IMG/VR virus record: IMGVR_UViG_3300028129_000005
Coordinates: 103,740-167,739 of that record
Source: a virus
Length of the DNA stretch: 64,000 nucleotides
Strand: one strand, 5' to 3'
Shown here: piece by piece, positions 1 to 64,000 of the stretch
Layout of the letters: the number at the start of each line of letters is the position of its first letter
How positions within the stretch are numbered: the stretch's first letter is position 1
Translations under genes and position numbers: made by a program
Notes under the pieces: generated by a model
Database searches by the model: none
What the model saw: only the letters and a program-made list of their open reading frames with translations
What the model was told of the DNA's origin: nothing

Positions 1-15
1 TTCCTTACATTAAAA

Positions 16-23
16 GATATATA
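16..23 (+). promoter_or_regulatory. Late-promoter-like octamer GATATATA
   Basis: GATATATA ends 24 bases before the start at 48. The same octamer, or its A-variant, stands 20-33 bases before most virion genes in this window. By analogy with the T4 late box TATAAATA it is inferred to be the -10 element used by the gp55-like sigma. Confidence 0.5.
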
Positions 24-47
24 CTATTATAAACAAAACAATATAAA

Positions 48-1382
48 ATGAAACTATATACTAACTTCGATAATTTTATCAATGAAGCAAAGGTTATGAA
101 GCAGAAAGATACTGCTAAAATAGCAAAAAAATTAGCAGCTGCTCTTTCAAAAGCAGACGGAAAAGAATTCACAATTTCTAAAAATTCATTAGATTCCGGT
201 GGTTTTGATCTAGATATGGATGGAGACGAATATGCAGGAGGAACTTATTTTATTGGTGATGCTGGTGAAATAGTAAACGCAGCAACACATAATGATGTAT
301 ATGGTCACATGGACGATAGCGAAGCTGAATTAGTTAAAACAATTAAAAAGGGTAAATTTGCAAAATACAGAGCAACTGAATCTTTAGAACTTAATGAAGC
401 TCTAGCTTCTTCCAAGTTAAGAGGATTAATAGACATCAAAAAAGGTGGTAAGGAATTAATTAAAGGTATATACGGTCTTGCTAAAGTAGCACTAGATAAA
501 GTTACCGATGATATGATAATTTCTAATAGCAACCCAGTTGAAGTTTATAAGAAAGCAAAAACATTCGGAAACGTAATTGTATTTTGGATTTCTAGAAATG
601 AAAAAGAAAATGAATATGCTCCTTCTTCCGGAAGATATGTTGAAATGATTCCTGGAAATTGTTTATTAGCTGTTTCTAATGGAAAAAATGAAATGTTTCA
701 GAACGATTCAATATGGAATAGAAACAGCGACACAATAGGTGGTAAGAAAAACACAAGAAGACTTAAGAACATGGGTAAATACCCTGGATCTAAAGATACT
801 GTCGGTGTTAACAAATCACACAACCAATATAGTGGAACGGGATTAGGTAACATTAAAAGAATTGCGGAAATGTCTGACGAATGTTACATTATTAATTTAG
901 ACACATTAAGAGCTTCTTTATCTACCGATGATAAGACATCTGCAAGAGCAGAGGCAAAATCTGGAGCTACTGCACTTACAAACCCTAAGAAAATCAAAGA
1001 GGATAACTTAACAAGGTATAACGATATTCTTGCGAAGAAAGCTGATAACCCAGATAAAATAGACAAGAAAGTTAAAGAAATTATCGAAGATGCACACCAA
1101 TTCTTAATGGCTGGTTTAGCTAAAAAAGAATTAGGAAACTATAACGAATTAACAATAGGAAAAGACCCTAAAGGAAGAGAAATTAGACCTAGAGATTTAA
1201 CCAATTATATTGCAAATATATTGTCAGATTATCAAGGATATGTTTCAGCATACGTTAATATGAAAACTGAAGAAGAAAAATTCGGTTCATCAAGTTCTTG
1301 GTATATGAGAGATGCTAAGCGTAAAGCACTAGAGCTTAAGCAAAGAATGGCTAAATGGGATAATAAAAACATAGTTTGGTAA
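48..1382 (+). CDS. Putative capsid-internal protein with N-terminal capsid-targeting-like peptide
   Basis: This is a 444-residue protein of no recognised family. It begins MKLYTNFDNFINEA, which closely resembles the T4 internal-protein capsid-targeting peptide (MKTYQEFIAEA) that gp21 cleaves after the Glu. A second similar site, LNEA, lies near residue 115. The body is hydrophilic and Lys/Glu-rich with no membrane segment. It follows a late-type octamer and is separated by one base from the next gene, which carries the same type of leader. Inference: it is made late, enters the prohead and is trimmed by the protease. The packaged function is unknown. Confidence 0.6.
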   Translation: MKLYTNFDNFINEAKVMKQKDTAKIAKKLAAALSKADGKEFTISKNSLDSGGFDLDMDGDEYAGGTYFIGDAGEIVNAATHNDVYGHMDDSEAELVKTIKKGKFAKYRATESLELNEALASSKLRGLIDIKKGGKELIKGIYGLAKVALDKVTDDMIISNSNPVEVYKKAKTFGNVIVFWISRNEKENEYAPSSGRYVEMIPGNCLLAVSNGKNEMFQNDSIWNRNSDTIGGKKNTRRLKNMGKYPGSKDTVGVNKSHNQYSGTGLGNIKRIAEMSDECYIINLDTLRASLSTDDKTSARAEAKSGATALTNPKKIKEDNLTRYNDILAKKADNPDKIDKKVKEIIEDAHQFLMAGLAKKELGNYNELTIGKDPKGREIRPRDLTNYIANILSDYQGYVSAYVNMKTEEEKFGSSSSWYMRDAKRKALELKQRMAKWDNKNIVW

Positions 1383-1383
1383 A

Positions 1384-1701
1384 ATGAAAAAAGTAAAATT
1401 ATTTGAACAATACATTAATGAATCAGCTATCGATTTATTAGCAGATGAAATAGAAGATGCAAAAGCATTTGATGCGTTTTCAGATGGACAATCAGTTCAA
1501 GCAAGATCTACTAAAAAAACATGGGACGATGGTGTTCCAGTTTTAAAGTATATTGCTAGAGCTCCAAAAAAATCTGTTAAATTACCTAAGAAATTTAAAG
1601 TAGTAGACGACACTAAATATGGATGGTGGTATTTACAAGTATCAGGAGTATGGTATGGCATCGAACAAGATGATTATGGAACTCCACCATTTGAATATTA
1701 A
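1384..1701 (+). CDS. Small protein with capsid-targeting-like leader
   Basis: A 105-residue acidic protein starting MKKVKLFEQYINES, the same leader type as its upstream neighbour, with a potential cut after NE at residue 13. The C-terminal half contains an aromatic stretch (GWWYLQVSGVWYGI). No family is recognised. Gene spacing of one and three bases on either side indicates a shared transcript with the two flanking leader-bearing genes. Likely a minor internal head protein (inference). Confidence 0.5.
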   Translation: MKKVKLFEQYINESAIDLLADEIEDAKAFDAFSDGQSVQARSTKKTWDDGVPVLKYIARAPKKSVKLPKKFKVVDDTKYGWWYLQVSGVWYGIEQDDYGTPPFEY

Positions 1702-1704
1702 GAT

Positions 1705-3576
1705 ATGGAATTAAACGAAAACGAAAACTTATCACTTGGCGATATGGCCGGAATGGGAGAAGTCTCTTTACCATCTGAAACATCAGTTGGATCAGGGGAT
1801 ATTCCAGCCGGAAAAGGAGATGCCGAAGAAGAGTATAAGAAGAAGAGAAATAAAAAGAAACAACGCGAAATGAAAAACATTATATCATTTGAATCTTTCG
1901 GATCACTTGATGAAGGTAAAACAATATCTTCTTCTAAAATATCTATGATGGGTGCAAGAGTTCTTAATAAAATTAGCATCGGTACTATATTTGATACAGA
2001 AGATGGAAACTATGAAATTACGGATTATGGCCGACAGGCAAATGCATTTAAAGAATTTGAAGCAGAACATAATGGTAAAAAAGTAAAGGTAAAATTAACT
2101 GCAATGTATGGTGTTAAGTTAGAAGTAACTGACGATGTACGCAGCGCTAGATTTAATAAAGAAGTAAAGCTAAATTCTATTATTTTAGAATCGGTTAATG
2201 AAGGTAAGTTTGACGGTATTGCAGATTTAGTAAAATCTTTACATTTTGAAATGGATCCTAAAACTGCCGAAGAAAAGAAGATTGAAATAGGTTACAGACA
2301 AGGAGAAGTAACAAAGCGTAAACAAATTGAAGGTGGTAATTATTCACTAAGAAGATTCAGAAAAGAAATTAAATATTGGGACGGTAATAAAAGAGATCAA
2401 GAATGGGCAGAAGGCGTATTTGCTGGTCCAGACCATTATAATACTGTAAAGTCAACATTAGGAGCTGGTCCTCATAAGAAAGCTGTTAAGAAAGTAAGAT
2501 GGACTCAAAGGAAATATGACCAATGGTTAGAAGACGTTGCATCAAACGACGGTTGGAAGAATGCCTATGATATGGCACAAAACGCCCAATTCGAACCAGG
2601 TCTTATTGATTGGGTTGAGAAAAACTTTAGAGGTGATGATCCAATGCAAAGAATCCAATGGGATATTGAAGCATTTGCAGAATCAACATCCACTAAACTG
2701 ACTCATTTAAAATCTATTAATGAAGATGTTATTTTAGATAAAGAAACAGATGATGAAATATTCGATTCAGAAACATACTATACAATAAGTAAGGTTTTAG
2801 CTATTGCTAGAAAATCTAAAGAATGTAAAGAAGCATACAAAAGAGAATCTAACTTCGGTAATGGTTTACAAATGGCTGAACGTTTAAAAAAGGAATTTCC
2901 AAAAATTCAATTCAAATGTAGAGTTTATAGATCAGAATGGAATTATGGAGGTAACTTATGTTTGAGCATTGAGCTTCGAGGAAAATCATGGAAACATGAA
3001 GTATTTAAGTTTCAGTCTAACAACTCAACGCGTAAACCTAATTATTCATTTGCAAAATTATTCAATGGAACCAAAAAAGTATCAACTGGAAAGGTAGAAG
3101 ATGATTGGGGTATGGGAACTGTACATGGTTCTTATCAATCTATTTCTAGCTTTGATAAATTTATGGATGATGTAGTTGGAGTTTTCAAAGATTACAAAAG
3201 AGTAAACGGAGTAGAATTTGACATGAAAACTATCCTAGCAGGTTTTAAAGCTAATGATAAAATATTAGCCGAATGGACTAGATTAAAGCCAAGAATCGAA
3301 AAGCAATATGACATCGCAAAGGCAAGCGGAAGAAAAGCACATAGAAGAATAGAATTAAGAATGCCTTATATTAGAACGGCTGAAAAGAAAGTTTATTATA
3401 AGACTGACGAGCCAAGAGAATTAAGACATCCTGATGAATATGGAGAAAGCGCTTATAATATTATAGATGGAAGAGATTACGCTAAGTACGAAGCTGCTCA
3501 AGCTAAGGTTTCAGATATGATTGAAAAGTTTTGTAAGAAACATAACTTTGAATTTGTATGGGCTGCTAGCTGGTAA
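1705..3576 (+). CDS. Putative capsid-internal protein with MCP-like N-terminal motif
   Basis: A 623-residue hydrophilic protein of unknown family. Residues 10-32 carry SLG, GMG, VSLPS and GSGD blocks in the same order as residues 50-75 of the major capsid protein encoded at 31874. A basic patch (KKKRNKKKQRE) follows at 45-55. At Met56 (ATG at 1870) a second leader-like peptide begins, MKNIISFESFGSLDEG, so an internal start is possible. Further NE-G and NE-D sites occur (SVNEG, SINED). It follows two genes with similar leaders and ends just before a strong terminator. Likely a virion-internal protein; function unknown. Confidence 0.55.
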   Translation: MELNENENLSLGDMAGMGEVSLPSETSVGSGDIPAGKGDAEEEYKKKRNKKKQREMKNIISFESFGSLDEGKTISSSKISMMGARVLNKISIGTIFDTEDGNYEITDYGRQANAFKEFEAEHNGKKVKVKLTAMYGVKLEVTDDVRSARFNKEVKLNSIILESVNEGKFDGIADLVKSLHFEMDPKTAEEKKIEIGYRQGEVTKRKQIEGGNYSLRRFRKEIKYWDGNKRDQEWAEGVFAGPDHYNTVKSTLGAGPHKKAVKKVRWTQRKYDQWLEDVASNDGWKNAYDMAQNAQFEPGLIDWVEKNFRGDDPMQRIQWDIEAFAESTSTKLTHLKSINEDVILDKETDDEIFDSETYYTISKVLAIARKSKECKEAYKRESNFGNGLQMAERLKKEFPKIQFKCRVYRSEWNYGGNLCLSIELRGKSWKHEVFKFQSNNSTRKPNYSFAKLFNGTKKVSTGKVEDDWGMGTVHGSYQSISSFDKFMDDVVGVFKDYKRVNGVEFDMKTILAGFKANDKILAEWTRLKPRIEKQYDIAKASGRKAHRRIELRMPYIRTAEKKVYYKTDEPRELRHPDEYGESAYNIIDGRDYAKYEAAQAKVSDMIEKFCKKHNFEFVWAASW

Positions 3577-3602
3577 TCTTTAAAATATTTAAACAATTTA
3601 AG

Positions 3603-3632
3603 AATGCTCTGTATAACTACAGAGCATTTTTT
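3603..3632 (+). terminator. Rho-independent terminator
   Basis: A ten-base-pair perfect stem (AATGCTCTGT / ACAGAGCATT) with a six-base loop, followed by a T run. It closes the transcript of the three leader-bearing genes. Confidence 0.85.
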
Positions 3633-3643
3633 ATTAATAGAGT

Positions 3644-4036
3644 ATGGACAAGATGAGATTCGCATTAATTGCGCACGATAACAAAAAAGCAGACATGGTA
3701 GCATTTGTATCTAAGAGATTAGATTTCTTTAACAGTGATGCAGTAGACATAGTTACCACAGGAACTACGGGGAAAAAGGTAGAGCATGCTGGAATTGATA
3801 GAGTTTCTACTGTTCAAAGTGGTCCTCTAGGTGGAGATGCTGAAATAGCGGCAATGGTAGTTAGAGGAGAAATCACAGGCGTAATATTCATGAGAGACCC
3901 TCTAGATAAACATCCACATGATGTAGATATATCAATGCTAATGAGACTTTGCGATGTCCATGACATCCCCTTGGCTACCAACTACAGCACTGCAAGTATT
4001 CTTATCAAGTGGTATAGATCTAAATATAAAATATAA
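3644..4036 (+). CDS. mgsA: Methylglyoxal synthase
   Basis: A 130-residue homologue of methylglyoxal synthase (dihydroxyacetone phosphate to methylglyoxal plus phosphate). Family landmarks are present: ALIAHDNKK at the start with His11 and Asp12, the TTGTTG loop (38-43), SGPLGGD with the catalytic Asp65, RDPL (Asp85) and PHDVD (His92, Asp95), then IPLATN. All residues matching the known E. coli active site appear intact. Length is slightly below the bacterial enzyme (about 150). It stands alone after a terminator. Inference: an auxiliary metabolic gene acting on host triose phosphate in the cytoplasm. A start three codons later is possible. Confidence 0.92.
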   Translation: MDKMRFALIAHDNKKADMVAFVSKRLDFFNSDAVDIVTTGTTGKKVEHAGIDRVSTVQSGPLGGDAEIAAMVVRGEITGVIFMRDPLDKHPHDVDISMLMRLCDVHDIPLATNYSTASILIKWYRSKYKI

Positions 4037-4066
4037 ACAATTTAGTTTTTTTAAGTATAATACAAT

Positions 4067-4312
4067 ATGGATAACATTATCTTCAGACCCGAAAACTTTA
4101 ACACATGGTCAATTCAAGCGATAGAGAAAATCGAAACTGTGATTGATTCATGTTCTAGTCTTTCCCATCTAGATGGAGCTAGAAAATTAGTTGATAACTT
4201 TACTATCATCACTGCACTTGAAGAAGATGATGAAAAATCTATTGAAATAATTATTCACCAGTTGTGGCTCAGAATTAAGTTACAAGAAAATAAAATAAAT
4301 GGATCAAAATAA
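4067..4312 (+). CDS. Hypothetical protein
   Basis: An 81-residue acidic protein with no motif I recognise; predicted mostly helical. Its 3' end overlaps the nucleotidyltransferase gene by 14 bases, which suggests translational coupling. An AGTATAAT box lies only six bases before the ATG. Confidence 0.6.
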   Translation: MDNIIFRPENFNTWSIQAIEKIETVIDSCSSLSHLDGARKLVDNFTIITALEEDDEKSIEIIIHQLWLRIKLQENKINGSK

Positions 4313-4793
4313 AGGTAAAATAGGATTTACAGCAGGGAACTTCGATCTTCTTCACCCTGGATATATTTACACATTCGAAACAGCAAAAGAACACTGTGAT
4401 TACTTTATGGTATTTCTGCAAAGAGATCCTTCGGAAACTAGATTTACTAAATACAAGCCAGTAATTCCATTATACGAAAGATATAAAACTTTAATGGCTA
4501 TTAAATACGTAGACGAAGTAGTTACATATCAAACAGAAGAAGATCTTATTAACTTAATGGAATTTTATAAACCAGATGTTAGAATTTTAGGAGATGATTA
4601 CATTGGTAAAAGATTCACAGGAGATCACATGCCAATTGAGGTTATTTATACAACTAGATCACATAATTGGTCTACGACAAGAATTAAAGATTTAATAACT
4701 AAGCAAACCATCTTACAGAATCCTTCTATTATAGAAGAAAACGTAAAGTCATTAACAGCTGATGAAGCGGCTAAAATAATTAATAACAAATGA
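4299..4793 (+). CDS. Cytidylyltransferase-like nucleotidyltransferase
   Basis: A 164-residue member of the HxGH nucleotidyltransferase superfamily (glycerol-3-phosphate cytidylyltransferase/RfaE type). The nucleotide-binding signature is GNFDLLHPGY near residue 13, where the last His of HxGH is Tyr. The RFTKYKPVIPLYER segment and the C-terminal STTRIK motif match the family's second conserved block. It would activate a phosphorylated sugar or alcohol with CTP or ATP; the substrate cannot be told from sequence. It overlaps the dehydratase gene downstream by four bases, suggesting a nucleotide-sugar or envelope-modifying role. Confidence 0.8.
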   Translation: MDQNKGKIGFTAGNFDLLHPGYIYTFETAKEHCDYFMVFLQRDPSETRFTKYKPVIPLYERYKTLMAIKYVDEVVTYQTEEDLINLMEFYKPDVRILGDDYIGKRFTGDHMPIEVIYTTRSHNWSTTRIKDLITKQTILQNPSIIEENVKSLTADEAAKIINNK

Positions 4794-5719
4794 GAATAAT
4801 AGTAACTGGTGGATTTGGATTTATAGGATCTGAATTTGTAAACACGATTGGTAGAAAAAACCCAACAGCAGAAATTGTAGTAGTTGATAAAATGACTTAT
4901 GCTGCAAATCCAAATAACATTAAAACTAAAGTAACATTAATTCAGAAAGATATTTGCGAAGTAACAGTAGAAGATCTAGGAGAATATGATTTCCTTGTTC
5001 ACTTCGCAGCTGAGAGTCATGTAGATAATTCTATTAAAGACGGAAGACCTTTCGTTAGAACAAACGTTGAAGGAACGTTCAATCTTTTAGAGTGTGCTAG
5101 ACAAAACCCTAATCTTAGAAAATTTATTCATATTTCTACAGATGAAGTTTACGGCGACATGGACGACATTAGTAAGGACGTAGTAGCGGATGAAGAATTT
5201 CCGCTAGTAGCTTCTTCTTATTATTCGGCGACTAAAGCATCATCAGACATGCTAGTCCTTTCAGCTAACAGAACATTTGATCTTCCATATATTATTACCA
5301 GAACATGTAACAATTATGGTGCTCATCAACATAAAGAAAAATTTATCCCAACTATCATGCGCTCTATTAAAGAAGGAAAGAAAATTCCTGTTTATGGAGA
5401 TGGAAAGCAAGTTAGAGAATGGATGGACGTAACAGACAACACTTTAGTTATTTATAACTTAATGATGTCAGACCGAATTAACGAAGTATTTAATATTGGT
5501 TCAGAGGAAAGATACACTAATTTAGAAGTTATTGAAATGATAGGAAACATCATGGGCAAAACTCCTGAATTTGAATTTGTAGCAGACCGTCTAGGACATG
5601 ATAGAAGATACGCACTTAATAGCTCAAAGGTAAATGCTATTTTAGGAGAAATGATCCCTTTATCCTTTGAAGAATTTTTAAAAGAAGAAACATTTAAACT
5701 ACTAGAAACTCAATTATGA
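4790..5719 (+). CDS. NAD-dependent epimerase/dehydratase, dTDP-glucose 4,6-dehydratase-like
   Basis: A 309-residue extended short-chain dehydrogenase. It has the NAD Rossmann motif TGGFGFIG at the start, FAAESHVDNS, STDEVYGD and the catalytic YSATK (YxxxK), followed by RTCNNYG and REWMDV. The TDEVYG plus ESHVD combination is typical of RmlB. It is somewhat shorter than bacterial RmlB (about 350). It forms a four-base-overlap operon with the nucleotidyltransferase, and an RmlC-like epimerase is encoded far away at 53118. No RmlA or RmlD is seen in this window. Probable role: making a modified sugar for DNA, virion or host-surface glycosylation. Confidence 0.85.
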   Translation: MRIIVTGGFGFIGSEFVNTIGRKNPTAEIVVVDKMTYAANPNNIKTKVTLIQKDICEVTVEDLGEYDFLVHFAAESHVDNSIKDGRPFVRTNVEGTFNLLECARQNPNLRKFIHISTDEVYGDMDDISKDVVADEEFPLVASSYYSATKASSDMLVLSANRTFDLPYIITRTCNNYGAHQHKEKFIPTIMRSIKEGKKIPVYGDGKQVREWMDVTDNTLVIYNLMMSDRINEVFNIGSEERYTNLEVIEMIGNIMGKTPEFEFVADRLGHDRRYALNSSKVNAILGEMIPLSFEEFLKEETFKLLETQL

Positions 5720-5931
5720 ATAAGAAATTAATCGAAATGCTAAGAGCTAGTGCCTTAGCTGAAAAATCAAAAGCACTTTTATCTTTAGATCTTTTAGGAA
5801 ATAAAGGATCTGGTATTGGAGATCACTCAACTGGTGATTTCTATAAAAATGCAGAAGAAGCTTTATCAATGTTAGTTGACGCTGATGATAAGTTAGAAGC
5901 ACTTGACAAGTATTTTCCAGAAGATTTGTAA
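5716..5931 (+). CDS. Hypothetical protein
   Basis: A 71-residue helical, acidic protein overlapping the dehydratase stop by four bases. No family recognised. It is the last gene before a terminator. Confidence 0.55.
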   Translation: MNKKLIEMLRASALAEKSKALLSLDLLGNKGSGIGDHSTGDFYKNAEEALSMLVDADDKLEALDKYFPEDL

Positions 5932-5960
5932 AACATTGCACTTTTTTTGAAAAAAAGCAG

Positions 5961-5989
5961 CCCGAGATTTTTTTATCTCGGGTTTTTTT
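5961..5989 (+). terminator. Terminator overlapping a promoter element
   Basis: Stem CCCGAGAT / ATCTCGGG with a six-T loop and a seven-T tail. The 3' arm is simultaneously the ATCTCGG part of the repeated early-type promoter element at 5968-5999. Confidence 0.8.
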
Positions 5990-5999
5990 GTTATATTAG
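5968..5999 (+). promoter_or_regulatory. Repeated promoter-like element, copy 1
   Basis: T7, ATCTCGG, a ten-base spacer and TATATTAG, with the same 32-base geometry as five other copies. It precedes the start at 6027 by 27 bases. The TATATTAG box resembles the Bacteroidota -7 element (TAnnTTTG). This is the most divergent copy (GG instead of AG). Confidence 0.7.
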
Positions 6000-6026
6000 T
6001 ATAGTAATTAATAAACAAAGCAATAA

Positions 6027-6968
6027 ATGAAAAGATATTCGAAAGGAATTAAAACCAACGACCACACATTAACAGATGTATTTTCAGCCTATGAATGTAA
6101 TAGAGAAACTCAATTCGTAGAAGCCTTTTTTGGCAAAGAAGAAATGAACACTGTAATCGAAGCATGTGGTTTATCCAGCATTGAAGATATAGACAGAAAA
6201 TTAGAAACACCTATCACAATTGGAATGGCAACCAAAAGAGCTGATCTTACGTTTGAAGACGAAGGACAGATGTATTATTTTGAAGTGATGAGTCAATCTC
6301 AAAAGGGTAAATGGGACAATGATCACCATGAACAGTTCTATCTTAAATCCAATAGACTTAAACAGGATTACGAACAAGTATATTCATTTGCAATTGCGTT
6401 TAAAGAATTCGATGCACCCTATCTTAATGAATTTTCTAAGATGGAAGATTCTTATGCTATACATCTAAGGTTCAATGATCAAGGTTATTTTGCAGATGTA
6501 TATGGAATAGAAGAAAAGAAGGAAAAGGTTTCAGTTAAACTCGCTTCGCTTGAAGAGCTTGGTTTAAAATGGATGAAAGTCGCTTCATCTGAAATGGGAT
6601 TCAAAAATAGAAAAGAATTACCACACCGCAGTAGATACCTTTATATTGGAAAGGCTTATACTGGTTCTAGATTGGGTATAGAATGGGTTATTAATCAAAA
6701 GAACCATGACCTTGGAATTAAAATATCAGGATATTTAGTTAAAGATCATGGACTTACTAGAATCATAGATGAAACAGGAAAGATAATTGATAGTATAAAA
6801 TCTAAAGTTCCAGGTTTTGAATTCGTAAAAGAAAGCACAGGTGCAAATGATAAAACAATTTCATTTAAATTTGATAACACTGATTTCTCAGAAGAAAATG
6901 TAAAGCTGCTAAAGGATATCACAGTTGCTTTCGCCGAAGAATTAGGAATAGAAAACTTACTAAAATAA
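6027..6968 (+). CDS. Nuclease-like protein (PD-(D/E)XK-like N-terminus, DUF4268-like C-terminus)
   Basis: A 313-residue protein. Residues about 70-110 (KRADLTFEDEG, YYFEVMSQSQKGKWDNDH) look like a restriction-endonuclease-fold core in which the usual ExK lysine is replaced (EVM). The C-terminal part, from RSRYLYIGKAY to EELGIENLL, resembles the DUF4268 domain found near restriction and defence proteins. It is the first gene behind promoter copy 1 and so probably an early product. A DNA-binding or counter-defence role is possible but unproven; catalytic activity is uncertain. Confidence 0.5.
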   Translation: MKRYSKGIKTNDHTLTDVFSAYECNRETQFVEAFFGKEEMNTVIEACGLSSIEDIDRKLETPITIGMATKRADLTFEDEGQMYYFEVMSQSQKGKWDNDHHEQFYLKSNRLKQDYEQVYSFAIAFKEFDAPYLNEFSKMEDSYAIHLRFNDQGYFADVYGIEEKKEKVSVKLASLEELGLKWMKVASSEMGFKNRKELPHRSRYLYIGKAYTGSRLGIEWVINQKNHDLGIKISGYLVKDHGLTRIIDETGKIIDSIKSKVPGFEFVKESTGANDKTISFKFDNTDFSEENVKLLKDITVAFAEELGIENLLK

Positions 6969-6975
6969 AACAAAG

Positions 6976-7152
6976 ATGAGCAAAGAAGACGTAAAGGTAT
7001 TGGTTAATCTACTAACCAATGCAGCAGATGAAATTAAGTATGCAAACATGGACCACGAAACACAATTCGCGTATAACGAAGGAATTGAAGATCTAATAAT
7101 TCTAGTAGAATCAAAATTAGAAAAATTAGCCGTAAACAAAACGCATATATAG
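6976..7152 (+). CDS. Small hypothetical protein
   Basis: A 58-residue helical acidic protein (begins MSKEDVKVLVNLL, ends LAVNKTHI). It starts eight bases after the previous stop with an A-rich leader (AAAACAAAG). Codon use matches its neighbours. No family recognised. Confidence 0.55.
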   Translation: MSKEDVKVLVNLLTNAADEIKYANMDHETQFAYNEGIEDLIILVESKLEKLAVNKTHI

Positions 7153-7176
7153 AGTATAATAATTAAACACATTCTT

Positions 7177-7443
7177 ATGAAAAGTATCTTAGAAGAAGCA
7201 AACGAAATTGTAAACAACAGGAGTGAAGAAGCGGATCGTAATTACGGTCCTTTTTCAGAAGGCATGGACAGAGCTGCCCTAATATTTAAAGGTATGACAG
7301 GCCATGATGTAAGTGGCGCTGATATGTTTAAAGCATTAGTTGCTCTTAAGTTTTCAAGAGAAAGTTACAATCATAAAAGAGATAATCTCTTAGATGCAGT
7401 AGCATACATTCAAGGTTTAGATAATTACGAAAACGGAAAATAA
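7177..7443 (+). CDS. Conserved phage protein, DUF6378-like
   Basis: An 88-residue protein whose second half (YGPFSEGMDRAALIF, MTGHDVSGADMFKALVALK and RDNLLDAVAYIQGL) matches a small all-helical protein common in tailed phages (DUF6378-like). Its biochemical role is unknown. It is immediately followed by the next start. Confidence 0.7.
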   Translation: MKSILEEANEIVNNRSEEADRNYGPFSEGMDRAALIFKGMTGHDVSGADMFKALVALKFSRESYNHKRDNLLDAVAYIQGLDNYENGK

Positions 7444-7797
7444 ATGAAAGTACAGGTAAGAAGAACCGAGTATCGATATATTGCCGAAGCAACTCCTATC
7501 GTAACATTAGACACTGAAAAATTCCCTAATTATAAAGGAGCAACCGAAGAAGAATTCGTTCAATACTTAGCAGAAAACTATTGGGAGCTGGAAGGAATGG
7601 ACGAATTAGTAGGAACTGATATCGGGGTAAATGACGAAGAAACACATAACGCATTAGGAGATTTAGTCTATTCCGAAATGGACGTATATTCTGATTCATC
7701 TGAAAAAGGATATGAAGGAGAAATACAAATAGGAGAAGAAGACCAATCATACAGAAAACATGGAGGATTTAACATAAAACACGGATCACAAATATGA
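7444..7797 (+). CDS. Hypothetical acidic protein
   Basis: A 117-residue strongly acidic protein, unusually rich in Glu, Asp and Tyr. It abuts the upstream gene without a gap and overlaps the glycosyltransferase start by four bases. Family not recognised. High negative charge could mimic DNA, but nothing more supports that. Confidence 0.55.
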   Translation: MKVQVRRTEYRYIAEATPIVTLDTEKFPNYKGATEEEFVQYLAENYWELEGMDELVGTDIGVNDEETHNALGDLVYSEMDVYSDSSEKGYEGEIQIGEEDQSYRKHGGFNIKHGSQI

Positions 7798-9017
7798 AAA
7801 TAGCATTAGTATTAGCAAAAGGAGTTGAAGGTTGTGGACTCACAAGACACACAATCGAATTTTATAATTGGCTTATAAAAGAAGGCCATGATGCCACGAT
7901 TTATGCAGCGGTAGAAAAGAAATGGCCTCGCCATAAAACTACAGATATTGTTTGCACTGAATTTAAAAGAAAGGATATTCCTAATATCGCTAAAGAACTT
8001 GAAAAAAGTGATGTAGTATATTACACATCGTATCCGCATAAATCAGTAGGAGATGAATTCAACGAAGATTTTATTGAGCACTGTATTTATGGTTTAGAAA
8101 ATCCTATTAAAATAGGAAACTGCTTAGATCATAACACTGCAAACTTAGCAAAGAATTATAAGTATTGGGAAATCATGAAATCAATGGACGCTATGTTCAA
8201 CTATTCTGCAAGATCTAATTTTGCAAATAAATTAAGAGAACATGCACCTGATACTCCATTAATCGAAATGAATCTTAATCCTTATGACTATGATGCATGG
8301 TCTAATATTGTGGTTCCAGTTGAAGAACAAGAAAGAAGAACTACATACTTTGGAAGATTTGCTGGATTTAAAGATCCTTTTAGAATGTTCGATATTATGG
8401 AACTATTGAAAGGTAATAATTTCGTAACAGAATGTAGAGGAGTTGAAAGATCTATTGGAGCTCTTCCTATGTTTTTACAAGAAGATAGAAAAACTCTAAG
8501 AGAAGATATCTTTGAAGTTCATGAAATCAAAAACCCTGTTACATATCCACAAGTCGAAGACAGAATGTATATGTATGGGCCTTATAATTTAGCAGAAGGA
8601 ATGGCAGAACTTGGAAAATCAATGTTCGGTGCAGAATTCTTTAACTTACCAGAAAGACTCTATGGTTCAATGATTGAATATGCAATGTGTGAGGTTATTG
8701 CAGCGGGAACTATACCACTATTTGACAAACACTGGGGAACTCACGTTATTCACAGAACAGAAGGAGTTCCTTTCATAGAACTTGAAGATTTTGCAATCTT
8801 CGTAGACAAAGAAGATATTGCAGCTTCTATTCCACAGATTTTAGAATTAGCAAACAATAACGAAAGAAGAGAAGAGTTTAGAAAAAACTCTTTAAGATTA
8901 GCTAAATTACACAACGCGCCAGAAGTTGTTAACAATGATCTCTTTGAAGCTATTAACAATGTTAATAAAAGATCAGTAGAAAAACCAGTAGAATTAAAAA
9001 CAGATTCATTATTTTAA
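7794..9017 (+). CDS. GT-B fold glycosyltransferase
   Basis: A 407-residue protein. The N-terminal Rossmann-like part begins MKIALVLAKGVEGCGLTRHT, typical of GT-B enzymes. The C-terminal half has TTYFGRFAGFKDPFRMFD, like the start of a donor domain, and EYAMCEVIAAGTIPLFDKHWG near residue 300, like the E-containing donor-sugar motif of GT4 enzymes. T4-like phages use such enzymes to glucosylate DNA or modify surfaces; the acceptor here is unknown. It overlaps the small acidic gene by four bases. Confidence 0.7.
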   Translation: MKIALVLAKGVEGCGLTRHTIEFYNWLIKEGHDATIYAAVEKKWPRHKTTDIVCTEFKRKDIPNIAKELEKSDVVYYTSYPHKSVGDEFNEDFIEHCIYGLENPIKIGNCLDHNTANLAKNYKYWEIMKSMDAMFNYSARSNFANKLREHAPDTPLIEMNLNPYDYDAWSNIVVPVEEQERRTTYFGRFAGFKDPFRMFDIMELLKGNNFVTECRGVERSIGALPMFLQEDRKTLREDIFEVHEIKNPVTYPQVEDRMYMYGPYNLAEGMAELGKSMFGAEFFNLPERLYGSMIEYAMCEVIAAGTIPLFDKHWGTHVIHRTEGVPFIELEDFAIFVDKEDIAASIPQILELANNNERREEFRKNSLRLAKLHNAPEVVNNDLFEAINNVNKRSVEKPVELKTDSLF

Positions 9018-9053
9018 GTAGAATAATAAGTAACATTAAAAAGTAGCGAAAAA

Positions 9054-9521
9054 ATGGCAAACATTGACAACGAATGTAAAGATCTAGAAGTAAAAGATTT
9101 TTACGACCAATCAACAACACACTTAGCAGATATCATGGAAAACCAAAAGAAGATGCAAGAGCAGACTTATGGTTTTAACTTTGATAATATGACAATCCGA
9201 GAAATTATGGATTTCTGGCACTGTAACACACATGCAGTAGTTGACGAAATTCATGAAATGACAGATGCTCTAGGCGGTATTAAAGACGGAAGTGGTAATG
9301 CAGTATGGAAATACTGGAAAAAAGACTTCACTAAGTATGATAAGTTAAAAATTTCTGACATGTCCGAAGGCGACAAAAAAGAATTGTATATGGAATGGGT
9401 AGACATTCTACACTTCTTTATTAATTACGCCGCTTCAATTGGGCTAGATGCTAAAACAGCATACAACTACTACTTCGCAAAAGCAGAAGAGAATGTTAAC
9501 CGTCAGAAAAATAACTATTAA
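9054..9521 (+). CDS. Dimeric dUTPase / MazG-like NTP pyrophosphohydrolase
   Basis: A 155-residue all-helical protein. The metal-binding pattern is visible as DEIHEMTDALGG around residue 64 and ELYMEWVDILHFFINYAASIG around 113, followed by a C-terminal YYFAKAEENVNRQ helix. This is the arrangement of dimeric dUTP diphosphatases. It would hydrolyse dUTP (or another dNTP) to the monophosphate, protecting phage DNA from uracil. Its stop overlaps the polymerase ATG by one base, fitting a nucleotide-metabolism/replication operon. Confidence 0.75.
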   Translation: MANIDNECKDLEVKDFYDQSTTHLADIMENQKKMQEQTYGFNFDNMTIREIMDFWHCNTHAVVDEIHEMTDALGGIKDGSGNAVWKYWKKDFTKYDKLKISDMSEGDKKELYMEWVDILHFFINYAASIGLDAKTAYNYYFAKAEENVNRQKNNY

Positions 9522-10918
9522 TGATATTAGATATTGAACAGAGAGACAGGGATGTTATCATCTCTTACTACGACACCGAAGGTAAAGTAGCATTTAAACA
9601 ATATCCAATTTCACAGTATCAGAACTGGTATGTATGTAATGATAATGATAAAGGCAGAAGTCTAGATCATAAAAACTGGGATGGCAGATCAGTCAAACTA
9701 GGAAGTGCAAGAAGATATAATAAGTTTTCTTTAACTTATTTCTTAGATTCATTACCCGCAAAGGATAAAGAAGAAATCTTTGCATACAATATGCCTAAAA
9801 CATACTTCGTCGATATTGAAACTGAAATCGTAGATGGCTTTCCAAAAGCTGAAGAAGCTAAAAGTAGAATCCTATCATTTTCCATAATTACACCAGAACA
9901 TAAAGCTATTGTATTAGGATTGGAAGATATGGATTCTAAAAGCATCCAAAAAATTGAAGACGATACTAATAAGTATTTCAAAGACTTTGATCAGGATTGG
10001 GAATTCAAATATCAGAAATTCGAGTCAGAATATGACATGGTCTATACGTTCTTAATGAAGTTCCTACCTAAGTTTCCAATGATGACAGGCTGGAACTTTA
10101 TTAATTATGATTGGCAATATATTGTAAACAGATGTAAAAGATTACAAATTGATATTGCTGAAGTTTCTATGACACAATCTTTGGATAGAAATGACAGCAG
10201 ACCCTTACATATTGGAATCTTAGATTACATGCAATTATATGATAAGTATGATAGAAGTGTAAAGGTAAAAGAATCTAATGCACTTGATTATGTCTCAGGT
10301 CAAGTTCTTAATGTTAACAAGATTAAATTTACAGGATCTCTACAGGATTTATATAGGGATGATTTTGTAAAATACATTTACTACAATGTAGTCGATTCCG
10401 TATTGGTTTATTATATAGATCAAAAGTTGAAATCGATGGAAGTTCTTTTAACCTTGGCAAACATCACAAAGATGCCTCTATATAAAGCAGCATCGCCAGT
10501 GGCAGTTACAGAATCTCTGATTGCACGAAAATTATCAGAAGAAGGTAAACGAATTGGATCTGAAAAGAAGGAAGACAGTGAAAAGAATGCACAATATGCC
10601 GGTGCTTATGTAAAAGAACCCATTACTGGATATTATGCAGGTGTAAGTGCATTTGACTTTGCATCACTATATCCTTCTATAATGAGACAATTTAATATTT
10701 CACCTGACGCCTTTGTTGAAAAGGTAGCAAAGCATGAAGTCGCTGAGCGAAGAAAGGATAAAGAAGTAATCGTTTGTGAAAACGGAGTAGTCTATAAACA
10801 AGAGACTTCAATGTTAAAGAAAATTCTAGGAGATTTATATGATCAGCGTAAAGATTATAAACAAACCTCATACGAATATTTCACTAAAGCCGACAGACTT
10901 AAAAAAAGATTAAGATAA
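9521..10918 (+). CDS. gp43: DNA polymerase gp43, N-terminal fragment (exonuclease and motif A)
   Basis: 465 residues of a family B polymerase. Exo I is YFVDIETE near residue 99, Exo II is GWNFINYDWQYI, and Exo III is YNVVDS. Polymerase motif A is FASLYPSIMRQF near residue 385. The protein stops in the fingers helix (YDQRKDYKQTSYEYF, then KKRLR). Motifs B and C are absent here and occur in the gene at 14838. Both pieces end cleanly, with no intein-like residues. The two would have to associate to polymerise DNA. The gene is coupled to the dUTPase and followed by a terminator. Confidence 0.93.
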   Translation: MILDIEQRDRDVIISYYDTEGKVAFKQYPISQYQNWYVCNDNDKGRSLDHKNWDGRSVKLGSARRYNKFSLTYFLDSLPAKDKEEIFAYNMPKTYFVDIETEIVDGFPKAEEAKSRILSFSIITPEHKAIVLGLEDMDSKSIQKIEDDTNKYFKDFDQDWEFKYQKFESEYDMVYTFLMKFLPKFPMMTGWNFINYDWQYIVNRCKRLQIDIAEVSMTQSLDRNDSRPLHIGILDYMQLYDKYDRSVKVKESNALDYVSGQVLNVNKIKFTGSLQDLYRDDFVKYIYYNVVDSVLVYYIDQKLKSMEVLLTLANITKMPLYKAASPVAVTESLIARKLSEEGKRIGSEKKEDSEKNAQYAGAYVKEPITGYYAGVSAFDFASLYPSIMRQFNISPDAFVEKVAKHEVAERRKDKEVIVCENGVVYKQETSMLKKILGDLYDQRKDYKQTSYEYFTKADRLKKRLR

Positions 10919-10974
10919 TCTTTTTGTCTCGAGAGGCAGTCCATTATTCTACATGAATATATAGACTACTAACG

Positions 10975-11001
10975 AGACCAATCTGTTACCAGTTGGTCTT
11001 T
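10975..11001 (+). terminator. Terminator after polymerase N-fragment
   Basis: AGACCAA pairs with TTGGTCT and an inner CTG/CAG extends the stem past one bulged T; a T run follows. A longer-range GTCTCG (10926-10931) / CGAGAC (10973-10978) pairing competes with or caps it. Confidence 0.65.
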
Positions 11002-11046
11002 TGTAGACTTTAGGAACTAGTTAAAAAATTTAAGAAAACATAATTT

Positions 11047-12054
11047 ATGAAACCATCAATATTTAAAGAAAGAATAGAATACAAACCGTTTGAATATCCA
11101 GTATATTATACTGAAGGATGGTTAAAACAAGCACAGGCGTTTTGGTTACATACCGAAATTTCAATGCAAGGCGATGTCAAGGATTGGAATGAAACACTTA
11201 CAGATTCTGAAAAGAATTTAGTTGGAAATATTCTTTTGGGGTTTGCACAAACTGAATGTGCAGTTTCAGATTATTGGACAGGGATGGTTACTGATTGGTT
11301 TCCTAAATGGGAAATCAAACACATGGCAATGTTGTTTGGTTCTCAAGAAACTATTCATGCAACCGCTTACTCTTATTTAAATGAAACATTAGGCCTTGAA
11401 GATTTTGAAGCATTCTTACATGAACCAACAACAGCAGAAAGATTCGATTATTTAATGAATACAGAAGCAGAATATACTCATGAAGACCTTTTGAAAAATC
11501 CAACAGCTAGGAAGGATGTTGCTAGATCTTTAGCAATATTCAGTGCATTTGGAGAAGGAGTTGCATTATACTCTTCATTCGCCGTTCTTTATTCTTTTCA
11601 AATGAGAAATAAACTTAAGGGAATCGGACAACAAATGAAGTGGTCAGTTAGGGATGAATCTCTTCATTCAAAAATGGGTTGTCAATTATTTAACCACATG
11701 TGCGAAGAATATACTGATCTTAGAGATTCAGTTCAATCTCAAGTAGAAGAAGCAGCTAAGTTAATGGTTGAAATGGAAATGAAGTTTATTGATAAGATGT
11801 TTGAAATGGGAGATTTAGAAAATCTTAAGAAAGAAGATCTTAAAGAATTTATTAAGAAAAGAGCTAATGAAAAATTAGCAGAAATAGGATATCAATCTAT
11901 CTTTGAATACAATGAAGAAAGTGCTTCAGAATTAGATTGGTTCTATCACTTAACAGGTGGACATACACATACGGATTTCTTTGCAGTAAGACCTACTGAT
12001 TATTCTAAAGCAGGCGAAGATGAAAACTGGGATGAAGACGATTTGTTTTCATAA
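11047..12054 (+). CDS. nrdB: Ribonucleotide reductase class I, small subunit
   Basis: 335 residues with the ferritin-like R2 signature. By alignment with known R2 proteins the metal ligands are Glu in FAQTEC (Asp in most class Ia enzymes), Glu and His in SQETIH, Glu in AFGEGVAL, and Glu/His in RDESLH. A Tyr seven residues after the SQETIH Glu fits the radical tyrosine. It supplies the radical for NDP reduction and lies 27 bases before nrdA. The pair is inserted between the two halves of the DNA polymerase. Confidence 0.93.
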   Translation: MKPSIFKERIEYKPFEYPVYYTEGWLKQAQAFWLHTEISMQGDVKDWNETLTDSEKNLVGNILLGFAQTECAVSDYWTGMVTDWFPKWEIKHMAMLFGSQETIHATAYSYLNETLGLEDFEAFLHEPTTAERFDYLMNTEAEYTHEDLLKNPTARKDVARSLAIFSAFGEGVALYSSFAVLYSFQMRNKLKGIGQQMKWSVRDESLHSKMGCQLFNHMCEEYTDLRDSVQSQVEEAAKLMVEMEMKFIDKMFEMGDLENLKKEDLKEFIKKRANEKLAEIGYQSIFEYNEESASELDWFYHLTGGHTHTDFFAVRPTDYSKAGEDENWDEDDLFS

Positions 12055-12081
12055 CAAATCAATAATTCTAATATAAAATAT

Positions 12082-13932
12082 ATGATGATAAGAAATTACA
12101 ACGACGCACCAAACCCCGAATACAATGAAAAGGGAAAAGAAAGAAACTTCGGAGAATCTGAAGGATGGAAATTAGGAGTAGACTTCCCAGTATGGGCTAA
12201 TACTGAAGTTTATGTAAAAACTGTTTCTAAGGGATATTTACTAGAAGGAGAAACTCCAAAGGATGCATACTGGAGAGTATCGACAACAGTTGCACAAAGA
12301 TTAAGAAAGCCAGAATTAGCAAGTAAATTCTTTGATTATATGTGGAAAGGATGGTTAAATCTTGCAACTCCAGTTTTTTCAAACACGGGTTCAGAAAGAG
12401 GTCTTCCAATTTCATGTTTCGGTATAGATGTAGCAGATTCAATTCACGATATAGGTTCAAAGAATTTAGAATTAATGTTACTTGCTAAACATGGAGGCGG
12501 TGTTGGTATCGGAGTAAATCAGATAAGACCGGCAGGAGCAACCATTACAGGAAACGGAACTTCAGACGGAGTAGTTCCATTTATAAAAATTTATGATTCT
12601 ACTATTTTAGCAACTAATCAAGGTTCAGTAAGAAGAGGTGCAGCGTCAGTCAATATAGATATAGAACATGATGATTTTTGGGAATGGTTAGAGGTTAGAG
12701 AACCTAAGGGTGATGTAAATAGACAATGTTTAAACGTACATCAATGTATCGTAGTATCTGACGGGTTTATGCAAAAGATCGAGGCTGGAGATAAAGAAGC
12801 TCGTAAAAGATGGGCCGCTGTGATTAGAAAAAGAAGAGCAACAGGAGAACCTTATATAATGTTTAAGGGTAATATCAATAGAATGAATCCGGATGCGTAT
12901 AAGCAAAATGGTTTAAAGGTTTATATGACTAACATCTGTTCTGAGATTACTTTACACACCGATGAAAATCATTCATTTGTATGTTGTTTATCTTCTGTGA
13001 ATCTTAAAAGATATGAAGAATGGAAAGATACTGATTTAATCTATACTGCAACTTACTTTTTAGATGGAGTTCTTCAGGAGTTTATTCATAGAGCGAAATA
13101 TATGAGAGGCTTTGAAAATGCAGTAAGATCCGCTGAAAAAGGTAGAGCATTAGGTTTAGGAGTTCTCGGATGGCATACTTATTTACAAGATAGAAATATT
13201 CCATTCGATTCTTTGACAGCTCAATTTGAAACTAGAAAGATATTTTCTCAAATCAAAGTAGAAAGTGAAAGAGCAAGTAGAGATTTAGCTACAGAATTTG
13301 GAGAACCTCTTTGGTGTGTAGGAACTGGAATGAGAAACACACACTTAAGAGCAATTGCTCCTACTGTTTCTAATTCTAAATTAGCAGGAAATGTTTCACC
13401 AGGCATTGAACCATGGGCAGCAAATGTATTTACTGAACAAACTGCAAAAGGAACTTTTATTAGAAAGAACCCTGCACTTGAAAATATGTTAACTAAGATC
13501 AAGCAAAATAAGAAAACAGTATGGGACAAAATACTAGAAGACGGTGGTTCAGTTCAAGGCGTTGATGTATTAGGAGAATATTGGGTAAAGGAAGGAAGTA
13601 GTGATGCCCCGATTAAGCAAGCCACTTATGACAAATTAACAGATCACGAAAAGGATCTTTATATTTCTGTTAAAGATGTATTTAGAACCTTTAAAGAAAT
13701 TAATCAAATGGAATTAGTTAAACAAGCTGGTGTAAGACAACAATATATTGATCAAGCAGTTTCATTAAATTTAGCTTTTCCTACACAGGCTGAACCTAAA
13801 TATATTAATCAAGTTCATTTAGAAGCTTATAAGCAGGGAATAAAAACTCTTTATTATATGAGAACAGAATCTGTATTAAGAGGAGACATCGCACAGCGAG
13901 CAATGGAAGATTGTTTAGCATGTGATGGATAA
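12082..13932 (+). CDS. nrdA: Ribonucleotide reductase class I, large subunit
   Basis: 616 residues, shorter than the E. coli enzyme (about 760), with no N-terminal ATP-cone visible. Active-site elements are present: SCFG (first redox Cys), TNICSEI (N-x-C-x-E), FVCCLSSVNL (second redox Cys), LYYMRTES (radical-transfer Tyr pair) and a C-terminal CLAC. It reduces ribonucleotides with NrdB. Loss of the ATP-cone would remove the overall activity site that dATP normally inhibits, as seen in other lytic phages. Two adjacent Met codons could serve as start. Confidence 0.93.
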   Translation: MMIRNYNDAPNPEYNEKGKERNFGESEGWKLGVDFPVWANTEVYVKTVSKGYLLEGETPKDAYWRVSTTVAQRLRKPELASKFFDYMWKGWLNLATPVFSNTGSERGLPISCFGIDVADSIHDIGSKNLELMLLAKHGGGVGIGVNQIRPAGATITGNGTSDGVVPFIKIYDSTILATNQGSVRRGAASVNIDIEHDDFWEWLEVREPKGDVNRQCLNVHQCIVVSDGFMQKIEAGDKEARKRWAAVIRKRRATGEPYIMFKGNINRMNPDAYKQNGLKVYMTNICSEITLHTDENHSFVCCLSSVNLKRYEEWKDTDLIYTATYFLDGVLQEFIHRAKYMRGFENAVRSAEKGRALGLGVLGWHTYLQDRNIPFDSLTAQFETRKIFSQIKVESERASRDLATEFGEPLWCVGTGMRNTHLRAIAPTVSNSKLAGNVSPGIEPWAANVFTEQTAKGTFIRKNPALENMLTKIKQNKKTVWDKILEDGGSVQGVDVLGEYWVKEGSSDAPIKQATYDKLTDHEKDLYISVKDVFRTFKEINQMELVKQAGVRQQYIDQAVSLNLAFPTQAEPKYINQVHLEAYKQGIKTLYYMRTESVLRGDIAQRAMEDCLACDG

Positions 13933-13940
13933 GATTAGTT

Positions 13941-14020
13941 GTGGTTAAGTCCACTTCTTAGGACCGAGATAGTTCTCGGATCGAGGCCAGGAGTTCGCTA
14001 CTTCCTGGCCTCACTTTTTT
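13941..14020 (+). terminator. Three consecutive hairpins ending in a terminator
   Basis: Small stems GTGG/CCAC (13941-13954) and CCGAG/CTCGG (13964-13979) precede a ten-base-pair stem GAGGCCAGGA / TCCTGGCCTC (13983-14012) followed by a T run. The last is a clear terminator for the nrd transcript; the first two may be processing or regulatory structures. Confidence 0.75.
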
Positions 14021-14078
14021 TACTGAAACTATTTGTGATTTTTGTGTAGAATAATAAACAAATAAAAATTATACATTC

Positions 14079-14834
14079 ATGAAAATTTCAATCAGTAAGG
14101 TCGATTCAAACAACTTCATCGGCTTCGTTAATAGACTTAAAGTAATTGATTCTTTTGTCTATTTTAAATTAAAAGATGGTGTCGTACAGGCATCCGCTTA
14201 TTTACCACAAAGAGATGCTGTTAAGCATCACAGAATGCCGATTTCTCAAGTTTTTCAAATCGAAGATGGTGAAATCTCTACAGACAAAGAATTAAAGATT
14301 GCATTCTTTGACGCTTCTAAAATAACAGATGCATTCAAACAATTTGACTATGATGCTATTTCAGCTGAAATCGAATTCGTTGAAAACGAAGAAGATTGTG
14401 TTGCAACTACATTCAAAATATTTAATGATGAATTAGAAATTACACTTGCATGTTCAGAGCCATCTTTAGGTTATAAAGATCTAACTGATGCACAGATTCA
14501 AGGTATCTTTAACACCGAAGCTTCTACTTTTAAATTCGATTTAGATTACACTTCACTTGCAAAGGTAAGAAACCTATTCTCTTTAGATAAAGAAGAAACG
14601 TTCTCAATAAATGCAAACGGAAATGGTGTAAAGCTTTTAGGAAAAACCTACAACATGTTAGTAACACCAGATTATGACGGTGAATCAGGAACTAACGTTA
14701 CATTATTCAAAAAATATCTTAACCTTTTAGATAAAGAAGATTACACTGCCCATGTATTAGACAATAGAGTAGTTCTTAGATCTAATGATTCAGAAACTTT
14801 GCTAACGATTGCAACTTGCCAAACAGCAGAGTAA
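14079..14834 (+). CDS. gp45: Sliding clamp, T4 gp45-like
   Basis: 251 residues with the two-domain clamp layout of T4 gp45 (beginning MKISISKVDSNNFIGFVNRL; second domain around FKFDLDYTSLAKVRNLF). In T4 the ring tethers the polymerase and also activates late transcription through gp55 and gp33. A gp55-like sigma is encoded at 26122 and late-type octamers are present, so the dual role is probably kept. It follows the nrd terminator and is four bases upstream of the polymerase C-fragment. Confidence 0.85.
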   Translation: MKISISKVDSNNFIGFVNRLKVIDSFVYFKLKDGVVQASAYLPQRDAVKHHRMPISQVFQIEDGEISTDKELKIAFFDASKITDAFKQFDYDAISAEIEFVENEEDCVATTFKIFNDELEITLACSEPSLGYKDLTDAQIQGIFNTEASTFKFDLDYTSLAKVRNLFSLDKEETFSINANGNGVKLLGKTYNMLVTPDYDGESGTNVTLFKKYLNLLDKEDYTAHVLDNRVVLRSNDSETLLTIATCQTAE

Positions 14835-14837
14835 TTT

Positions 14838-16037
14838 ATGGATATAAACACACTAATTAACAAGCCCGAAGACGACCTTACACGGGATGAAATGCAAACC
14901 TTGGCGGATCACTATCAAACAATGTCCGCCAAGTTTACTGCATACGAACAGGCCGTTAAAGTAACTCTTAACTCGATCTATGGTGCATTTGGTAATAAGT
15001 GGTTTCACTTTTTTAATATAGACATTGCAGAATCTATTACACTACAAGGACAGAATGCAATTCTATATTCTGAAAAGATTCTTAATAAATATTTTCAAGA
15101 GTTTTGGCCTAAAGATACTGTGGTCCATGAACATTTCAATATTTCTATTAAGAATAAATTAGTAAGACCTTCCGTGGTTTATATTGATACAGATTCATGT
15201 TACGTTCAGTTTGAAGAAATGTATGAATCTATTGAATGGCTAGGAGATAATAAACTACCAATTGATAAGTTTATTATGGAATTATATACGTTCAGAATCA
15301 AAGACTATATCACGAAATGTATGGCAAAGTATGCCGAAGTTACGAACACAGACAACTTTTTATATTTCGATTTAGAAACAATTGCATATTCAGGAATATG
15401 GTTAGCTAAAAAGAAATATTTACAAGACATTGCATGGGAAGATAAGCTCGAAGTAGACGATAGATACCCTTCTCTTAAGAAGATTAAGACGATTGGATTT
15501 GATACTATTCAATCTTCTACTCCTACATTAGCAAGAAAGCATTTGACTGAAGCTCTTAAATTGATTTTATCTGAAAAGCCAACTGCAGAGATGTTAAGTA
15601 GATTAGTTTCTTTTTTGAAAACGGCAAAGAAAGAGTTTAAGATGTCTAATGTTGATGAAATAGCTTTCAATAAAAGAACTAATAATATTGAAAAATACAT
15701 TGTAGATGATACGATAGAATTTCAATATGGTTTAAAATGTCCTCCGAACGTCAAGGCAGCAGGATTCTATAACTTCTTAATGAATCAGAATCCAAAATAT
15801 AAAAACAAGTATAAAATGATTGGTAATGGCGAAAAGCTAAAATTATATCATTGTAAACATAATGTATGTGAAATGTATGCATATCAACCAGGTGCCCATC
15901 CTTATGAAATTGCACCACAGGTAGATTATGAAACACAATTTGAAAAATCTGTAATAGATCCTATCAATAGAGTATTATCTTCAGTAGGTCTTCAGAGACT
16001 AAACAGAAATCTAATATATTCATCTTCATTATTCTAA
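14838..16037 (+). CDS. gp43: DNA polymerase gp43, C-terminal fragment (motifs B and C)
   Basis: 399 residues that continue the family B polymerase begun at 9521. Motif B is KVTLNSIYGAFGN near residue 41 and motif C is VVYIDTDSCYVQF near 114, followed by thumb sequence to the C-terminus. The first 40 residues are the descending fingers helix. It cannot act alone because the exonuclease domain and motif A are missing. It is probably co-translated with the clamp just upstream, so its expression is separate from the N-fragment. Splits of gene 43 have been reported in some Aeromonas T4-like phages. Confidence 0.93.
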   Translation: MDINTLINKPEDDLTRDEMQTLADHYQTMSAKFTAYEQAVKVTLNSIYGAFGNKWFHFFNIDIAESITLQGQNAILYSEKILNKYFQEFWPKDTVVHEHFNISIKNKLVRPSVVYIDTDSCYVQFEEMYESIEWLGDNKLPIDKFIMELYTFRIKDYITKCMAKYAEVTNTDNFLYFDLETIAYSGIWLAKKKYLQDIAWEDKLEVDDRYPSLKKIKTIGFDTIQSSTPTLARKHLTEALKLILSEKPTAEMLSRLVSFLKTAKKEFKMSNVDEIAFNKRTNNIEKYIVDDTIEFQYGLKCPPNVKAAGFYNFLMNQNPKYKNKYKMIGNGEKLKLYHCKHNVCEMYAYQPGAHPYEIAPQVDYETQFEKSVIDPINRVLSSVGLQRLNRNLIYSSSLF

Positions 16038-16048
16038 AAATAAACAAA

Positions 16049-16225
16049 ATGGATTTTAAAAGTAAAATAATAGAATTGGTTGAACAAACCCCTAATAATT
16101 ATGAATTAGGAGATAAGGTAAGAAAAATGATTTGGCCTTTAATTTTTAAAGAAAAAACAATTTCAAATGATCCTAAACAAATTAGTATCTTTGACGAAAT
16201 AGAAGAAAGAAAAAACAATGCTTGA
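16049..16225 (+). CDS. Small hypothetical protein
   Basis: 58 residues (MDFKSKIIELVEQTP to EERKNNA). It starts 12 bases after the polymerase stop with the common AAATAAACAAA leader, and its stop overlaps the next start by eight bases. Contains QISIFDE, which resembles a clamp-binding peptide (QxxhxxF-like) by eye; that is only suggestive. Confidence 0.5.
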   Translation: MDFKSKIIELVEQTPNNYELGDKVRKMIWPLIFKEKTISNDPKQISIFDEIEERKNNA

Positions 16226-16406
16226 TCCAAATAATCTTACGGAAGAACAGAATGTATTTGTTGCAAAATACAAAACACTCTATAATAGGCTAGTTTCTCT
16301 TCAAGAAAAAATGGATTCTATGAAAAAGGAATCCGATGTTCTTATTAAAGAACTCGAAACACTAAGAAAACAAGAAAAAAACATATTTAAAAATGGCAAA
16401 AAATAA
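16218..16406 (+). CDS. Small coiled-coil protein
   Basis: 62 residues, with heptad-like Leu/Ile spacing from residue 20 to 55, so probably a short coiled coil. Overlaps the genes on both sides. No family assigned. Confidence 0.5.
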   Translation: MLDPNNLTEEQNVFVAKYKTLYNRLVSLQEKMDSMKKESDVLIKELETLRKQEKNIFKNGKK

Positions 16407-17502
16407 AGACTTTACATTCGACGATTTAAATAAGCAATTAGCTGATTTAAATCCATTAGGATCTATCATGGAAACTTCAAACTTTTCAAAGGTAACAGAT
16501 TGGATTCACACAGGAAATTATCATTTGAACGCATGTGTATCAGGTTCATTATTTAAAGGATGGCCAAACAATAGATCATCATCTATCGCTGGTCCTTCAG
16601 GAACAGGTAAAACATTCTTAATGTTAAACACAGTTAGAGAAGCTATTGATAAAGGATATAGTGTAATTTATTATGATTCTGAAGCAGCCGTTGATAAGGA
16701 ACAAATGGAAAAGTTTGGAATTGATACTTCCAAAGTAAATTACCAACCTACAAATACAGTTCAAGATTTTAGAACTTCTGTAACTACAATTACTAAGAAA
16801 ATGCAAGATGCTAAAAGAGCAGGTGGTGAAGTTCCTAAAGTAATGATTATTTTAGATTCAGCCGGTAACTTAGCGACTGCGAAAGAAATAGCAGATGCAG
16901 CAAGTGGTTCTGACAAATCAGATATGACTAGATCTAAGGTTTTAAAATCTATCTTTAGAATTATAATGACTCCATTAGCAGATCTTAAAATACCTTTCTT
17001 ATTTACAAACCATACATACCAATCTCAATCCTTTATTCCAATGCAAATCGCAGGTGGTGGAACAGGACCACAGTATGCAGCATCAATTGTACTGATGTTA
17101 AACAAGGCTCAATTAAAGGACGGAGCTGAAAAAGTAGGTATTATAGTTACGGCTAAACCTGATAAAAATAGATTTGCAAAGCCACATCCTATTAAGTTTC
17201 ACTTAAACTTTACAGAAGGTATGAATCCTTATGTTGGATTAGAACAATATGCTACATGGGATATTTGTGGAATTACTAGAGGAAATATTGTAAAAGGAGA
17301 AAAGATTCCAAAGGCAACAGCAAGAACATGGATATGTAAACACCTAGATCATACTGTTGCGAATAAAGATTTCTTTTCTGAAATGGTATTTACACAAACC
17401 GTACTAGAGCAAATCGAATCGCACATTCAACCTTTGTTTAATTACAACACTGAAATTTCTGAAATTGACGTAGAAGAAATGTTAGAAGATAGTGAAGCAT
17501 AA
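16393..17502 (+). CDS. uvsX: UvsX/RecA-like recombinase
   Basis: 369 residues with the RecA fold. Walker A is GPSGTGKT (67-74), then a YYDSEAAV strand, Walker B VMIILDSAGNL and TNHTYQS. Closest in layout to T4 UvsX. It forms filaments on single-stranded DNA for recombination-dependent replication and repair. The gene overlaps the upstream small gene by 14 bases and its stop shares a base with the next ATG. Confidence 0.92.
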   Translation: MAKNKDFTFDDLNKQLADLNPLGSIMETSNFSKVTDWIHTGNYHLNACVSGSLFKGWPNNRSSSIAGPSGTGKTFLMLNTVREAIDKGYSVIYYDSEAAVDKEQMEKFGIDTSKVNYQPTNTVQDFRTSVTTITKKMQDAKRAGGEVPKVMIILDSAGNLATAKEIADAASGSDKSDMTRSKVLKSIFRIIMTPLADLKIPFLFTNHTYQSQSFIPMQIAGGGTGPQYAASIVLMLNKAQLKDGAEKVGIIVTAKPDKNRFAKPHPIKFHLNFTEGMNPYVGLEQYATWDICGITRGNIVKGEKIPKATARTWICKHLDHTVANKDFFSEMVFTQTVLEQIESHIQPLFNYNTEISEIDVEEMLEDSEA

Positions 17503-17813
17503 TGAAGTTGAACATAAACAAGATAAACGAAGATAAGCTTCCAATTAAATATATTCTGGGAATACAAGAAGAATTAGAATCTTTTCCCGATGCATTTGAC
17601 ATTATGCATATATTTATAACTAGAGCAGTGAGACAGCCTGACAGACAAAAGGCGTCTTTCACCAAACATGCTCTCAATAAATATTTCGCAAAGGGGAAAA
17701 ATGAAAATGTAGAATCCGGATTAAATGAAGCAATTGGTATGGGACTAATAGAACAAACCAATTCGAACGAAGGTAAAGAAGCTTATAAAATATTAATTAA
17801 CCCATTCCTATGA
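17502..17813 (+). CDS. Hypothetical, possible winged-helix protein
   Basis: 103 residues. The stretch TKHALNKYFAKGKNENVESGLNEAIGMGLIEQ looks like helix-turn-helix plus a wing, a pattern found in small phage transcription or replication factors. Position after uvsX gives no firm function. Overlaps both neighbours. Confidence 0.45.
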   Translation: MKLNINKINEDKLPIKYILGIQEELESFPDAFDIMHIFITRAVRQPDRQKASFTKHALNKYFAKGKNENVESGLNEAIGMGLIEQTNSNEGKEAYKILINPFL

Positions 17814-18403
17814 TAACAATTAGAGACAACTTTATTAAAGATGAAAAACTCCTCAGAGATATTGCAAATGATAACACATTTTTTGCAGATCCAGGTGTTT
17901 ATTACTGGTGGAAAGGATGGTTCAACGAAGAACCAGGCCATGAACCTACAGTAAAACAAAGGCTTATATCAGCTATTTGGGCAAATGATTGCCCAATATC
18001 TGAAGTATGGGATATAGCAGGATTTGAATATTGGACAGGTATTCAGTCTGCTAATCCTACATTAGGACATAAGGACAATTTAGGATTTCATTTTGATAAA
18101 GATGAATCTTGGTTCAAGAAAACCAACGGAGAAGAAATAGTAAGACCTGTAATAGGCACTGTATATTATCCGCCACAGCCTGAGTTTGAAGGAGGAGAAT
18201 TAATAGTTCATACTGCAGGAAAGGATAAAGCGCCTGATGTAATTCAAACCCGACCTAATAGATTAATTATATTTAGAGCAGGTGATGATGTCCATGCAGT
18301 CGATACGGTTACTAAGGGAACTAGAAAGGCAATTGCAATTAATTTATGGTCAGATGTACCTTTTGCAAAAACAAATGGTGATTTAGTGGTAGAACAAGTA
18401 TAA
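17810..18403 (+). CDS. 2-oxoglutarate/Fe(II)-dependent oxygenase
   Basis: 197 residues with the double-stranded beta-helix iron site: HFD (HxD) in GFHFDKDES near residue 89, distal His in DDVHAVDTV near 162, and Arg in GTRKAIAI for 2-oxoglutarate. The GTVYYPPQ and GGELIVH strands fit the prolyl-hydroxylase-like branch common in marine T4-like phages. The substrate (protein, nucleobase or metabolite) is unknown. It overlaps the preceding gene by four bases. Confidence 0.85.
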   Translation: MITIRDNFIKDEKLLRDIANDNTFFADPGVYYWWKGWFNEEPGHEPTVKQRLISAIWANDCPISEVWDIAGFEYWTGIQSANPTLGHKDNLGFHFDKDESWFKKTNGEEIVRPVIGTVYYPPQPEFEGGELIVHTAGKDKAPDVIQTRPNRLIIFRAGDDVHAVDTVTKGTRKAIAINLWSDVPFAKTNGDLVVEQV

Positions 18404-18413
18404 AAACTATAAT

Positions 18414-19727
18414 ATGAAATTTGGACCTGATTTTGAAAAAATATTCTTTAAATTATCTTTACAGAAACCCAAGTATCTAGGAAATATTAAACGAGGATTC
18501 TACACCTCAGAAGATATTGACTTAATACACTTCCTTGCTACTAAGTTCTATGATAAGTTTCATGAAACTCCTTCTAACGAGCAAATGAAACTGCTTATTA
18601 AGAATGATAAGATTTCAGGAAAGGTTGAAGAGTCTATTATAGATATTGTATATAATGTAGACCTTGACCAATATGACGAAGAATGGTTAACTTCTACAGC
18701 CGAAGCATGGATTAAATGGCGTAACTTTGATAATACTCTTATAGATACTATCGAGTATATTAAAACAACTGAAGTAACACCGGATAATGCAGACTCGATC
18801 ATCTCTAAGGTTAAAACTTTAATTAATGATAGAAACTCTATCGTATTTAACTCTGACCTAGGATTAGACTTCTTTAAACCAGAGGATCACTCTTTCGAAG
18901 ATGCCGTTAAAGTATCTACAGGATATAACTTTTTAGATCGAGCCTTAAATGGTGGTTATGATAAAGATGGTTCTTTAGTTGTTTATGTAGGTGAACAGAA
19001 TATCGGTAAATCAATTTACCTTGCTAACGATGCCGCTAATTTTGTAAAGATGGGAACAAACACTGCGGTAATCACTGCAGAAATGTCAGCTATTAAATTT
19101 ATGAAAAGAATCGGTTCTAATTTACTAAGCATAAATATTTCAGACTACGAAGAAAAATCTAAAAATTCTGATTTGATCAAAAGAAAATTAGAAACAGTAG
19201 GAGACGGCTTTACTCCCCCTGGTCAATTATTTGTAAAACAATTTCCAACATCACAGGCGACTGTTCCAGATATTGAAGCATACTTAAAGCAAATTGAAGA
19301 AGAAAGAAAAATAAAACTAGGTGCAGTAGTTATTGACTATATTAATATTCTTTCTAATTTTAGAAATCCTAATTCTGAAAACACATATCTTAAGATCAAG
19401 CAGATTGCAGAAGATCTTAGAGCAATGGGTGTAAGAAACGGATGGCTAATTGTAACAGCAACACAGATTACAAGAAACGGTTATAATTCAAGCGATATCA
19501 CAATGACAGATGTTGCAGAATCAGCAGGTCTATCACATACTGCAGATATTATGCTTGGTATTATACAAGACGATATGATGAGAGCTAGTTATGAATACTG
19601 GCTTAAAATATTGAAAATACGAGACGGTGAAGGTAGAGGATCTAAATGTAAATTAGGAATTAACTATAATTACATGAGACTTACAGAGACCGATGAAGTT
19701 ACTAATTCTAACATACACAGCTTATAA
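18414..19727 (+). CDS. gp41: Replicative DNA helicase, T4 gp41/DnaB-like
   Basis: 437 residues. The N-terminal helical domain (1-150) is followed by a RecA-like motor with Walker A GEQNIGKS near residue 195, ITAEMS, and Walker B GAVVIDYINIL near 303, then TATQITR. It is the 5'-3' helicase of the phage fork. It lies upstream of gp47 and gp46, the T4-like replication-recombination order. Confidence 0.9.
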   Translation: MKFGPDFEKIFFKLSLQKPKYLGNIKRGFYTSEDIDLIHFLATKFYDKFHETPSNEQMKLLIKNDKISGKVEESIIDIVYNVDLDQYDEEWLTSTAEAWIKWRNFDNTLIDTIEYIKTTEVTPDNADSIISKVKTLINDRNSIVFNSDLGLDFFKPEDHSFEDAVKVSTGYNFLDRALNGGYDKDGSLVVYVGEQNIGKSIYLANDAANFVKMGTNTAVITAEMSAIKFMKRIGSNLLSINISDYEEKSKNSDLIKRKLETVGDGFTPPGQLFVKQFPTSQATVPDIEAYLKQIEEERKIKLGAVVIDYINILSNFRNPNSENTYLKIKQIAEDLRAMGVRNGWLIVTATQITRNGYNSSDITMTDVAESAGLSHTADIMLGIIQDDMMRASYEYWLKILKIRDGEGRGSKCKLGINYNYMRLTETDEVTNSNIHSL

Positions 19728-19729
19728 TT

Positions 19730-20176
19730 ATGAGAACAAAAAGAGATAAAATATTTGACAACACTTTCGAAGACGGCGGAGACTTTGAACTAAATGGAAC
19801 TATTTCATTTAACCTTAATCCACAATACACGGATAACAGAGACGAAGAAGATAAAATAGAAAGTGAACAAATCAGAAATAAGATTCATGAATTAATAGAG
19901 GCTTCAAGATTTAAGAAGTTTAATGAGGTAGATGAATTTCAGCAGATAACTAAATTAAGAAAATTAGACATAAATGAAGTGTATGGGTTTATGTATGACG
20001 AACTAAGCACAAAGTTTTCTATAATAGATTTATTTTCAGAACTATGCGATTACTTTAATATCAATCCAACTAAATTTTATTCTTCACTAAGTAACAAATA
20101 TAAGGAAGCCCTTATTCAAGAACTTGACAAGAAAACAAACGTCTTAAAAAGAAAGAACATAAATAAACTTTTCTAA
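19730..20176 (+). CDS. Hypothetical protein between helicase and gp47
   Basis: 148 residues, charged; the C-terminal half is helical (ELSTKFSIIDLFSELCDYF). It is two bases from both neighbours, so it is co-translated with gp41 and gp47. A helicase-accessory role would suit the place but no sequence motif shows it. Confidence 0.55.
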   Translation: MRTKRDKIFDNTFEDGGDFELNGTISFNLNPQYTDNRDEEDKIESEQIRNKIHELIEASRFKKFNEVDEFQQITKLRKLDINEVYGFMYDELSTKFSIIDLFSELCDYFNINPTKFYSSLSNKYKEALIQELDKKTNVLKRKNINKLF

Positions 20177-20178
20177 AA

Positions 20179-21294
20179 ATGATAGAGCCAAAGGTATTAG
20201 AGAAACCAGTAAATAGAATCTGGATTCTCGGAGATATGCACCTTGGAGTTCGTTCTAATTCTCTGGAATGGTTACAGACACAGAAAGATTTTTACGAAAA
20301 CCAATTTATTCCAACACTAAAAAGAGATGTCAAAGAAGGCGACATTTTAGTTCAGGTTGGAGACGCATTCGATAATAGACAAAGTATAAACTTAAGAGTT
20401 CTGCACTATGCAGTAGATCTTTTTGAAAGATTAGGTGAAATTTTGCCAGTTCATGTTATATGCGGTAACCATGATATATGGGCTAAAAAATCCAATGATG
20501 TAAGTTCAATAGATTCTTTAAAGTGGATTCCTAACGTTGCAGTATATAAGGAACCTAGGGAATTTAAATGGGGAGGAAAGAAAGTTCTCTTAATGCCATG
20601 GAGAAGAGATTCCACACATGAAGCAGAAACACTTGCACAATTTCCAAATTCAGATATTGTATTTTGCCATTCTGAAGTTTCAGGAGTTTCTTTAAATTCT
20701 AAAGTTAAAAACCACCATGGAACAGATACTATTTCTTATAAAAACTATGATGCAGTTTATTCAGGACATATTCATTATAGACAAACTAAAGGAAAGTTAA
20801 GATTAGTAGGAACTCCTTACGAATTAACAAGATCTGATTCGGGTAACACTAAGGGCTTTGATATGGTTGATCTAGGAACCATGGAAGAAACCTTTTACGA
20901 AAATACTATATCACCTAAGTTCGTAAAGTTTTATCTTACAGGTCTTTACAATGTTTCTCTTGGTGAATTTAAAGATAAGATTAGAAATAATTATGTAGAT
21001 TTATATGTTCCTTCTAATATTGCAACAACAAGTGCACTGTCAAGATTAATAAACAAAATACAAAAAATAGGTAGAAGAATAGAACCAAACATATATGAAT
21101 TAGATTCTTTCTTAGATAAGGACTTATATGATATGGATGAAATAGAAGATCTCTATAAGAACTATAACATTCTACACCTATGTAATACGTTCGTTGATGG
21201 TCTTCCACATGATGACGAAACTAGAGAAAGAGTTAAGACTAGTTTAAAAAACTTGCATGATAAGTGTGCATATAATTACGATAACGAAGCATGA
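20179..21294 (+). CDS. gp47: Recombination nuclease subunit gp47 (SbcD/Mre11-like)
   Basis: 371 residues of the calcineurin-like nuclease family. Metal-site motifs are GDMHLG (16-21 region), VGDAFDNR, CGNHD near 95, FCHSEV and SGHIHYRQ. All expected ligands are present, in contrast to the degenerate homologue at 60962. It works with gp46 to process DNA ends. Overlaps gp46 by four bases. Confidence 0.92.
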   Translation: MIEPKVLEKPVNRIWILGDMHLGVRSNSLEWLQTQKDFYENQFIPTLKRDVKEGDILVQVGDAFDNRQSINLRVLHYAVDLFERLGEILPVHVICGNHDIWAKKSNDVSSIDSLKWIPNVAVYKEPREFKWGGKKVLLMPWRRDSTHEAETLAQFPNSDIVFCHSEVSGVSLNSKVKNHHGTDTISYKNYDAVYSGHIHYRQTKGKLRLVGTPYELTRSDSGNTKGFDMVDLGTMEETFYENTISPKFVKFYLTGLYNVSLGEFKDKIRNNYVDLYVPSNIATTSALSRLINKIQKIGRRIEPNIYELDSFLDKDLYDMDEIEDLYKNYNILHLCNTFVDGLPHDDETRERVKTSLKNLHDKCAYNYDNEA

Positions 21295-22964
21295 AAATCA
21301 AATCAATAGAATTTAAAAACTTTGCATCATACGGAAATTCAATTCAAAGGATAGAATTCGAAGATGATAAAGCGGAGTTGTTATTAACTCTTGGTAAAAA
21401 TGGTCATGGTAAAACTACCATCGCCAATGCAATAGTATATGCGCTATACGGTAAAGTTGAAGGTGTTAAGATGGCGGACCTTCCTAATAGAATTAATAAG
21501 GAATTATGGGTAAGAATAGAACTTCAATGTAAAGGAACTATAGTAGAAATCGAGAGAGGTTTGATGCCTAATAGATTTAAAGTTCTTTTAAATGGAATTG
21601 AATTTGATAAAGCAGGTAAGAAATCAGTTCAGGATTATTTAGAAGAAGAGATATTCGGAATCCCATATCATGTATTTAAAAACATTATAATTTTATCTGT
21701 AAATGATTTTAAGTCGTTCTTAACAATGACAAATCATGATAAAAGACAAATCATCGATAAAATGTTTGGATTCTCCATCCTTAATGATATGCAAAAGCAG
21801 ATTAAAGATGAAAGAAGAGATCTTAAAATAGAATTAGATTCTTATGAAAAAGAATTAAGCCAGCTTAGTGAAAATATAGTTTCAGTTAATATGAAATTAA
21901 ATCAATTACTAGCAGAAGCTGACACTAAAAACAAAGAAGAAATAGAATCTTTGAAAACTAGTCTTAAAAAATATGATTCTAATAGAATTAAATTAGAAGA
22001 GGCAAGCACCAAAGTATCTAAAATGATTACTTCTAATTCTTCTGACTTACAGGAAAAACAATCTAAATATACTTCACTTAAATATGAGTTAGTAGAATTA
22101 AAGAAAAAGCTAGCGTTATATGAAACTGATAAATGTCCAACATGTGAAGGCGAACTAACCTCTTCTTTTCACCAAGAAAGAAAAAAAGAAATAGAGTCTA
22201 AGGCAGAATCTCTTCCTTCTGATATCTCAAAGGCAGAAACAAAGGTGAATGATATTAAATCTAATATTTCAGATTTAAGAATTAAGGACAAGGCAATTAA
22301 CGATAAAGTGTCTACTATTAATACTAACATTAGAAATTTAAAGAATGAATTAGTAAAGATAAAAGATTCTTTAAATTCTAATAATGATTTTTCACACTTA
22401 AAGCAAATCATTGAAGAATTCGAAATACAAGAATCATCAAAGTCAAATTTAAAGGATGAAACTTCTGGTAACTATAATTTCTTAGAAATAATAGAAGAGG
22501 TTCTAGGTGAAGATGGCGTTAAGAACCTTGCAATTCAAACTATTTTACCAGGTCTTAATGCTAATATTGCCGCAATGGGTCAGACAATGCACTTACCTTT
22601 CCATATAAGATTCGATGAAAAGTTTAATTGTCTTATTAATCATTTAGGAGAAGAGATCAATCCACTTACATTATCTACAGGTGAAAGAAAGAAGGCAGAC
22701 TTTATTATAATTATTGCTATCATTAAAATACTTAAGTTAAGATTTCCACAATTAAATCTTTTATTCTTAGACGAGTTATTATCTTCAGTAGATGCAGATG
22801 GAGTCCATAATATTCTTAAAATTCTATCACAGGTTATTAAAGATAGTAAGATTAATACTTTCGTAATTAATCACACCGTTCTTCCCCATGAATTATTTGA
22901 TAAAAAGATACAAATATATAGAGAAAATGGATTCTCTAAACTCGAGATAGAGGTTATAGAATAA
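21291..22964 (+). CDS. gp46: Recombination ATPase subunit gp46 (SbcC/Rad50-like)
   Basis: 557 residues. Walker A is GKNGHGKT (35-42). Long coiled coils flank a zinc hook CPTCEGE near residue 282. The ABC signature is LSTGERKK and Walker B is LLFLDELLSSVD near the C-terminus. The coiled coil is short compared with bacterial SbcC, as in T4. Forms the gp46/gp47 complex that resects ends for recombination. Confidence 0.93.
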   Translation: MKIKSIEFKNFASYGNSIQRIEFEDDKAELLLTLGKNGHGKTTIANAIVYALYGKVEGVKMADLPNRINKELWVRIELQCKGTIVEIERGLMPNRFKVLLNGIEFDKAGKKSVQDYLEEEIFGIPYHVFKNIIILSVNDFKSFLTMTNHDKRQIIDKMFGFSILNDMQKQIKDERRDLKIELDSYEKELSQLSENIVSVNMKLNQLLAEADTKNKEEIESLKTSLKKYDSNRIKLEEASTKVSKMITSNSSDLQEKQSKYTSLKYELVELKKKLALYETDKCPTCEGELTSSFHQERKKEIESKAESLPSDISKAETKVNDIKSNISDLRIKDKAINDKVSTINTNIRNLKNELVKIKDSLNSNNDFSHLKQIIEEFEIQESSKSNLKDETSGNYNFLEIIEEVLGEDGVKNLAIQTILPGLNANIAAMGQTMHLPFHIRFDEKFNCLINHLGEEINPLTLSTGERKKADFIIIIAIIKILKLRFPQLNLLFLDELLSSVDADGVHNILKILSQVIKDSKINTFVINHTVLPHELFDKKIQIYRENGFSKLEIEVIE

Positions 22965-22965
22965 A

Positions 22966-22973
22966 GATATATA
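22966..22973 (+). promoter_or_regulatory. Late-promoter-like octamer GATATATA
   Basis: Lies immediately after the gp46 stop, 27 bases before the AAA+ ATPase start. This places that ATPase in the late class and not with the replication genes upstream. Confidence 0.55.
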
Positions 22974-23000
22974 AATCAAATAAAAAGATTTCACTTAAAC

Positions 23001-24338
23001 ATGAATAATAAAATCTTAAAATACGATCAGTATTTAAATGAAGCTATGAAAACGGGTTCAATAGAACTTGTAAATCCTTCTCTAAATAAAGCAGCTACGA
23101 TAATCGCAAGATTTGTAAATAAGAAAACAAAGAAGGACTTTAAAAAGTTTCCATTTGAAATGATAACTGATATGGGTTCTGGAGTAATGTTTTACTCAAG
23201 TAAAGGTACAGAGGCATTTATGGTAACTCCCGCTGCTGCAAAAAACCCTGGTATTGTAGGTTCTATAATCTATTTCTCAGATGCAGCAGACGCTAAATCT
23301 GATTTTTCTATTTCATCTGAAACATTCCCAATTGTTAAATTAGTTGGAGAATTCGTTAGATTAATGGATAAAAAATACGTTGCATCTATACAAGAGTCAA
23401 TGTTATTAGAAAGAAGAACTAAAAGAGCATTCTCTAAAGAAGAAATTAAAATGATCGAGGCTAAATTAGCAGCTGGAATGGCCGTTAATAAAATAGCAGA
23501 CGAATTAGAAGTTCCTTATTCTTCAATCATGAATATTAAGAAAGGACAGCAGGTTGTAGTAAAACCTACCGCAGCTGAAACACAAAATGATATGACACTT
23601 AATGATAAGGTTAAATATCTTGAAGAAACAATGGAAGATATTTACGAAATATCAAGAAGAGTCGCTGCAGGTGCATTTAACTCTTTATTTATTTCAGGTA
23701 GAGCAGGTACTGGTAAAACATATAATGTAGAAAGAGCAATGAAAGATGAAGGTCTTGTTGACGAAGAAGATTACGTTATGGTTTCAGGTGCAGCATCTGT
23801 TATTATGATGTATAAGAAATTCTATCAATATAGAAATAAGACATTAATCTTTGATGACTGTGATGCAGTATTTAGAGATGAAAACGGTAGAAACTTAATG
23901 AAAGCGGCATTAGATACAAAGAAAGTAAGAAAAATCTCTTATTTAAAAAAGACTAAAGCAGTATATGATCCTAAAGATGTGAGTCCTGAAGAAGCATTCA
24001 CATTAGAAGAAAATGGAATTGTTCCTAACTCATTTGAATTCGCAGGAAGAGTAATTTTTATTTCGAATTTAGCAAAAGAAAAGGCAGATCCAGATGGAGC
24101 TATTAGATCTAGATCTATTTTAGTAGATGTAAATCCTGATGATGCAACCTTAATGGAAAGAATGGAAAGGTTATTACCCCATTTAGAACCTACCGAGATG
24201 CCACTTAAAGAAAAGGAAGAAATCTACGAATTTATGAAAAACGCAAACGATATTTCTATGAGAACATTCGTTAAAGCAGCTGGTTTAAAAATGTCAGGTT
24301 TACCAAACTGGCAAAGAGCAGCGACAAGATACCTATAA
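23001..24338 (+). CDS. AAA+ ATPase with capsid-targeting-like N-terminus
   Basis: 445 residues. The leader NNKILKYDQYLNEA matches the putative capsid-targeting peptides of other late proteins here. An uncharacterised domain (15-140) is followed by a helix-turn-helix-like stretch (MAVNKIADELEVPYSSIM, about 160-177). The AAA+ core has Walker A GRAGTGKT (about 233-240), Walker B TLIFDDCD (about 281-288), a sensor-like FISNLAK and an arginine-rich RSRS. It is behind a late-type box and followed after three bases by gp15. Role unknown; could be a prohead-packaged or assembly ATPase (inference). Confidence 0.75.
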   Translation: MNNKILKYDQYLNEAMKTGSIELVNPSLNKAATIIARFVNKKTKKDFKKFPFEMITDMGSGVMFYSSKGTEAFMVTPAAAKNPGIVGSIIYFSDAADAKSDFSISSETFPIVKLVGEFVRLMDKKYVASIQESMLLERRTKRAFSKEEIKMIEAKLAAGMAVNKIADELEVPYSSIMNIKKGQQVVVKPTAAETQNDMTLNDKVKYLEETMEDIYEISRRVAAGAFNSLFISGRAGTGKTYNVERAMKDEGLVDEEDYVMVSGAASVIMMYKKFYQYRNKTLIFDDCDAVFRDENGRNLMKAALDTKKVRKISYLKKTKAVYDPKDVSPEEAFTLEENGIVPNSFEFAGRVIFISNLAKEKADPDGAIRSRSILVDVNPDDATLMERMERLLPHLEPTEMPLKEKEEIYEFMKNANDISMRTFVKAAGLKMSGLPNWQRAATRYL

Positions 24339-24341
24339 TAA

Positions 24342-25235
24342 ATGGCTACATATAATCTTAAATATAACACGGACGATTCTGTAATTAGGCATATAATTAT
24401 CGGTCTATTGGCAGACTTAAATAATAAAGTTTGGTTTCAAAGACAAGTAAGCGCTAATGAGAGAAAGGATATAGACGTTCCTTTTTATTATTCGATCACA
24501 GGAGACGATCAATTTTTAAGAGATAATTTTCTATTTACAACAGCAAGTGGCGATGACTGCTACCCTGATCCTGGGTTTGCAGATGGAAATTACGATGTAA
24601 TTCCAAGAGGAGTCGCTAGAATTTCTTCAATATCTATAGAATCTTCTAAACTAGTCAATAAAAGAATAATGGGAAATTATTCTAGACTTGATGAAGAAGG
24701 AGCTCTACAAGCATATTCTTCTGAATTTGAAATGATTCCAATTTTAATAAATTTTGACATAGAAGTTTTAGTATCTTCAATGTTAGATTCTTTAAAGATT
24801 ACTGAAATGATAGTAAAGAAATTATATAAATCTAATTACTTTAACATAGAAGTAGGACATCTAGAAGAAGGAACGTACAGATTACCTTCGTATTATTCTT
24901 TACCGGATGATTATACAGTGGAGGCTCCAATAGATTTTGGATTCGACGATAAAGACAAATATAAAATAACATTTCCAATAGAAGTAAATTCATTTATACC
25001 TTCTTTCTCAAACACGCCAGACGGAAATCCAGGTTCTGGATCATCTGGAGAATCTGGAGAATCTAGAGCATATAGATATGGTTCAGGTGGATCTTCTGAA
25101 TTTCACGCTGGAAATAGGATGTTTGAAATAAAACAAAAATCAATTACATCTAATAAAGGAGAGGCAAAGGATGAGCAATCACAGGCACAACCTGACAATC
25201 CTAACATAATTGATGAAAACGATACAGATATATAG
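24342..25235 (+). CDS. gp15: Tail sheath stabiliser/tail completion protein, gp15-like
   Basis: 297 residues. Similarity to T4 gp15 is visible by eye. LLADLNNKVWFQRQV with DVPFYYS aligns with the T4 GDLFSN/IKRQL/VPITYAS segment, FEMIPILINFDIEV with its IYELSIFTRYE strand, and ITFPIEVNSFIPSF with LTFEVNGWMYPP. The C-terminal 80 residues are a Gly/Ser-rich, probably disordered tail. In T4, gp15 caps the tail tube and sheath for head joining. Confidence 0.75.
   Translation: MATYNLKYNTDDSVIRHIIIGLLADLNNKVWFQRQVSANERKDIDVPFYYSITGDDQFLRDNFLFTTASGDDCYPDPGFADGNYDVIPRGVARISSISIESSKLVNKRIMGNYSRLDEEGALQAYSSEFEMIPILINFDIEVLVSSMLDSLKITEMIVKKLYKSNYFNIEVGHLEEGTYRLPSYYSLPDDYTVEAPIDFGFDDKDKYKITFPIEVNSFIPSFSNTPDGNPGSGSSGESGESRAYRYGSGGSSEFHAGNRMFEIKQKSITSNKGEAKDEQSQAQPDNPNIIDENDTDI
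25227..25234 (+). promoter_or_regulatory. Late-promoter-like octamer GATATATA
   Basis: Overlaps the last codons of the gp15-like gene, 30 bases before the start at 25265. Confidence 0.5.
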
Positions 25236-25264
25236 TTAAACAATAAAATTAAACGAATAATAAA

Positions 25265-26017
25265 ATGACAAACATGTTAGCACCTTTCGTAAAAATTGAA
25301 GAAAACGTTCAATTCTATTTAAATAATAGAGCTTACGAAATAAAAGAAAACAACATTGAAATTATCGAAAGACCAACTAATAAAGAATTTTTAAACGCAA
25401 TTTCTGCTTTTGAAAACTTCGATATAGTAGGAAACGATATCAAATGGTATAACAAAGGTTCAAAATTTATTTACAACATTGAAGAAGGAAAGTTCTACAA
25501 TGGAACATCTGAAATTACTGAATCATTCTCAACATACGTATTAGCCAGCGGACTAGTTAGATATGACAACAAAAATAAAGCTGAATTATTTGAAAGCCTT
25601 TCTACTATTGTAGAAAATTTCATGTATTTAGACTTCGCTACCACGTATAAGAAGGGAGGTGTCACTGTTGATTTATTTAAATTAGATGAAAATCTATTTA
25701 TTTCAAGATTCAACAAAGACACCAAATTAAATAAATTCTTTTCAGCTACCGCTAACGAAGCAGTATCTTATATTAAAGCAGAAACTTCAGAAGACGCTTC
25801 AGCTGTAGTAATTGAAATGCTAGAAGGAGAAACTTTAGAACTTGCTAAGAAATCTGAAGAAATTTCAAAGTTTGAAGAAATGATTTCTTTCTTAAAAGAT
25901 CAAAGAGGTTTATTAGCTGAAGCTGATAAATCAATTGAAGAAATTAAAGCTGCTGATGCTTTAATTAATTCAGAGATTAAAGTATGGGAAGATAAGATCG
26001 AAGCTTTAAACGCATAA
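25265..26017 (+). CDS. Hypothetical late protein with coiled-coil C-terminus
   Basis: 250 acidic residues. The first 150 have mixed strand/helix character; the last 70 (EEISKFEEMISFLKDQRGLL onward) look like an antiparallel coiled coil. It has its own late-type box and terminator, so it is a single-gene late unit, possibly a virion protein made in quantity. No family recognised. Confidence 0.55.
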   Translation: MTNMLAPFVKIEENVQFYLNNRAYEIKENNIEIIERPTNKEFLNAISAFENFDIVGNDIKWYNKGSKFIYNIEEGKFYNGTSEITESFSTYVLASGLVRYDNKNKAELFESLSTIVENFMYLDFATTYKKGGVTVDLFKLDENLFISRFNKDTKLNKFFSATANEAVSYIKAETSEDASAVVIEMLEGETLELAKKSEEISKFEEMISFLKDQRGLLAEADKSIEEIKAADALINSEIKVWEDKIEALNA

Positions 26018-26039
26018 GACGTATCATCGTAAAATAGAG

Positions 26040-26062
26040 AAGGGACCATTGGTCCCTTTTTT
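26040..26062 (+). terminator. Rho-independent terminator
   Basis: Eight-base-pair stem AAGGGACC / GGTCCCTT with a three-base loop and a T run. Confidence 0.85.
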
Positions 26063-26121
26063 AGGTTAATAAACTTTTTAACATTTTTGAGTATAATCTC
26101 TATAAATAAACCAACAACATT

Positions 26122-26505
26122 GTGGCTAAAAGAAGAAAATCAAAAAACTATTTAAATAACAGAGACCTCTTTGATCAAATGGTCCTTTCAAAAGAACAGG
26201 ATAAATTAACAAGAGATGCTGAAAAAATGCTAATTCTCTTGGCAGAAAAGGCGATCAATAGGATGAGGTATGTTAGTGAAGATGATAGGAACGATTGTCT
26301 ACAATTCGCTATATTAGACCTTTTAAAATATTGGAGAAACTTCAATCCTAAATATCCAAATGCATTTGCTTATTTCACAGAGATAGCAAAGAGAGGATAC
26401 GCCAAAGGATGGAATAAGATTCACCCTCAAAAATACAAAGGAACTCTATCTATAGACAAAGGATCAGGCAACTCTGAAAATCAAACAGGAATTTATAGCA
26501 TCTAA
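26122..26505 (+). CDS. gp55: Late-transcription sigma factor, gp55-like
   Basis: 127 residues from a GTG start (no ATG nearby). The order YLNNRDL, RDAEKMLILLAEKAINR, DCLQFAILDLLKYWRNFNPKY and NAFAYFTEIAKRGYAK parallels T4 gp55 (YVNNKEL, IMLIAEGLSKRF, ADGIEASIKGLHNFDETKY, NPHAYITQACFNAF), i.e. a reduced sigma region 2. It is shorter than T4 gp55 (185). It would direct host RNA polymerase to late boxes with the gp45 clamp. An AGTATAAT box lies upstream and a head-completion gene follows with a one-base overlap. Confidence 0.8.
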   Translation: MAKRRKSKNYLNNRDLFDQMVLSKEQDKLTRDAEKMLILLAEKAINRMRYVSEDDRNDCLQFAILDLLKYWRNFNPKYPNAFAYFTEIAKRGYAKGWNKIHPQKYKGTLSIDKGSGNSENQTGIYSI

Positions 26506-26993
26506 TGTCAATAAAGAATGTCAAACCAACTAAAAATTCAGGATTTAATCAAGGTTATTATAAACCTAATAATCCTTCTAAATATGCAGGACCTACTCCT
26601 ATCATATATAGAAGTTCCTGGGAACGTAAGTTTATGATGTGGTGTGACAAAAATGAAAAGGTAAGTATGTGGTCAAGCGAACCAGTTGAAATACCATATT
26701 GGTCTAGACAAGATTCTACCAAAAGGAAATATTACCCTGATTTTTATTTTAAGGCAATTCAGCCCGATAAAACTACTAAAGAATATCTAGTAGAAATCAA
26801 ACCAAAGCAACAGATAATAAAACCAGAGCCTCCTAGAGTAAATTCTAAGAAGGCTCTTAAGTCATATAAATTTTTAGCAGAGCAATATGTTAAAAATATG
26901 GATAAATATAATGCAGCTAAAGAATTCTGCTCTCAAAGAAATTGGAACTTCATAGTTCTAACAGAAGAAACTATAATAAATGGGCTACATTAA
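26505..26993 (+). CDS. gp4: Head completion protein, gp4-like nuclease fold
   Basis: 162 residues. PIIYRSSWERKFMMWCDKN, YYPDFYFK and YLVEIKPKQQ form the E / PD / ExK pattern of a PD-(D/E)XK nuclease, as in the T4 head-completion protein gp4. In T4 it finishes filled heads before tail joining. It sits between gp55 and the portal region. Overlaps the next gene by 14 bases. Confidence 0.8.
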   Translation: MSIKNVKPTKNSGFNQGYYKPNNPSKYAGPTPIIYRSSWERKFMMWCDKNEKVSMWSSEPVEIPYWSRQDSTKRKYYPDFYFKAIQPDKTTKEYLVEIKPKQQIIKPEPPRVNSKKALKSYKFLAEQYVKNMDKYNAAKEFCSQRNWNFIVLTEETIINGLH

Positions 26994-27576
26994 AGAGGAA
27001 ATAAAAAAATTAATAAAGGGCAAGGGTAGGGCCAAGGCGGCCAACGAGGCTGAACAGTGGTTTCAAAAAAGTTTAAAGGATAAAAAGGAAAAGGCAGTGG
27101 GTTCTATTAGATCTAGATTTGTTCCAGGAAAAATGTATGTATTTGAATATACCCCAATAACAGAGGATATTAAATGGTATGATGATAATCCTGTTGTTCT
27201 AGCCTTAGATCCTTATGAAGGAGACGACATAGGAATTAATATAACAATGCTTCCTCCTAAATTTAGAGAAGAATTCTTAGACGAGATATATGGTAGATAC
27301 GAATCATCTATAAAATCCGCTTCTAAAAAGGAAGACGCTAAAAAACAAAAAGGTTTACCCAGATTTTCATATAAAGGTGCAAAAAGATATCTTGAATCAT
27401 TTGGATATGATTTTGCAATAAGAAGATATAAGCCTTCTAAAAAAACTAATCAAGCTGTAGTAGCTTATAAAGATTGGTGTAAGATGGCAATATGTGACTT
27501 CGATTCTCTTCAGGGAATTGATAAACAGCAGCTTATTAGATTATTTGAAGATCATCGTAGAAAAAAGAATATATAA
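26980..27576 (+). CDS. Hypothetical structural/assembly protein
   Basis: 198 basic residues. The segment FVPGKMYVFEYTPI, then KWYDDNPVVLALDPY, recurs as a conserved block in T4-like phage proteins of this neighbourhood, but I cannot name the family securely. The C-terminal part is Arg/Lys-rich (FEDHRRKKNI), compatible with DNA contact. Context (head completion, portal) suggests a minor head or DNA-end role. Confidence 0.5.
   Translation: MGYIKEEIKKLIKGKGRAKAANEAEQWFQKSLKDKKEKAVGSIRSRFVPGKMYVFEYTPITEDIKWYDDNPVVLALDPYEGDDIGINITMLPPKFREEFLDEIYGRYESSIKSASKKEDAKKQKGLPRFSYKGAKRYLESFGYDFAIRRYKPSKKTNQAVVAYKDWCKMAICDFDSLQGIDKQQLIRLFEDHRRKKNI
27568..27575 (+). promoter_or_regulatory. Late-promoter-like octamer AATATATA
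   Basis: A-variant of the late octamer, 33 bases before the portal start. An AGTATAAT box (27582-27589) lies between. Confidence 0.45.
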
Positions 27577-27608
27577 AGAGAAGTATAATACAATTGTAAT
27601 TTTAACAC

Positions 27609-29204
27609 ATGGCAGGATTTATAGAAAGAAACGGACCATTAAGTACTGGTAAAAGATCATTCACACTAAGTGATACATTAAAAAGACTCTCGTCTTTCGG
27701 AATGTATTACGATGATTTAGTCTTAAGACAATCTCAGGCAATAGGCCCTGTAGAAGATGAATTTGGTTACGGCCAAATGAATCAGATGGGTCTAGATGAC
27801 GATAACATGTATGGGGCATTTGCTGCATTATCGATGGCAGATACCAATATGAGAAAAAATATTCCTTTCTTTGACCAAGGTTATGAAGGTAAAAGAGAAG
27901 AATTAAGAAGATTTTCTACACATGATGAAATAGAAGATATATTAGATATCTTATGTGATGAATCTATCGTGTATGACAATAAGAACTTTATTGGAAATCC
28001 AGAACTTATAGGAATGGATGTTTCAGAAGAAGTTACAAAGTACTTAAATAAATCATACAGAGATTTATATCAATATTTTGGATTTAATTCAGATCAATCG
28101 GCATGGTACTTCTTTAGAAAATTCTTAATTGACGGATATCTTTCTTTTGAAATTATTTACAGCCCAGATCAAGATCAGATTATAGGATTTAAGGAAATAG
28201 ATCCTATTACACTAATGCCAGGTTATAATAAAGATGATGGTAAAAAAGTATGGGTTCAATTTAAGGACGATCCTGTTAAGGAGAGAGTCCTGTATGATTC
28301 ACAGATTATCTATCTTTCTTATTCTTCAATAACCACTGCCTCGAGAGTAAGTTACTTAGAAAGACTTATAAGATCATTTAACCTGATGAGAATAATGGAA
28401 CATACTAGAGTTATCTGGGCGGTTACAAACTCATCATATAGAATGAAGTTTATTATTCCAGTTGGTGGTAAATCTAAAACAAGAGCTAAACAATCTCTTG
28501 CTCAATTAATGGGTAATTATAAAGAAGTTGTAGATTTTGATTGGGATTCAGCTACATTAGCAACTAATGGAAAACCAATGCTCCAATTTAACAAAGAATA
28601 TTGGTTACCATCTAAAGAAGGAGAATCTCCAGAGATTGAAACTTTAGGAGGAGACGGTCCCGAATTATCAGATACAGAAGCACTTAAATATTTTAATGAT
28701 AAATTAAAAATGGTTTCTAAAATACCATTCAATAGATTCATGTACGAAGACGGTGGAGGTGACTTTAACCTTGCAGCTGATGGTATGATTAGAGATGAAA
28801 TTAAGTTTTCTAAATTTATCAAAAGATTACGTTCTTCTTTCCAAGAAATTTTAGTAAAACCCCTATGGTTACAAATGTGTCTTAAATTTCCTGAATTTAA
28901 AGATGATGCAGGTTTTAGAACTCAAATAGCTATTCAATTTAATGAAGAGAATATGTTTGCTGAATTAAAACAAATGGAAATCATGGAGAAACGATTAGAC
29001 TTTATATCTACAATGCAAGATTCTCTAATGAAAACAGATCCAGTTACTATGGAAGAAATGCCTTACTTTGATATGGAATTCTTAGTAGACAGATATTTAA
29101 AATTATCCCCTGACGATAAAGCTGCAAACGAAGCTTATAAACAAAGACAAGCTTCTGAAGAAGCAGAAGAACCTGAGGTGGACCCTATGGACATGGGATT
29201 CTAG
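27609..29204 (+). CDS. gp20: Portal protein, gp20-like
   Basis: 531 residues matching T4 gp20 in size (524) and conserved blocks: FRKFLIDGYLSFEIIY, GFKEIDPITLMPGY, LSYSSITTASRVSYLERLIR, WAVTNSSYRMKF and KIPFNRFMYEDGGG. It forms the dodecameric ring at the head vertex, binding terminase and neck. It starts the late head-gene run that continues to gp23. The C-terminal tail is acidic. Confidence 0.92.
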   Translation: MAGFIERNGPLSTGKRSFTLSDTLKRLSSFGMYYDDLVLRQSQAIGPVEDEFGYGQMNQMGLDDDNMYGAFAALSMADTNMRKNIPFFDQGYEGKREELRRFSTHDEIEDILDILCDESIVYDNKNFIGNPELIGMDVSEEVTKYLNKSYRDLYQYFGFNSDQSAWYFFRKFLIDGYLSFEIIYSPDQDQIIGFKEIDPITLMPGYNKDDGKKVWVQFKDDPVKERVLYDSQIIYLSYSSITTASRVSYLERLIRSFNLMRIMEHTRVIWAVTNSSYRMKFIIPVGGKSKTRAKQSLAQLMGNYKEVVDFDWDSATLATNGKPMLQFNKEYWLPSKEGESPEIETLGGDGPELSDTEALKYFNDKLKMVSKIPFNRFMYEDGGGDFNLAADGMIRDEIKFSKFIKRLRSSFQEILVKPLWLQMCLKFPEFKDDAGFRTQIAIQFNEENMFAELKQMEIMEKRLDFISTMQDSLMKTDPVTMEEMPYFDMEFLVDRYLKLSPDDKAANEAYKQRQASEEAEEPEVDPMDMGF

Positions 29205-29210
29205 AAAAAA

Positions 29211-29218
29211 GAATATAT
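29211..29218 (+). promoter_or_regulatory. Late-promoter-like octamer AATATATA (short spacing)
   Basis: A-variant located only eight bases before the start at 29227, too close for a normal leader. It may serve a shorter transcript or be chance in AT-rich sequence. Confidence 0.25.
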
Positions 29219-29226
29219 AATTAGCA

Positions 29227-29595
29227 ATGAAACACTTAAAAACATTTAAAAACTACTCTAATTTAACAGAAGATGCACTAGAAGTCGGAGACGATTCAGA
29301 TGTAATAGTAGATGATATTCTTTTAGATTCAGGTGAAAAGATTAAATCTGCTGAAATTATAGGAGTAATAAATACAAGTAAAACAGAGAAAGAATTCAAA
29401 GAATATTTTTATAAAGAATACGGTAATAACGCATTTACCGAAGAAGATATGCAAACTCTAGTCACTTATTATTTAGAAGTTGAAACAGAAGTAAAGGCTA
29501 AGGAAACTGAGGAGGAAGAAGCTGCTAAGAAGGAAGAAGGTGGCGAAGAAGGTGCTGGAGGCTTAGAAGATGAGCTAGGAGATTTAGAAATATAG
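29227..29595 (+). CDS. Prohead core protein candidate (acidic tail)
   Basis: 122 residues between portal and prohead protease, where T4 keeps gp67 and gp68. It begins MKHLKTFKNYSNLTEDA, leader-like with a possible LTE cut site. It ends in a very acidic Glu/Gly tail (EEEEAAKKEEGGEEGAGGLE), as T4 gp67 does. Most likely a minor scaffold component removed at maturation. No clear sequence homology can be claimed. Confidence 0.55.
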   Translation: MKHLKTFKNYSNLTEDALEVGDDSDVIVDDILLDSGEKIKSAEIIGVINTSKTEKEFKEYFYKEYGNNAFTEEDMQTLVTYYLEVETEVKAKETEEEEAAKKEEGGEEGAGGLEDELGDLEI

Positions 29596-29624
29596 AAAAA
29601 ATGAAAAATCATTATTCTTCAAAA

Positions 29625-29632
29625 GATATATA
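29625..29632 (+). promoter_or_regulatory. Late-promoter-like octamer GATATATA
   Basis: 25 bases before the protease-scaffold fusion start. Confidence 0.55.
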
Positions 29633-29657
29633 AACAACAAACATAGTATTAAAATAT

Positions 29658-31718
29658 ATGAATACAAAAAACAATCTATTAATCCTAGAAAGATCTTCTA
29701 GTGAATTAGAATTCAAACAAGATGGTGATGGGGCTTATGTCCTTGAAGGTATATTTGGAGAAATTGACAAAAAGAATAGAAATAATAGAATCTATACTGA
29801 GTCAGAATATGTTCCACAAATTGAAGCTCTTCAATCTAAAATAGGTTCTTCTAAACTTTTAGGAGAATTAGATCACCCACAAACATTTGATGTATCTTTA
29901 AAAAACGTATCTCACGTTATTGAAGAATTATCCTATGATAGCGAAACAAAACAAGTAAAAGGTAAAATCAGATTACTTGATACTGAAGCTGGTCGTCAGG
30001 CTAAAGCTTTGGTTGATGCTGGTGTTCCTTTACAAATTTCATCTAGAGCAGCTGGTACAGTTGAATCTAACGGGACTGTTAAAATTAAGCAATTATTCAC
30101 TTATGATTTAGTTGCAGATCCTGGCTTTGAAAATGCTGAATTAAAAAGAGTTAACGAATCTTTCGGATTTGATAACGATTCTAGCATTCAAATTTATGAA
30201 ATTGGAAATACAAAAGAACTTTTAACAACCGAAAATAAAACTGAAAACAAAATGGCTGAATCAAAATTCGTAAGTACTGATGATTTTAATAAATATTCAC
30301 AGTATTTATCAAGCGAAATAAAAACTATTAAAGAGGGAATGGAATCTTTAAATAGTGATGAATCTGTAAAGTCTGAAGTTGAAAGCGTTAAAGAATATTC
30401 AAACTATCTTGCTGAGAAATTAGAAAAGACTATCGAGTATTCTGCATACCTTGCTGAAAACTTAGATAATACAATAACTACAAATAACGAAATATCTGAG
30501 AAATTAGATAATAGCGTTGCATATACTGAGCATGTTGCTGAAGGTGTTGAATCAATTAAAGACTATACTAATTATTTAGCAGAATCTTATAATGAAGGTG
30601 CAACAACTCATGAAGGCTTATTAAAGTATATTGAATACTTAAAAGAAAATTTAGAAAAAGTTACTGAATACGCAGAATACGTTGCAGAAACAGTTAATTC
30701 TAACTTATTACTAGAAGATGAAGCTGGTAAAGAAGTTGAAGAAATTGAAGATGAAGACGATTCTACAGATGTTACTGAACCTACAGTTGATGCTGAAGAT
30801 AATGAATTAGATCACGGTGCAGAAGTTGAAGACAAATCTGACGAGTTAGAAGACGAATTAGAAGACACAGTTGACGATGCAGGTGACGAAGAAATTTCTG
30901 AAGAAGAAGACGTTGAAGCAGTTGAAGAAACTGAAGAAGAAGACGTTGAAGAAGGAAATGCATTTGGTGCTGCAAGAGCAAAAGCAATCGCAGACGGAGA
31001 AAAAGAATTTACAGTAGACGGAGAAACTTATAAAGTTGAAGACGTTGATGCTGAAGATAAAGAAAATGCAGAAGAATTCGTAGAAGAAACTGAAGCAGTA
31101 GAAGAAACTGAAGAAGAAGAAACTGAAGCAGTAGAAGAAACTGAAGAAGAAGAAACTGAAGCAGTAGAAGAAACTGAAACAGTAGATACATTAGATGCTT
31201 ACAAATCTGAAATTAGTTCTAAATTATCTGCTTTAATCGAAAAAGCAACTGTTAAAGAAAATACTAACCCTCATTTCTTTAGATTTATTTCTGAAGCTAA
31301 GAAAGCAGAATATAACGAATTAAATACTGAAGATCAATCTAAAGTATTAAAATCAATCGAAGGAAAAGGATTCTTAACTGAAGGACAAATTCTTACATTA
31401 TGGAACTCTTCATTAATAAATAGCGTTAAAACTAACGAACCTAATGTTATTGAAATGATGCCAGAAGAATATAAAGAAGCATGGTCTAACATGTCAGATA
31501 ACAAGAAAACAGCTCTTATAGCTCAATCTAAATACCATAAACTAGAAACTGCTTACCAAGTAAGAAACTTCTGGCAAACTAGAGATCTTAGAGATGTCAA
31601 AGTTGTTATGGAAAAAGTAGAATCAGTAAATGAAGCTGCTCCTGTTATTGAAGACAAAAAACCTTTATATGATTTAACTAATGTTAAGAAGTCTATTAAC
31701 AAGAGATTCAACAAGTAA
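29658..31718 (+). CDS. gp21: Prohead protease-scaffold fusion (gp21 + gp22-like)
   Basis: 686 residues in two parts. Residues 1-165 are a T4 gp21-type serine protease: LGELDHP (His73), ISSRA (Ser128/129) and YDLVADP (Asp150/154). From about 199 to the end it is a scaffold-like protein: repeated helical NYLAE/AYLAE/EYVAE segments, a very acidic middle with 11-residue repeats, and a C-terminal helical domain. Likely cut sites are VNES (164-168), FISEA and SVNEA. Met199 (ATG at 30252) is in frame with an A-rich leader and could give free scaffold. In T4, gp21 and gp22 are separate. Confidence 0.85.
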   Translation: MNTKNNLLILERSSSELEFKQDGDGAYVLEGIFGEIDKKNRNNRIYTESEYVPQIEALQSKIGSSKLLGELDHPQTFDVSLKNVSHVIEELSYDSETKQVKGKIRLLDTEAGRQAKALVDAGVPLQISSRAAGTVESNGTVKIKQLFTYDLVADPGFENAELKRVNESFGFDNDSSIQIYEIGNTKELLTTENKTENKMAESKFVSTDDFNKYSQYLSSEIKTIKEGMESLNSDESVKSEVESVKEYSNYLAEKLEKTIEYSAYLAENLDNTITTNNEISEKLDNSVAYTEHVAEGVESIKDYTNYLAESYNEGATTHEGLLKYIEYLKENLEKVTEYAEYVAETVNSNLLLEDEAGKEVEEIEDEDDSTDVTEPTVDAEDNELDHGAEVEDKSDELEDELEDTVDDAGDEEISEEEDVEAVEETEEEDVEEGNAFGAARAKAIADGEKEFTVDGETYKVEDVDAEDKENAEEFVEETEAVEETEEEETEAVEETEEEETEAVEETETVDTLDAYKSEISSKLSALIEKATVKENTNPHFFRFISEAKKAEYNELNTEDQSKVLKSIEGKGFLTEGQILTLWNSSLINSVKTNEPNVIEMMPEEYKEAWSNMSDNKKTALIAQSKYHKLETAYQVRNFWQTRDLRDVKVVMEKVESVNEAAPVIEDKKPLYDLTNVKKSINKRFNK
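30252..31718 (+). other. gp22: Possible nested scaffold gene inside the protease-scaffold ORF
   Basis: In-frame ATG at codon 199 preceded by AAAACTGAAAACAAA, the same A-rich context that precedes most starts here, for example the capsid gene. It would yield a 488-residue protein beginning MAESKFVSTDDFNKYSQYL, with all scaffold features and no protease. The layout would match herpesvirus UL26/UL26.5 and lambda C/Nu3. Not proven by sequence alone. Confidence 0.5.
31089..31180 (+). repeat. Tandem 33-base repeats in scaffold coding sequence
   Basis: Two full copies and one partial copy of a 33-base unit (starts 31089, 31122, 31155) encode TEAVEETEEEE. The copies are nearly identical, indicating recent expansion by slippage or recombination. 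Confidence 0.8.
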
Positions 31719-31764
31719 TATCTTAATATTTTAGGAAAAACGTAAAAAACGTAAATATAATAAC

Positions 31765-31772
31765 AATATATA
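31765..31772 (+). promoter_or_regulatory. Late-promoter-like octamer AATATATA
   Basis: A-variant 101 bases before the major capsid start. This is the longest leader among late units in the window, so the capsid mRNA may have a structured or stabilising 5' region (31773-31873). Confidence 0.4.
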
Positions 31773-31873
31773 GTATATCGATAATCAGATAAGAAGAAAA
31801 AATCTGACAAACATCGAGAAGATCGTTCAATCGATCAAATTTAAACAACCATTAAAAAAAAACAAATAATAAA

Positions 31874-33313
31874 ATGGCAAATTTAATTAACTCTGCAGAA
31901 GTTAGAGAAACTTGGGCTCCGATCATCGAATCAGCTACAGGTATCAACGAAGCAGAAAAACTAGCGTGGATGTCAGAATACTGTCATAACCACAAACTTT
32001 ACGAAGATGCACACATCATGTCTTTAGGGACTGCTGGTAACATCTACGGTATGGGTAATGTATCTTTACCTTCTGCAACTGCAGACGGTTCAGGTGATAA
32101 AGCTCCTACATTATTACCATTAGCAATGCAAGTTGCTGCACAAACTATAGGTTTAGACTTAGTACCAGTTGTACCAATGGCTGGACCAATGGGTCTTTTA
32201 TCTTACTTAGACTTCGTTTACGAAGGTGGTAAATTAGCTGGAGATGTTGCTCCAACTTACATCAAAACTGACGCTGCTAAAGCTGAGGTAGATGGTAACG
32301 AATCAGGTGGATTTACTTTCACTTGGATCGGTTCTTCTAGAATTGACAACATGGATATCTATAAAGTTGCTGAAGCAGCTTCTACTTCAGGTTCTGTTGC
32401 TGATGCAATCAACGCATTAGATACTGAAGTTGATGCAGATGATGCTACTATCGCTATTGTTAAATCAGTAGAATTAGTAAAAGGTTTAGAAGATCATATT
32501 AAAGGATTCGCTGCTGCTGACGAAGATGGTAACCCATTCTCAAGAGGTGCAGGTGAACAAACTCCTGACAAAGTTATGGGTCTTTCTTTATTCTCAAAAA
32601 GTGTTGCTGCTGAAACTTTCCAAGTTGCTGCTGCAGTTACTAGAGAACAAGTACAAGATCTTAAACAATTCGGTGTAGATGCTGTTGCTCAAGTTGAGTC
32701 AGTATTAACTAACGAATTAACTCAGTCAATCAACAACTTAATCTTAGCTAAACTTAATTCTTTAGGTAAAGATAACGTTACAGCTGCTGGTGTAAATTTA
32801 GACTGTAATTTAGCATTAAATGCTGATTTCGGTGGTGAGACTATCGCTTCTAACCATAGAAGAATCTTAACTTCAATCCTTGCTGCTGCGAACTTTATCG
32901 CAAACAGAGGTAGAAGAGGTGCTGGTAACTTTTGTGTTGTAGGTCCTAAAGTGGCTACAGCTTTACAATCAGTTGCTGGTTTCGTTGCTAACCCAATGGC
33001 TAACACATTATCACAAGCAGCAGGTGCAATCTACCCAGTAGGTTCTGTAGCTGGTGTAAATGTATACACTGACCCAAGACAAGCATGGGGAGCTAATGAT
33101 TCTAATTACGAAGTAGTAGTTGGTAGAAAAGGTGACGGTAATGGTCCTGGATTAGTATTCATGCCTTACTTAATGGCTGAATCAGTACAAACAATCGCTG
33201 AAGGAACTATGGCTCCTAAAGTAGCTGTTAAATCTAGATTCGCATTAGTTGAAGCAGGTTTCCACCCAGAAACTCAATATGTTACATACGAAGTTAAAGG
33301 ATTAGCTCTTTAA
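31874..33313 (+). CDS. gp23: Major capsid protein, gp23-like
   Basis: 479 residues with T4 gp23-type blocks: PLAMQVAAQTIGLDLVPVVPM, GPMGLLSYLDFVYEGG, the Ala/Val-rich domain, AANFIANRGRRGAGNF, GVNVYTDPRQAWG and MAPKVAVKSRFALVEAGFHP. Residues 1-26 end in GINE before Ala27, which fits processing by the gp21-like protease, giving a much shorter propeptide than T4's 65 residues. The gene has its own late-type box and a strong terminator, consistent with high expression. Confidence 0.93.
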   Translation: MANLINSAEVRETWAPIIESATGINEAEKLAWMSEYCHNHKLYEDAHIMSLGTAGNIYGMGNVSLPSATADGSGDKAPTLLPLAMQVAAQTIGLDLVPVVPMAGPMGLLSYLDFVYEGGKLAGDVAPTYIKTDAAKAEVDGNESGGFTFTWIGSSRIDNMDIYKVAEAASTSGSVADAINALDTEVDADDATIAIVKSVELVKGLEDHIKGFAAADEDGNPFSRGAGEQTPDKVMGLSLFSKSVAAETFQVAAAVTREQVQDLKQFGVDAVAQVESVLTNELTQSINNLILAKLNSLGKDNVTAAGVNLDCNLALNADFGGETIASNHRRILTSILAAANFIANRGRRGAGNFCVVGPKVATALQSVAGFVANPMANTLSQAAGAIYPVGSVAGVNVYTDPRQAWGANDSNYEVVVGRKGDGNGPGLVFMPYLMAESVQTIAEGTMAPKVAVKSRFALVEAGFHPETQYVTYEVKGLAL

Positions 33314-33341
33314 TTAGAACTAACTTTTAGATTTTAATATT

Positions 33342-33373
33342 AAAGGTCCTCTATTTTAGAGGACCTTTTTTTG
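33342..33373 (+). terminator. Strong terminator after major capsid gene
   Basis: Twelve-base-pair perfect stem AAAGGTCCTCTA / TAGAGGACCTTT with a three-base loop and a T run. Confidence 0.92.
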
Positions 33374-33392
33374 TTTCGTTGAAACTTAAACA

Positions 33393-33400
33393 GATATATA
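33393..33400 (+). promoter_or_regulatory. Late-promoter-like octamer GATATATA
   Basis: 33 bases before the start at 33434, directly downstream of the capsid terminator. Confidence 0.55.
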
Positions 33401-33433
33401 GACTATAAGTTTATAAATAAATCAATATAAAAG

Positions 33434-34819
33434 ATGAAAACATTCGAACAATGGTATAATTCTACAAAAAAGGCTGATTCAATAGATGAAGCTTCTGAAG
33501 ATAATATACCTGTAGCTAAATCATCAACTTCAATAGAATCAGACACAACTACTGCCATAGCCTCTCCGGAAGCAACGGGAGAAGAGGGTTATTCTAAAAT
33601 GATGCAAGATTGTGATGATATTATCAATTCTCTAAAAACACTTTCTGATCAACTTACGGAATCAGAAGATCAACCATTAAATGAAGCAAATCCTATGGGA
33701 CAGGTGCTTATGGAAGATCCTATTATTATGGGAGCAGTTCTAGGATTAACGGCAGTTATTGGTGCAGTTGGTTTAGGTGCAAAGGCTATAAAAGATGGTG
33801 CTAAAAATAAAAAGACCATTAAAGAAGCAGAAAAAGATTATTCTAAATTAAAGAAATTAAAAATGCAAACCGTTAAAATGGAAGTTGCAGTATTATCTTT
33901 AGAGGATAAAAGAAGAGAACTTTCAACTACTGAATCAATCGAAGAAGCTGGAGATGATGTAAAGGCGAAGGCAAGCGCAGCAAATAAGAAAAAAGCACTT
34001 CAAAAAATGAAAGCCAAGTTAGATAATCAAATAGAATCTATGAGGCAGAAAAAAGATGGAATTAATTCAGCTGCTACAGAATATGGATCTTCATTAGAAG
34101 TTAAATACTCAAAGGTAAGTGGATTTGGATCTGGAAAAGTTAAAACGTTAATCGCTGATATGAGAGATCAAATCACGACAGAAGTTTCAGAATATAAGCT
34201 AGATGCATGGGGAGATAAGATGAGTGCCGAGACTAAGAAAGATTTAAAAGAAAGAATTACAAAATCTAAACAGGCTCAAAAGGAGAGAATGGATAAAATA
34301 ACAGCTGAGCAAGAGAAAAATGCTAAGAAGTTAGATGATGCAGCTAAAAATGACGAAAAGGTTAAAGCTGAGCTAGAGCAAATAAAGGCTGAAAAAGAAA
34401 AAGGAAAAGAAAAAGAAGAAGCTCCAGAGGAAACTCCAGAAGAAACTCCAGAAGAAACTCCAACGGAGACTCCGGAAGAAACTCCAGAAAAAGAAGATGA
34501 TTTCGATGCATTTGGAACGGATGGAGACGATGAAGAATCTCCTGAAGAAGAAACGGAAGAAGTCGATAAGACAGATAACTCAAAGGAAGGAATGACCAAA
34601 AGAGTTGATGCTGTTATTGCAAAGGCAGAAGAGAGTGGAGATGAAGCAAAGCTTAAAAAAGCAAAAGAACTTAAAGCTAAAATTCTTGCAAAAGAATCTT
34701 GGCAATTAAATAATACTAAATTAGGGTTAATATTTGAATCCGATCTTAGAAAAATGGAAATGGAATCTTTAATACAAGAGTCTATTTCAGTTAAAGATCG
34801 TTTCTCTAAACTAATCTAA
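33434..34819 (+). CDS. Putative virion protein with leader peptide, hydrophobic helix and coiled coil
   Basis: 461 residues. It begins MKTFEQWYNSTKKADSIDEA (leader-like), with another cut-like PLNEA near residue 84. One hydrophobic helix, IIMGAVLGLTAVIGAVGLGA (about 96-115), is followed by a long Lys/Glu-rich coiled coil. An EETP repeat tract lies near residues 330-352, and an acidic region follows. The layout (leader, one membrane-like helix, coiled coil) is shared with the 148-residue protein at 48126. Possibly a packaged protein injected with DNA; function unknown. Confidence 0.55.
   Translation: MKTFEQWYNSTKKADSIDEASEDNIPVAKSSTSIESDTTTAIASPEATGEEGYSKMMQDCDDIINSLKTLSDQLTESEDQPLNEANPMGQVLMEDPIIMGAVLGLTAVIGAVGLGAKAIKDGAKNKKTIKEAEKDYSKLKKLKMQTVKMEVAVLSLEDKRRELSTTESIEEAGDDVKAKASAANKKKALQKMKAKLDNQIESMRQKKDGINSAATEYGSSLEVKYSKVSGFGSGKVKTLIADMRDQITTEVSEYKLDAWGDKMSAETKKDLKERITKSKQAQKERMDKITAEQEKNAKKLDDAAKNDEKVKAELEQIKAEKEKGKEKEEAPEETPEETPEETPTETPEETPEKEDDFDAFGTDGDDEESPEEETEEVDKTDNSKEGMTKRVDAVIAKAEESGDEAKLKKAKELKAKILAKESWQLNNTKLGLIFESDLRKMEMESLIQESISVKDRFSKLI
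34421..34489 (+). repeat. 12-base tandem repeats encoding EETP
   Basis: About six imperfect copies of GAAGAAACTCCA encode EETPEETPEETP and TETPEETPE. Low-complexity linker typical of extended, flexible segments. Confidence 0.75.
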
Positions 34820-35323
34820 ATTCTTTTTAGAATTTTTACGAGCTAAATTTAGAAACTCCTGTTGTTGATTCAATAGGAGTTTTTTTATGTGCTTACGGAA
34901 CTCTATCGATGACTTAAGTATTCTAGCATCTACCATAGGAGCCAGTAATGCATCATGATACTCTGGATGAACAAAGTTTTCCAAGCTAAAGTTATCAGTC
35001 TTAGATCTGATAGGTTTACCAGATAGTGCACAGACCCAATCTATTGTGTTATAGTTTTCTTTAAGATCTTCCATCTTCACAAACGAATCAGTAGACCAAT
35101 CATAATAATACTTATTTTTAGAGGAAGTATATCTATGTTGACATATATTGAATATGATATGAACGAACTGATCGCTTTCACACCTTTCACCTAAAATAGG
35201 ATTTTCTATTAATAGTCTCTTCTGCTGTCTTGCAAGATTTGATAACTTAATTCCAAATCTATTAGAATAAGGAGAATGAGGGGAAACCCTTTCCAATTTG
35301 GGATATTTTTTATTATATGCCAT
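34811..35323 (-). CDS. Hypothetical minus-strand protein
   Basis: 170 basic residues (MAYNKKYPKLERVSPHSPYSN and on), one of only two minus-strand genes seen. Its end overlaps the end of the 33434 gene by nine bases, convergently. ATAAATA, close to the T4 late box, lies about ten bases upstream on the minus strand. No family recognised. Cys and Trp content and codon use look like real coding sequence. Confidence 0.65.
   Translation of the reverse strand: MAYNKKYPKLERVSPHSPYSNRFGIKLSNLARQQKRLLIENPILGERCESDQFVHIIFNICQHRYTSSKNKYYYDWSTDSFVKMEDLKENYNTIDWVCALSGKPIRSKTDNFSLENFVHPEYHDALLAPMVDARILKSSIEFRKHIKKLLLNQQQEFLNLARKNSKKNLD
34853..34886 (+). terminator. Plus-strand terminator inside the antisense gene
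   Basis: Stem AAACTCCT / AGGAGTTT with a 14-base loop and T run, 33 bases after the plus-strand stop. It lies within the coding end of the minus-strand gene. Confidence 0.6.
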
Positions 35324-35382
35324 ATAGTATTTATTCGTGAAACAAAACAGCTATATTATGTATAATTATTAAACAAATTTAC

Positions 35383-36333
35383 ATGGTTCACACACTGTTC
35401 ACAGAAAAATATCGTCCAAATAACTTAGACGAGTTGATTTTACCAGAAAGAGTAATGTCAAAATTTAAAGATGGTCTAACTCAAAATGTACTTTTGGCTG
35501 GAAGCCCTGGTACTGGTAAGACATCTACTGCGAAGGCGATTGTTAAGCAATTCGAACTTCCTTATATTTACATCAATGCATCAACTGATACTTCAGTAGA
35601 TGTTATTAGAACCAGGATTATGGATTTCTGTTCTACTATGTCTATCTTAGATGATCAAGGTAAGATGAAAATAGTTATCCTCGATGAGGTAGATGGTGTA
35701 TCTGATCAATTCTTTAAAGCTCTTCGTGCTACTATGGAACAATTTGCATCTAATTCAAGGTTTATTGCAACCTGTAATTATGTAAATAAAATTCCAGATC
35801 CAATTCTTTCAAGGTTCGAAGTAATTAATTTCGACTTTGATAAAGAAGAAGAGAGCGAATTGACAAAGAAATATATTAGACGAGTATATGATATATGTGG
35901 AAAAGAAGAAATGACAATAGAAAAACCAGCATTGGTTGAATTTGTCCGTAGAAACTTCCCAGATCTTCGCTCGACACTTAATAAATTACAAGGATATAAG
36001 TCAGAAGGAACGAGTAAGATTACATTAAATGATGTTAAAAAGTTTAACTCAGTCTATAAAGATGTTTTTGAATTAATCTTTAATGAAACAGACCCTGTTA
36101 AAAACTATAAGTATTTAGTAGGTGAATATTCAAATAGAACAGATGAAATACTTCAAACATTAGGAGAAGAGTTCATAGACTATATTCAATCAGAGAAAGG
36201 AAATAGCGCAAAGCATATTCCTCAAATTGCAGTAACTGTAGCAGAACATCAGGCACAAAGGGTTCACGTAATTGACCCAGCGATAACCATGCTAAGTTGT
36301 ATATATAAGCTACAAGAAATAATTAGAAATTAA
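35383..36333 (+). CDS. gp44: Clamp loader large subunit, gp44-like
   Basis: 316 residues, an AAA+ protein of the RFC/gp44 type: RPNNLDELILP, Walker A GSPGTGKT (40-47), Walker B VILDEVDG, ATCNYVNKI (sensor 1) and LSRFE with the SRC/arginine-finger region. It loads the gp45 clamp. Divergent from the minus-strand gene. The putative gp62 partner may be the gene at 37654. Confidence 0.93.
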   Translation: MVHTLFTEKYRPNNLDELILPERVMSKFKDGLTQNVLLAGSPGTGKTSTAKAIVKQFELPYIYINASTDTSVDVIRTRIMDFCSTMSILDDQGKMKIVILDEVDGVSDQFFKALRATMEQFASNSRFIATCNYVNKIPDPILSRFEVINFDFDKEEESELTKKYIRRVYDICGKEEMTIEKPALVEFVRRNFPDLRSTLNKLQGYKSEGTSKITLNDVKKFNSVYKDVFELIFNETDPVKNYKYLVGEYSNRTDEILQTLGEEFIDYIQSEKGNSAKHIPQIAVTVAEHQAQRVHVIDPAITMLSCIYKLQEIIRN

Positions 36334-36344
36334 TTGCTGAAATA

Positions 36345-36376
36345 TTTTTTTATCTCAGAAATTTTGCTTATATTAG
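36345..36376 (+). promoter_or_regulatory. Repeated promoter-like element, copy 2
   Basis: T7, ATCTCAG, spacer AAATTTTGCT and TATATTAG, 18 bases before the RNase H start. Identical geometry to the other five copies. Confidence 0.75.
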
Positions 36377-36394
36377 TAATATAAAACAAAACAC

Positions 36395-37621
36395 ATGAAA
36401 CTAGGAAAACATACATTGTTAATTGACGGTAACTATTTTTTACACAGTAGACTATTCGTTCTACCTAGGCCTAAAGGTAAACAATTATTAGGCGATAAAG
36501 AATCACAATCTCAACTTATGAGAAAGCTATGTATTGACTTCGCCTCAGAAGTTCGTAAAATGGCTCCTTTTGTAGACCAGATTGTTGTTGCAGTTGATGC
36601 TAAATCATGGCGTAAAGATCTTTTTCCTGATGCACAATATAAAGGAACTAGAACACATGACGATTCTATTAATTGGAAAGCAGTCTTCGGTGTTTATGCT
36701 GAATGGCAAAAAATACTAGAACAAAAGGGTATTATTATCCACCAGGTTCAAGGTGCAGAAGCAGATGATGTAATGTACGGCTGGTCTACTCAATTAAATA
36801 GCGAAGGTAAAAATTGCATTGCATGGACAGGTGATAGAGATTTAATTCAACTCGTAAACTACAATCAAGCGACAGATGCATATACACTATGGTATTATAA
36901 TTCTAAGAAAAAGCTTATTGCCTTTGAAGGTTTCGAAGATGTAATGGCATCTAGAAAAACATCTACAATGACCAATGACGAATTGTTATTCAACATTGCC
37001 TCAGAAGAAGCAACGTACGACAAGCTAAAGGAAGACTTCCAGGCATGGATGGATAAGAACAGAGTAGAAGTTCAAGAAATTAACTGTGACGACTTTGTAT
37101 TCGGTAAAATCCTACAAGGTGACAAATCAGATAATATTCCTTCAGTTATTACATGGACTAAAGCTGCATCTAATGGCAAGATCAGAAACTATTCACTTAC
37201 AGAAAAACATTGTGTAAAGATCTTAGAACAATATAAGAAAGAAGAAAGCGAATTTACAATAGAACACTTTTTCAATAGAGGTCAAGTAAATAAGCTAGTA
37301 GATATTATTTATAGAGTTGTTGGTAAATCTGATCCTAAGGAAATCAGAATTAGATTTAATCAAAACTTAGATCTAGTTCTTCTTCACTATAATACTATTC
37401 CCCTTGCAATTCAAAAAGGTATTTATAATAATATTGAAGCAGATAGAAATGTTTTACCAGAGTTCTCTAATATCACTCAGATGGAAAAGATCTTAGAAGG
37501 AACAGATTGGATGGCAAAGAAATCACAGGGTGCTCCTAAAAAGTATGATGCCTTCGCAGGATTAAAAGAAGATAGTAGCAAGGAAAGACCTTCTACTAAG
37601 AAATTGAACGAACTTTTTTAA
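36395..37621 (+). CDS. rnh: RNase H / 5'-3' exonuclease (FEN family)
   Basis: 408 residues. Metal-ligand motifs of the T4 RNase H/FEN family are present: LIDGNYFLHSR, VVAVDAKSWRKD, GAEADDVMYGW, WTGDRDLIQLV and QGDKSDNIPSV. It removes RNA primers and 5' flaps on the lagging strand. Longer than T4 RNase H (305), with an insertion around residues 185-230 and a basic C-terminal tail. Under promoter copy 2. Confidence 0.9.
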   Translation: MKLGKHTLLIDGNYFLHSRLFVLPRPKGKQLLGDKESQSQLMRKLCIDFASEVRKMAPFVDQIVVAVDAKSWRKDLFPDAQYKGTRTHDDSINWKAVFGVYAEWQKILEQKGIIIHQVQGAEADDVMYGWSTQLNSEGKNCIAWTGDRDLIQLVNYNQATDAYTLWYYNSKKKLIAFEGFEDVMASRKTSTMTNDELLFNIASEEATYDKLKEDFQAWMDKNRVEVQEINCDDFVFGKILQGDKSDNIPSVITWTKAASNGKIRNYSLTEKHCVKILEQYKKEESEFTIEHFFNRGQVNKLVDIIYRVVGKSDPKEIRIRFNQNLDLVLLHYNTIPLAIQKGIYNNIEADRNVLPEFSNITQMEKILEGTDWMAKKSQGAPKKYDAFAGLKEDSSKERPSTKKLNELF

Positions 37622-37653
37622 TAAACTTATAGCAAGTTTACAGTATAATTTAT

Positions 37654-38085
37654 ATGCTAGACGAAACAAAATTATTTGATTTTGTAAAGATCATGTTTAC
37701 AAAACCTAATCAATACAAGAACGTAAAGAACTTTAATAAGAAGAGACACCACTTCATGATTAACAGATTTTTTGCTATTAAATATCCATCAAATGCACAG
37801 TTATTTAATGTGAATGGAATTAATGGCAATGCAGTTATAGATAGTTGGCACATGGTATCTTCAAGATTTCGTTCAGTTCCAGGGTGGATCTATACTAAAA
37901 CTAAGAAGGCAGCTCCAAAACCTAAAAAATCAAAAAAAGAATATATACCTAAAGAAGAAACAATTAAATTCTTTTTACAAAGAAATGAAATTGGAATGAG
38001 AGAGTTCAATGATCTTAAGAAATTCAACCCGGTTGAATTAAATAATAATCTATTGGAATTAGAAAACACAATGCAGGTATATTAA
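37654..38085 (+). CDS. Possible clamp loader small subunit (gp62-like)
   Basis: 143 basic residues. The block RHHFMINRFFAIKYP near residue 30, then WHMVSSRFRSVPGW, a Lys-rich linker and a terminal helical stretch, vaguely resembles small gp62 proteins of marine T4-like phages (NK/NR-aromatic block followed by a helix). Location near gp44 and RNase H supports this, but the similarity is weak. Otherwise hypothetical. AGTATAAT lies five bases upstream. Confidence 0.45.
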   Translation: MLDETKLFDFVKIMFTKPNQYKNVKNFNKKRHHFMINRFFAIKYPSNAQLFNVNGINGNAVIDSWHMVSSRFRSVPGWIYTKTKKAAPKPKKSKKEYIPKEETIKFFLQRNEIGMREFNDLKKFNPVELNNNLLELENTMQVY

Positions 38086-38739
38086 ATGATTAGTTACTAC
38101 GACTTTAATGATGTGGCTACGGTTGTTGACGCCACCCTATTCAAATATAATTACATCGACAATAAGATTCTTACACTAGTAAAGAATCAATTAGACTATA
38201 GGGTCGTTAATGATGGATCTCTTCTAGTAAGTAAAGAGCAATTATCTTTGTTTTTAAAAGAAAACTTTCAATCCGATATTAATAGAATTAATGCAACTGG
38301 TTTTGAACAATTTCATAAAGAAGCAACTACTATCTATTTTCTACATAAGATTTTAAATGATTTTACAAATCTAGAATATGTTAAACTGACTATCAATAAG
38401 AATAAATCTTATAGTAGATTATCTGACATAGATGGAATTAAGACTCTTAGATTTAATTTTAAAGTATTGGCAGGAACATTAAGGCTATATGATATATTTC
38501 AACAAGAAAAAGATTTACAAGAAATAAACTCTATTTTAATTTCACTAGGTCTTATGAAAAAGAATGTTCCTTACGCAAGGCACAATGCTTCTCATATATT
38601 TAATGCTTTAGATTCTTTTGTAAGATCGAGAGAAGGTTCAGATGGAAAAGAATTTGATACTGCATTAGATCTAATGGACTGCATAGAAGCTAAGATCCAA
38701 GATGATAATCCCAAAATAATGTTAATCACTGATTACTAG
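38086..38739 (+). CDS. Hypothetical protein
   Basis: 217 residues, starting directly after the previous stop. Predicted mostly helical; no motif recognised. Its length equals T4 gp59 (217), but no convincing sequence match to the helicase loader is visible, so no function is assigned. Confidence 0.55.
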   Translation: MISYYDFNDVATVVDATLFKYNYIDNKILTLVKNQLDYRVVNDGSLLVSKEQLSLFLKENFQSDINRINATGFEQFHKEATTIYFLHKILNDFTNLEYVKLTINKNKSYSRLSDIDGIKTLRFNFKVLAGTLRLYDIFQQEKDLQEINSILISLGLMKKNVPYARHNASHIFNALDSFVRSREGSDGKEFDTALDLMDCIEAKIQDDNPKIMLITDY

Positions 38740-38751
38740 CTTTCTTTAACG

Positions 38752-38759
38752 AATATATA
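38752..38759 (+). promoter_or_regulatory. Late-promoter-like octamer AATATATA
   Basis: A-variant, 21 bases before the neck-protein start, at the change from replication to virion genes. Confidence 0.5.
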
Positions 38760-38780
38760 GACAAAAGAACTAGATATTAA

Positions 38781-40730
38781 ATGGTAACAGGATATACTGC
38801 AAACGCAAACGGAGATCAACTCATAGCATCCCTACAAGATCCTTTTCAGAACGTAATAAAGATTACGGATTGGGAAATTATAGCAGGTTTAACAACACCA
38901 CAGACAAAGGGTGTAGTTATATTGAATGCAGGATCTCCAACAGTAATAGGAATGGGAACAGATTTTACATTTCTAGCCAATGGTGATGAAATTGTATTAG
39001 GAAATAAGATATTTCAAATTAGTTCCGTACCAGACGCATACACCCTGGAATTAACAACGTCACCCCAGTTTTCAACACAACCATCTGGAATAGAATTTTT
39101 CTTAGTTCCTAATGAATTAAATAAATTTGATTATGAATTTAGATGGTCACAGACTGGTGGATCTTTTTCAGAATTTTCAGAATTAAATAAAACTTCAAAC
39201 ATCGGAGATTTATTCAGTTTAGATTTTAATAATACACTTCCACTTTACATTGACCTAAAAGCAGAAGTATCTTCATTATCCGGAGGTAACTCTTTATCTC
39301 TTATTTCAATCACATATACTACACAGACTGAAGACGGTATTGTTGAAGCATGTCCTAACTTTTGTGTTGAGTGTTTAGATCCCTTTTCAATGGACGGATG
39401 TGCAAACATTATCGTAGAAGAATGTAATGATAATTTATTTAATCCATATAATTTAAGTAAATCTACTAAATTTGTAAAACAAATCACAGGATTAGTAAGC
39501 AATATATTTGGCCATGAAGTAAACTATTTTAGAACTGAACCAGATATGAGAACAGAAGATGTTACTCTTATGGAATATAGTTTACATGATGTAGTAGATA
39601 ATAAAAACATAAAGATATTAGTCCCGGGAAATGAATTTCCTGAAGAAAGTATAACTTTCGATATATTCGGAATGGATTTTGCAGACTTTGAAATTCACAT
39701 TACTCAAGAAGAATTTGATAGAGCGTTTGGTGAAAGAGATTCTCAAGGAAATTTAATAAAAAGCAGATATCCTAGATCTAAGGATTACATGTATATTCCT
39801 ATTATTAATAGAATGTATGAAGTTCATACCATAGCTTTAGCTGACGAGTTTAATAAGACCAATTCATACTGGAGAGTAATGCTGAAGAAATATCAAGAAA
39901 GAACTTCAGTTAATAAAAATACATTCAACGCCGCAACTGACACGTTAACCACTGGAATCGAAGAAGTTTTTGGAGAAAGACAAAGGGAAGAGCAGGAAAA
40001 GGTTTCGAATCCGCAGCAATTTCAAACAGTTATTTCTACACACAAGGATGGTATTAGAAATTTCTATAATAAAGATTTACAAATAATAGATTTTGAATTA
40101 AAAAACAGATGGACAATTGTTAGTAAAAATTATTATGACTTATCTGGAGTAGCGGAAGGAGATTTATGTATCGAATATGATGCACCATCTAGTCTAGAAA
40201 CAGGCAAAAACATGGCAATTTCCGGATGGTTTAATCCACAGTTTGAAATTGGAAGTGGAGATCATTTCATAATAGGAGATCCAACCGCGCTTACAGGATT
40301 TAAAACTTATTTAAACGATTCAGAATTTAAAATAATGGTTAATGGAAATACAGTTACATTTAACCACGGCCTTTCTTTAGAAAAAAGATGGTATGGATTT
40401 ACTTTAAATATAAGTAATGAATTTTCCACAACTAGTTTAAGTATTTATAACTTAAATGAATCTGGATTACCTCAAAGCGCAACCTCTCAATTAACTGAAG
40501 TGTTTAATGAAGTTAAACCTTCGGGCTTAGTTTGGAACTCTAATTCTAATTTCCAAATAAGAGGAAATAGTATGTATATGACCAACATTAGAGTATTCGA
40601 TCAAATGATAGAAGAAGAACAAAGATCTAATATATTAAATCAATATATAGTTAGAGATAATCAACTTGCTAAATTAATAGACAATGCAATACCTAGTATT
40701 GGGTTTCAGAAATTTAGACACACTAGGTAA
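38781..40730 (+). CDS. gp14: Neck protein, gp14-like core with LamG-like C-terminal domain
   Basis: 649 residues, far longer than T4 gp14 (256). The middle (about 245-385) resembles gp14: EVNYFRTEP, FDIFGMDFADFEIHITQEEFDRAF, SKDYMYIPIINRMYEVHTI and NSYWRVMLKKYQER. The N-terminal 180 residues look beta-rich (Ig-like), then comes a Cys cluster (CPNFCVECLDPF, GCANIIVEEC). The C-terminal 200 resemble a laminin-G/concanavalin fold (MAISGWFNPQFEIGSGDHF, KTYLNDSEFKIMVNG, MYMTNIRVFD). Position before gp16-gp17 fits a neck gene. The added domains could be exposed and bind surfaces. Confidence 0.6.
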   Translation: MVTGYTANANGDQLIASLQDPFQNVIKITDWEIIAGLTTPQTKGVVILNAGSPTVIGMGTDFTFLANGDEIVLGNKIFQISSVPDAYTLELTTSPQFSTQPSGIEFFLVPNELNKFDYEFRWSQTGGSFSEFSELNKTSNIGDLFSLDFNNTLPLYIDLKAEVSSLSGGNSLSLISITYTTQTEDGIVEACPNFCVECLDPFSMDGCANIIVEECNDNLFNPYNLSKSTKFVKQITGLVSNIFGHEVNYFRTEPDMRTEDVTLMEYSLHDVVDNKNIKILVPGNEFPEESITFDIFGMDFADFEIHITQEEFDRAFGERDSQGNLIKSRYPRSKDYMYIPIINRMYEVHTIALADEFNKTNSYWRVMLKKYQERTSVNKNTFNAATDTLTTGIEEVFGERQREEQEKVSNPQQFQTVISTHKDGIRNFYNKDLQIIDFELKNRWTIVSKNYYDLSGVAEGDLCIEYDAPSSLETGKNMAISGWFNPQFEIGSGDHFIIGDPTALTGFKTYLNDSEFKIMVNGNTVTFNHGLSLEKRWYGFTLNISNEFSTTSLSIYNLNESGLPQSATSQLTEVFNEVKPSGLVWNSNSNFQIRGNSMYMTNIRVFDQMIEEEQRSNILNQYIVRDNQLAKLIDNAIPSIGFQKFRHTR

Positions 40731-40734
40731 TTAG

Positions 40735-40742
40735 GATATATA
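40735..40742 (+). promoter_or_regulatory. Late-promoter-like octamer GATATATA
   Basis: 20 bases before the gp16-like start. Confidence 0.55.
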
Positions 40743-40762
40743 ATCCTATAAAACAATAACTT

Positions 40763-41413
40763 ATGTCAGAAGAAAAGAAGTCAATAAAAGACCAAGCAGA
40801 AGATATTAGAAAAGAGCTTGATGAACTTATTGGTGAAAGTGTAGATATAACAGAGGCTACGGATACTGATCCAGCGTTTCTTCCACTTCAACCAAAGGAA
40901 GTTCTTCCATCATTTGGAGAACTTAAAACAAGATCTACTAAAACAGCTAAGAAAACTATAACAGCCCTTATGAAATTTTATCTTGCAGAAGATATAATTG
41001 AAAAGGATGAATATATCGCTGCTAAGAAAAAGATGGATGAGATGACAATGTCTTCTTTAGTTTATCAATTACAAGCAGGTGAAAGAGCTCTTACAACACT
41101 ATTAGAAACTATCGAAGATGGCGAATTAGCTCCAAGAATGTTTGAAGTTCTTGCAACTTTACAGAAATCAATGCTAGATATTATTAAATCCCAAACAATG
41201 TATTTAATGGCAACTGAAGAAAGTGCTAAACGAATTTCTAGAGATATAGAAATTTACAAGAAAAGAGATGATGTTAGGGAAATAGAAGAATCAGGAGGTT
41301 CCACTGGTGATTCTGCGGTTCAAAGAGGAACTAAAGATCTTATGAGAATGATTCGTTCTGGAATCGATTCAGAAACTCAAGATATCGAAGATGTAGAACC
41401 TAACGAAGAATAA
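40763..41413 (+). CDS. gp16: Small terminase subunit, gp16-like
   Basis: 216 residues, highly helical (two long helices about 75-165 with coiled-coil character) and an acidic N-terminus, like T4 gp16 (164). The assignment rests on helical make-up and its place two bases before the large terminase. It would regulate packaging by binding DNA and gp17. Confidence 0.7.
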   Translation: MSEEKKSIKDQAEDIRKELDELIGESVDITEATDTDPAFLPLQPKEVLPSFGELKTRSTKTAKKTITALMKFYLAEDIIEKDEYIAAKKKMDEMTMSSLVYQLQAGERALTTLLETIEDGELAPRMFEVLATLQKSMLDIIKSQTMYLMATEESAKRISRDIEIYKKRDDVREIEESGGSTGDSAVQRGTKDLMRMIRSGIDSETQDIEDVEPNEE

Positions 41414-41415
41414 CA

Positions 41416-43242
41416 ATGAGCGATTACGTAGGAGATAATATGTGGATTCCGAAAGGAGACAAAAGCGATCCTGGTCAAAAGCTGGTATGGTCGACTAAGA
41501 ATGTTGATGATCTTTTAGTAGCACTAGATAAAGGATATCGCCCACAAGTTTCTATGCCCTTTTATGAGGGTAAGCAGTTTTTACGTAAGGGTAATATTGT
41601 ATTTGAATATACTGAAGAGGAAATTGCAGAGCTGGCTAAATGCGCAAATGATATTGTTTATTTTGCAGAAAAGTATGCAGTAGTAATGACAGATGAAGGT
41701 ATTCAACAGGTGAAACTTAGAGAATATCAAAAAGAATTATTACATAACTTTCAAAACGAAAGATTTAATATTGTATTAGCGGCCAGACAAATGGGTAAAA
41801 CTGTAACGGCTTCTATTTTTAATGCATGGTATGTTACATTTAACTATGATAAAACTACTCTTCTTTTAGCTAATAAATCAGATTCAACAAAAGAAATTAT
41901 AGATAAAGCAAAGGTAGTTATTGAAAACCTTCCTTTCTTTATGAAACCAGGTATTATTAAGTATGACGTTATGAATGTACGTTCAGATAATGGATGTAGA
42001 TTAGTAGGTCAATCAACTACCGCAAAATCAGGTATTGGTTTTACTATTCATAACTTATATCTTGATGAGTTCGCACACATTCATCCAACTATAGTTGATT
42101 CATTCTATGAAAATGTATATCCTACATTATCAGCTTCTAAGGTATCTAGAATTAATATTACTTCAACACCGAATGGATTTAATAAATTCTATGAAATTTA
42201 TGCAGGTGCTGAAAAAGGAGAAAATGAATATACACCAACGAGAGTTGATTGGTGGCAGCATCCGGATAGAGATGATGCATGGTATGAAAGAGAACTTGGA
42301 AACTTAGGTTCTGAAGAAGCCTTTAATAGACAATATGGAAATGAATTCGTAAGTTCTTCTAATCTATTATTAAGCCCAATGGTTATGAAAACCATGAGAA
42401 AGAATTCACATGAATTTATATGGCATGATTTAGAAGATTTCGAAAATATACAAATAGATACAAAGGGAGTTTTAGGATTTCATAAAGACTTCGATCCTGA
42501 AGGAGCAAAAGAATCTAATAGATTTTATTTGTTTTCAGTAGACATCGCAGAAGGCAACGGAGGTGATTACTCTGTAATTAATGTTTTCGAAGTAGAACCA
42601 ATGGAAGATAAGGACATTATTGATGCAGTGACACCCGGTGCAATGTATGACTTTTTTAGATTGAATCAAGTGGCAGTCTTTAGATCTAATGAACATGTTA
42701 TTGAAGATTTTGCAAAGGTTCTATATACATTAGCTGTTGAGATATTTAATCCTGAAAATGTTAAGATGATTATAGAATTCAATACATACGGTTCTATCTT
42801 ATTGAAATATTTACAAACAGTTTATCCTTCAAGAAATGAATTTGAAGACGAGATGGTATTAAGGTTTAAACATAGACATGATTCAAGAGCCTTAAAACCA
42901 GGTATAAAATTAAAAGCAGATAACAAATCAGTGTTTTGCCAAAATTTTAAAAAATTAATTGAAAATAATAGAATAAAAATAAATGACACAGAAACTGTAA
43001 ATGAAGCAAGTCTTTTCGGTAGTCTTAAAAATGGAAGCTATGGTGCTCAAATGGGTAATGATGATATCATTATGACAGGAATCACTGCCACTGAATTTTT
43101 TAACACTACAGATTATGCAGATTACATCGAAGAATTGCTAGATTTTATAGATCCTGAAAAGTATAAATTAATGGAAACTACTCTATATCAACAAAACGAT
43201 TCAGCCGGAGATATGCAGTATGATATTTATGATCTTATATAG
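41416..43242 (+). CDS. gp17: Large terminase subunit, gp17-like
   Basis: 608 residues, as in T4 (610). ATPase: AARQMGKT (Walker A, about 122-129), NLYLDEFAHI (Walker B) and NITSTPNG (coupling motif). Nuclease: FSVDIAEGNGGDYSVINV (first Asp), IEFNTYG and NDDIIMTGI with the final acidic residues. It cuts concatemers and pumps DNA through the portal. Confidence 0.94.
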   Translation: MSDYVGDNMWIPKGDKSDPGQKLVWSTKNVDDLLVALDKGYRPQVSMPFYEGKQFLRKGNIVFEYTEEEIAELAKCANDIVYFAEKYAVVMTDEGIQQVKLREYQKELLHNFQNERFNIVLAARQMGKTVTASIFNAWYVTFNYDKTTLLLANKSDSTKEIIDKAKVVIENLPFFMKPGIIKYDVMNVRSDNGCRLVGQSTTAKSGIGFTIHNLYLDEFAHIHPTIVDSFYENVYPTLSASKVSRINITSTPNGFNKFYEIYAGAEKGENEYTPTRVDWWQHPDRDDAWYERELGNLGSEEAFNRQYGNEFVSSSNLLLSPMVMKTMRKNSHEFIWHDLEDFENIQIDTKGVLGFHKDFDPEGAKESNRFYLFSVDIAEGNGGDYSVINVFEVEPMEDKDIIDAVTPGAMYDFFRLNQVAVFRSNEHVIEDFAKVLYTLAVEIFNPENVKMIIEFNTYGSILLKYLQTVYPSRNEFEDEMVLRFKHRHDSRALKPGIKLKADNKSVFCQNFKKLIENNRIKINDTETVNEASLFGSLKNGSYGAQMGNDDIIMTGITATEFFNTTDYADYIEELLDFIDPEKYKLMETTLYQQNDSAGDMQYDIYDLI

Positions 43243-43263
43243 ACTAAACTCCAGATTTACACG

Positions 43264-43271
43264 GATATATA
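43264..43271 (+). promoter_or_regulatory. Late-promoter-like octamer GATATATA
   Basis: 33 bases before the tail sheath start. Confidence 0.55.
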
Positions 43272-43304
43272 GATTAACAAATAAAAAAATAAAATTAAAT
43301 AACT

Positions 43305-45971
43305 ATGGCACTAAGTCCTCAATTATTACAATTCAAGAGTTCAGGCGTTTACAGATTGGAATTTGATAAATCTCAAACTGCTAATATTGACGTTTCTACT
43401 CTTAGGCTGGTTGTTGGTCACTCAAGAAAGGGACCTTATAATACACCAGTATTAATCGAAAACGTTGAAGCATTCATTCAAGTATATGGAAACATTGACA
43501 AATCGTTAGAGAAAAAAGGAATGTTCTTCCACAGATCAGCTAAAGCTGCTCTTTCAAGAGGACCTATCCTAGCTCTTAACCTTGCTCAATTTGGAGTAAA
43601 TGATTTAGCTTCAGCTGCACAAATTTCAACAAACGGATCATATGAATCTGATCCAGTATCGAATAGATATTCAGCGCCGCTTCCAACGGATGTAGCATTT
43701 GAAGTAGGTGATCCTATTCCAGATACAGGATCTGTTCCAGTTGCAACTGCTATTACAGACGCTGCAGCAGCTACACTTTCAGTAGACGGTTTAACTTTAA
43801 CACTAGCAGGTGTAGATTTAACATCTAGCCTAGCAGGTACTTTCTATTTACTTTCAGATGCAGGTAATGAACCTCATATTGCAGCAACAGCTGCGTTTGA
43901 TGGTACAGATACTGTAATTACAGCTTTAGCTGCTATCAATACAGCTCACGGTGGTGGTTCAACAAGTTTTGATATTTATGACAGTGCAGCGACTATTGCT
44001 CCCGATCAGTATACTCTAGCACAAGTTGAAGCTGATACGTTTTATACTTATCCTTCACTAGGTCATCAGACTGGAGACTATACTTATTCAAGTTTCTTTG
44101 ACACTGATAAATTTATGATTCCTTCTGATGAGAAATTATTACAAACATTAGGTGAAGATGCTAACCAAGTTTTAAACTTTGTTAATATTAAACAAACACC
44201 AATCACAGTTTTCACAAGAAAAGCGCAAGATACGGCTGGATTTGATGTTACTGCAAGAGAATGGTATGGAGAAGGAAATGTTCCAGCATATTTAAATGAC
44301 AAAGATTTAATGTCAGATTATATGATTGATGTATTTGTATTCAAAGGTCAATTTGATGCTGCAGCAATGGACACCGATCCAGTTTATGGATTTTACTTCG
44401 ACAGTAAAGGTTTAAGAAAAGAGCTAATAGAACAATTTGCAAATTTAAGACAAGTTGAAATGATAGGTTCTTATTCTGGTTCAATGCTTCCAGGTTTTAA
44501 AGACTTAGAAGGAAGAAACGTATATATCGAAACAATGATTAACGCTGAAGCAAGAAGAACAGGTTTATTCTGTGCAATTGCTGAAGATTTAGTAACTGAT
44601 GAATCTGGAGATACTCCAATTGATTTAGTTGGTCACACATTTGACGAAGACGGATCAGATCAAGTAGTATTATCTTACGATGTTGAAATGAGATCAATAG
44701 CATTACCTAACGCTGATGTATATGCCGCGGAAGGAGAAGATGCAAAATTTACTTTTAACGATCCTAATCATCCAAAGCCAGAAATTACAAAAGGAAACTA
44801 TATTAGAGTAGGTGAAAGATTAGCTTTAGTTAAACAAGTATCAGTTGAAAAAACAGATTTAGTAACTATATGGACTGTTAAATTATCAGAAGCAGCTCCT
44901 TTAGTAGCTCCTTCAGTTTATGTTGAATCTTTAGAAGATGCAGCTGAGTCATATACTCCATTTGTATTAAATGGTGCTCAAATTGAAGCAGAAACTATTT
45001 TCTCATGTTTAGAAGCTATTAAAGTAGGAACAGGATTAGCAACTGGTTTAGTAGATAAAGATGCAATCGAATTTAGATATATTGTTGATACATTTGGTTC
45101 TTTTGATAATCAATTAAGAGATAAAATCCAATTATCTCAATTAGCAAAAGAAAGACAAAATGCATCAGCTATATTAAATGCACCAATGGTAAAAGATTTT
45201 AAAGCATCTACGGATCCTTCATTTATCAATGCATTTAGCCAGTCATTCCAAACTTCATACATTCCAGAAGGAGGTAACTTAGATTTAAATCCAACATCCT
45301 TATACACATTACCAAGTATCGCAGATGGTGCAAATTACGCATTCTACTACGGTCCTGGTCTTATTGTAAGAGAAAATGGAAAAGACATCATGGTTCCACC
45401 AGCTGCGTATGTATCTAATAACTATATTGATAAATACACAGATGCTTTACCATGGTCAATTGTTGCTGGTCCTAGAAGAGGAGTTGTTGCTGGCCCTAAT
45501 GTTGTAGGTGCTGAATACTCTTTTGACAAAGCAGACAGAGACATTTTAGAGCCATTTGGTTATAATCCAATTGTATTCCAAAGAGGAGTTGGTTTAACTA
45601 TCTTAGGAAATAAAACTGCACAGCAGTCTATTAAATCATCACTATCTTCAGCTCACGTTAGAGAAGTGTTAATTTACATTCAAGATGCAATGGCAGATAT
45701 CCTTAAAGATTACGTATTCGAATTTAACAATGCACAAACTAGATTAGAAATCAAAACTCTAGCAGATTCATTAATGGAATCAGTTAGACAAGATGGTGGT
45801 GTATACGATTTCAAAAACGTAATGGATCAATCAAATAACACAGGTGAGGTAATTGACAACAACATAGGTATCATAGATACATTTGTTGAGCCAGTTAAAG
45901 GTTTAGAAATAGTTGTGCATAGAACAACAATTTTAAATACTGGTGAAATTTCAACCGGAAACTTTAGTTAA
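43305..45971 (+). CDS. gp18: Tail sheath protein, gp18-like
   Basis: 888 residues, longer than T4 gp18 (659). The N-terminus SSGVYRLEFDKSQ with LVVGHSRKGPYNTPVLIE is typical of contractile sheaths. The C-terminal conserved domain has WSIVAGPRRGVV, FGYNPIVFQRGVGLTILGNKTAQ and SSAHVREVLIYIQDAM. An inserted Ala/Thr-rich, beta-like segment at about 140-240 has no T4 counterpart I can see. Subunits surround the gp19 tube and contract. Confidence 0.93.
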   Translation: MALSPQLLQFKSSGVYRLEFDKSQTANIDVSTLRLVVGHSRKGPYNTPVLIENVEAFIQVYGNIDKSLEKKGMFFHRSAKAALSRGPILALNLAQFGVNDLASAAQISTNGSYESDPVSNRYSAPLPTDVAFEVGDPIPDTGSVPVATAITDAAAATLSVDGLTLTLAGVDLTSSLAGTFYLLSDAGNEPHIAATAAFDGTDTVITALAAINTAHGGGSTSFDIYDSAATIAPDQYTLAQVEADTFYTYPSLGHQTGDYTYSSFFDTDKFMIPSDEKLLQTLGEDANQVLNFVNIKQTPITVFTRKAQDTAGFDVTAREWYGEGNVPAYLNDKDLMSDYMIDVFVFKGQFDAAAMDTDPVYGFYFDSKGLRKELIEQFANLRQVEMIGSYSGSMLPGFKDLEGRNVYIETMINAEARRTGLFCAIAEDLVTDESGDTPIDLVGHTFDEDGSDQVVLSYDVEMRSIALPNADVYAAEGEDAKFTFNDPNHPKPEITKGNYIRVGERLALVKQVSVEKTDLVTIWTVKLSEAAPLVAPSVYVESLEDAAESYTPFVLNGAQIEAETIFSCLEAIKVGTGLATGLVDKDAIEFRYIVDTFGSFDNQLRDKIQLSQLAKERQNASAILNAPMVKDFKASTDPSFINAFSQSFQTSYIPEGGNLDLNPTSLYTLPSIADGANYAFYYGPGLIVRENGKDIMVPPAAYVSNNYIDKYTDALPWSIVAGPRRGVVAGPNVVGAEYSFDKADRDILEPFGYNPIVFQRGVGLTILGNKTAQQSIKSSLSSAHVREVLIYIQDAMADILKDYVFEFNNAQTRLEIKTLADSLMESVRQDGGVYDFKNVMDQSNNTGEVIDNNIGIIDTFVEPVKGLEIVVHRTTILNTGEISTGNFS

Positions 45972-45974
45972 GAA

Positions 45975-45982
45975 GATATATA
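45975..45982 (+). promoter_or_regulatory. Late-promoter-like octamer GATATATA
   Basis: 25 bases before the tail tube start. Confidence 0.55.
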
Positions 45983-46007
45983 ATAAAAAATAAAACAATA
46001 AAGACTT

Positions 46008-46562
46008 ATGGCTTTACCACACTATTCACAAGATCAAACTAGTAAGGCGGGTAGACAATTCGAACCAGTACAAGGAAACTTATTTGAGGTAACTATTTTA
46101 CCTCCAGCTGGCGTTTCTGATGCTCCACTATTACTACAACACGTTAACACTATTGGCGGGTTGGAATTATACAAAGATGCAGGTACCGTCGAACAGAAAT
46201 ACAAGTTCTCAAAAAGATCTTATGCTGGTATGCCAGATGATACTTCACTTACAGTGGCTATCAATTTCTCTTTGAACTTAAACGACGCTAACCAAGCTTA
46301 TTTATATAAAACAATGAGACAATGGTATAACTTAGCTTACAATCCACAAACTGGAGAAATGGGCTTAAAGAAAGACTATACTGGAACAATAGTAATCGTT
46401 CAATTTAACAGAGCTGGAGATATTTTCAGAACTGTAACATTAGAAGATTGCTGGATTTCTTCTGGACTTCCATTCACTAACGACTTAAGTTATGAATCTC
46501 CAGAAGCTGCTGCTTTAGACGTATCATGGAGATGTGATACCTTTAAAGAAGTATTAGCTTAA
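46008..46562 (+). CDS. gp19: Tail tube protein, gp19-like
   Basis: 184 residues (T4 gp19 is 163). Beta-rich with NLFEVTILPP, YKFSKRSYAGMP, FSLNLNDANQAYLYKTMRQWYNLAY and LEDCWISSGLPFTNDLSYESP near the end, typical of tube proteins. It lies directly after the sheath, with its own late box and terminator, consistent with high expression. Confidence 0.9.
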   Translation: MALPHYSQDQTSKAGRQFEPVQGNLFEVTILPPAGVSDAPLLLQHVNTIGGLELYKDAGTVEQKYKFSKRSYAGMPDDTSLTVAINFSLNLNDANQAYLYKTMRQWYNLAYNPQTGEMGLKKDYTGTIVIVQFNRAGDIFRTVTLEDCWISSGLPFTNDLSYESPEAAALDVSWRCDTFKEVLA

Positions 46563-46573
46563 TTTATTAAAAG

Positions 46574-46605
46574 TAGGACGGCTTTAATTAGTTCGTCCTA
46601 TTTTT
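46574..46605 (+). terminator. Terminator after tail tube gene
   Basis: Seven-base-pair stem TAGGACG / CGTCCTA, 13-base loop, T run. Confidence 0.65.
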
Positions 46606-46639
46606 ATGAAACTAAAATATAATATAATGATATAATAAT

Positions 46640-46858
46640 ATGTCCAGTAAACTAACGAAGAAATTACAGGTATTACTCTCTGAAGAAGAAGTGTTTATCA
46701 TAAACAGGATTATACTAAACGAGGCGATTGAAAATGGAGAGAGACCGGTTTCAGTTTCGGCGTTTATCAGAGACTTAATAAGACAAGAAATAGATAAAAA
46801 AAGCGATCTTCAAAAGAGTTGGGATCGAAATAGAATTAAACAACTCAAATCTAAATAA
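46640..46858 (+). CDS. Small ribbon-helix-helix-like protein
   Basis: 72 basic residues. KKLQVLLSEEEVFIINRIIL and PVSVSAFIRDLIRQEI have the spacing of a strand followed by two helices, as in Arc/MetJ-type DNA-binding proteins. It could be a local regulator of late genes. Spacing to the next gene is six bases. Confidence 0.5.
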   Translation: MSSKLTKKLQVLLSEEEVFIINRIILNEAIENGERPVSVSAFIRDLIRQEIDKKSDLQKSWDRNRIKQLKSK

Positions 46859-46864
46859 TAAAAC

Positions 46865-47836
46865 ATGAGCAAAGACAAAAACAAAAAAGAAGAAGAAATC
46901 AATTTAGACGATCAATACAAAGCTATTGTTGAAGCTAATGAGAACGAATCTTCAGTAGAATCAGAAGAGCCTAAGAATTTAGGTAAAGTTGATATGTCTA
47001 GATTTCAACCAGCTGAAGCAAAGGAAGCTGATTTTCATTTAGGATATCATTCAGTTAAAATAGATTCACTACCGTCAGGTGGAATGTTCTATACTCCAGA
47101 TACTGAAATTTCTATTAGATCTGCAAAGGTTGCAGAGATTAGACATTTCTCTACCATGGACGAAACCAACATTCTAGATGTAGATGAAAAATTAAATGCT
47201 ATAGTAGAGTCATGTCTTAGAATAACTTCTAAGAAAAAAAGACTTTCATATAAGGATATTTTAGAAGAAGATAGATTTTGGTTAATTTTAGCAATCAGAG
47301 ATTTAACTTTCCCTGAGCCTGAAAATGCATTAACTGTTAAGTATCAAGATAAGAGAGGTGTTTCTCACGATGCATCAATTGATAAGAAATATTTTCAATA
47401 CTTTTCTATTCCAGAAGAATTAGATAAATATTACGATCAAGATAAAAGAACCTTTATTATTGAGACAAAATCATTTGGTAACATTGAAATGAGACCTCCT
47501 ACAATTGGTCTAATGCAAAAGGTTACTAAGTATATTAAAGAAAAGCAAGAAAAGGGATTACAGGCTGATCAGTCTTTAATTCAATTAATTCCATATCTAT
47601 ATACAGATTGGAGAGGCTTTGATGATAAATCAATCTTTAATTTTGAAGTAGAATTAAACGGATGGAACAATAGAAAATATGCTTTAGTATATAAACTCGC
47701 TGAAAAAATGAAAGTCGGAATTCAACCTGAGATGTTGGTAACGCATGAGGATGACGAGGTCCTCGTTCCGATTGGGTTTCGTGACGGAATCAAATCTATT
47801 TTCCTTGTTCAGGATATCGCTGGAGAACTTCTTTAA
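46865..47836 (+). CDS. gp26: Baseplate hub/tail assembly chaperone, gp26-like
   Basis: 323 residues. The region HSVKIDSLPSGGMFYTPDTEISIRSAKVAE with AIVESCLRI matches the T4 baseplate (gp26) family pattern (LPSxGxFY followed by a helical bundle). The N-terminal 50 residues are acidic and probably disordered. The last codons, GAA CTT CTT TAA, with GGAG just upstream, form a potential +1 shift site leading into the overlapping gp51-like frame. It lies upstream of the tape measure, where tail assembly chaperones are usual. Confidence 0.7.
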   Translation: MSKDKNKKEEEINLDDQYKAIVEANENESSVESEEPKNLGKVDMSRFQPAEAKEADFHLGYHSVKIDSLPSGGMFYTPDTEISIRSAKVAEIRHFSTMDETNILDVDEKLNAIVESCLRITSKKKRLSYKDILEEDRFWLILAIRDLTFPEPENALTVKYQDKRGVSHDASIDKKYFQYFSIPEELDKYYDQDKRTFIIETKSFGNIEMRPPTIGLMQKVTKYIKEKQEKGLQADQSLIQLIPYLYTDWRGFDDKSIFNFEVELNGWNNRKYALVYKLAEKMKVGIQPEMLVTHEDDEVLVPIGFRDGIKSIFLVQDIAGELL

Positions 47837-48053
47837 AACTAAGTTCTACCTTTATAAGCATCTTTCAATACAACCCTCTGAACTTGAAAACATGGAATAT
47901 TATGAATTCCATTATATTGTCAAGGAGTTAATTGAAATGATTAAAGCTGAAAACGAAGCGAACAAAGGGCAAAATGATCAAACTAACGAGATGATGGGAA
48001 GTATGAAAATGCCTTCTTTCAAAATGCCAAGTTTCAACATGCCTAAAATGTAA
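47745..48053 (+). CDS. gp51: gp51-like chaperone, overlapping frame (possible +1 frameshift extension)
   Basis: Open in the +1 frame relative to the gp26-like gene and overlapping it by 92 bases. The first 30 codons look unlike protein; the conserved-looking part begins near ENFFKTKFYLYKHLSIQP and contains MEYYEFHYIVKELIEMI. It ends in Met/Lys/Pro/Phe repeats (MPSFKMPSF). Three ways to express it are visible: a +1 frameshift at 47831-47834 giving a 395-residue fusion, a TTG start at 47805, or an ATG at 47893. In T4, gp51 is a separate hub assembly factor. Confidence 0.6.
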   Translation: MRMTRSSFRLGFVTESNLFSLFRISLENFFKTKFYLYKHLSIQPSELENMEYYEFHYIVKELIEMIKAENEANKGQNDQTNEMMGSMKMPSFKMPSFNMPKM

Positions 48054-48060
48054 TAGAAAA

Positions 48061-48087
48061 AGGAGGTCCTAGATTGGACCTCCTTTT
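48061..48087 (+). terminator. Rho-independent terminator
   Basis: Nine-base-pair stem AGGAGGTCC / GGACCTCCT, six-base loop, T run. Confidence 0.85.
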
Positions 48088-48092
48088 ATTTA

Positions 48093-48100
48093 GATATATA
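48093..48100 (+). promoter_or_regulatory. Late-promoter-like octamer GATATATA
   Basis: 25 bases before the start at 48126; also drives the tape measure gene downstream. Confidence 0.55.
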
Positions 48101-48125
48101 CTAAAAGAAAATAACATATATTGCG

Positions 48126-48572
48126 ATGAAAAAAGTAAAATCATATAATAATTTCGTAAACGAATCTTTAATTACTGAAATTATAGATCCTATCACCTTA
48201 ACATTTGCTATAGCAGGAATAGGTATAGCGTTTGGACCTGAAATCATGAAAGCATATAGATCGAGAAAAATATCTAATGCAGATCTTAAAGATCTTACGA
48301 AGATGTTATCTAAGGCTAAAGCTAAGGCAAAGAAATATGAAAGACAAGGTCTAGATCATGATTCTGCAGAAGCACAGTCTGAAGTAGATCATATTGAAGC
48401 AAGAATAGATGATCTTCGAGGTGAAATGAGTAACCATGATGAAATTATTAAAGATTTTGAAAAGGATAAAAAGACACATAAGGAACTAGAACAGGAACTT
48501 AAAGATGTTGATCCTGAAGTTTTAAGAAAGGCATTAAGAGATGCAAAGAAAGAAGCTTCTAAATTAAAATAA
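48126..48572 (+). CDS. Putative virion protein with leader peptide, membrane-like helix and coiled coil
   Basis: 148 residues. The leader MKKVKSYNNFVNES (cut-like after NE at residue 13) is followed by one hydrophobic helix (ITLTFAIAGIGIAFG, about 25-39) and a Lys/Glu-rich coiled coil to the end. This is a small version of the layout of the 33434 protein. It is 17 bases upstream of the tape measure gene. Virion-internal or membrane-interacting role is inferred. Confidence 0.55.
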   Translation: MKKVKSYNNFVNESLITEIIDPITLTFAIAGIGIAFGPEIMKAYRSRKISNADLKDLTKMLSKAKAKAKKYERQGLDHDSAEAQSEVDHIEARIDDLRGEMSNHDEIIKDFEKDKKTHKELEQELKDVDPEVLRKALRDAKKEASKLK

Positions 48573-48589
48573 AAGCCCGCAATACCTAA

Positions 48590-51500
48590 ATGGCAAACAC
48601 CAACTCCGAAAAGGCGTTAATGGGATTCGCAATGAGTTCCAACTCGCTTCTGCAGAAAATAGAGGCTATAGAGAATCAAACCAGAGATACTTTATTTAGA
48701 ATAGAGAGTATCATGGTTACGAGTTTCTCTGTTACACAGGGTATTGCCGCAAGTCTTACTGAAAACAACAAAATACTTAAAGAAATAAAGGAAATCATTT
48801 CCAGAAAAAGCGAGGCTGAAAAGGCTCAATTTGGAGGTGGTGGAGGAATAAGTAAACTTCTAGGACTAGGAGGGTTTATCGCACTTACAGGAATAGGAAT
48901 GTTCGGTCTAGCGATGGCATTTCAAGAAGCAGGTAAGGTAAGTCCTACGGCTATAGTTTCGGGTGTTGCTTTATTCGCAGCAATGTTCCCTATTGCAAAA
49001 ATCCTAGGAGCTATAATGGCAGATCCTAGTAGTGGTGGAGTTTTTGGTCAAATCAAGGTAATGAAAAAACTAGTTTTAACAATGGGTATGTCTATGTTAA
49101 TGTTAGTTGCTATGTCATTGGCATTAAACTCAATGGCACCTGTAAGTGGTGATAAATTAGTGGCCGCTCTGGCAATCGGTGCAGTTATCTATATAATGGG
49201 TCAAACTTTCGTTCAATTAATTAAGGCATGGGAATTTTCAGGTATTATGAATTTTATGCTTAATAAGAATAACACCGATGATATTATGAGGGCCATGTTC
49301 CTTATGACTATTCAAATGGTTGTTTTAGCAGCTGCAATGAATTTAATGCCATCTGTTAAAATGGATGATGCATTTAATTTTGTAATAATATCAGCAGCAA
49401 TGATACCTCTTGCAGTTGCCCTAGTTGCAATGAGATTTGCACTTCCAGCTATTGAAAAGATAAAGGTAGGCACTATTGCTAAAGCAGGTTTAGCGGTTGC
49501 AATGCTAGGATTAGCTCTAGTTCCTGTTGCGATGGCAGCGAGGCTAGTTGGTAAGGTAGGAATATCGGAACAGGAAATTTCTAGATTAGTAAGTATTACA
49601 ATGGCACTTGCACCTTTAATAGCTGTAATAGGAGTTATCACTGCAATTATTAATTTTGCAAAAGAAGGTAGAGTTAATAAATCTGCAAGTGGAGGTAATT
49701 CTCTACTTAAACAAGATAATTCTAGAAAGAGAAATCAGAAAATGAATTTAAAAGGAATTGCAATATTTGGTCTACAAGCCGTTGTTATTCTCGGAGTATT
49801 AGCCCTTACTGCAGTTGCCTTCAAATTTGGAGCGCCAATGATAGCAGCGGGTGCACAAGCCGCTAGGCAAATTGACATGATAGGTGTAATGAAATTAATG
49901 TTTACATTAGGAGGATTATTATTAATAGGAGGTCTTGTAATAGGGATGACAATTAAAATGATGAAGGGTAAGCAAAAATCACAAAAAACTGGACTTATAC
50001 CAGGAATGGGATCTAGTTCAGAAAAACCAGGAGCATTATCAAAGCAAGATTTAATAGCATCCATGGTAATATTACCAATTATAGTATTATCAATGGCAGC
50101 AGCAGTTATGGCATTTAAATTAATGCCATCTATTCCTAAAATAGAAGATGGATTCTTATCGTTTGTATTTATTACAGGTATTGCAATATTTATATACGGA
50201 TTTGCAATGGCAAAGGTGTTTAGCGCATTAGCAGGTAAGTCTAAAGGTCCAGGTGCAGGAATGTTTGGTTTTGGAGGTTCATCTAAAAGAGGAAAATTAG
50301 GTATTAAAGATATATTACTAGCGGCACTTATGGTTCCTATAGTAGCATTAGCTATTGTCGGAGCAGCTTATGTATTTCAAATGATGCCAGCTACTTCTGC
50401 GGAGATGGCACCTGATTTGATGTGGGCTTTAAAATCATCAATCGCATTAATGATATTTGGTGGAGCGATGATAATAATTGGAAAGCTTGCTAAGAATATG
50501 GATTTTAAAGCAGCAGCTAAAGCAATGTTAGTAGTTGCTCTTGCAGCACTAACTATATTATTGGTTGCATTTGCATTTAGTCTCGCTGGAGACATATCTT
50601 ACGGAGAAGCGCCACCACTTCCATGGTCAGTTGGTGTAGGAATAGCTCTATTTATATTAGGTGGTGTAATTTTAGCCCTTGGTGCAATTGCGACAGTAGT
50701 AACTCCTGTAGGGATATTATTAGGTGCTCTTACCGTATTAGTAGGTGCAGCTGTATTGTATGCTGTTGCATGGATATTTACACAAATTGGTAAAATTGAC
50801 GGTCTTAAAGAAGCTGCTCAAACAATAACCGATGTTTTATTTATGCCATTTAATGCAATGGTAGATTTATTTAAAAGATTTAAAGATGAGATAGGAATAG
50901 AAAACATGGGAGGACTTGCAGCTGGTATAGGCCAAATAGCACTTGCATGGATAGGTCTTTCTATGGCACTTGCTGGTTCTGCAGCATCTGGATTATTTTC
51001 TAAGCTAGCAGGAGTTGGAGGAGCAATATTAGATGGTATAACATCCTTTCTAGGAGGAGATGTAGAAATGACACCATCTCAATTATTAAAATATTTAGTT
51101 AGAAATGCTGAAAAATTAGTAGTTACTGGAAATGCAATACAAATGGTATCAAAGGCATACACTAATGTAGCGGGTATGAGTGAGGCATTTATTGCTGGAA
51201 TAGCTCCATTTGGAGAATTCGTAAACAGGTTGGGAAGTTATACCGGTACTCTTGCTAGCGAAAATATGAAAGGTCTTTCTAAAGCTTATGGACAATATGC
51301 TAAAGCTAACAATTCCTTAGACGTAACTAAAGTTGAAGCAACTACAAAGATGTTTAACGCACTTGCAGATCTTGCTAAAAATAATGGTGAAAATGCAATG
51401 AAAGTTCTTGCTGATCAATTATTAAACGCAGTAGCACAATTATCGGATGCTGTTGCAGATCTAGATAGAGCAGTTGCTAAGCAAGGTAAATCTACTGGCG

Positions 51501-51682
51501 GATTTGGAGATGCAGTTTCTGGAGCTATTGATAAATTTAAAGAAGTAGTTACTGGAAATACCAAAAAGGTAGAAGCAATGACTCCAAAGGCCGGAAGCAA
51601 TGCAGATATCATAGAAGCGATTCAAGATTTAGAAGATACATTAGTGGCTTCAGGAATCAAGATCAAGCAATCTGCATATTAA
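48590..51682 (+). CDS. Tail tape measure protein (hydrophobic type)
   Basis: 1030 residues, the longest protein here. It has an N-terminal coiled coil (10-75), then at least twelve hydrophobic helices (for example LLMLVAMSLALNSM, MIPLAVALVAMRFALPAI and ILLGALTVLVGAAVLYAVAWI). A helical C-terminus follows. Such Ala/Met/Leu-rich repeats plus the position after the chaperone pair are typical of tape measure proteins. T4 gp29 (590) is shorter and not similar by eye. Sets tail length and probably enters the host membrane on injection. Confidence 0.75.
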   Translation: MANTNSEKALMGFAMSSNSLLQKIEAIENQTRDTLFRIESIMVTSFSVTQGIAASLTENNKILKEIKEIISRKSEAEKAQFGGGGGISKLLGLGGFIALTGIGMFGLAMAFQEAGKVSPTAIVSGVALFAAMFPIAKILGAIMADPSSGGVFGQIKVMKKLVLTMGMSMLMLVAMSLALNSMAPVSGDKLVAALAIGAVIYIMGQTFVQLIKAWEFSGIMNFMLNKNNTDDIMRAMFLMTIQMVVLAAAMNLMPSVKMDDAFNFVIISAAMIPLAVALVAMRFALPAIEKIKVGTIAKAGLAVAMLGLALVPVAMAARLVGKVGISEQEISRLVSITMALAPLIAVIGVITAIINFAKEGRVNKSASGGNSLLKQDNSRKRNQKMNLKGIAIFGLQAVVILGVLALTAVAFKFGAPMIAAGAQAARQIDMIGVMKLMFTLGGLLLIGGLVIGMTIKMMKGKQKSQKTGLIPGMGSSSEKPGALSKQDLIASMVILPIIVLSMAAAVMAFKLMPSIPKIEDGFLSFVFITGIAIFIYGFAMAKVFSALAGKSKGPGAGMFGFGGSSKRGKLGIKDILLAALMVPIVALAIVGAAYVFQMMPATSAEMAPDLMWALKSSIALMIFGGAMIIIGKLAKNMDFKAAAKAMLVVALAALTILLVAFAFSLAGDISYGEAPPLPWSVGVGIALFILGGVILALGAIATVVTPVGILLGALTVLVGAAVLYAVAWIFTQIGKIDGLKEAAQTITDVLFMPFNAMVDLFKRFKDEIGIENMGGLAAGIGQIALAWIGLSMALAGSAASGLFSKLAGVGGAILDGITSFLGGDVEMTPSQLLKYLVRNAEKLVVTGNAIQMVSKAYTNVAGMSEAFIAGIAPFGEFVNRLGSYTGTLASENMKGLSKAYGQYAKANNSLDVTKVEATTKMFNALADLAKNNGENAMKVLADQLLNAVAQLSDAVADLDRAVAKQGKSTGGFGDAVSGAIDKFKEVVTGNTKKVEAMTPKAGSNADIIEAIQDLEDTLVASGIKIKQSAY

Positions 51683-51755
51683 CTGAAACAACCCCCTCTT
51701 ATTTAGTATAATTAATAGTTCTTTGACAGCTATACTTAAAAATAAACACAAGTAT

Positions 51756-52085
51756 ATGGAAACAACTATTATTACATTCGGTCTGGGTGTGGTGCTAACT
51801 CTAATTATTTTAGGCGCAGTGTCATTGTTCAGGTCAACTAAAAAAATCAGTGAATTAGATTCGTTGATTAATCACATCGAAAGCGATATTCAAAGTAGAA
51901 TAGATTCAGTCGAAAACTATTTAGATAATTGCATAGATGATCTAGATAGAAGATTAGATTCTAGAGTAGATAGAGCAATTTCTCAATTTGAGAAAGAAAT
52001 AGAAGTAATGGATTTAAGATTAGATAAAATTATTGATAGTTTTAATCTTCAAAAATCCAAAGAAAAGGAAAACATTCCTAATTAA
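51756..52085 (+). CDS. Membrane-anchored coiled-coil protein
   Basis: 109 residues from ATG 51756 (an upstream TTG at 51723 is less likely). One N-terminal transmembrane helix (TIITFGLGVVLTLIILGAVSLF) is followed by an acidic coiled coil. AGTATAAT at 51705-51712 may be its promoter. Its form, one anchor and one coiled coil, resembles spanin-like or superinfection proteins but no family is recognised. Confidence 0.6.
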   Translation: METTIITFGLGVVLTLIILGAVSLFRSTKKISELDSLINHIESDIQSRIDSVENYLDNCIDDLDRRLDSRVDRAISQFEKEIEVMDLRLDKIIDSFNLQKSKEKENIPN

Positions 52086-52125
52086 TTTAAATAAATAAAC
52101 ATTAACCCATAGTTGTTGAAGAATA

Positions 52126-52210
52126 GGAGAAGTGGCAGAGTGGTCGAATGCACTGGTCTTGAAAACCAGCGAACTTCACGGTTCCAGGGGTTCGAATCCC
52201 TTCTTCTCCG
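52126..52210 (+). tRNA. tRNA-Ser (anticodon UGA)
   Basis: Class II tRNA. Acceptor GGAGAAG / CTTCTCC, anticodon stem CTGGT/ACCAG around TGA at 52160-52162, a variable arm, and a T arm with GGTTCGAATCC. CCA is not encoded. UCA is a frequent codon in this AT-rich sequence, fitting a supplement to host decoding. Confidence 0.95.
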
Positions 52211-52215
52211 CAATT

Positions 52216-52292
52216 GGTCTGGTAGTTCAGTTGGTTAGAATACATGCCTGTCACGCATGGGGTCGCGAGTTCGAGTCTCGTCCAGACCGCCA
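52216..52292 (+). tRNA. tRNA-Asp (anticodon GUC)
   Basis: Acceptor GGTCTGG / CCAGACC, D-arm GTTCAGTTGGTTAGAAT, anticodon stem CATGC/GCATG with loop CTGTCAC (GUC), T-loop TTCGAGT. CCA is encoded at 52290-52292, unlike the serine tRNA five bases upstream. Confidence 0.96.
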
Positions 52293-52299
52293 CTTAGAG

Positions 52300-52324
52300 A
52301 AGCACATGAAACATTGTGCTTTTT
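52300..52324 (+). terminator. Terminator after tRNA genes
   Basis: Stem AAGCACA / TGTGCTT, eight-base loop, T run. Confidence 0.7.
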
Positions 52325-52356
52325 GGGGGTATAACTAATATAGAAAACAATTTAAA

Positions 52357-52593
52357 ATGAGAAAAGTACACAGAGGTAGTCGAGGAATGGTTGCTGGAGT
52401 ATGTGATGGTTTAGGATATTATTTTGGAATTGATCCATTAATATTTAGACTTTTATTCACATTAGCATTCTTTACACCTACAATTCCAGCAATATTAATA
52501 TACATTATATTTTGGATAGTAATACCAGCAAATAAAAAAACAAAAACAAATGACAAGAGCGCAAATAGTTCAAAAGCTACTAGACGAAAATAA
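52357..52593 (+). CDS. PspC-domain membrane protein
   Basis: 78 residues matching the PspC domain: HRGSRGMVAGVCDGLGYYFGIDPLIFRLLF, then a transmembrane helix (FFTPTIPAILIYIIFWIVIP) and a charged tail. In bacteria PspC is part of the phage-shock membrane stress response. A phage copy could modulate host envelope stress or block superinfection (inference). Confidence 0.85.
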   Translation: MRKVHRGSRGMVAGVCDGLGYYFGIDPLIFRLLFTLAFFTPTIPAILIYIIFWIVIPANKKTKTNDKSANSSKATRRK

Positions 52594-52729
52594 GATAACA
52601 ACAGCAGAAGCTGTAGTTCTTCTTACACCAGAGGATTCATACACTCGTCCTACAACTTATTTACCTTACCAACCACAACGAGGAACAGATCCTTATTGGT
52701 TTACAACATCGACACATGATAACGCCTAA
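52550..52729 (+). CDS. Small hypothetical protein
   Basis: 59 residues (MTRAQIVQKLLDENKITTAEAVVLL, then a Tyr/Pro/Thr-rich tail). It overlaps the PspC gene by 44 bases and the nuclease gene by 14, with an A-rich leader before its ATG. The N-terminal half looks like a short helical SHOCT-type segment often seen in phage proteins; not certain. Confidence 0.5.
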   Translation: MTRAQIVQKLLDENKITTAEAVVLLTPEDSYTRPTTYLPYQPQRGTDPYWFTTSTHDNA

Positions 52730-53114
52730 CTACACCTTTAACGCAAAATTAATTAGAGTAGTAGACGGAGATACTGTATGGGCACATGTAGATTTAGGAT
52801 TTGATATTTGGAAAAAGGTAAACGTTAGACTACATGGAATCGATACTCCTGAAACTAGGACTAGAGATCTAGTAGAAAAAAGAGCAGGTCTTAAATCTAA
52901 AGAAAGACTAGTGCAATTACTAGAACAAGGAAACAATGAATTCGTATTGGTTTCTAAAGAAGTGGATAAATATGGAAGAGCGCTAGGAGAACTATATAAT
53001 GGTTATCATGAAGTTCATGTCCATGAAGGTGAAACTAGACCTATATCAATTAGTATAAATCAAGTATTATTAAACGAAGGTTTAGCAAAACCTTATAATG
53101 GAGGAAAAAGATAA
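52716..53114 (+). CDS. Thermonuclease (SNase-like)
   Basis: 132 residues with the staphylococcal nuclease fold: RVVDGDTVWAHVDLGF, NVRLHGIDTPETR, KYGRALGEL and LLNEGLAKPYNGG. Catalytic Asp, Arg and Glu positions (VDGDT, RLHGIDTPE, GRALGE) appear intact. No signal peptide is seen, so it would act inside the host, perhaps degrading nucleic acid or aiding host DNA breakdown. Confidence 0.88.
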   Translation: MITPNYTFNAKLIRVVDGDTVWAHVDLGFDIWKKVNVRLHGIDTPETRTRDLVEKRAGLKSKERLVQLLEQGNNEFVLVSKEVDKYGRALGELYNGYHEVHVHEGETRPISISINQVLLNEGLAKPYNGGKR

Positions 53115-53117
53115 AAT

Positions 53118-53696
53118 ATGAAATCAAGAAAATTTAGCATTTCAGGATTATTAGAATTAAGACCTGGAAAATTTGAAGATGAAAGAGGAGAGTTTATAGA
53201 AACATTCAAATCTTCAAAACTTAAAGAACTTGGAATTACAGAAGAATTTCTACAAGATAATCAATCTGTTTCTAAGAAAGGAGTATTTAGAGGAATACAT
53301 TTACAAACCGGAGATAGTGCTCAAGGAAAATTAGTAAGAGTTTCTAAAGGAGCTGTTGTAGATTTCGCAGTAGATCTTAGACCTGGTTCCCCATCCTATG
53401 GAGAATGGACTTATGTATTATTAAGTGCGCACGTAGGAAATCAATTTTGGATTCCGGCCGGATTTGGCCATGCGTTTCTTGCCCTTGAGGATGATACAAT
53501 CTTTTCATATAAATGTACTAAAGAATATGATAAGAGTGCAGAGGAGTGTCTCCTATGGACCGACAAGGATATAGATCTGACTATAGATAAGAGTATACTT
53601 ACACAATTCAATATATCAGACATCTTAGTCTCCGAAAAGGATAAAGAAGGTATTACGCTAAAGGAATATACTAAAAAATATGGCGTACTGGTTTAA
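53118..53696 (+). CDS. rmlC: dTDP-4-dehydrorhamnose 3,5-epimerase-like
   Basis: 192-residue cupin. DERGEFIETFK, QDNQSVSKKGVFRGIHLQ (catalytic His), GKLVRVSKGAVVDFAVDLR, WIPAGFGHAFLAL and SYKCTKEYDKS are the RmlC blocks. With the RmlB-like enzyme at 4790 it suggests a deoxysugar route, though RmlA and RmlD are not seen in this window. It overlaps the next gene by 17 bases. Confidence 0.88.
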   Translation: MKSRKFSISGLLELRPGKFEDERGEFIETFKSSKLKELGITEEFLQDNQSVSKKGVFRGIHLQTGDSAQGKLVRVSKGAVVDFAVDLRPGSPSYGEWTYVLLSAHVGNQFWIPAGFGHAFLALEDDTIFSYKCTKEYDKSAEECLLWTDKDIDLTIDKSILTQFNISDILVSEKDKEGITLKEYTKKYGVLV

Positions 53697-54165
53697 AAGA
53701 AAATACAGACAAATTAAAAGAGTCTTAGATTACTTGCCAATTATTTGGAAAGGTTATGATTTTGATTATAGATACGCAATTGATTTATTTAAACATCAAT
53801 TAATACGTACTTCTAATTTTATGGAATCAGATAGAGCGTATGCCATCGATTCCGATATGAGAGCTAAGAGAATTAAAACCGCTATCGAACTTCTTGATAA
53901 AGTTTACGATGAAGAATATGGAATGGAATACCAAGATCAGATGAAAAAGATTTATGGCGATAACGTATTAGATTGGAACTTTGAAGATACTGGAAGGGGA
54001 GATGGAACTTCATATATTAATTATGAATACGAGAAGTGGGAAAACAAAGATAAAGTTAAAGAAACCTTTGATAAACTATTTAAACAGTCTAAAGAAAAGC
54101 AAATTAAAGCAGAGAAATTAGTATGGAAATTTATATCCCATAACATCCGAGGATGGTGGGATTAA
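53680..54165 (+). CDS. Conserved hypothetical phage protein
   Basis: 161 residues, basic N-terminus with aromatic helix (YWFKRKYRQIKRVLDYLPIIWKGYDFDY), then charged helices. A protein of this look (WKGYDFDYRYAIDLFKHQL) recurs in large tailed phages without known function. Ends just before promoter copy 3. Confidence 0.6.
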   Translation: MAYWFKRKYRQIKRVLDYLPIIWKGYDFDYRYAIDLFKHQLIRTSNFMESDRAYAIDSDMRAKRIKTAIELLDKVYDEEYGMEYQDQMKKIYGDNVLDWNFEDTGRGDGTSYINYEYEKWENKDKVKETFDKLFKQSKEKQIKAEKLVWKFISHNIRGWWD

Positions 54166-54192
54166 AATAATTTGAAAATAATTGCCTAAATA

Positions 54193-54224
54193 TTTTTTTA
54201 TCTCAGATATTTTGCTTATATTAG
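54193..54224 (+). promoter_or_regulatory. Repeated promoter-like element, copy 3
   Basis: T7, ATCTCAG, spacer ATATTTTGCT and TATATTAG, 28 bases before the start at 54253. Starts a run of small genes to 55471. Confidence 0.78.
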
Positions 54225-54252
54225 TATAGTAATAATCAATAAAGCAAAAGAT

Positions 54253-54480
54253 ATGTCACTTAATTTAAACTTAGAAAAAGCTTGGGTAACCTTCTTAAAT
54301 GATGGTTGGGAAAGCGTTTGGCATCCAGTAACAGACGTTCTTGGAAACCATTTAGACTGGTCAGACGAAATCATGGACCATTGTAGAAAACAATTTAATG
54401 ACTCTGACAATTGGGTTAGTTTTGGAATCGCTCCTACTTCTCAAATGTTAATTAAAAACTCAGTAAGAGATAACCTTTAA
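54253..54480 (+). CDS. Hypothetical protein
   Basis: 75 residues rich in Trp, Asn and Asp; no family recognised. First gene behind promoter copy 3, so probably early. Confidence 0.55.
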   Translation: MSLNLNLEKAWVTFLNDGWESVWHPVTDVLGNHLDWSDEIMDHCRKQFNDSDNWVSFGIAPTSQMLIKNSVRDNL

Positions 54481-54490
54481 AAATATAAAA

Positions 54491-54949
54491 ATGAAAACAG
54501 TAATTTTCGATTTAGATGGAACTCTCGCTCTTATCGACGATAGGAGAGCTATTTCCACAAAAGATAATGGTAAAATGGATTGGGACACTTTCTTCGATCC
54601 AGCAAACATTCAATTAGATAAACCGAATTGGCCAGTTATTCACATGGCACGACTTCTTAAAAAAGATGGACATCGTGTTGTAATTTTCAGTGGAAGATCT
54701 AAAGCTACTAAAGACGCAACGAAAGATTGGTTAAACGATCTTGATATTCCATTTGATGTTTTAAAGATGCGACCAACTGCTGGAGGTTTTAAGTTTATGA
54801 AAGATGATGTATTAAAGAAAAAGTGGCTTGATGATTTATTTCCAAACACTGACGATATTACATGTGTCTTTGACGATAGAGATAAAGTAGTTCAAATGTG
54901 GAGAGATAATGGTATCACTTGCTTTCAAGTAGCTGACGGTAATTTTTAA
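54491..54949 (+). CDS. HAD phosphatase, polynucleotide kinase 3'-phosphatase-like
   Basis: 152 residues. HAD motifs: DLDGTLALID (nucleophile Asp), VVIFSGRSKAT (motif II) and VFDDRDKVVQMW (motif IV). The RPTAGGFKFMKDDVLKKKWL block closely matches the phosphatase half of T4 polynucleotide kinase (PseT). The kinase half is absent. Probable removal of 3'-phosphates from nucleic acid ends, or a nucleotidase. Confidence 0.8.
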   Translation: MKTVIFDLDGTLALIDDRRAISTKDNGKMDWDTFFDPANIQLDKPNWPVIHMARLLKKDGHRVVIFSGRSKATKDATKDWLNDLDIPFDVLKMRPTAGGFKFMKDDVLKKKWLDDLFPNTDDITCVFDDRDKVVQMWRDNGITCFQVADGNF

Positions 54950-54959
54950 AATAAAAGAT

Positions 54960-55244
54960 ATGAAATTCAAAGATTTAACATTTAACAAACAAACACACGG
55001 TGGTGTAGGAGCTACTGCAAAATTCAAAGAAGTTACAGTGAGTATTCAGGCTGGTAAGTTTGTTTACAGTAATCCTCGAGAGGATGGCTTAGACTCTACA
55101 CAATACTCTTCATTCGAAGTTGCTATATGGGAGAACTCCAAAGACGGAAGTTTTGTCACTTCTAAATTTATAGATACTGAAGACGAAGTTGCAGGATGGA
55201 CTTCTAAAAAAGATATTGATAATCTTTTACAAAAATTGAAATAA
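54960..55244 (+). CDS. Hypothetical protein
   Basis: 94 residues, beta-rich appearance (FKEVTVSIQAGKFVYSN, SSFEVAIWENS). No family recognised. Its stop overlaps the next ATG. Confidence 0.55.
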   Translation: MKFKDLTFNKQTHGGVGATAKFKEVTVSIQAGKFVYSNPREDGLDSTQYSSFEVAIWENSKDGSFVTSKFIDTEDEVAGWTSKKDIDNLLQKLK

Positions 55245-55471
55245 TGGGAATAGAAGGATTATTTTTAACAATTTTTTTAGGAGCATTTGCATTCGTAATG
55301 GGATGGATGAAAGGATGTGAAGACGAGCAATCGAGAATTAGAGAAGCTTTCAGGTCAGAAGAATATGACTATGAAGGCTTCTTTAACGTTCTTGAAAAAT
55401 ACGAAGAGGAGAAGGAAGCGGCTAAGCAATGGGCTAAGTTTAATAAAAAAAGAAAAAAAAATCAAAAATAA
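55244..55471 (+). CDS. Small membrane protein
   Basis: 75 residues. An N-terminal transmembrane helix (LFLTIFLGAFAFVMGWMKG) is followed by a charged cytoplasmic helix ending KKRKKNQK. Unknown function; last gene of the promoter-3 run. Confidence 0.55.
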   Translation: MGIEGLFLTIFLGAFAFVMGWMKGCEDEQSRIREAFRSEEYDYEGFFNVLEKYEEEKEAAKQWAKFNKKRKKNQK

Positions 55472-55482
55472 ACAGCCTAGAA

Positions 55483-55514
55483 TTTTTTTATCTCAGATTT
55501 TTTGCTTATATTAG
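55483..55514 (+). promoter_or_regulatory. Repeated promoter-like element, copy 4
   Basis: T7, ATCTCAG, spacer ATTTTTTGCT and TATATTAG, 29 bases before the start at 55544. The preceding AAATAAACAG is also shared with copies 5 and 6. Confidence 0.78.
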
Positions 55515-55543
55515 TAGAGTAATAATTAATAAAAGAAACCATT

Positions 55544-55744
55544 ATGGCAGAATTAAAAAACAAACAATATATGTTCACCTTTGAAGGTGGCGGTTGGAAC
55601 ACAGTGTGGGCCAAAACTAAACGCGGTGCAATTAAAGCCGCTCTTAAAGAATACTCAGATTCAAATACTTTGAATCCACGTATTGATTCTTTTCATAAAG
55701 CTACCGAAGAAGGTCTTCGAAATGCAATGTCTCTTTTCTACTAA
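55544..55744 (+). CDS. Hypothetical protein
   Basis: 66 residues beginning MAELKNKQYMFTFEGGGWNTVWAK, followed by KRGAIKAALKEY. A short beta-hairpin plus helix layout is likely. No family recognised. Confidence 0.55.
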   Translation: MAELKNKQYMFTFEGGGWNTVWAKTKRGAIKAALKEYSDSNTLNPRIDSFHKATEEGLRNAMSLFY

Positions 55745-55754
55745 AAAAATAAAA

Positions 55755-56099
55755 ATGAATAAACTACAATCACTTAAATGCGTTGAAGTAACTTCACAGA
55801 CGCAAGCCGACAATGGAACTATTTGTTACCATGACCCTATCACGAATACTGACTATCTTTCTTATGAAAGTGGATATATTCGTAGAGCATATACCCGTAA
55901 TTACGAAAATTACAAAGGATATGAATGGTCTCATCGAACGATCTATCAATTAAATCCTACTAAGAAATCAATGCATGAATGGAATGGAACCACATGGCCT
56001 TCAACTGAAAGGATTATGATCGAAGATCCAAGCGAGCGTTTAGACAGACTTGCAAAGGCTGTAGTTAATTATAGAAAAACTCTTAGTAAGAATGCGTAA
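55755..56099 (+). CDS. Hypothetical protein
   Basis: 114 residues from the ATG at 55755, chosen because it follows an A-rich leader and the earlier in-frame start lies inside the upstream gene. Tyr/Arg-rich; no family recognised. It overlaps the next small gene by eight bases. Confidence 0.55.
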   Translation: MNKLQSLKCVEVTSQTQADNGTICYHDPITNTDYLSYESGYIRRAYTRNYENYKGYEWSHRTIYQLNPTKKSMHEWNGTTWPSTERIMIEDPSERLDRLAKAVVNYRKTLSKNA

Positions 56100-56208
56100 A
56101 CTAAAACATACACTTAAGCAGATTGATAGCGTAGACATCGTCCTAATTACTGCATTTGGACTTTATATGATTCTACTTGTTTCTAACCTTTTAAAAATGG
56201 TAAACTAA
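56092..56208 (+). CDS. Very small membrane protein
   Basis: 38 residues with one transmembrane helix (IVLITAFGLYMILLVSNLL). Starts inside the previous gene's end, and its stop overlaps the next ATG (TAATG). Tight coupling argues that it is translated. Confidence 0.45.
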   Translation: MRKLKHTLKQIDSVDIVLITAFGLYMILLVSNLLKMVN

Positions 56209-56441
56209 TGAGATATACAGTAACATTTGAAGTATACATTGATGCAGATAACGATAAACATGCTCTTTCAAAGGGTGAACTTATCGCTGACAATCAAGAA
56301 AATAAGTACGGCCAATCATGGGATGTAACTGAATTACACCAAACTCCTTTCGCTTCTTTTAATACAAAAAAAGTAGATATTCAAAAACTTAGAACGGAGC
56401 AAATGATTAAATCAATAGAAGAAGATCCATTACCGTTTTAA
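56208..56441 (+). CDS. Hypothetical protein
   Basis: 77 acidic residues beginning with a strand-rich MRYTVTFEVYIDADNDKHAL. Resembles small ferredoxin-like phage proteins by shape only. Function unknown. Confidence 0.5.
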   Translation: MRYTVTFEVYIDADNDKHALSKGELIADNQENKYGQSWDVTELHQTPFASFNTKKVDIQKLRTEQMIKSIEEDPLPF

Positions 56442-56442
56442 T

Positions 56443-56634
56443 ATGATAACTTATCTATTTATTGGGGTAATTTATTCTTTTATTATGCACCTTTCATGGG
56501 ATCATCATAGAAGAAATGATAAAAACTTTGGATTAGAAAAGTGGACACTTAAAGAATCTTTGGTATTAACGGTAATTTGGCCACTATACCTTCTATATTT
56601 CATTTATTCTTTTTTTAAAGGATTAGGAGATTAA
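56443..56634 (+). CDS. Small membrane protein
   Basis: 63 residues with two hydrophobic stretches (YLFIGVIYSFIMHL and LVLTVIWPLYLLYFIYSFF) separated by a His/Arg-rich loop (SWDHHRRNDKNFG). Probable hairpin in the inner membrane; unknown function. Confidence 0.55.
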   Translation: MITYLFIGVIYSFIMHLSWDHHRRNDKNFGLEKWTLKESLVLTVIWPLYLLYFIYSFFKGLGD

Positions 56635-56663
56635 ACTTTTTATAAAACTCATATATAATCAAT

Positions 56664-57497
56664 ATGCCAGAATTAGCAGAATTAAAATTTACAGCAGATT
56701 ACGTTAACCAAATGTCGGAAGGCATGAAATATGTTAACGTAGTAAAAAACCCAGAACATAAGTGTGAAGATCTAAATATACCCTTTAAGTTTTTTAAAAT
56801 TAAAGCAGAATCTAGGGGTAAGGAAATGGTTCTTCTTATTTTAGATAATGATTCTGATAAAATTATTCCAATTCGAATGACAATGGGAATGAGCGGGTAT
56901 TTTAAATTGACTAATACTGGCGACGAAGCAAAACATTCACACCTTAAATTTCATCGCAAAGACGGAACAACCCTTTCATTTGTAGATATGCGTAGATTTG
57001 GCAAGTGGAAGCAGGGTTTATGGTGGAATGATACACGAGGGGAGGATCCAACGACCTCCTTTGATTCTTTTTGGAAAGATATAATGACTAATCTAACGTC
57101 ACGCGCTTTCAGGAAACCACTCTATGAAGTCCTGATGAACCAAAAATATTTTAATGGAATAGGAAATTACCTAAGAGCGGAGATTATTTATAGAGCCAAA
57201 GATGTAGATCCGTTTCTTCCAGCTGGAATGCAACTAGCAAAATACCCTAAAATACTAGAACTATGTAAAGATATTCCAATGCTAGCATACGCAAAAGGAG
57301 GAGGAAGCATTAAAGATTGGGATAATCCATTCGGAACAGATGCTATTCAAGAAAAATTCATGCTATGTTATGGAAATCCTGTTATGTCGAAAAGAAAAGA
57401 TTCGAATGGAAGAACATTTTGGTATGATTCTAAATGGGACAATGTTCCTACAAGTAGAGACGATTTAAAAGAATATTTCCATGGCGATAGAAGCTAA
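56664..57497 (+). CDS. Formamidopyrimidine-DNA glycosylase (Fpg/Nei family), zinc-less
   Basis: 277 residues. The N-terminus MPELAE keeps the catalytic Pro2 and Glu3 (usual text PELPE). RMTMGMSGYFKL, FVDMRRFGKW and the H2TH block NQKYFNGIGNYLRAEI are present. The C-terminal finger lacks the usual four cysteines (CYGNPVMSKRKDSNGRTFW), keeping the GRT turn, so it is a zinc-less finger as in NEIL1-type enzymes. Removes oxidised bases and nicks DNA. Confidence 0.88.
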   Translation: MPELAELKFTADYVNQMSEGMKYVNVVKNPEHKCEDLNIPFKFFKIKAESRGKEMVLLILDNDSDKIIPIRMTMGMSGYFKLTNTGDEAKHSHLKFHRKDGTTLSFVDMRRFGKWKQGLWWNDTRGEDPTTSFDSFWKDIMTNLTSRAFRKPLYEVLMNQKYFNGIGNYLRAEIIYRAKDVDPFLPAGMQLAKYPKILELCKDIPMLAYAKGGGSIKDWDNPFGTDAIQEKFMLCYGNPVMSKRKDSNGRTFWYDSKWDNVPTSRDDLKEYFHGDRS

Positions 57498-57666
57498 GAA
57501 GTGGCTTAACGAAAACGAATGGCCAGATAATAATATAGACAGTGATGCATTTTCTCATTACACTAAAATGAGCAGTATCATGGAACAATATGCCAGAGAA
57601 TATCATGCTAAGAAATTAGAAGAAGCTCGAAAAAAAGAAGTAACACAATTTAAAAAGTTCTTATGA
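57481..57666 (+). CDS. Hypothetical protein
   Basis: 61 charged residues overlapping both the glycosylase (17 bases) and the reductase gene (4 bases). No family recognised. Confidence 0.45.
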   Translation: MAIEAKKWLNENEWPDNNIDSDAFSHYTKMSSIMEQYAREYHAKKLEEARKKEVTQFKKFL

Positions 57667-58295
57667 AGAAACTAGAACGCATGCAAAACTTAATCGTAGT
57701 TGGACATCCTGATAAAAAATCATTTTGTTATAACGGAATTTTTAAAACAATCCAAGAATCTCTATTAGATAGTGATTACCTAAATGAAATACAGGTAATA
57801 GATTTATATAGAGATGATTTTTCTCAACCAAGAAAAGATCTTATTAAGGAATATCAAGATGCTGTAACATGGGCGGATAGAATTTACTTCGTATCTCCTG
57901 TTTGGTGGTTTAGATTAACACCTAGAATGGAAATATTCTTTGACGAAGTATTTACCCCAGGTTTTGCGTATAAGTTTGTTCCCCTTTTCGGAGCATACGC
58001 GTATCCAAAGCCATTCTTAAGTGATAAAAAGGTAAGGACATATATAACCCATGGAGCTCCTTCATTACCCGTAAGAACTCTATATTTAAACTCAGTTAAA
58101 TTACGTTTAGTGATGGGAGTATTTACATTTGTATTTGGATGGAATATTTCAAGATGGTTAAAGACAAAACAATTTTGGTCAGTTCCCTTCGTGAGCGATG
58201 CAAAAAGAAAGAAATATTTAGACAGAGTTAAAAAAGATATTAAGAGAGATCTTAAAAAACATCAAACATTACCTATGCAACATGAAAGTATATAG
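57663..58295 (+). CDS. Flavodoxin-fold NAD(P)H oxidoreductase
   Basis: 210 residues, close to NAD(P)H-quinone reductases (KefF/MdaB/Flavodoxin_2 type): IVVGHPDKKSFCYNGIF (FMN phosphate loop), VIDLYRDDF, ADRIYFVSPVWWFRLTPRMEIFFDEVFTPGFAY and a YITHGAP loop. Likely a flavin-dependent reductase in the cytoplasm; the start could be Met7 (MQNLIVV). An auxiliary redox gene of the phage. Confidence 0.8.
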   Translation: MKKLERMQNLIVVGHPDKKSFCYNGIFKTIQESLLDSDYLNEIQVIDLYRDDFSQPRKDLIKEYQDAVTWADRIYFVSPVWWFRLTPRMEIFFDEVFTPGFAYKFVPLFGAYAYPKPFLSDKKVRTYITHGAPSLPVRTLYLNSVKLRLVMGVFTFVFGWNISRWLKTKQFWSVPFVSDAKRKKYLDRVKKDIKRDLKKHQTLPMQHESI

Positions 58296-58533
58296 ACCCA
58301 CAAAAGAAATGAGAATTAATCCACTTTCCTTACAGGAGGGAGGATCTACAGTAACGGTGATTTACGATAATTACGCCGTTGAATTTACAAACATTAAATC
58401 TCCTTATTCGTATATTTCTTCTATTCGCTTTGCTAAACGCAATGATATTTCTCTTAGAGGTTTTTTAATAAACGGTGAAGTATATGACATGTGTAGTGGT
58501 AATAAAGAAACAAAAATAAATAAATCAGTATAA
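58282..58533 (+). CDS. Hypothetical protein
   Basis: 83 residues, beta-rich in the middle (STVTVIYDNYAVEFTN). Overlaps the reductase gene by 14 bases and precedes the epimerase by six. No family recognised. Confidence 0.5.
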   Translation: MKVYRPTKEMRINPLSLQEGGSTVTVIYDNYAVEFTNIKSPYSYISSIRFAKRNDISLRGFLINGEVYDMCSGNKETKINKSV

Positions 58534-58539
58534 TATTAT

Positions 58540-59433
58540 ATGAAAAACGTATTAGTCACAGGTGGTGCAGGATTTGTCGGAAGCAACCTCATTAAACACC
58601 TACAGGAAACCTACCCAAAAATTAAAATAACTTCATTAGATAATTACTTCACGGGAAAAGAAGAAAATCATGTTCCTGGCGTAACCTATTATAGAGGACA
58701 TACTTGGGAAGCAGATACTATTTTTGAAAAATTAACAGAAGAAAATTACTTTGACACTGTATTTCACTTTGGAGAATATAGTAGAATTGTTCAATCGTTT
58801 GAAGATATTGATTTTGTTCATAGGTCTATTCTATCTGGAACACCTGTTATATTAGAACTATGTAGAAAATGGAATTCAAAGTTAATTTATTCTGCATCTA
58901 GTTCTAAATTCGGTAACAACGGTGAAGATGAGAATCTTTCTCCTTATGCTTGGATGAAATCTAAGATGGTAGAATTAATCAAAAACTATAATACATGGTA
59001 TGATCTTCAATATGAGATCTGTTATTTCTTTAATGTATATGGACCTGGCCAAATTACATCAGGTGATTATGCAACAGTTGTCGGTATTTTTGAAAGACAA
59101 TTTAAAGCAGGTGAAAAGTGTTCAGTAGTTTCTCCTGGAAATCAAAGCAGAGACTTCACACACGTTGAAGACGTAGTTACAGCTCTTGGATTAGCAGCAC
59201 AGAGAAAAGACAATCACGAATGGCACCTGAGAAGCGGAGTTAATACTACAATGATAGAATTAGCAGAAATGTATGGTGATTGGGTAATGATTCCTGAAAG
59301 AAGAGGCGAAAGGTTTACAAGCGAAGACTTCCCATCAGACACTGAAGAAAAATTAGGCTGGAAACCAACTTGGAAATTACAAGATTGGGTAAATTTAGTA
59401 ACATCATCAAAACAAGAAAAAATTAATGCATAA
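58540..59433 (+). CDS. NAD-dependent nucleotide-sugar epimerase/dehydratase
   Basis: 297-residue extended SDR. TGGAGFVGSN (NAD loop), VFHFGEYSRIV, YSASSSKFGN and YAWMKSK (YxxxK), then YFFNVYGPGQ and SRDFTHVEDVV. Resembles UDP-glucose 4-epimerase-type proteins; the substrate is unknown. Overlaps the kinase gene by eight bases. Confidence 0.82.
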   Translation: MKNVLVTGGAGFVGSNLIKHLQETYPKIKITSLDNYFTGKEENHVPGVTYYRGHTWEADTIFEKLTEENYFDTVFHFGEYSRIVQSFEDIDFVHRSILSGTPVILELCRKWNSKLIYSASSSKFGNNGEDENLSPYAWMKSKMVELIKNYNTWYDLQYEICYFFNVYGPGQITSGDYATVVGIFERQFKAGEKCSVVSPGNQSRDFTHVEDVVTALGLAAQRKDNHEWHLRSGVNTTMIELAEMYGDWVMIPERRGERFTSEDFPSDTEEKLGWKPTWKLQDWVNLVTSSKQEKINA

Positions 59434-59917
59434 AAAAGGTAAAATAGTATTAGTAGGAAAGGCAGCCGCTGGAAAAGATTATTTAAGAACTAGATATGAA
59501 AATAGAGGTTTCGTTTTTGGAGTCTCTTATACTACTCGTCCTCCTCGTAAGAAGGCAAACGAACAAGAAGGAGTAGACTACTATTTTGTAAACGAAGATA
59601 GCTTTAAAAACATGATCGATAATGATGAATTCGTTGAGTATCAAAAATTTAACGGATGGTATTACGGAATCACAAAGGAAGAATTTGAAAGATGTGACGT
59701 AATGATTTTAAATGCGGAAGCAGTCGATTTATTAAATGAAGAATATCGAAGCAGATGCTTTGTAACTTATATAGATATACCAATTGACGTAAGAAGATCA
59801 AGGATCATAGAAAGAAACGACCCAGATGACAATTTTGAAAGAAGAATTCAGGCTGATGAAGATCAATTTAGAAACTTTTTCAATTATGATTGTAGAATAA
59901 CTAACCACAACTTTTAA
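59426..59917 (+). CDS. Guanylate kinase-like nucleotide kinase
   Basis: 163 residues. P-loop GKAAAGKDYL, then the GMP-binding block SYTTRPPRKKANEQEGVDYYFV and YYGITKEEFE. Some 30 residues shorter than bacterial guanylate kinase (about 200), mainly in the lid and C-terminus. Likely a dNMP/NMP kinase feeding phage DNA synthesis. Confidence 0.8.
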   Translation: MHKKGKIVLVGKAAAGKDYLRTRYENRGFVFGVSYTTRPPRKKANEQEGVDYYFVNEDSFKNMIDNDEFVEYQKFNGWYYGITKEEFERCDVMILNAEAVDLLNEEYRSRCFVTYIDIPIDVRRSRIIERNDPDDNFERRIQADEDQFRNFFNYDCRITNHNF

Positions 59918-59939
59918 AACAACAATAAATAATAATAAG

Positions 59940-60452
59940 ATGGCAGATTTAAAGATGAACTTATCACAACTAGAAACAAAGAGAGACGAACTTATCAAAG
60001 AAATTGATGCGACTTCAAAGGATATGACTAATAAAACCTATGATGTTGATTTCGTAAGTAACGCTAATATTAACAAAACATTATCTCATCTAGATAAAAA
60101 TTACAAATGGACAGTTAAGAATGCTGCTCTTTTAATTAATCTTCACGAAGCTCTAAAGGCTGAAAAAACTAGAATTTCAAAAGAAGGTGGCGATGCAATA
60201 GTAGCCCTAAAAACAGTTCCACTTAATACACTATACAGTGCTCTGACAACACTTGAAGGAACAGGCGTATCTCAGGCAAAAGCATTTACAACTCTTCTTA
60301 CACAGGTAGGTTTCAATATTAGTGAAGCCATGAAAACTATGCAGGAATCAAATAAAGAAATACAAACTCTTCATGTTTCTTTAGCTGAAGTTGAAAAAGA
60401 AATAGAAGAGAATAACGTAGAAACAGTAACACCGGATGAAGTTAGCAAGTAA
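59940..60452 (+). CDS. Hypothetical coiled-coil protein
   Basis: 170 residues; helices at both ends (LETKRDELIKEID, IQTLHVSLAEVEKEIEE) with coiled-coil periodicity. No family recognised. Overlaps the next gene by 17 bases. Confidence 0.5.
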   Translation: MADLKMNLSQLETKRDELIKEIDATSKDMTNKTYDVDFVSNANINKTLSHLDKNYKWTVKNAALLINLHEALKAEKTRISKEGGDAIVALKTVPLNTLYSALTTLEGTGVSQAKAFTTLLTQVGFNISEAMKTMQESNKEIQTLHVSLAEVEKEIEENNVETVTPDEVSK

Positions 60453-60951
60453 ATCTAAAAACAGATTAGAACTCTTAGACGTAATTCAAGAAGGAATTAC
60501 GGTCGAAGATACGACTCTATCTGTTGAAAAGATTAAGCAATTAGCCTATCCTAGCCTTTTAGAAAAGGTAAGTGGATGGGTTACTGAAAAGAAAGGTTTT
60601 AGCGGAGGTCTTGCAAAAGAGAAAGCTAAAACAATGATTAAATTTGATAGTAGTAAAACAACGGGTGCAAGAAGCATGCATTTTATGGGAACTACTAACA
60701 AGCCCACTCTCACCGTAGAGAGTGCTGGAATTAAGGTTGCTATAGAATTTATTAAAGGAGATAGAGGCTCAGATTTAAGAGAAGCCATCGGACAATCGAT
60801 GATATACTCAACAGCGTATGATTTTGTAATGTGTGTATTTTTAGATTCAACTGATGATAAAAGAATTAAAGGAGGATCTTCTTCAATCACAGAACATTAT
60901 TTTTTAAACAACCTTTGGGATAATTTTAACGTAAAGTTTACATTAGTATAA
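60436..60951 (+). CDS. Hypothetical, weakly nuclease-like protein
   Basis: 171 residues. The stretch GIKVAIEFIKGDRGSDLREAIGQSMIYS, then YDFVMCVFLD, has the strand-helix-strand shape of a restriction-endonuclease-like core, but a complete D/ExK triad is not clear. No function is claimed. Confidence 0.45.
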   Translation: MKLASKSKNRLELLDVIQEGITVEDTTLSVEKIKQLAYPSLLEKVSGWVTEKKGFSGGLAKEKAKTMIKFDSSKTTGARSMHFMGTTNKPTLTVESAGIKVAIEFIKGDRGSDLREAIGQSMIYSTAYDFVMCVFLDSTDDKRIKGGSSSITEHYFLNNLWDNFNVKFTLV

Positions 60952-60961
60952 CAAACCATAT

Positions 60962-61492
60962 ATGCAAATATTCGTAACATCAAACCAACAGTTTGGGAGA
61001 CCTGGGGCTATCAAGAAGTATGATAGGCCCTTTTCTTCGCTAGAAGAAATGAATGAAACATTAATAGAAAACTGGAACCTTACAGTTTCACCCGAAGATG
61101 TAGTATATGTTTTAGGTAATTTTGGATGGGATCCGACCACCGTAGAGAACTGTATTAATACATTAAATGGCCATATATATTTTATAGAAGGAGAATTTGA
61201 TAAAGCGACTGTTGACGTTTCTATGCTTCCTAACGCAGATAAGAAGATGGAAGAAATAGGACAAATAGACTTTTTACCAGAAATGGACGCATGTATGTCT
61301 TATTGGCCTCTTTCAATTTGGCCTGGTAAATACTTATTAAGCGGTCATCCTTCTAAGAAAATTAAAACAAGTCCTTCTAAAAAGATAATTAACGTATCAT
61401 GTGACCAATGGTCTTATAAACCAGTTAACATAAAATCACTGATAGGGTTGTTCGAGGAAAATAATTTGAAAAAAAGTGAAAATAAACAGTAA
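60962..61492 (+). CDS. Degenerate metallophosphoesterase (pseudoenzyme)
   Basis: 176 residues clearly of the phage calcineurin-like phosphoesterase family. RPFSSLEEMNETLIENWN, VVYVLGNFG, LNGHIYFIEGEFD and WSYKPVNIKSL match its usual blocks. The metal ligands are gone: SDxHFG is SNQQFG (7-12), GDF is GNF (52-54), GNHD is GEFD (77-80), and GHSHG is GHPSK. The fold seems kept without catalysis, suggesting a binding or regulatory role. The last residues, ENKQ, lie within the repeated block containing promoter copy 5. Confidence 0.8.
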   Translation: MQIFVTSNQQFGRPGAIKKYDRPFSSLEEMNETLIENWNLTVSPEDVVYVLGNFGWDPTTVENCINTLNGHIYFIEGEFDKATVDVSMLPNADKKMEEIGQIDFLPEMDACMSYWPLSIWPGKYLLSGHPSKKIKTSPSKKIINVSCDQWSYKPVNIKSLIGLFEENNLKKSENKQ

Positions 61493-61496
61493 AAAG

Positions 61497-61528
61497 TTTT
61501 TTTATCTCAGATATTTTGCTTATATTAG
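61497..61528 (+). promoter_or_regulatory. Repeated promoter-like element, copy 5
   Basis: T7, ATCTCAG, spacer ATATTTTGCT and TATATTAG, 34 bases before the ECF-like sigma gene. Part of a longer near-identical block with copy 6, extending upstream into the previous gene's stop. Confidence 0.8.
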
Positions 61529-61562
61529 TATAGTAATTAATTAAAAACCAAAAATATAACGT

Positions 61563-62162
61563 ATGGCTACCTACAAACAACTAACTCAAAACTTTCTAGA
61601 AACAGGATCAGATCAAGACTTCGCAGCTCTTTACAACAAGATAAAGCCAGGTCTAACTTCGTACATTTACAAAATAGTTAAAGATCGTGAAATGGCAGAA
61701 GACATTGCAGTAAACACATTAACTAAGATGTGGACCAAAATAGAACAATATAACCCAAGTTACGGAATTACTACTTGGTTATATAGAATCGCATTTAACG
61801 ACTCTTTAGGTTATATTAAAAAAAGAAATCAAACTACGTCTTTGAGTAAATTATCAGAATATGGTGTAGAAGTAAGTGGCACTGGATCAGTTTCAAATAC
61901 TCTAAAAGATTTAGTCTTAGATCATGAAGAAAAAACTGAACAAGATTATCTAGAAGAAGATGACGCTCTTCAAGACAAATACATTAAAACTCTAGAAGCT
62001 ATGCAAAATCTAAAAGAAATGTATAGAGATATTCTAGTAGACAGAATGGTAAATCATATGAAATATGACCAACTAGCAACTAAATATAAACTTCCACTGC
62101 AGACTATTAAAAATAGAATTCGTAGAGGTAAAGCTTTAATCGTTGAAGCTGTAGAAAAATAA
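61563..62162 (+). CDS. ECF-type RNA polymerase sigma factor
   Basis: 199 residues. Region 2 (about 15-90): FAALYNKIKPGLTSYIYKIVKDREMAEDIA, TLTKMWTKIEQYNPSYGITTWLYRIAFN and KKR. An acidic linker follows (105-138), then region 4 with helix-turn-helix (MKYDQLATKYKLPLQTIKNRIRRGKALI). Same layout as Bacteroidota ECF sigmas. It is distinct from the gp55-like factor at 26122. It lies behind promoter copy 5, so it is probably early, and may direct a middle class or redirect host polymerase. Confidence 0.88.
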   Translation: MATYKQLTQNFLETGSDQDFAALYNKIKPGLTSYIYKIVKDREMAEDIAVNTLTKMWTKIEQYNPSYGITTWLYRIAFNDSLGYIKKRNQTTSLSKLSEYGVEVSGTGSVSNTLKDLVLDHEEKTEQDYLEEDDALQDKYIKTLEAMQNLKEMYRDILVDRMVNHMKYDQLATKYKLPLQTIKNRIRRGKALIVEAVEK

Positions 62163-62181
62163 ATATGAAAGGAAGCACAAC

Positions 62182-62382
62182 ATGCAAGAAGGAAAGAAGA
62201 ATGACCCAGAGTTTGTGTTCTGTTATTGGGACGAATTTAAACCTAACGTAGAAAAAGATGATAGTAGTAGTTTACAAGAAGAGCAAGACGGCAAAGAAAT
62301 TATACATGACGGTATTCGAAAACGAAGCAACACCGGACAGGATAATAAATGCGAAAGCAAGAAAGCCTCTGATTCCGAATGA
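62182..62382 (+). CDS. Small acidic hypothetical protein
   Basis: 66 residues beginning MQEGKKNDPEFVFCYWDEFKP; the second half is low-complexity and overlaps another frame at 62306. The start has a purine-rich leader. Real in its first half at least, judging by composition. Confidence 0.4.
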   Translation: MQEGKKNDPEFVFCYWDEFKPNVEKDDSSSLQEEQDGKEIIHDGIRKRSNTGQDNKCESKKASDSE

Positions 62383-62470
62383 ATATGAAATCGTAGAGTT
62401 AGGAATGGGATCAAGTTTTATTAAGTGGTATAAAGATAAGCATAAAATTAAAAAACATGAATTGGCGTAA
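62306..62470 (+). CDS. Small hypothetical protein
   Basis: 54 residues from ATG 62306 (MTVFENEATPDRIINAKARK, then PNEYEIVELGMGSSFIKWY). The frame stays open further upstream to 62258, but the later ATG gives more protein-like sequence. Overlaps the preceding frame by 77 bases and the next gene by 14. Confidence 0.5.
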   Translation: MTVFENEATPDRIINAKARKPLIPNEYEIVELGMGSSFIKWYKDKHKIKKHELA

Positions 62471-62597
62471 TCAAATTGACGAATGGGACGAAGAATTTTA
62501 CGAAGATCGTCCTAGGAAGGGTAAATTGCCTAAAATGAAAGACGTTGAAAAATCGCTAGCAAGCAAAAAAAGAAAAGATATTGAAAATAAACAGTAA
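62457..62597 (+). CDS. Small hypothetical protein
   Basis: 46 charged residues (MNWRNQIDEWDEEFYEDRPR to KDIENKQ). Its C-terminal ENKQ and stop lie in the repeated block that carries promoter copy 6, exactly as for the pseudo-phosphoesterase before copy 5. Confidence 0.5.
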   Translation: MNWRNQIDEWDEEFYEDRPRKGKLPKMKDVEKSLASKKRKDIENKQ

Positions 62598-62601
62598 AAA
62601 G

Positions 62602-62633
62602 TTTTTTTATCTCAGAAATTTTGCTTATATTAG
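62602..62633 (+). promoter_or_regulatory. Repeated promoter-like element, copy 6
   Basis: T7, ATCTCAG, spacer AAATTTTGCT and TATATTAG, 23 bases before the nucleotidase start. Confidence 0.78.
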
Positions 62634-62656
62634 ATAAGTAATTAATTAAACAAGTA

Positions 62657-63214
62657 ATGAATCATCAAGAAACATCAATAGAAAAATTAGAATCAGCTCC
62701 TCAAAGTACAACTGAGAAAGCAATCGATACTCTATTTTCTGTACTATGTTCTTCTTCTAAAAAAAGCAAGAAGATAGTTTACGTGGATATGGATGGCGTC
62801 TTAGTAGATTTACATGCAAAACTCAGAGAATATCCTGAAGACGTTGTAAAATCTCTAGGAAACGATATTGATAAATTACCTGCTCTTTTCCTCGATCCTC
62901 CTCCAATGGAAGGTGCGATTGAAGCCTTTAACATTCTTTGTTCTTTATTCGATGTGTATATTCTATCAACTGCACCTTGGGATAATCCTGAAGCTTTAAT
63001 GCACAAAAGACTATGGGTTGAAAAGCATCTAGGAAAAAATGCATATAAAAGATTAATTCTTTCTCACAACAAACATTTAAATGTTGGAGACTTTTTAATC
63101 GATGATAGAACTGCAAACGGAGCTGGTCAATTTACAGGAGAACATATTCATTTTGGAACAGAAAAATGGCCAGATTGGAAGGCTACTTTAGACTATCTTA
63201 TACCTCACGCTTAA
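62657..63214 (+). CDS. 5'(3')-deoxyribonucleotidase-like HAD phosphatase
   Basis: 185 residues. HAD motifs: YVDMDGVLVDL (nucleophile), LSTAPWDNPEALMHKRLWVEKHLG (motif II and specificity helix) and LSHNKHLNVGDFLIDDR (Lys and acidic pair), ending HFGTEKWPDW. This is the NT5C family pattern. It would dephosphorylate dNMPs and balance nucleotide pools. The first 38 residues are an extra Ser/Thr-rich extension. Ends convergently with the minus-strand gene (17-base overlap). Confidence 0.85.
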   Translation: MNHQETSIEKLESAPQSTTEKAIDTLFSVLCSSSKKSKKIVYVDMDGVLVDLHAKLREYPEDVVKSLGNDIDKLPALFLDPPPMEGAIEAFNILCSLFDVYILSTAPWDNPEALMHKRLWVEKHLGKNAYKRLILSHNKHLNVGDFLIDDRTANGAGQFTGEHIHFGTEKWPDWKATLDYLIPHA

Positions 63215-63575
63215 ATATAAGCTTAATCCAGTTATATCTTTTTCTGGATTCTAAGTATTTATAATTCTTTTCATTGGCATACGCTTCTCTTTCAAATGAG
63301 ATGTTACGGTATGCTCCGGTTCCATAGATGAACAATTTTATAAACCATTCAGTAACATATAGAATATAGAAAGGAATCACTAAAAGTTCTTCCTGCTGCT
63401 TTATATGTATAGATTCATGATTAATAATCCTCTTCGCTCTTCCTCTCCACCATTTACCAGAATCATACTTTTCTCTTAGAACGATAAAGGGCCAAAGGGT
63501 AATTCCTCCAATTGACATAAACCAGCTTACTGCGTTTAAAAATCTGTCACTATATTTAATAATCGGTGTTTTCAT
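63198..63575 (-). CDS. Membrane protein with zincin-like HExxH motif
   Basis: 125 residues from ATG 63575 (a GTG 33 bases earlier is less likely). NHESIHIKQQEELL carries HExxH, flanked by hydrophobic helices (SWFMSIGGITLWPFIVL and LLVIPFYILYVTEWFIKLFI). FEREAYANE could give the third zinc ligand. Small membrane proteins of this type occur in Bacteroidota and their phages. Protease activity is not proven. Confidence 0.7.
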   Translation of the reverse strand: MKTPIIKYSDRFLNAVSWFMSIGGITLWPFIVLREKYDSGKWWRGRAKRIINHESIHIKQQEELLVIPFYILYVTEWFIKLFIYGTGAYRNISFEREAYANEKNYKYLESRKRYNWIKLIFKREV

Positions 63576-63588
63576 ATAGTATATATCA

Positions 63589-63596
63589 GATATATA
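63589..63596 (+). promoter_or_regulatory. Late-promoter-like octamer GATATATA
   Basis: 70 bases before the signal-peptide gene at 63667. An inverted GATATATA (63580-63587, minus strand) is next to it but too near the minus-strand start. Confidence 0.4.
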
Positions 63597-63666
63597 ACCT
63601 AAGCCCACGTCAGAACGCTGACATTTAACTTCTTGGGCAGAAATCTATTAAACACTTTTTTTACAA

Positions 63667-64000
63667 ATGCTGAAATACTCAATGATAGCCTTTCTGGGGC
63701 TTTTCCTAGTTACTAGCGCCTATGCGCAAACCTGTGATTTAACACTCATAAGTCAAACACCACCTGCCACAACAGAAGATGACCATTCTTTTGTAATTGA
63801 ATTTGTTAATGCAGAAAATTGTGGATGTAATGAATTTACTCAATACGATGGAAATACTTGCGATGGCAATGGGTCTAGTTCCGTAAATAATAATGAAAAT
63901 GTATCTCATCTTGTTTTTGGTATTCATTATGTAAATGAAATCACTGGAGAAGACTTAGGAGAAAACACAGATTGTACTTCTACAACATTTCATCCAGGTT
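63667..64000 (+). CDS. Secreted protein with signal peptide, partial (runs off window)
   Basis: Open frame from ATG 63667 to the window edge with no stop. A classical signal peptide, MLKYSMIAFLGLFLVTSAYA, is followed by a Cys-containing, Asn/Thr-rich mature part (QTCDLTLISQTPP, NAENCGCNEFTQY). A secreted or periplasmic product is unusual for a phage gene. It might be a host-type adhesin-like or tail-fibre-region protein; the C-terminus is not visible. Confidence 0.65.
   Translation, partial: MLKYSMIAFLGLFLVTSAYAQTCDLTLISQTPPATTEDDHSFVIEFVNAENCGCNEFTQYDGNTCDGNGSSSVNNNENVSHLVFGIHYVNEITGEDLGENTDCTSTTFHPG

Follow-up and report, generated by a model that had tools for sequence, protein, structure and literature searches.

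A T4 gp26/gp51-family tail assembly chaperone pair probably expressed by +1 programmed frameshifting at UUU_C

Introduction

In a T4 review, gp26 and gp51 are listed, in the passage that treats them, as hub assembly chaperones, gp51 being essential and of unknown function (PMC3004832). The corresponding section of a 2016 review describes the chaperones G and GT of phage lambda as a short and a long product with one start, the long form arising by low-level frameshifting and linking the tape measure and tail tube proteins; it states that long-tailed phages, T4 excepted, have kept the G-T frameshift (PMC5009743). The same section reports +1 shifting at CCC sites in the capsid and tail shaft genes of Listeria phage PSA, and calls halovirus HSTV-2 a very likely +1 case.

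Two other +1 systems bear on the locus described here. In influenza PA-X, UCC_UUU_CGU is a +1 site that was proven by mass spectrometry and works at ~1% efficiency; changing CGU to CGG loses half of the activity, and the authors predicted a class of UUU_C sites, as set out in part of their report (PMC3498833). In bacteria, the +1 frameshift of prfB (RF2) is reported, in one section of a survey, for 523/726 Bacteroidia genomes (PMC8710568). Proof of +1 shifting at UUU_C came from the eukaryotic system only, at ~1%, in the portions of the literature that were searched, and none was found there for bacterial ribosomes.

Results

The window is the whole stretch of DNA that was analysed, 64,000 nucleotides corresponding to positions 103740-167739 of a virus record of 167,739 bases (IMG/VR IMGVR_UViG_3300028129_000005). 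On its plus strand, ORF1 (46865-47836) codes for a gp26-like protein of 323 aa, a predicted short tail assembly chaperone (TAC-N / G-like), and its 3' end reads GGA GAA CTT CTT TAA. The assignment draws on phrog_36717 (E 1e-25, unknown function), a fusion-profile alignment, the homologue PAU gp93 and an AlphaFold (AF) model. The open +1 frame runs from 47745 to 48053, encodes KTKFYLYKHL from 47835, and matches phrog_634, baseplate hub assembly catalyst (gp51), with an E value of 1.2e-5. A sequence-only reading of this DNA had proposed a prfB-like +1 shift at the CTT TAA that closes the gp26-like frame. The features that it described are present in the window, namely the frame end with the +1 frame open through it, a GGAG (47822-47825) five bases upstream of CTT (47831-47833), and a fusion of 395 residues, which translation with a +1 switch inside the overlap reproduces.

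Upstream of the gp26-like gene lie a sheath gene (43305-45971, PF17482) and a tube-like gene (46008-46562, phrog_45 tail tube). A candidate tape measure ORF (48590..51682, plus strand, 1030 aa) starts 536 nt downstream, with one small ORF between; it was chosen by size, position and hydrophobicity (19 hydrophobic 19-mers), and profile searches gave it no convincing family match. The pair therefore stands between tail tube and tape measure, the latter being a candidate by size and composition. Fourteen records of named relatives were retrieved, of which seven are annotated and seven carry no annotation, and in 7/7 of the annotated records of this branch the second frame is entered as a separate hypothetical protein. 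These entries probably have the wrong start.

We compared the pair with the T4 and cyanophage proteins by profile. PF12322 (T4_baseplate) matched 6/6 proteins tested: T4 gp26, residues 1-201 of T4 gp51, 44RR gp51, S-RSM4 gp26, nt-1 gp26 and PAU gp93, the last with 33.9 bits at a cut-off of 24.5. The window gp26-like protein had no Pfam match, and gp26 profiles alone aligned poorly (hhalign E 0.083). The window-family fusion aligned with the cyanophage-type gp26-gp51 fusion profile over 281 columns (hhalign 97.2%, E 8e-11), and T4 gp26 aligned with the T4/44RR gp51 pair (96.2%, E 1.7e-9). The gp51 proteins of T4 and 44RR matched phrog_634 and T4 gp26 did not. Window-family profiles had no direct match to T4 gp51, and the 44RR protein annotated as gp26 had none to the cyanophage-type profile (1.5 bits). 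Taken together, these alignments indicate membership of the gp26/gp51 family, by indirect homology for the body of the protein and through the gp51 T-domain for the second frame.

In the cyanophage-type contigs (best 80 of at least 594), U_UUU_UUC stands near the gp26 stop in 59/59 distinct junctions; the -1 frame there runs for 59-61 codons without a stop, and in none of the 59 does it have a start codon before the gp26 stop. The same heptamer occurs in 8/8 named Kyanoviridae phages and in Vibrio nt-1, while Cr30 and phiM7 have U_UUU_UUU and phiM9 has U_UUU_UUG. The window and its relatives carry the second gene in +1, and not in this -1 U_UUU_UUN slippery arrangement. According to a citing passage in a 2025 paper (PMC12846349), the T4-like TAC genes were identified by Vladimirov et al. 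2022 (Virology 566:9-15), who are credited with poly-T slippery sites as well. To judge from it, the T4-like gp26/gp51 chaperone pair and the poly-T -1 site of its relatives seem to be already published, and our results on them are a confirmation and not a discovery.

Relatives of the window were gathered in several scans. The first set held 80 viral contigs of 51-100% identity (best 80 of 289), and wider viral scans gave the best 80 of at least 427 loci; with further scans and named phages the total reached 180 loci and 91 distinct junctions. For the constraint analysis, 163 loci and the window were reduced to 104 distinct genes and then to 70 representatives with <95% nucleotide identity, comprising clade A (38) and clade B (32). 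Outside this analysis stand 13 named loci (L083-L095) and L102, L103, L112 and L113. For the named distant phages, 31 records matched, 14 were retrieved and 12 were counted, MA9V-2 and PTm5 being near copies. The genome collection yielded a single relative, L182, on a 3.7 kb contig, and a scan with MA9V-1 gp26 found no relatives. A match in Halorubrum HRTV-17, whose annotated genes all lie on the other strand, was taken as chance. Hosts of the named relatives are Bacteroidota, e.g. Flavobacterium, Tenacibaculum, Chryseobacterium and Prevotella; PAU is listed under Sphingomonas.

To locate the start of +1 coding, we used synonymous change in gp26, measured as synonymous differences over all pairs of representatives against each pair's own average, a measure in which the pair sums are not independent. 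Over the 70 representatives, synonymous change falls in the last 19 codons, from codon 305 (TTT, 47777-47779) onward, which implies that translation in +1 is under way before CTT TAA is reached. In clade A, the ratios are 0.91-1.46 at codons 299-304 and 0-0.43 at codons 305-323, except for codon 308 (1.26). The last six 10-codon windows of this clade show 0.10-0.11 of the expected change, as compared to 0.65 or more elsewhere in the gene, a minimum that applies to clade A and also to both clades pooled, with the last 30 window positions set aside. The start of +1 coding is less sharp in clade B and the constraint is patchier there: the ratio is 0.0 at codon 305, 0.01 at 309 and 0-0.17 at 314-320, codons 307, 308, 310, 312 and 313 are unconstrained (0.99-1.61), codon 323 stands at 0.90, and the last two 10-codon windows give 0.31 and 0.29. 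The +1 frame is open from TTT past the gp26 stop in 70/70 representatives; of the synonymous redraws, 42% per sequence also keep it open across the 19 codons, and for any one sequence openness is by itself weak evidence. Comparison of these genes places the beginning of +1 translation at or close to codon 305.

At this point lies the proposed +1 slip site, TTT_C (47777..47780, plus strand), on which a P-site UUU could re-pair as UUC. Codon 305 is TTT in 70/70 representatives and the next base is C in all 70, though the next amino acid varies. Parsimony on the tree gave 0 changes at F305, as compared to 12, 16, 13, 6, 3 and 4 at six other Phe columns. The codon that follows is CGT (33), CGC (2) or CCC (3) in clade A and CCC (28), CCT (3) or CAA (1) in clade B, which puts CGT/CGC or CCC after TTT in 66/70. 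Arg in this position is encoded by CGN in 35/35 cases, though AGA is the usual Arg codon; in the window, CGT (here 47780..47782, plus strand), the rare codon in the A site at the shift, is used 2.0 times per 1000 and AGA 30.7 times. Similarly, of the 35 CCC codons that clade B genes contain, 28 come directly after TTT. A +1 stop lies two codons upstream of TTT in 13/70. TTT precedes the gp26 stop by 57 bases and the final CTT by 54, and from this comparison the shift would be better placed at TTT_CGT (47777-47782).

The arrangement recurs beyond the representatives. Among the 12 named distant phages, a single in-frame TTTC occurs in the final 40 codons of 11, and from there the +1 frame is open. 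The TTTC lies 19-22 codons before the stop in LR756500, Lak-B5, Lak-C1, PAU, LR756501, MaF61, LR745206, LR756502 and pT24, 12 codons before it in MA9V-1 and 25 in PTm1; LR756504 is without an in-frame TTT_C in its last 40 codons. RNAalifold, run around the site on 38, 32 and 70 sequences, returned energies near 0 that were no better than those of column shuffles.

The protein encoded in +1 leads to the same place. The predicted gp51-like T-domain (47781..48053, plus strand, +1 frame; 90 codons plus stop) would form the C-terminal part of the fusion (TAC-NC / GT-like), and between 47780 and 47836 the plus strand would be read in two frames, as gp26 tail in frame 0 and as the start of the first T-domain helix in +1. 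A T-domain profile was made from -1 products alone, those of four T4-like phages in addition to 88 cyanophage-type sequences. With it, the window product scored 26.8 bits when begun at TTT_C and 11.8 bits when begun at CTT_TAA; phrog_634 matched the TTT_C product (E 6e-5) and not the CTT_TAA product. When 200 synonymous redraws were scored for each of 11 sequences, 0 to 9 reached the real score. In alignment A4, the invariant residues L9, F10 and I12 lie upstream of the gp26 stop, and the AlphaFold model of the T-domain has one helix (5-28) running across that stop (mean pLDDT 77; 74, 90 and 87 for the first three ten-residue blocks). The earlier statement that the clear second protein runs from KTKFYLYKHL onward does not hold, as its conserved first helix already starts in +1 before the gp26 stop.

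In L112 the two genes are separate, and the gp51-like ORF, whose own ATG lies 4 nt after the gp26 stop, carries SILSMFKINLENFFKAK. This locus serves as a natural control, the separated ORF having its own copy of the overlap residues. Comparison shows that these residues belong to the T-domain. The gp26 AF model ends in a last strand at 297-302, and confidence drops to 70 and 55 after 310, which would put the shift site near a domain border. A PDB fold search with this model returned nothing at E <= 0.001, and a Foldseek comparison with the HK97 tail assembly chaperone 2ob9 was not significant (E 7.8). Fold matches to T4-like baseplate hub assembly proteins were found, with a best E of 4e-7.

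A start codon within the overlap could also give access to the second frame, gp51 then being a separate protein begun inside gp26, in the window at the GTG (47781..47783, plus strand) that follows the slip site directly in +1. A start codon occupies one of the first two +1 codons after TTT, as GTG, in 36/38 clade A representatives and in 1/32 of clade B (L108), and at least one ATG/GTG/TTG falls between TTT and the gp26 stop in 38/38 of clade A. The sequence-only reading had seen no good ATG before the conserved part of gp51, and most relatives do have upstream +1 ATG/GTG/TTG codons. Overlap coding would explain the synonymous constraint equally well on this account, and L112 is an example, among the relatives, of a gp51-like gene that stands apart and begins at an ATG of its own. 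However, L071 and L182 of clade A have GCG instead of GTG, 31/32 clade B representatives lack a start there, and 21/32 have no ATG/GTG/TTG at all between TTT and the gp26 stop. In 7/70 there is none from the upstream +1 stop to the gp26 stop. Internal initiation would also leave the invariant TTT and its following C, which precede any such start, unexplained, and the cyanophage relatives (59/59 distinct junctions of the best 80) fuse the domains through a -1 slippery site with no start codon. We consider it unlikely. As a general rule it is disfavoured by clade B and by the two clade A variants with GCG; in the window, the GTG at 47781 could still start a separate gp51. PAU (AAGGAGCGTATGATG after the stop), MaF61 and LR756502 have a +1 ATG near the gp26 stop and may reinitiate there, in which case the family may switch between expression modes.

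If the frames are instead joined by slippage, another +1 or a -2 slip might occur at a different place in the 19-codon overlap. Comparison brackets the entry point and does not show it directly, constraint in clade B is continuous only from codon 314, and two other codons could re-pair fully in +1: AAA_G at 310 (13/32 clade B) and GGG_A at 308 (7/38 clade A, 10/32 clade B). Against this, TTT_C at 305 is the sole fully re-pairing site common to 70/70, and CTT TTC at codons 312-313 varies in clade B. A slip at one of these other places is quite improbable.

The CTT TAA of the window (47831..47836, plus strand) is more likely the ordinary end of gp26 together with an aromatic pair in +1. On close relatives alone, the earlier reading of CTT_TAA looks right. 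Among the first 80 relatives (best 80 of 289), 53/53 distinct junctions read CTT|TAA with +1 open, two of them being cut by a contig end, and CTT_T plus a stop is a known +1 site. In the 70 representatives, the last gp26 codon is CTT in 57 and TTA in 13, and the +1 frame is intact in the TTA cases; the loss of CTT-TAA with the frame relation intact, which the sequence-only reading had named as grounds for giving up its proposal, therefore occurs, and of the conservation that it expected in relatives the open +1 frame is kept and the CTT-stop is not. The last two Leu codons are CTT CTT, TTA CTT, CTA CTT, CTT TTA or TTA TTA, which in +1 give FF, YF, YF, FY and YY, each followed by Lys. The high conservation of CTT TAA would thus follow from two overlapping proteins, with Leu-Leu-stop in one frame and the aromatic pair in the other, and not from a slippery codon. 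GGAG is present in 33/38 clade A and in only 1/32 clade B representatives, its place being taken elsewhere by GGCG, TCAG, TCTG, GACG, GAAG, GCTG, ACAG, ACTG or TCGG; as it is not kept in clade B, we dropped it as a stimulator. Neither the conserved CTT-stop nor the SD-like element directly upstream of CTT that mark a prfB-type site was found in the family. A prfB-like +1 shift at CTT_TAA, which would drop the first half of the first T-domain helix, is hardly credible, and we rejected it on the TTA TAA variants and on the +1 coding constraint and homology that extend upstream of it.

Discussion

Comparison gives good support to a +1 link between the gp26-like gene and the gp51-like one, and probably it reflects a T4 gp26/gp51-family tail assembly chaperone pair expressed by +1 programmed frameshifting at UUU_C. 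The link itself, the gp26/gp51 names and the likeness to lambda G/GT were all part of the sequence-only reading and stand; its site and its prfB-type mechanism do not. Under the reading preferred here, most ribosomes would translate gp26 (323 aa) to TAA, and some would pause when UUU (47777-47779) occupies the P site and the A site holds the rare CGU. The tRNA-Phe could then re-pair fully on UUC, one base downstream, and reading would continue GTG ACG GAA... in +1 for 90 codons. The resulting 395-residue fusion, with the junction ...VPIGF|VTESNLF..., would lose the 18-residue gp26 tail and gain the gp51-like T-domain. The tryptic peptide predicted for the window across TTT_C into +1 is VGIQPEMLVTHEDDEVLVPIGFVTESNLFSLFR. 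By analogy with lambda G/GT, coating of the tape measure protein may fall to the short form, and the long form, which would be rare, may recruit tail tube subunits. We infer the slip itself, its efficiency, the role of CGU or CCC in pausing, and the chaperone function.

A further conserved element lies upstream of the site. GAGG (47756..47759, plus strand) resembles a Shine-Dalgarno sequence and stands 17 nt before TTT. A GAGG ending 14-20 nt before TTT is present in 69/70 representatives, as compared to 39% of synonymous redraws; codon 298 is GAG in 64/64 representatives that have Glu there, and codons 297-298, which hold the element, are low in synonymous change in clade A (0.05 and 0.0). 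To our knowledge, a spacing of 17 nt matches no known +1 stimulator, that of prfB included. GAGG may help the shift, even though SD sequences are little used in Bacteroidia. According to a section of the survey cited above, prfB shifting is common despite an anti-SD that is occluded in Flavobacterium johnsoniae and the rest of its class (PMC8710568). The conservation of GAGG in hosts largely indifferent to SD would offer a way to study what the anti-SD does during elongation.

It appears likely that a branch of Bacteroidota-type phages, from genomes of ~170 kb to Lak and other huge phages, makes its long chaperone by a +1 shift at UUU_C with a rare A-site codon. These would be, as far as searches show, the first members on bacterial ribosomes of a shift-site class of eukaryotic viruses, and one protein pair would be made in three ways: a single family would have solved the tail-chaperone ratio problem with a +1 shift, with a -1 shift and with separate genes. 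Frameshifted phage chaperones as such are already known, and the new part is the +1 UUU_C variant in Bacteroidota-type phages. We found no description of a UUU_C +1 site in this chaperone gene in the sections of open-access literature covered, including PMC5009743, PMC10885494 and PMC3711429. If the proposal is correct, UUU_C +1 frameshifting extends from eukaryotic viruses to bacterial ribosomes, and phage groups now annotated with a separate hypothetical second protein gain a testable shift site.

T4 gp26/gp51 (PF12322, phrog_150, phrog_634) shares with the window the gp26-like body and the gp51 T-domain. In T4, however, the two forms come from separate genes on opposite strands, in agreement with the earlier statement that they are made separately, whereas in the window they occupy overlapping frames of one strand. 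In the gp26-gp51 genes of Kyanoviridae and other T4-like phages the two domains are joined by a shift near the gp26 3' end, which is -1 at U_UUU_UUC there and would be +1 at UUU_C in the window family. The likeness to lambda G/GT is one of arrangement, and the lambda shift is -1 in contrast to the +1 proposed here. PSA, and very likely HSTV-2, would share with the window +1 shifting in phage virion or tail genes. With prfB the window shares the +1 direction and a CTT adjoining the stop at the gp26 end, but the CTT-stop of the window family is not conserved, lies away from the start of +1 coding, and has no close SD-like element that is kept.

Influenza PA-X offers the same type of site, a P-site slip on UUU_C before an A-site codon that begins with C, and the sequence UUU_CGU is identical in 33/38 clade A representatives. 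In 70/70 a UUU with C after it stands where +1 coding begins. A conserved UCC in the E site was not found, codon 304 being TCC in 7/70, all of clade B, and elsewhere AAC, AGC, ACC, ACG and more. The A-site codon is rare in both clades and CGN in one only (CGT/CGC in 35/38 of clade A, CCC in 28/32 of clade B). The PA-X system is eukaryotic, whereas the window family would use the site on the bacterial ribosome in a dsDNA phage, and clade B mostly in the form UUU_CCC.

The gp51-like frame and its upstream context

The annotated start of the gp51-like gene lies past the gp26 stop codon, or slightly 5' of it, in phages PAU, PTm1/PTm5, MA9V, MaF61 and pT24. Because these starts fall within or 3' of the residues of the overlap (47780-47836 in the window), the gp51-like N-termini as annotated in these phages are probably wrong. 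Upstream of the proposed +1 shift codon (TTT_C, 47777-47780), a GAGG at 47756-47759 is strongly conserved, 17 nt 5' of that codon. The same 17-nt distance was found in LR756500, PAU, LR756501, LR745206, LR756502, Lak-B5 and Lak-C1, and the distance is 14 nt in pT24.

Other features of the window

Across the 55 ORFs of the window that were counted, TTTCGT occurs in frame at just one position besides the shift site, at 37867 inside the ORF at 37654-38085, and the +1 frame stays open for the 42 codons that follow it. The region 52126-52292 holds genes for tRNA-Ser (tga) and tRNA-Asp (gtc), and neither tRNA reads the codons of the shift site. Between the tube gene and the gp26-like gene, a small ORF (46640-46858) gave a weak, below-cut-off match to the ribbon-helix-helix family PF01402 (E 0.011). 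Judged by eye from their translations, the ORFs at 9521-10918 and 14838-16037 appear to encode the N- and C-terminal portions of a single family B DNA polymerase; the ORFs that lie between them include, among others, ribonucleotide reductase subunit-like ORFs (11047-13932), also judged by eye.

Variation among related phages

The overlap between the gp26-like and gp51-like genes has been lost in two related loci, L112 and L113, in which the gp51-like gene has an ATG of its own and the overlap segment appears to have been duplicated. In Lak-B5, the gp51-like +1 frame contains an in-frame TAG after gp26, at a position occupied by a Glu codon in Lak-C1. The TAG within the Lak-B5 frame fits a recoding of this codon to Gln in Lak phages.
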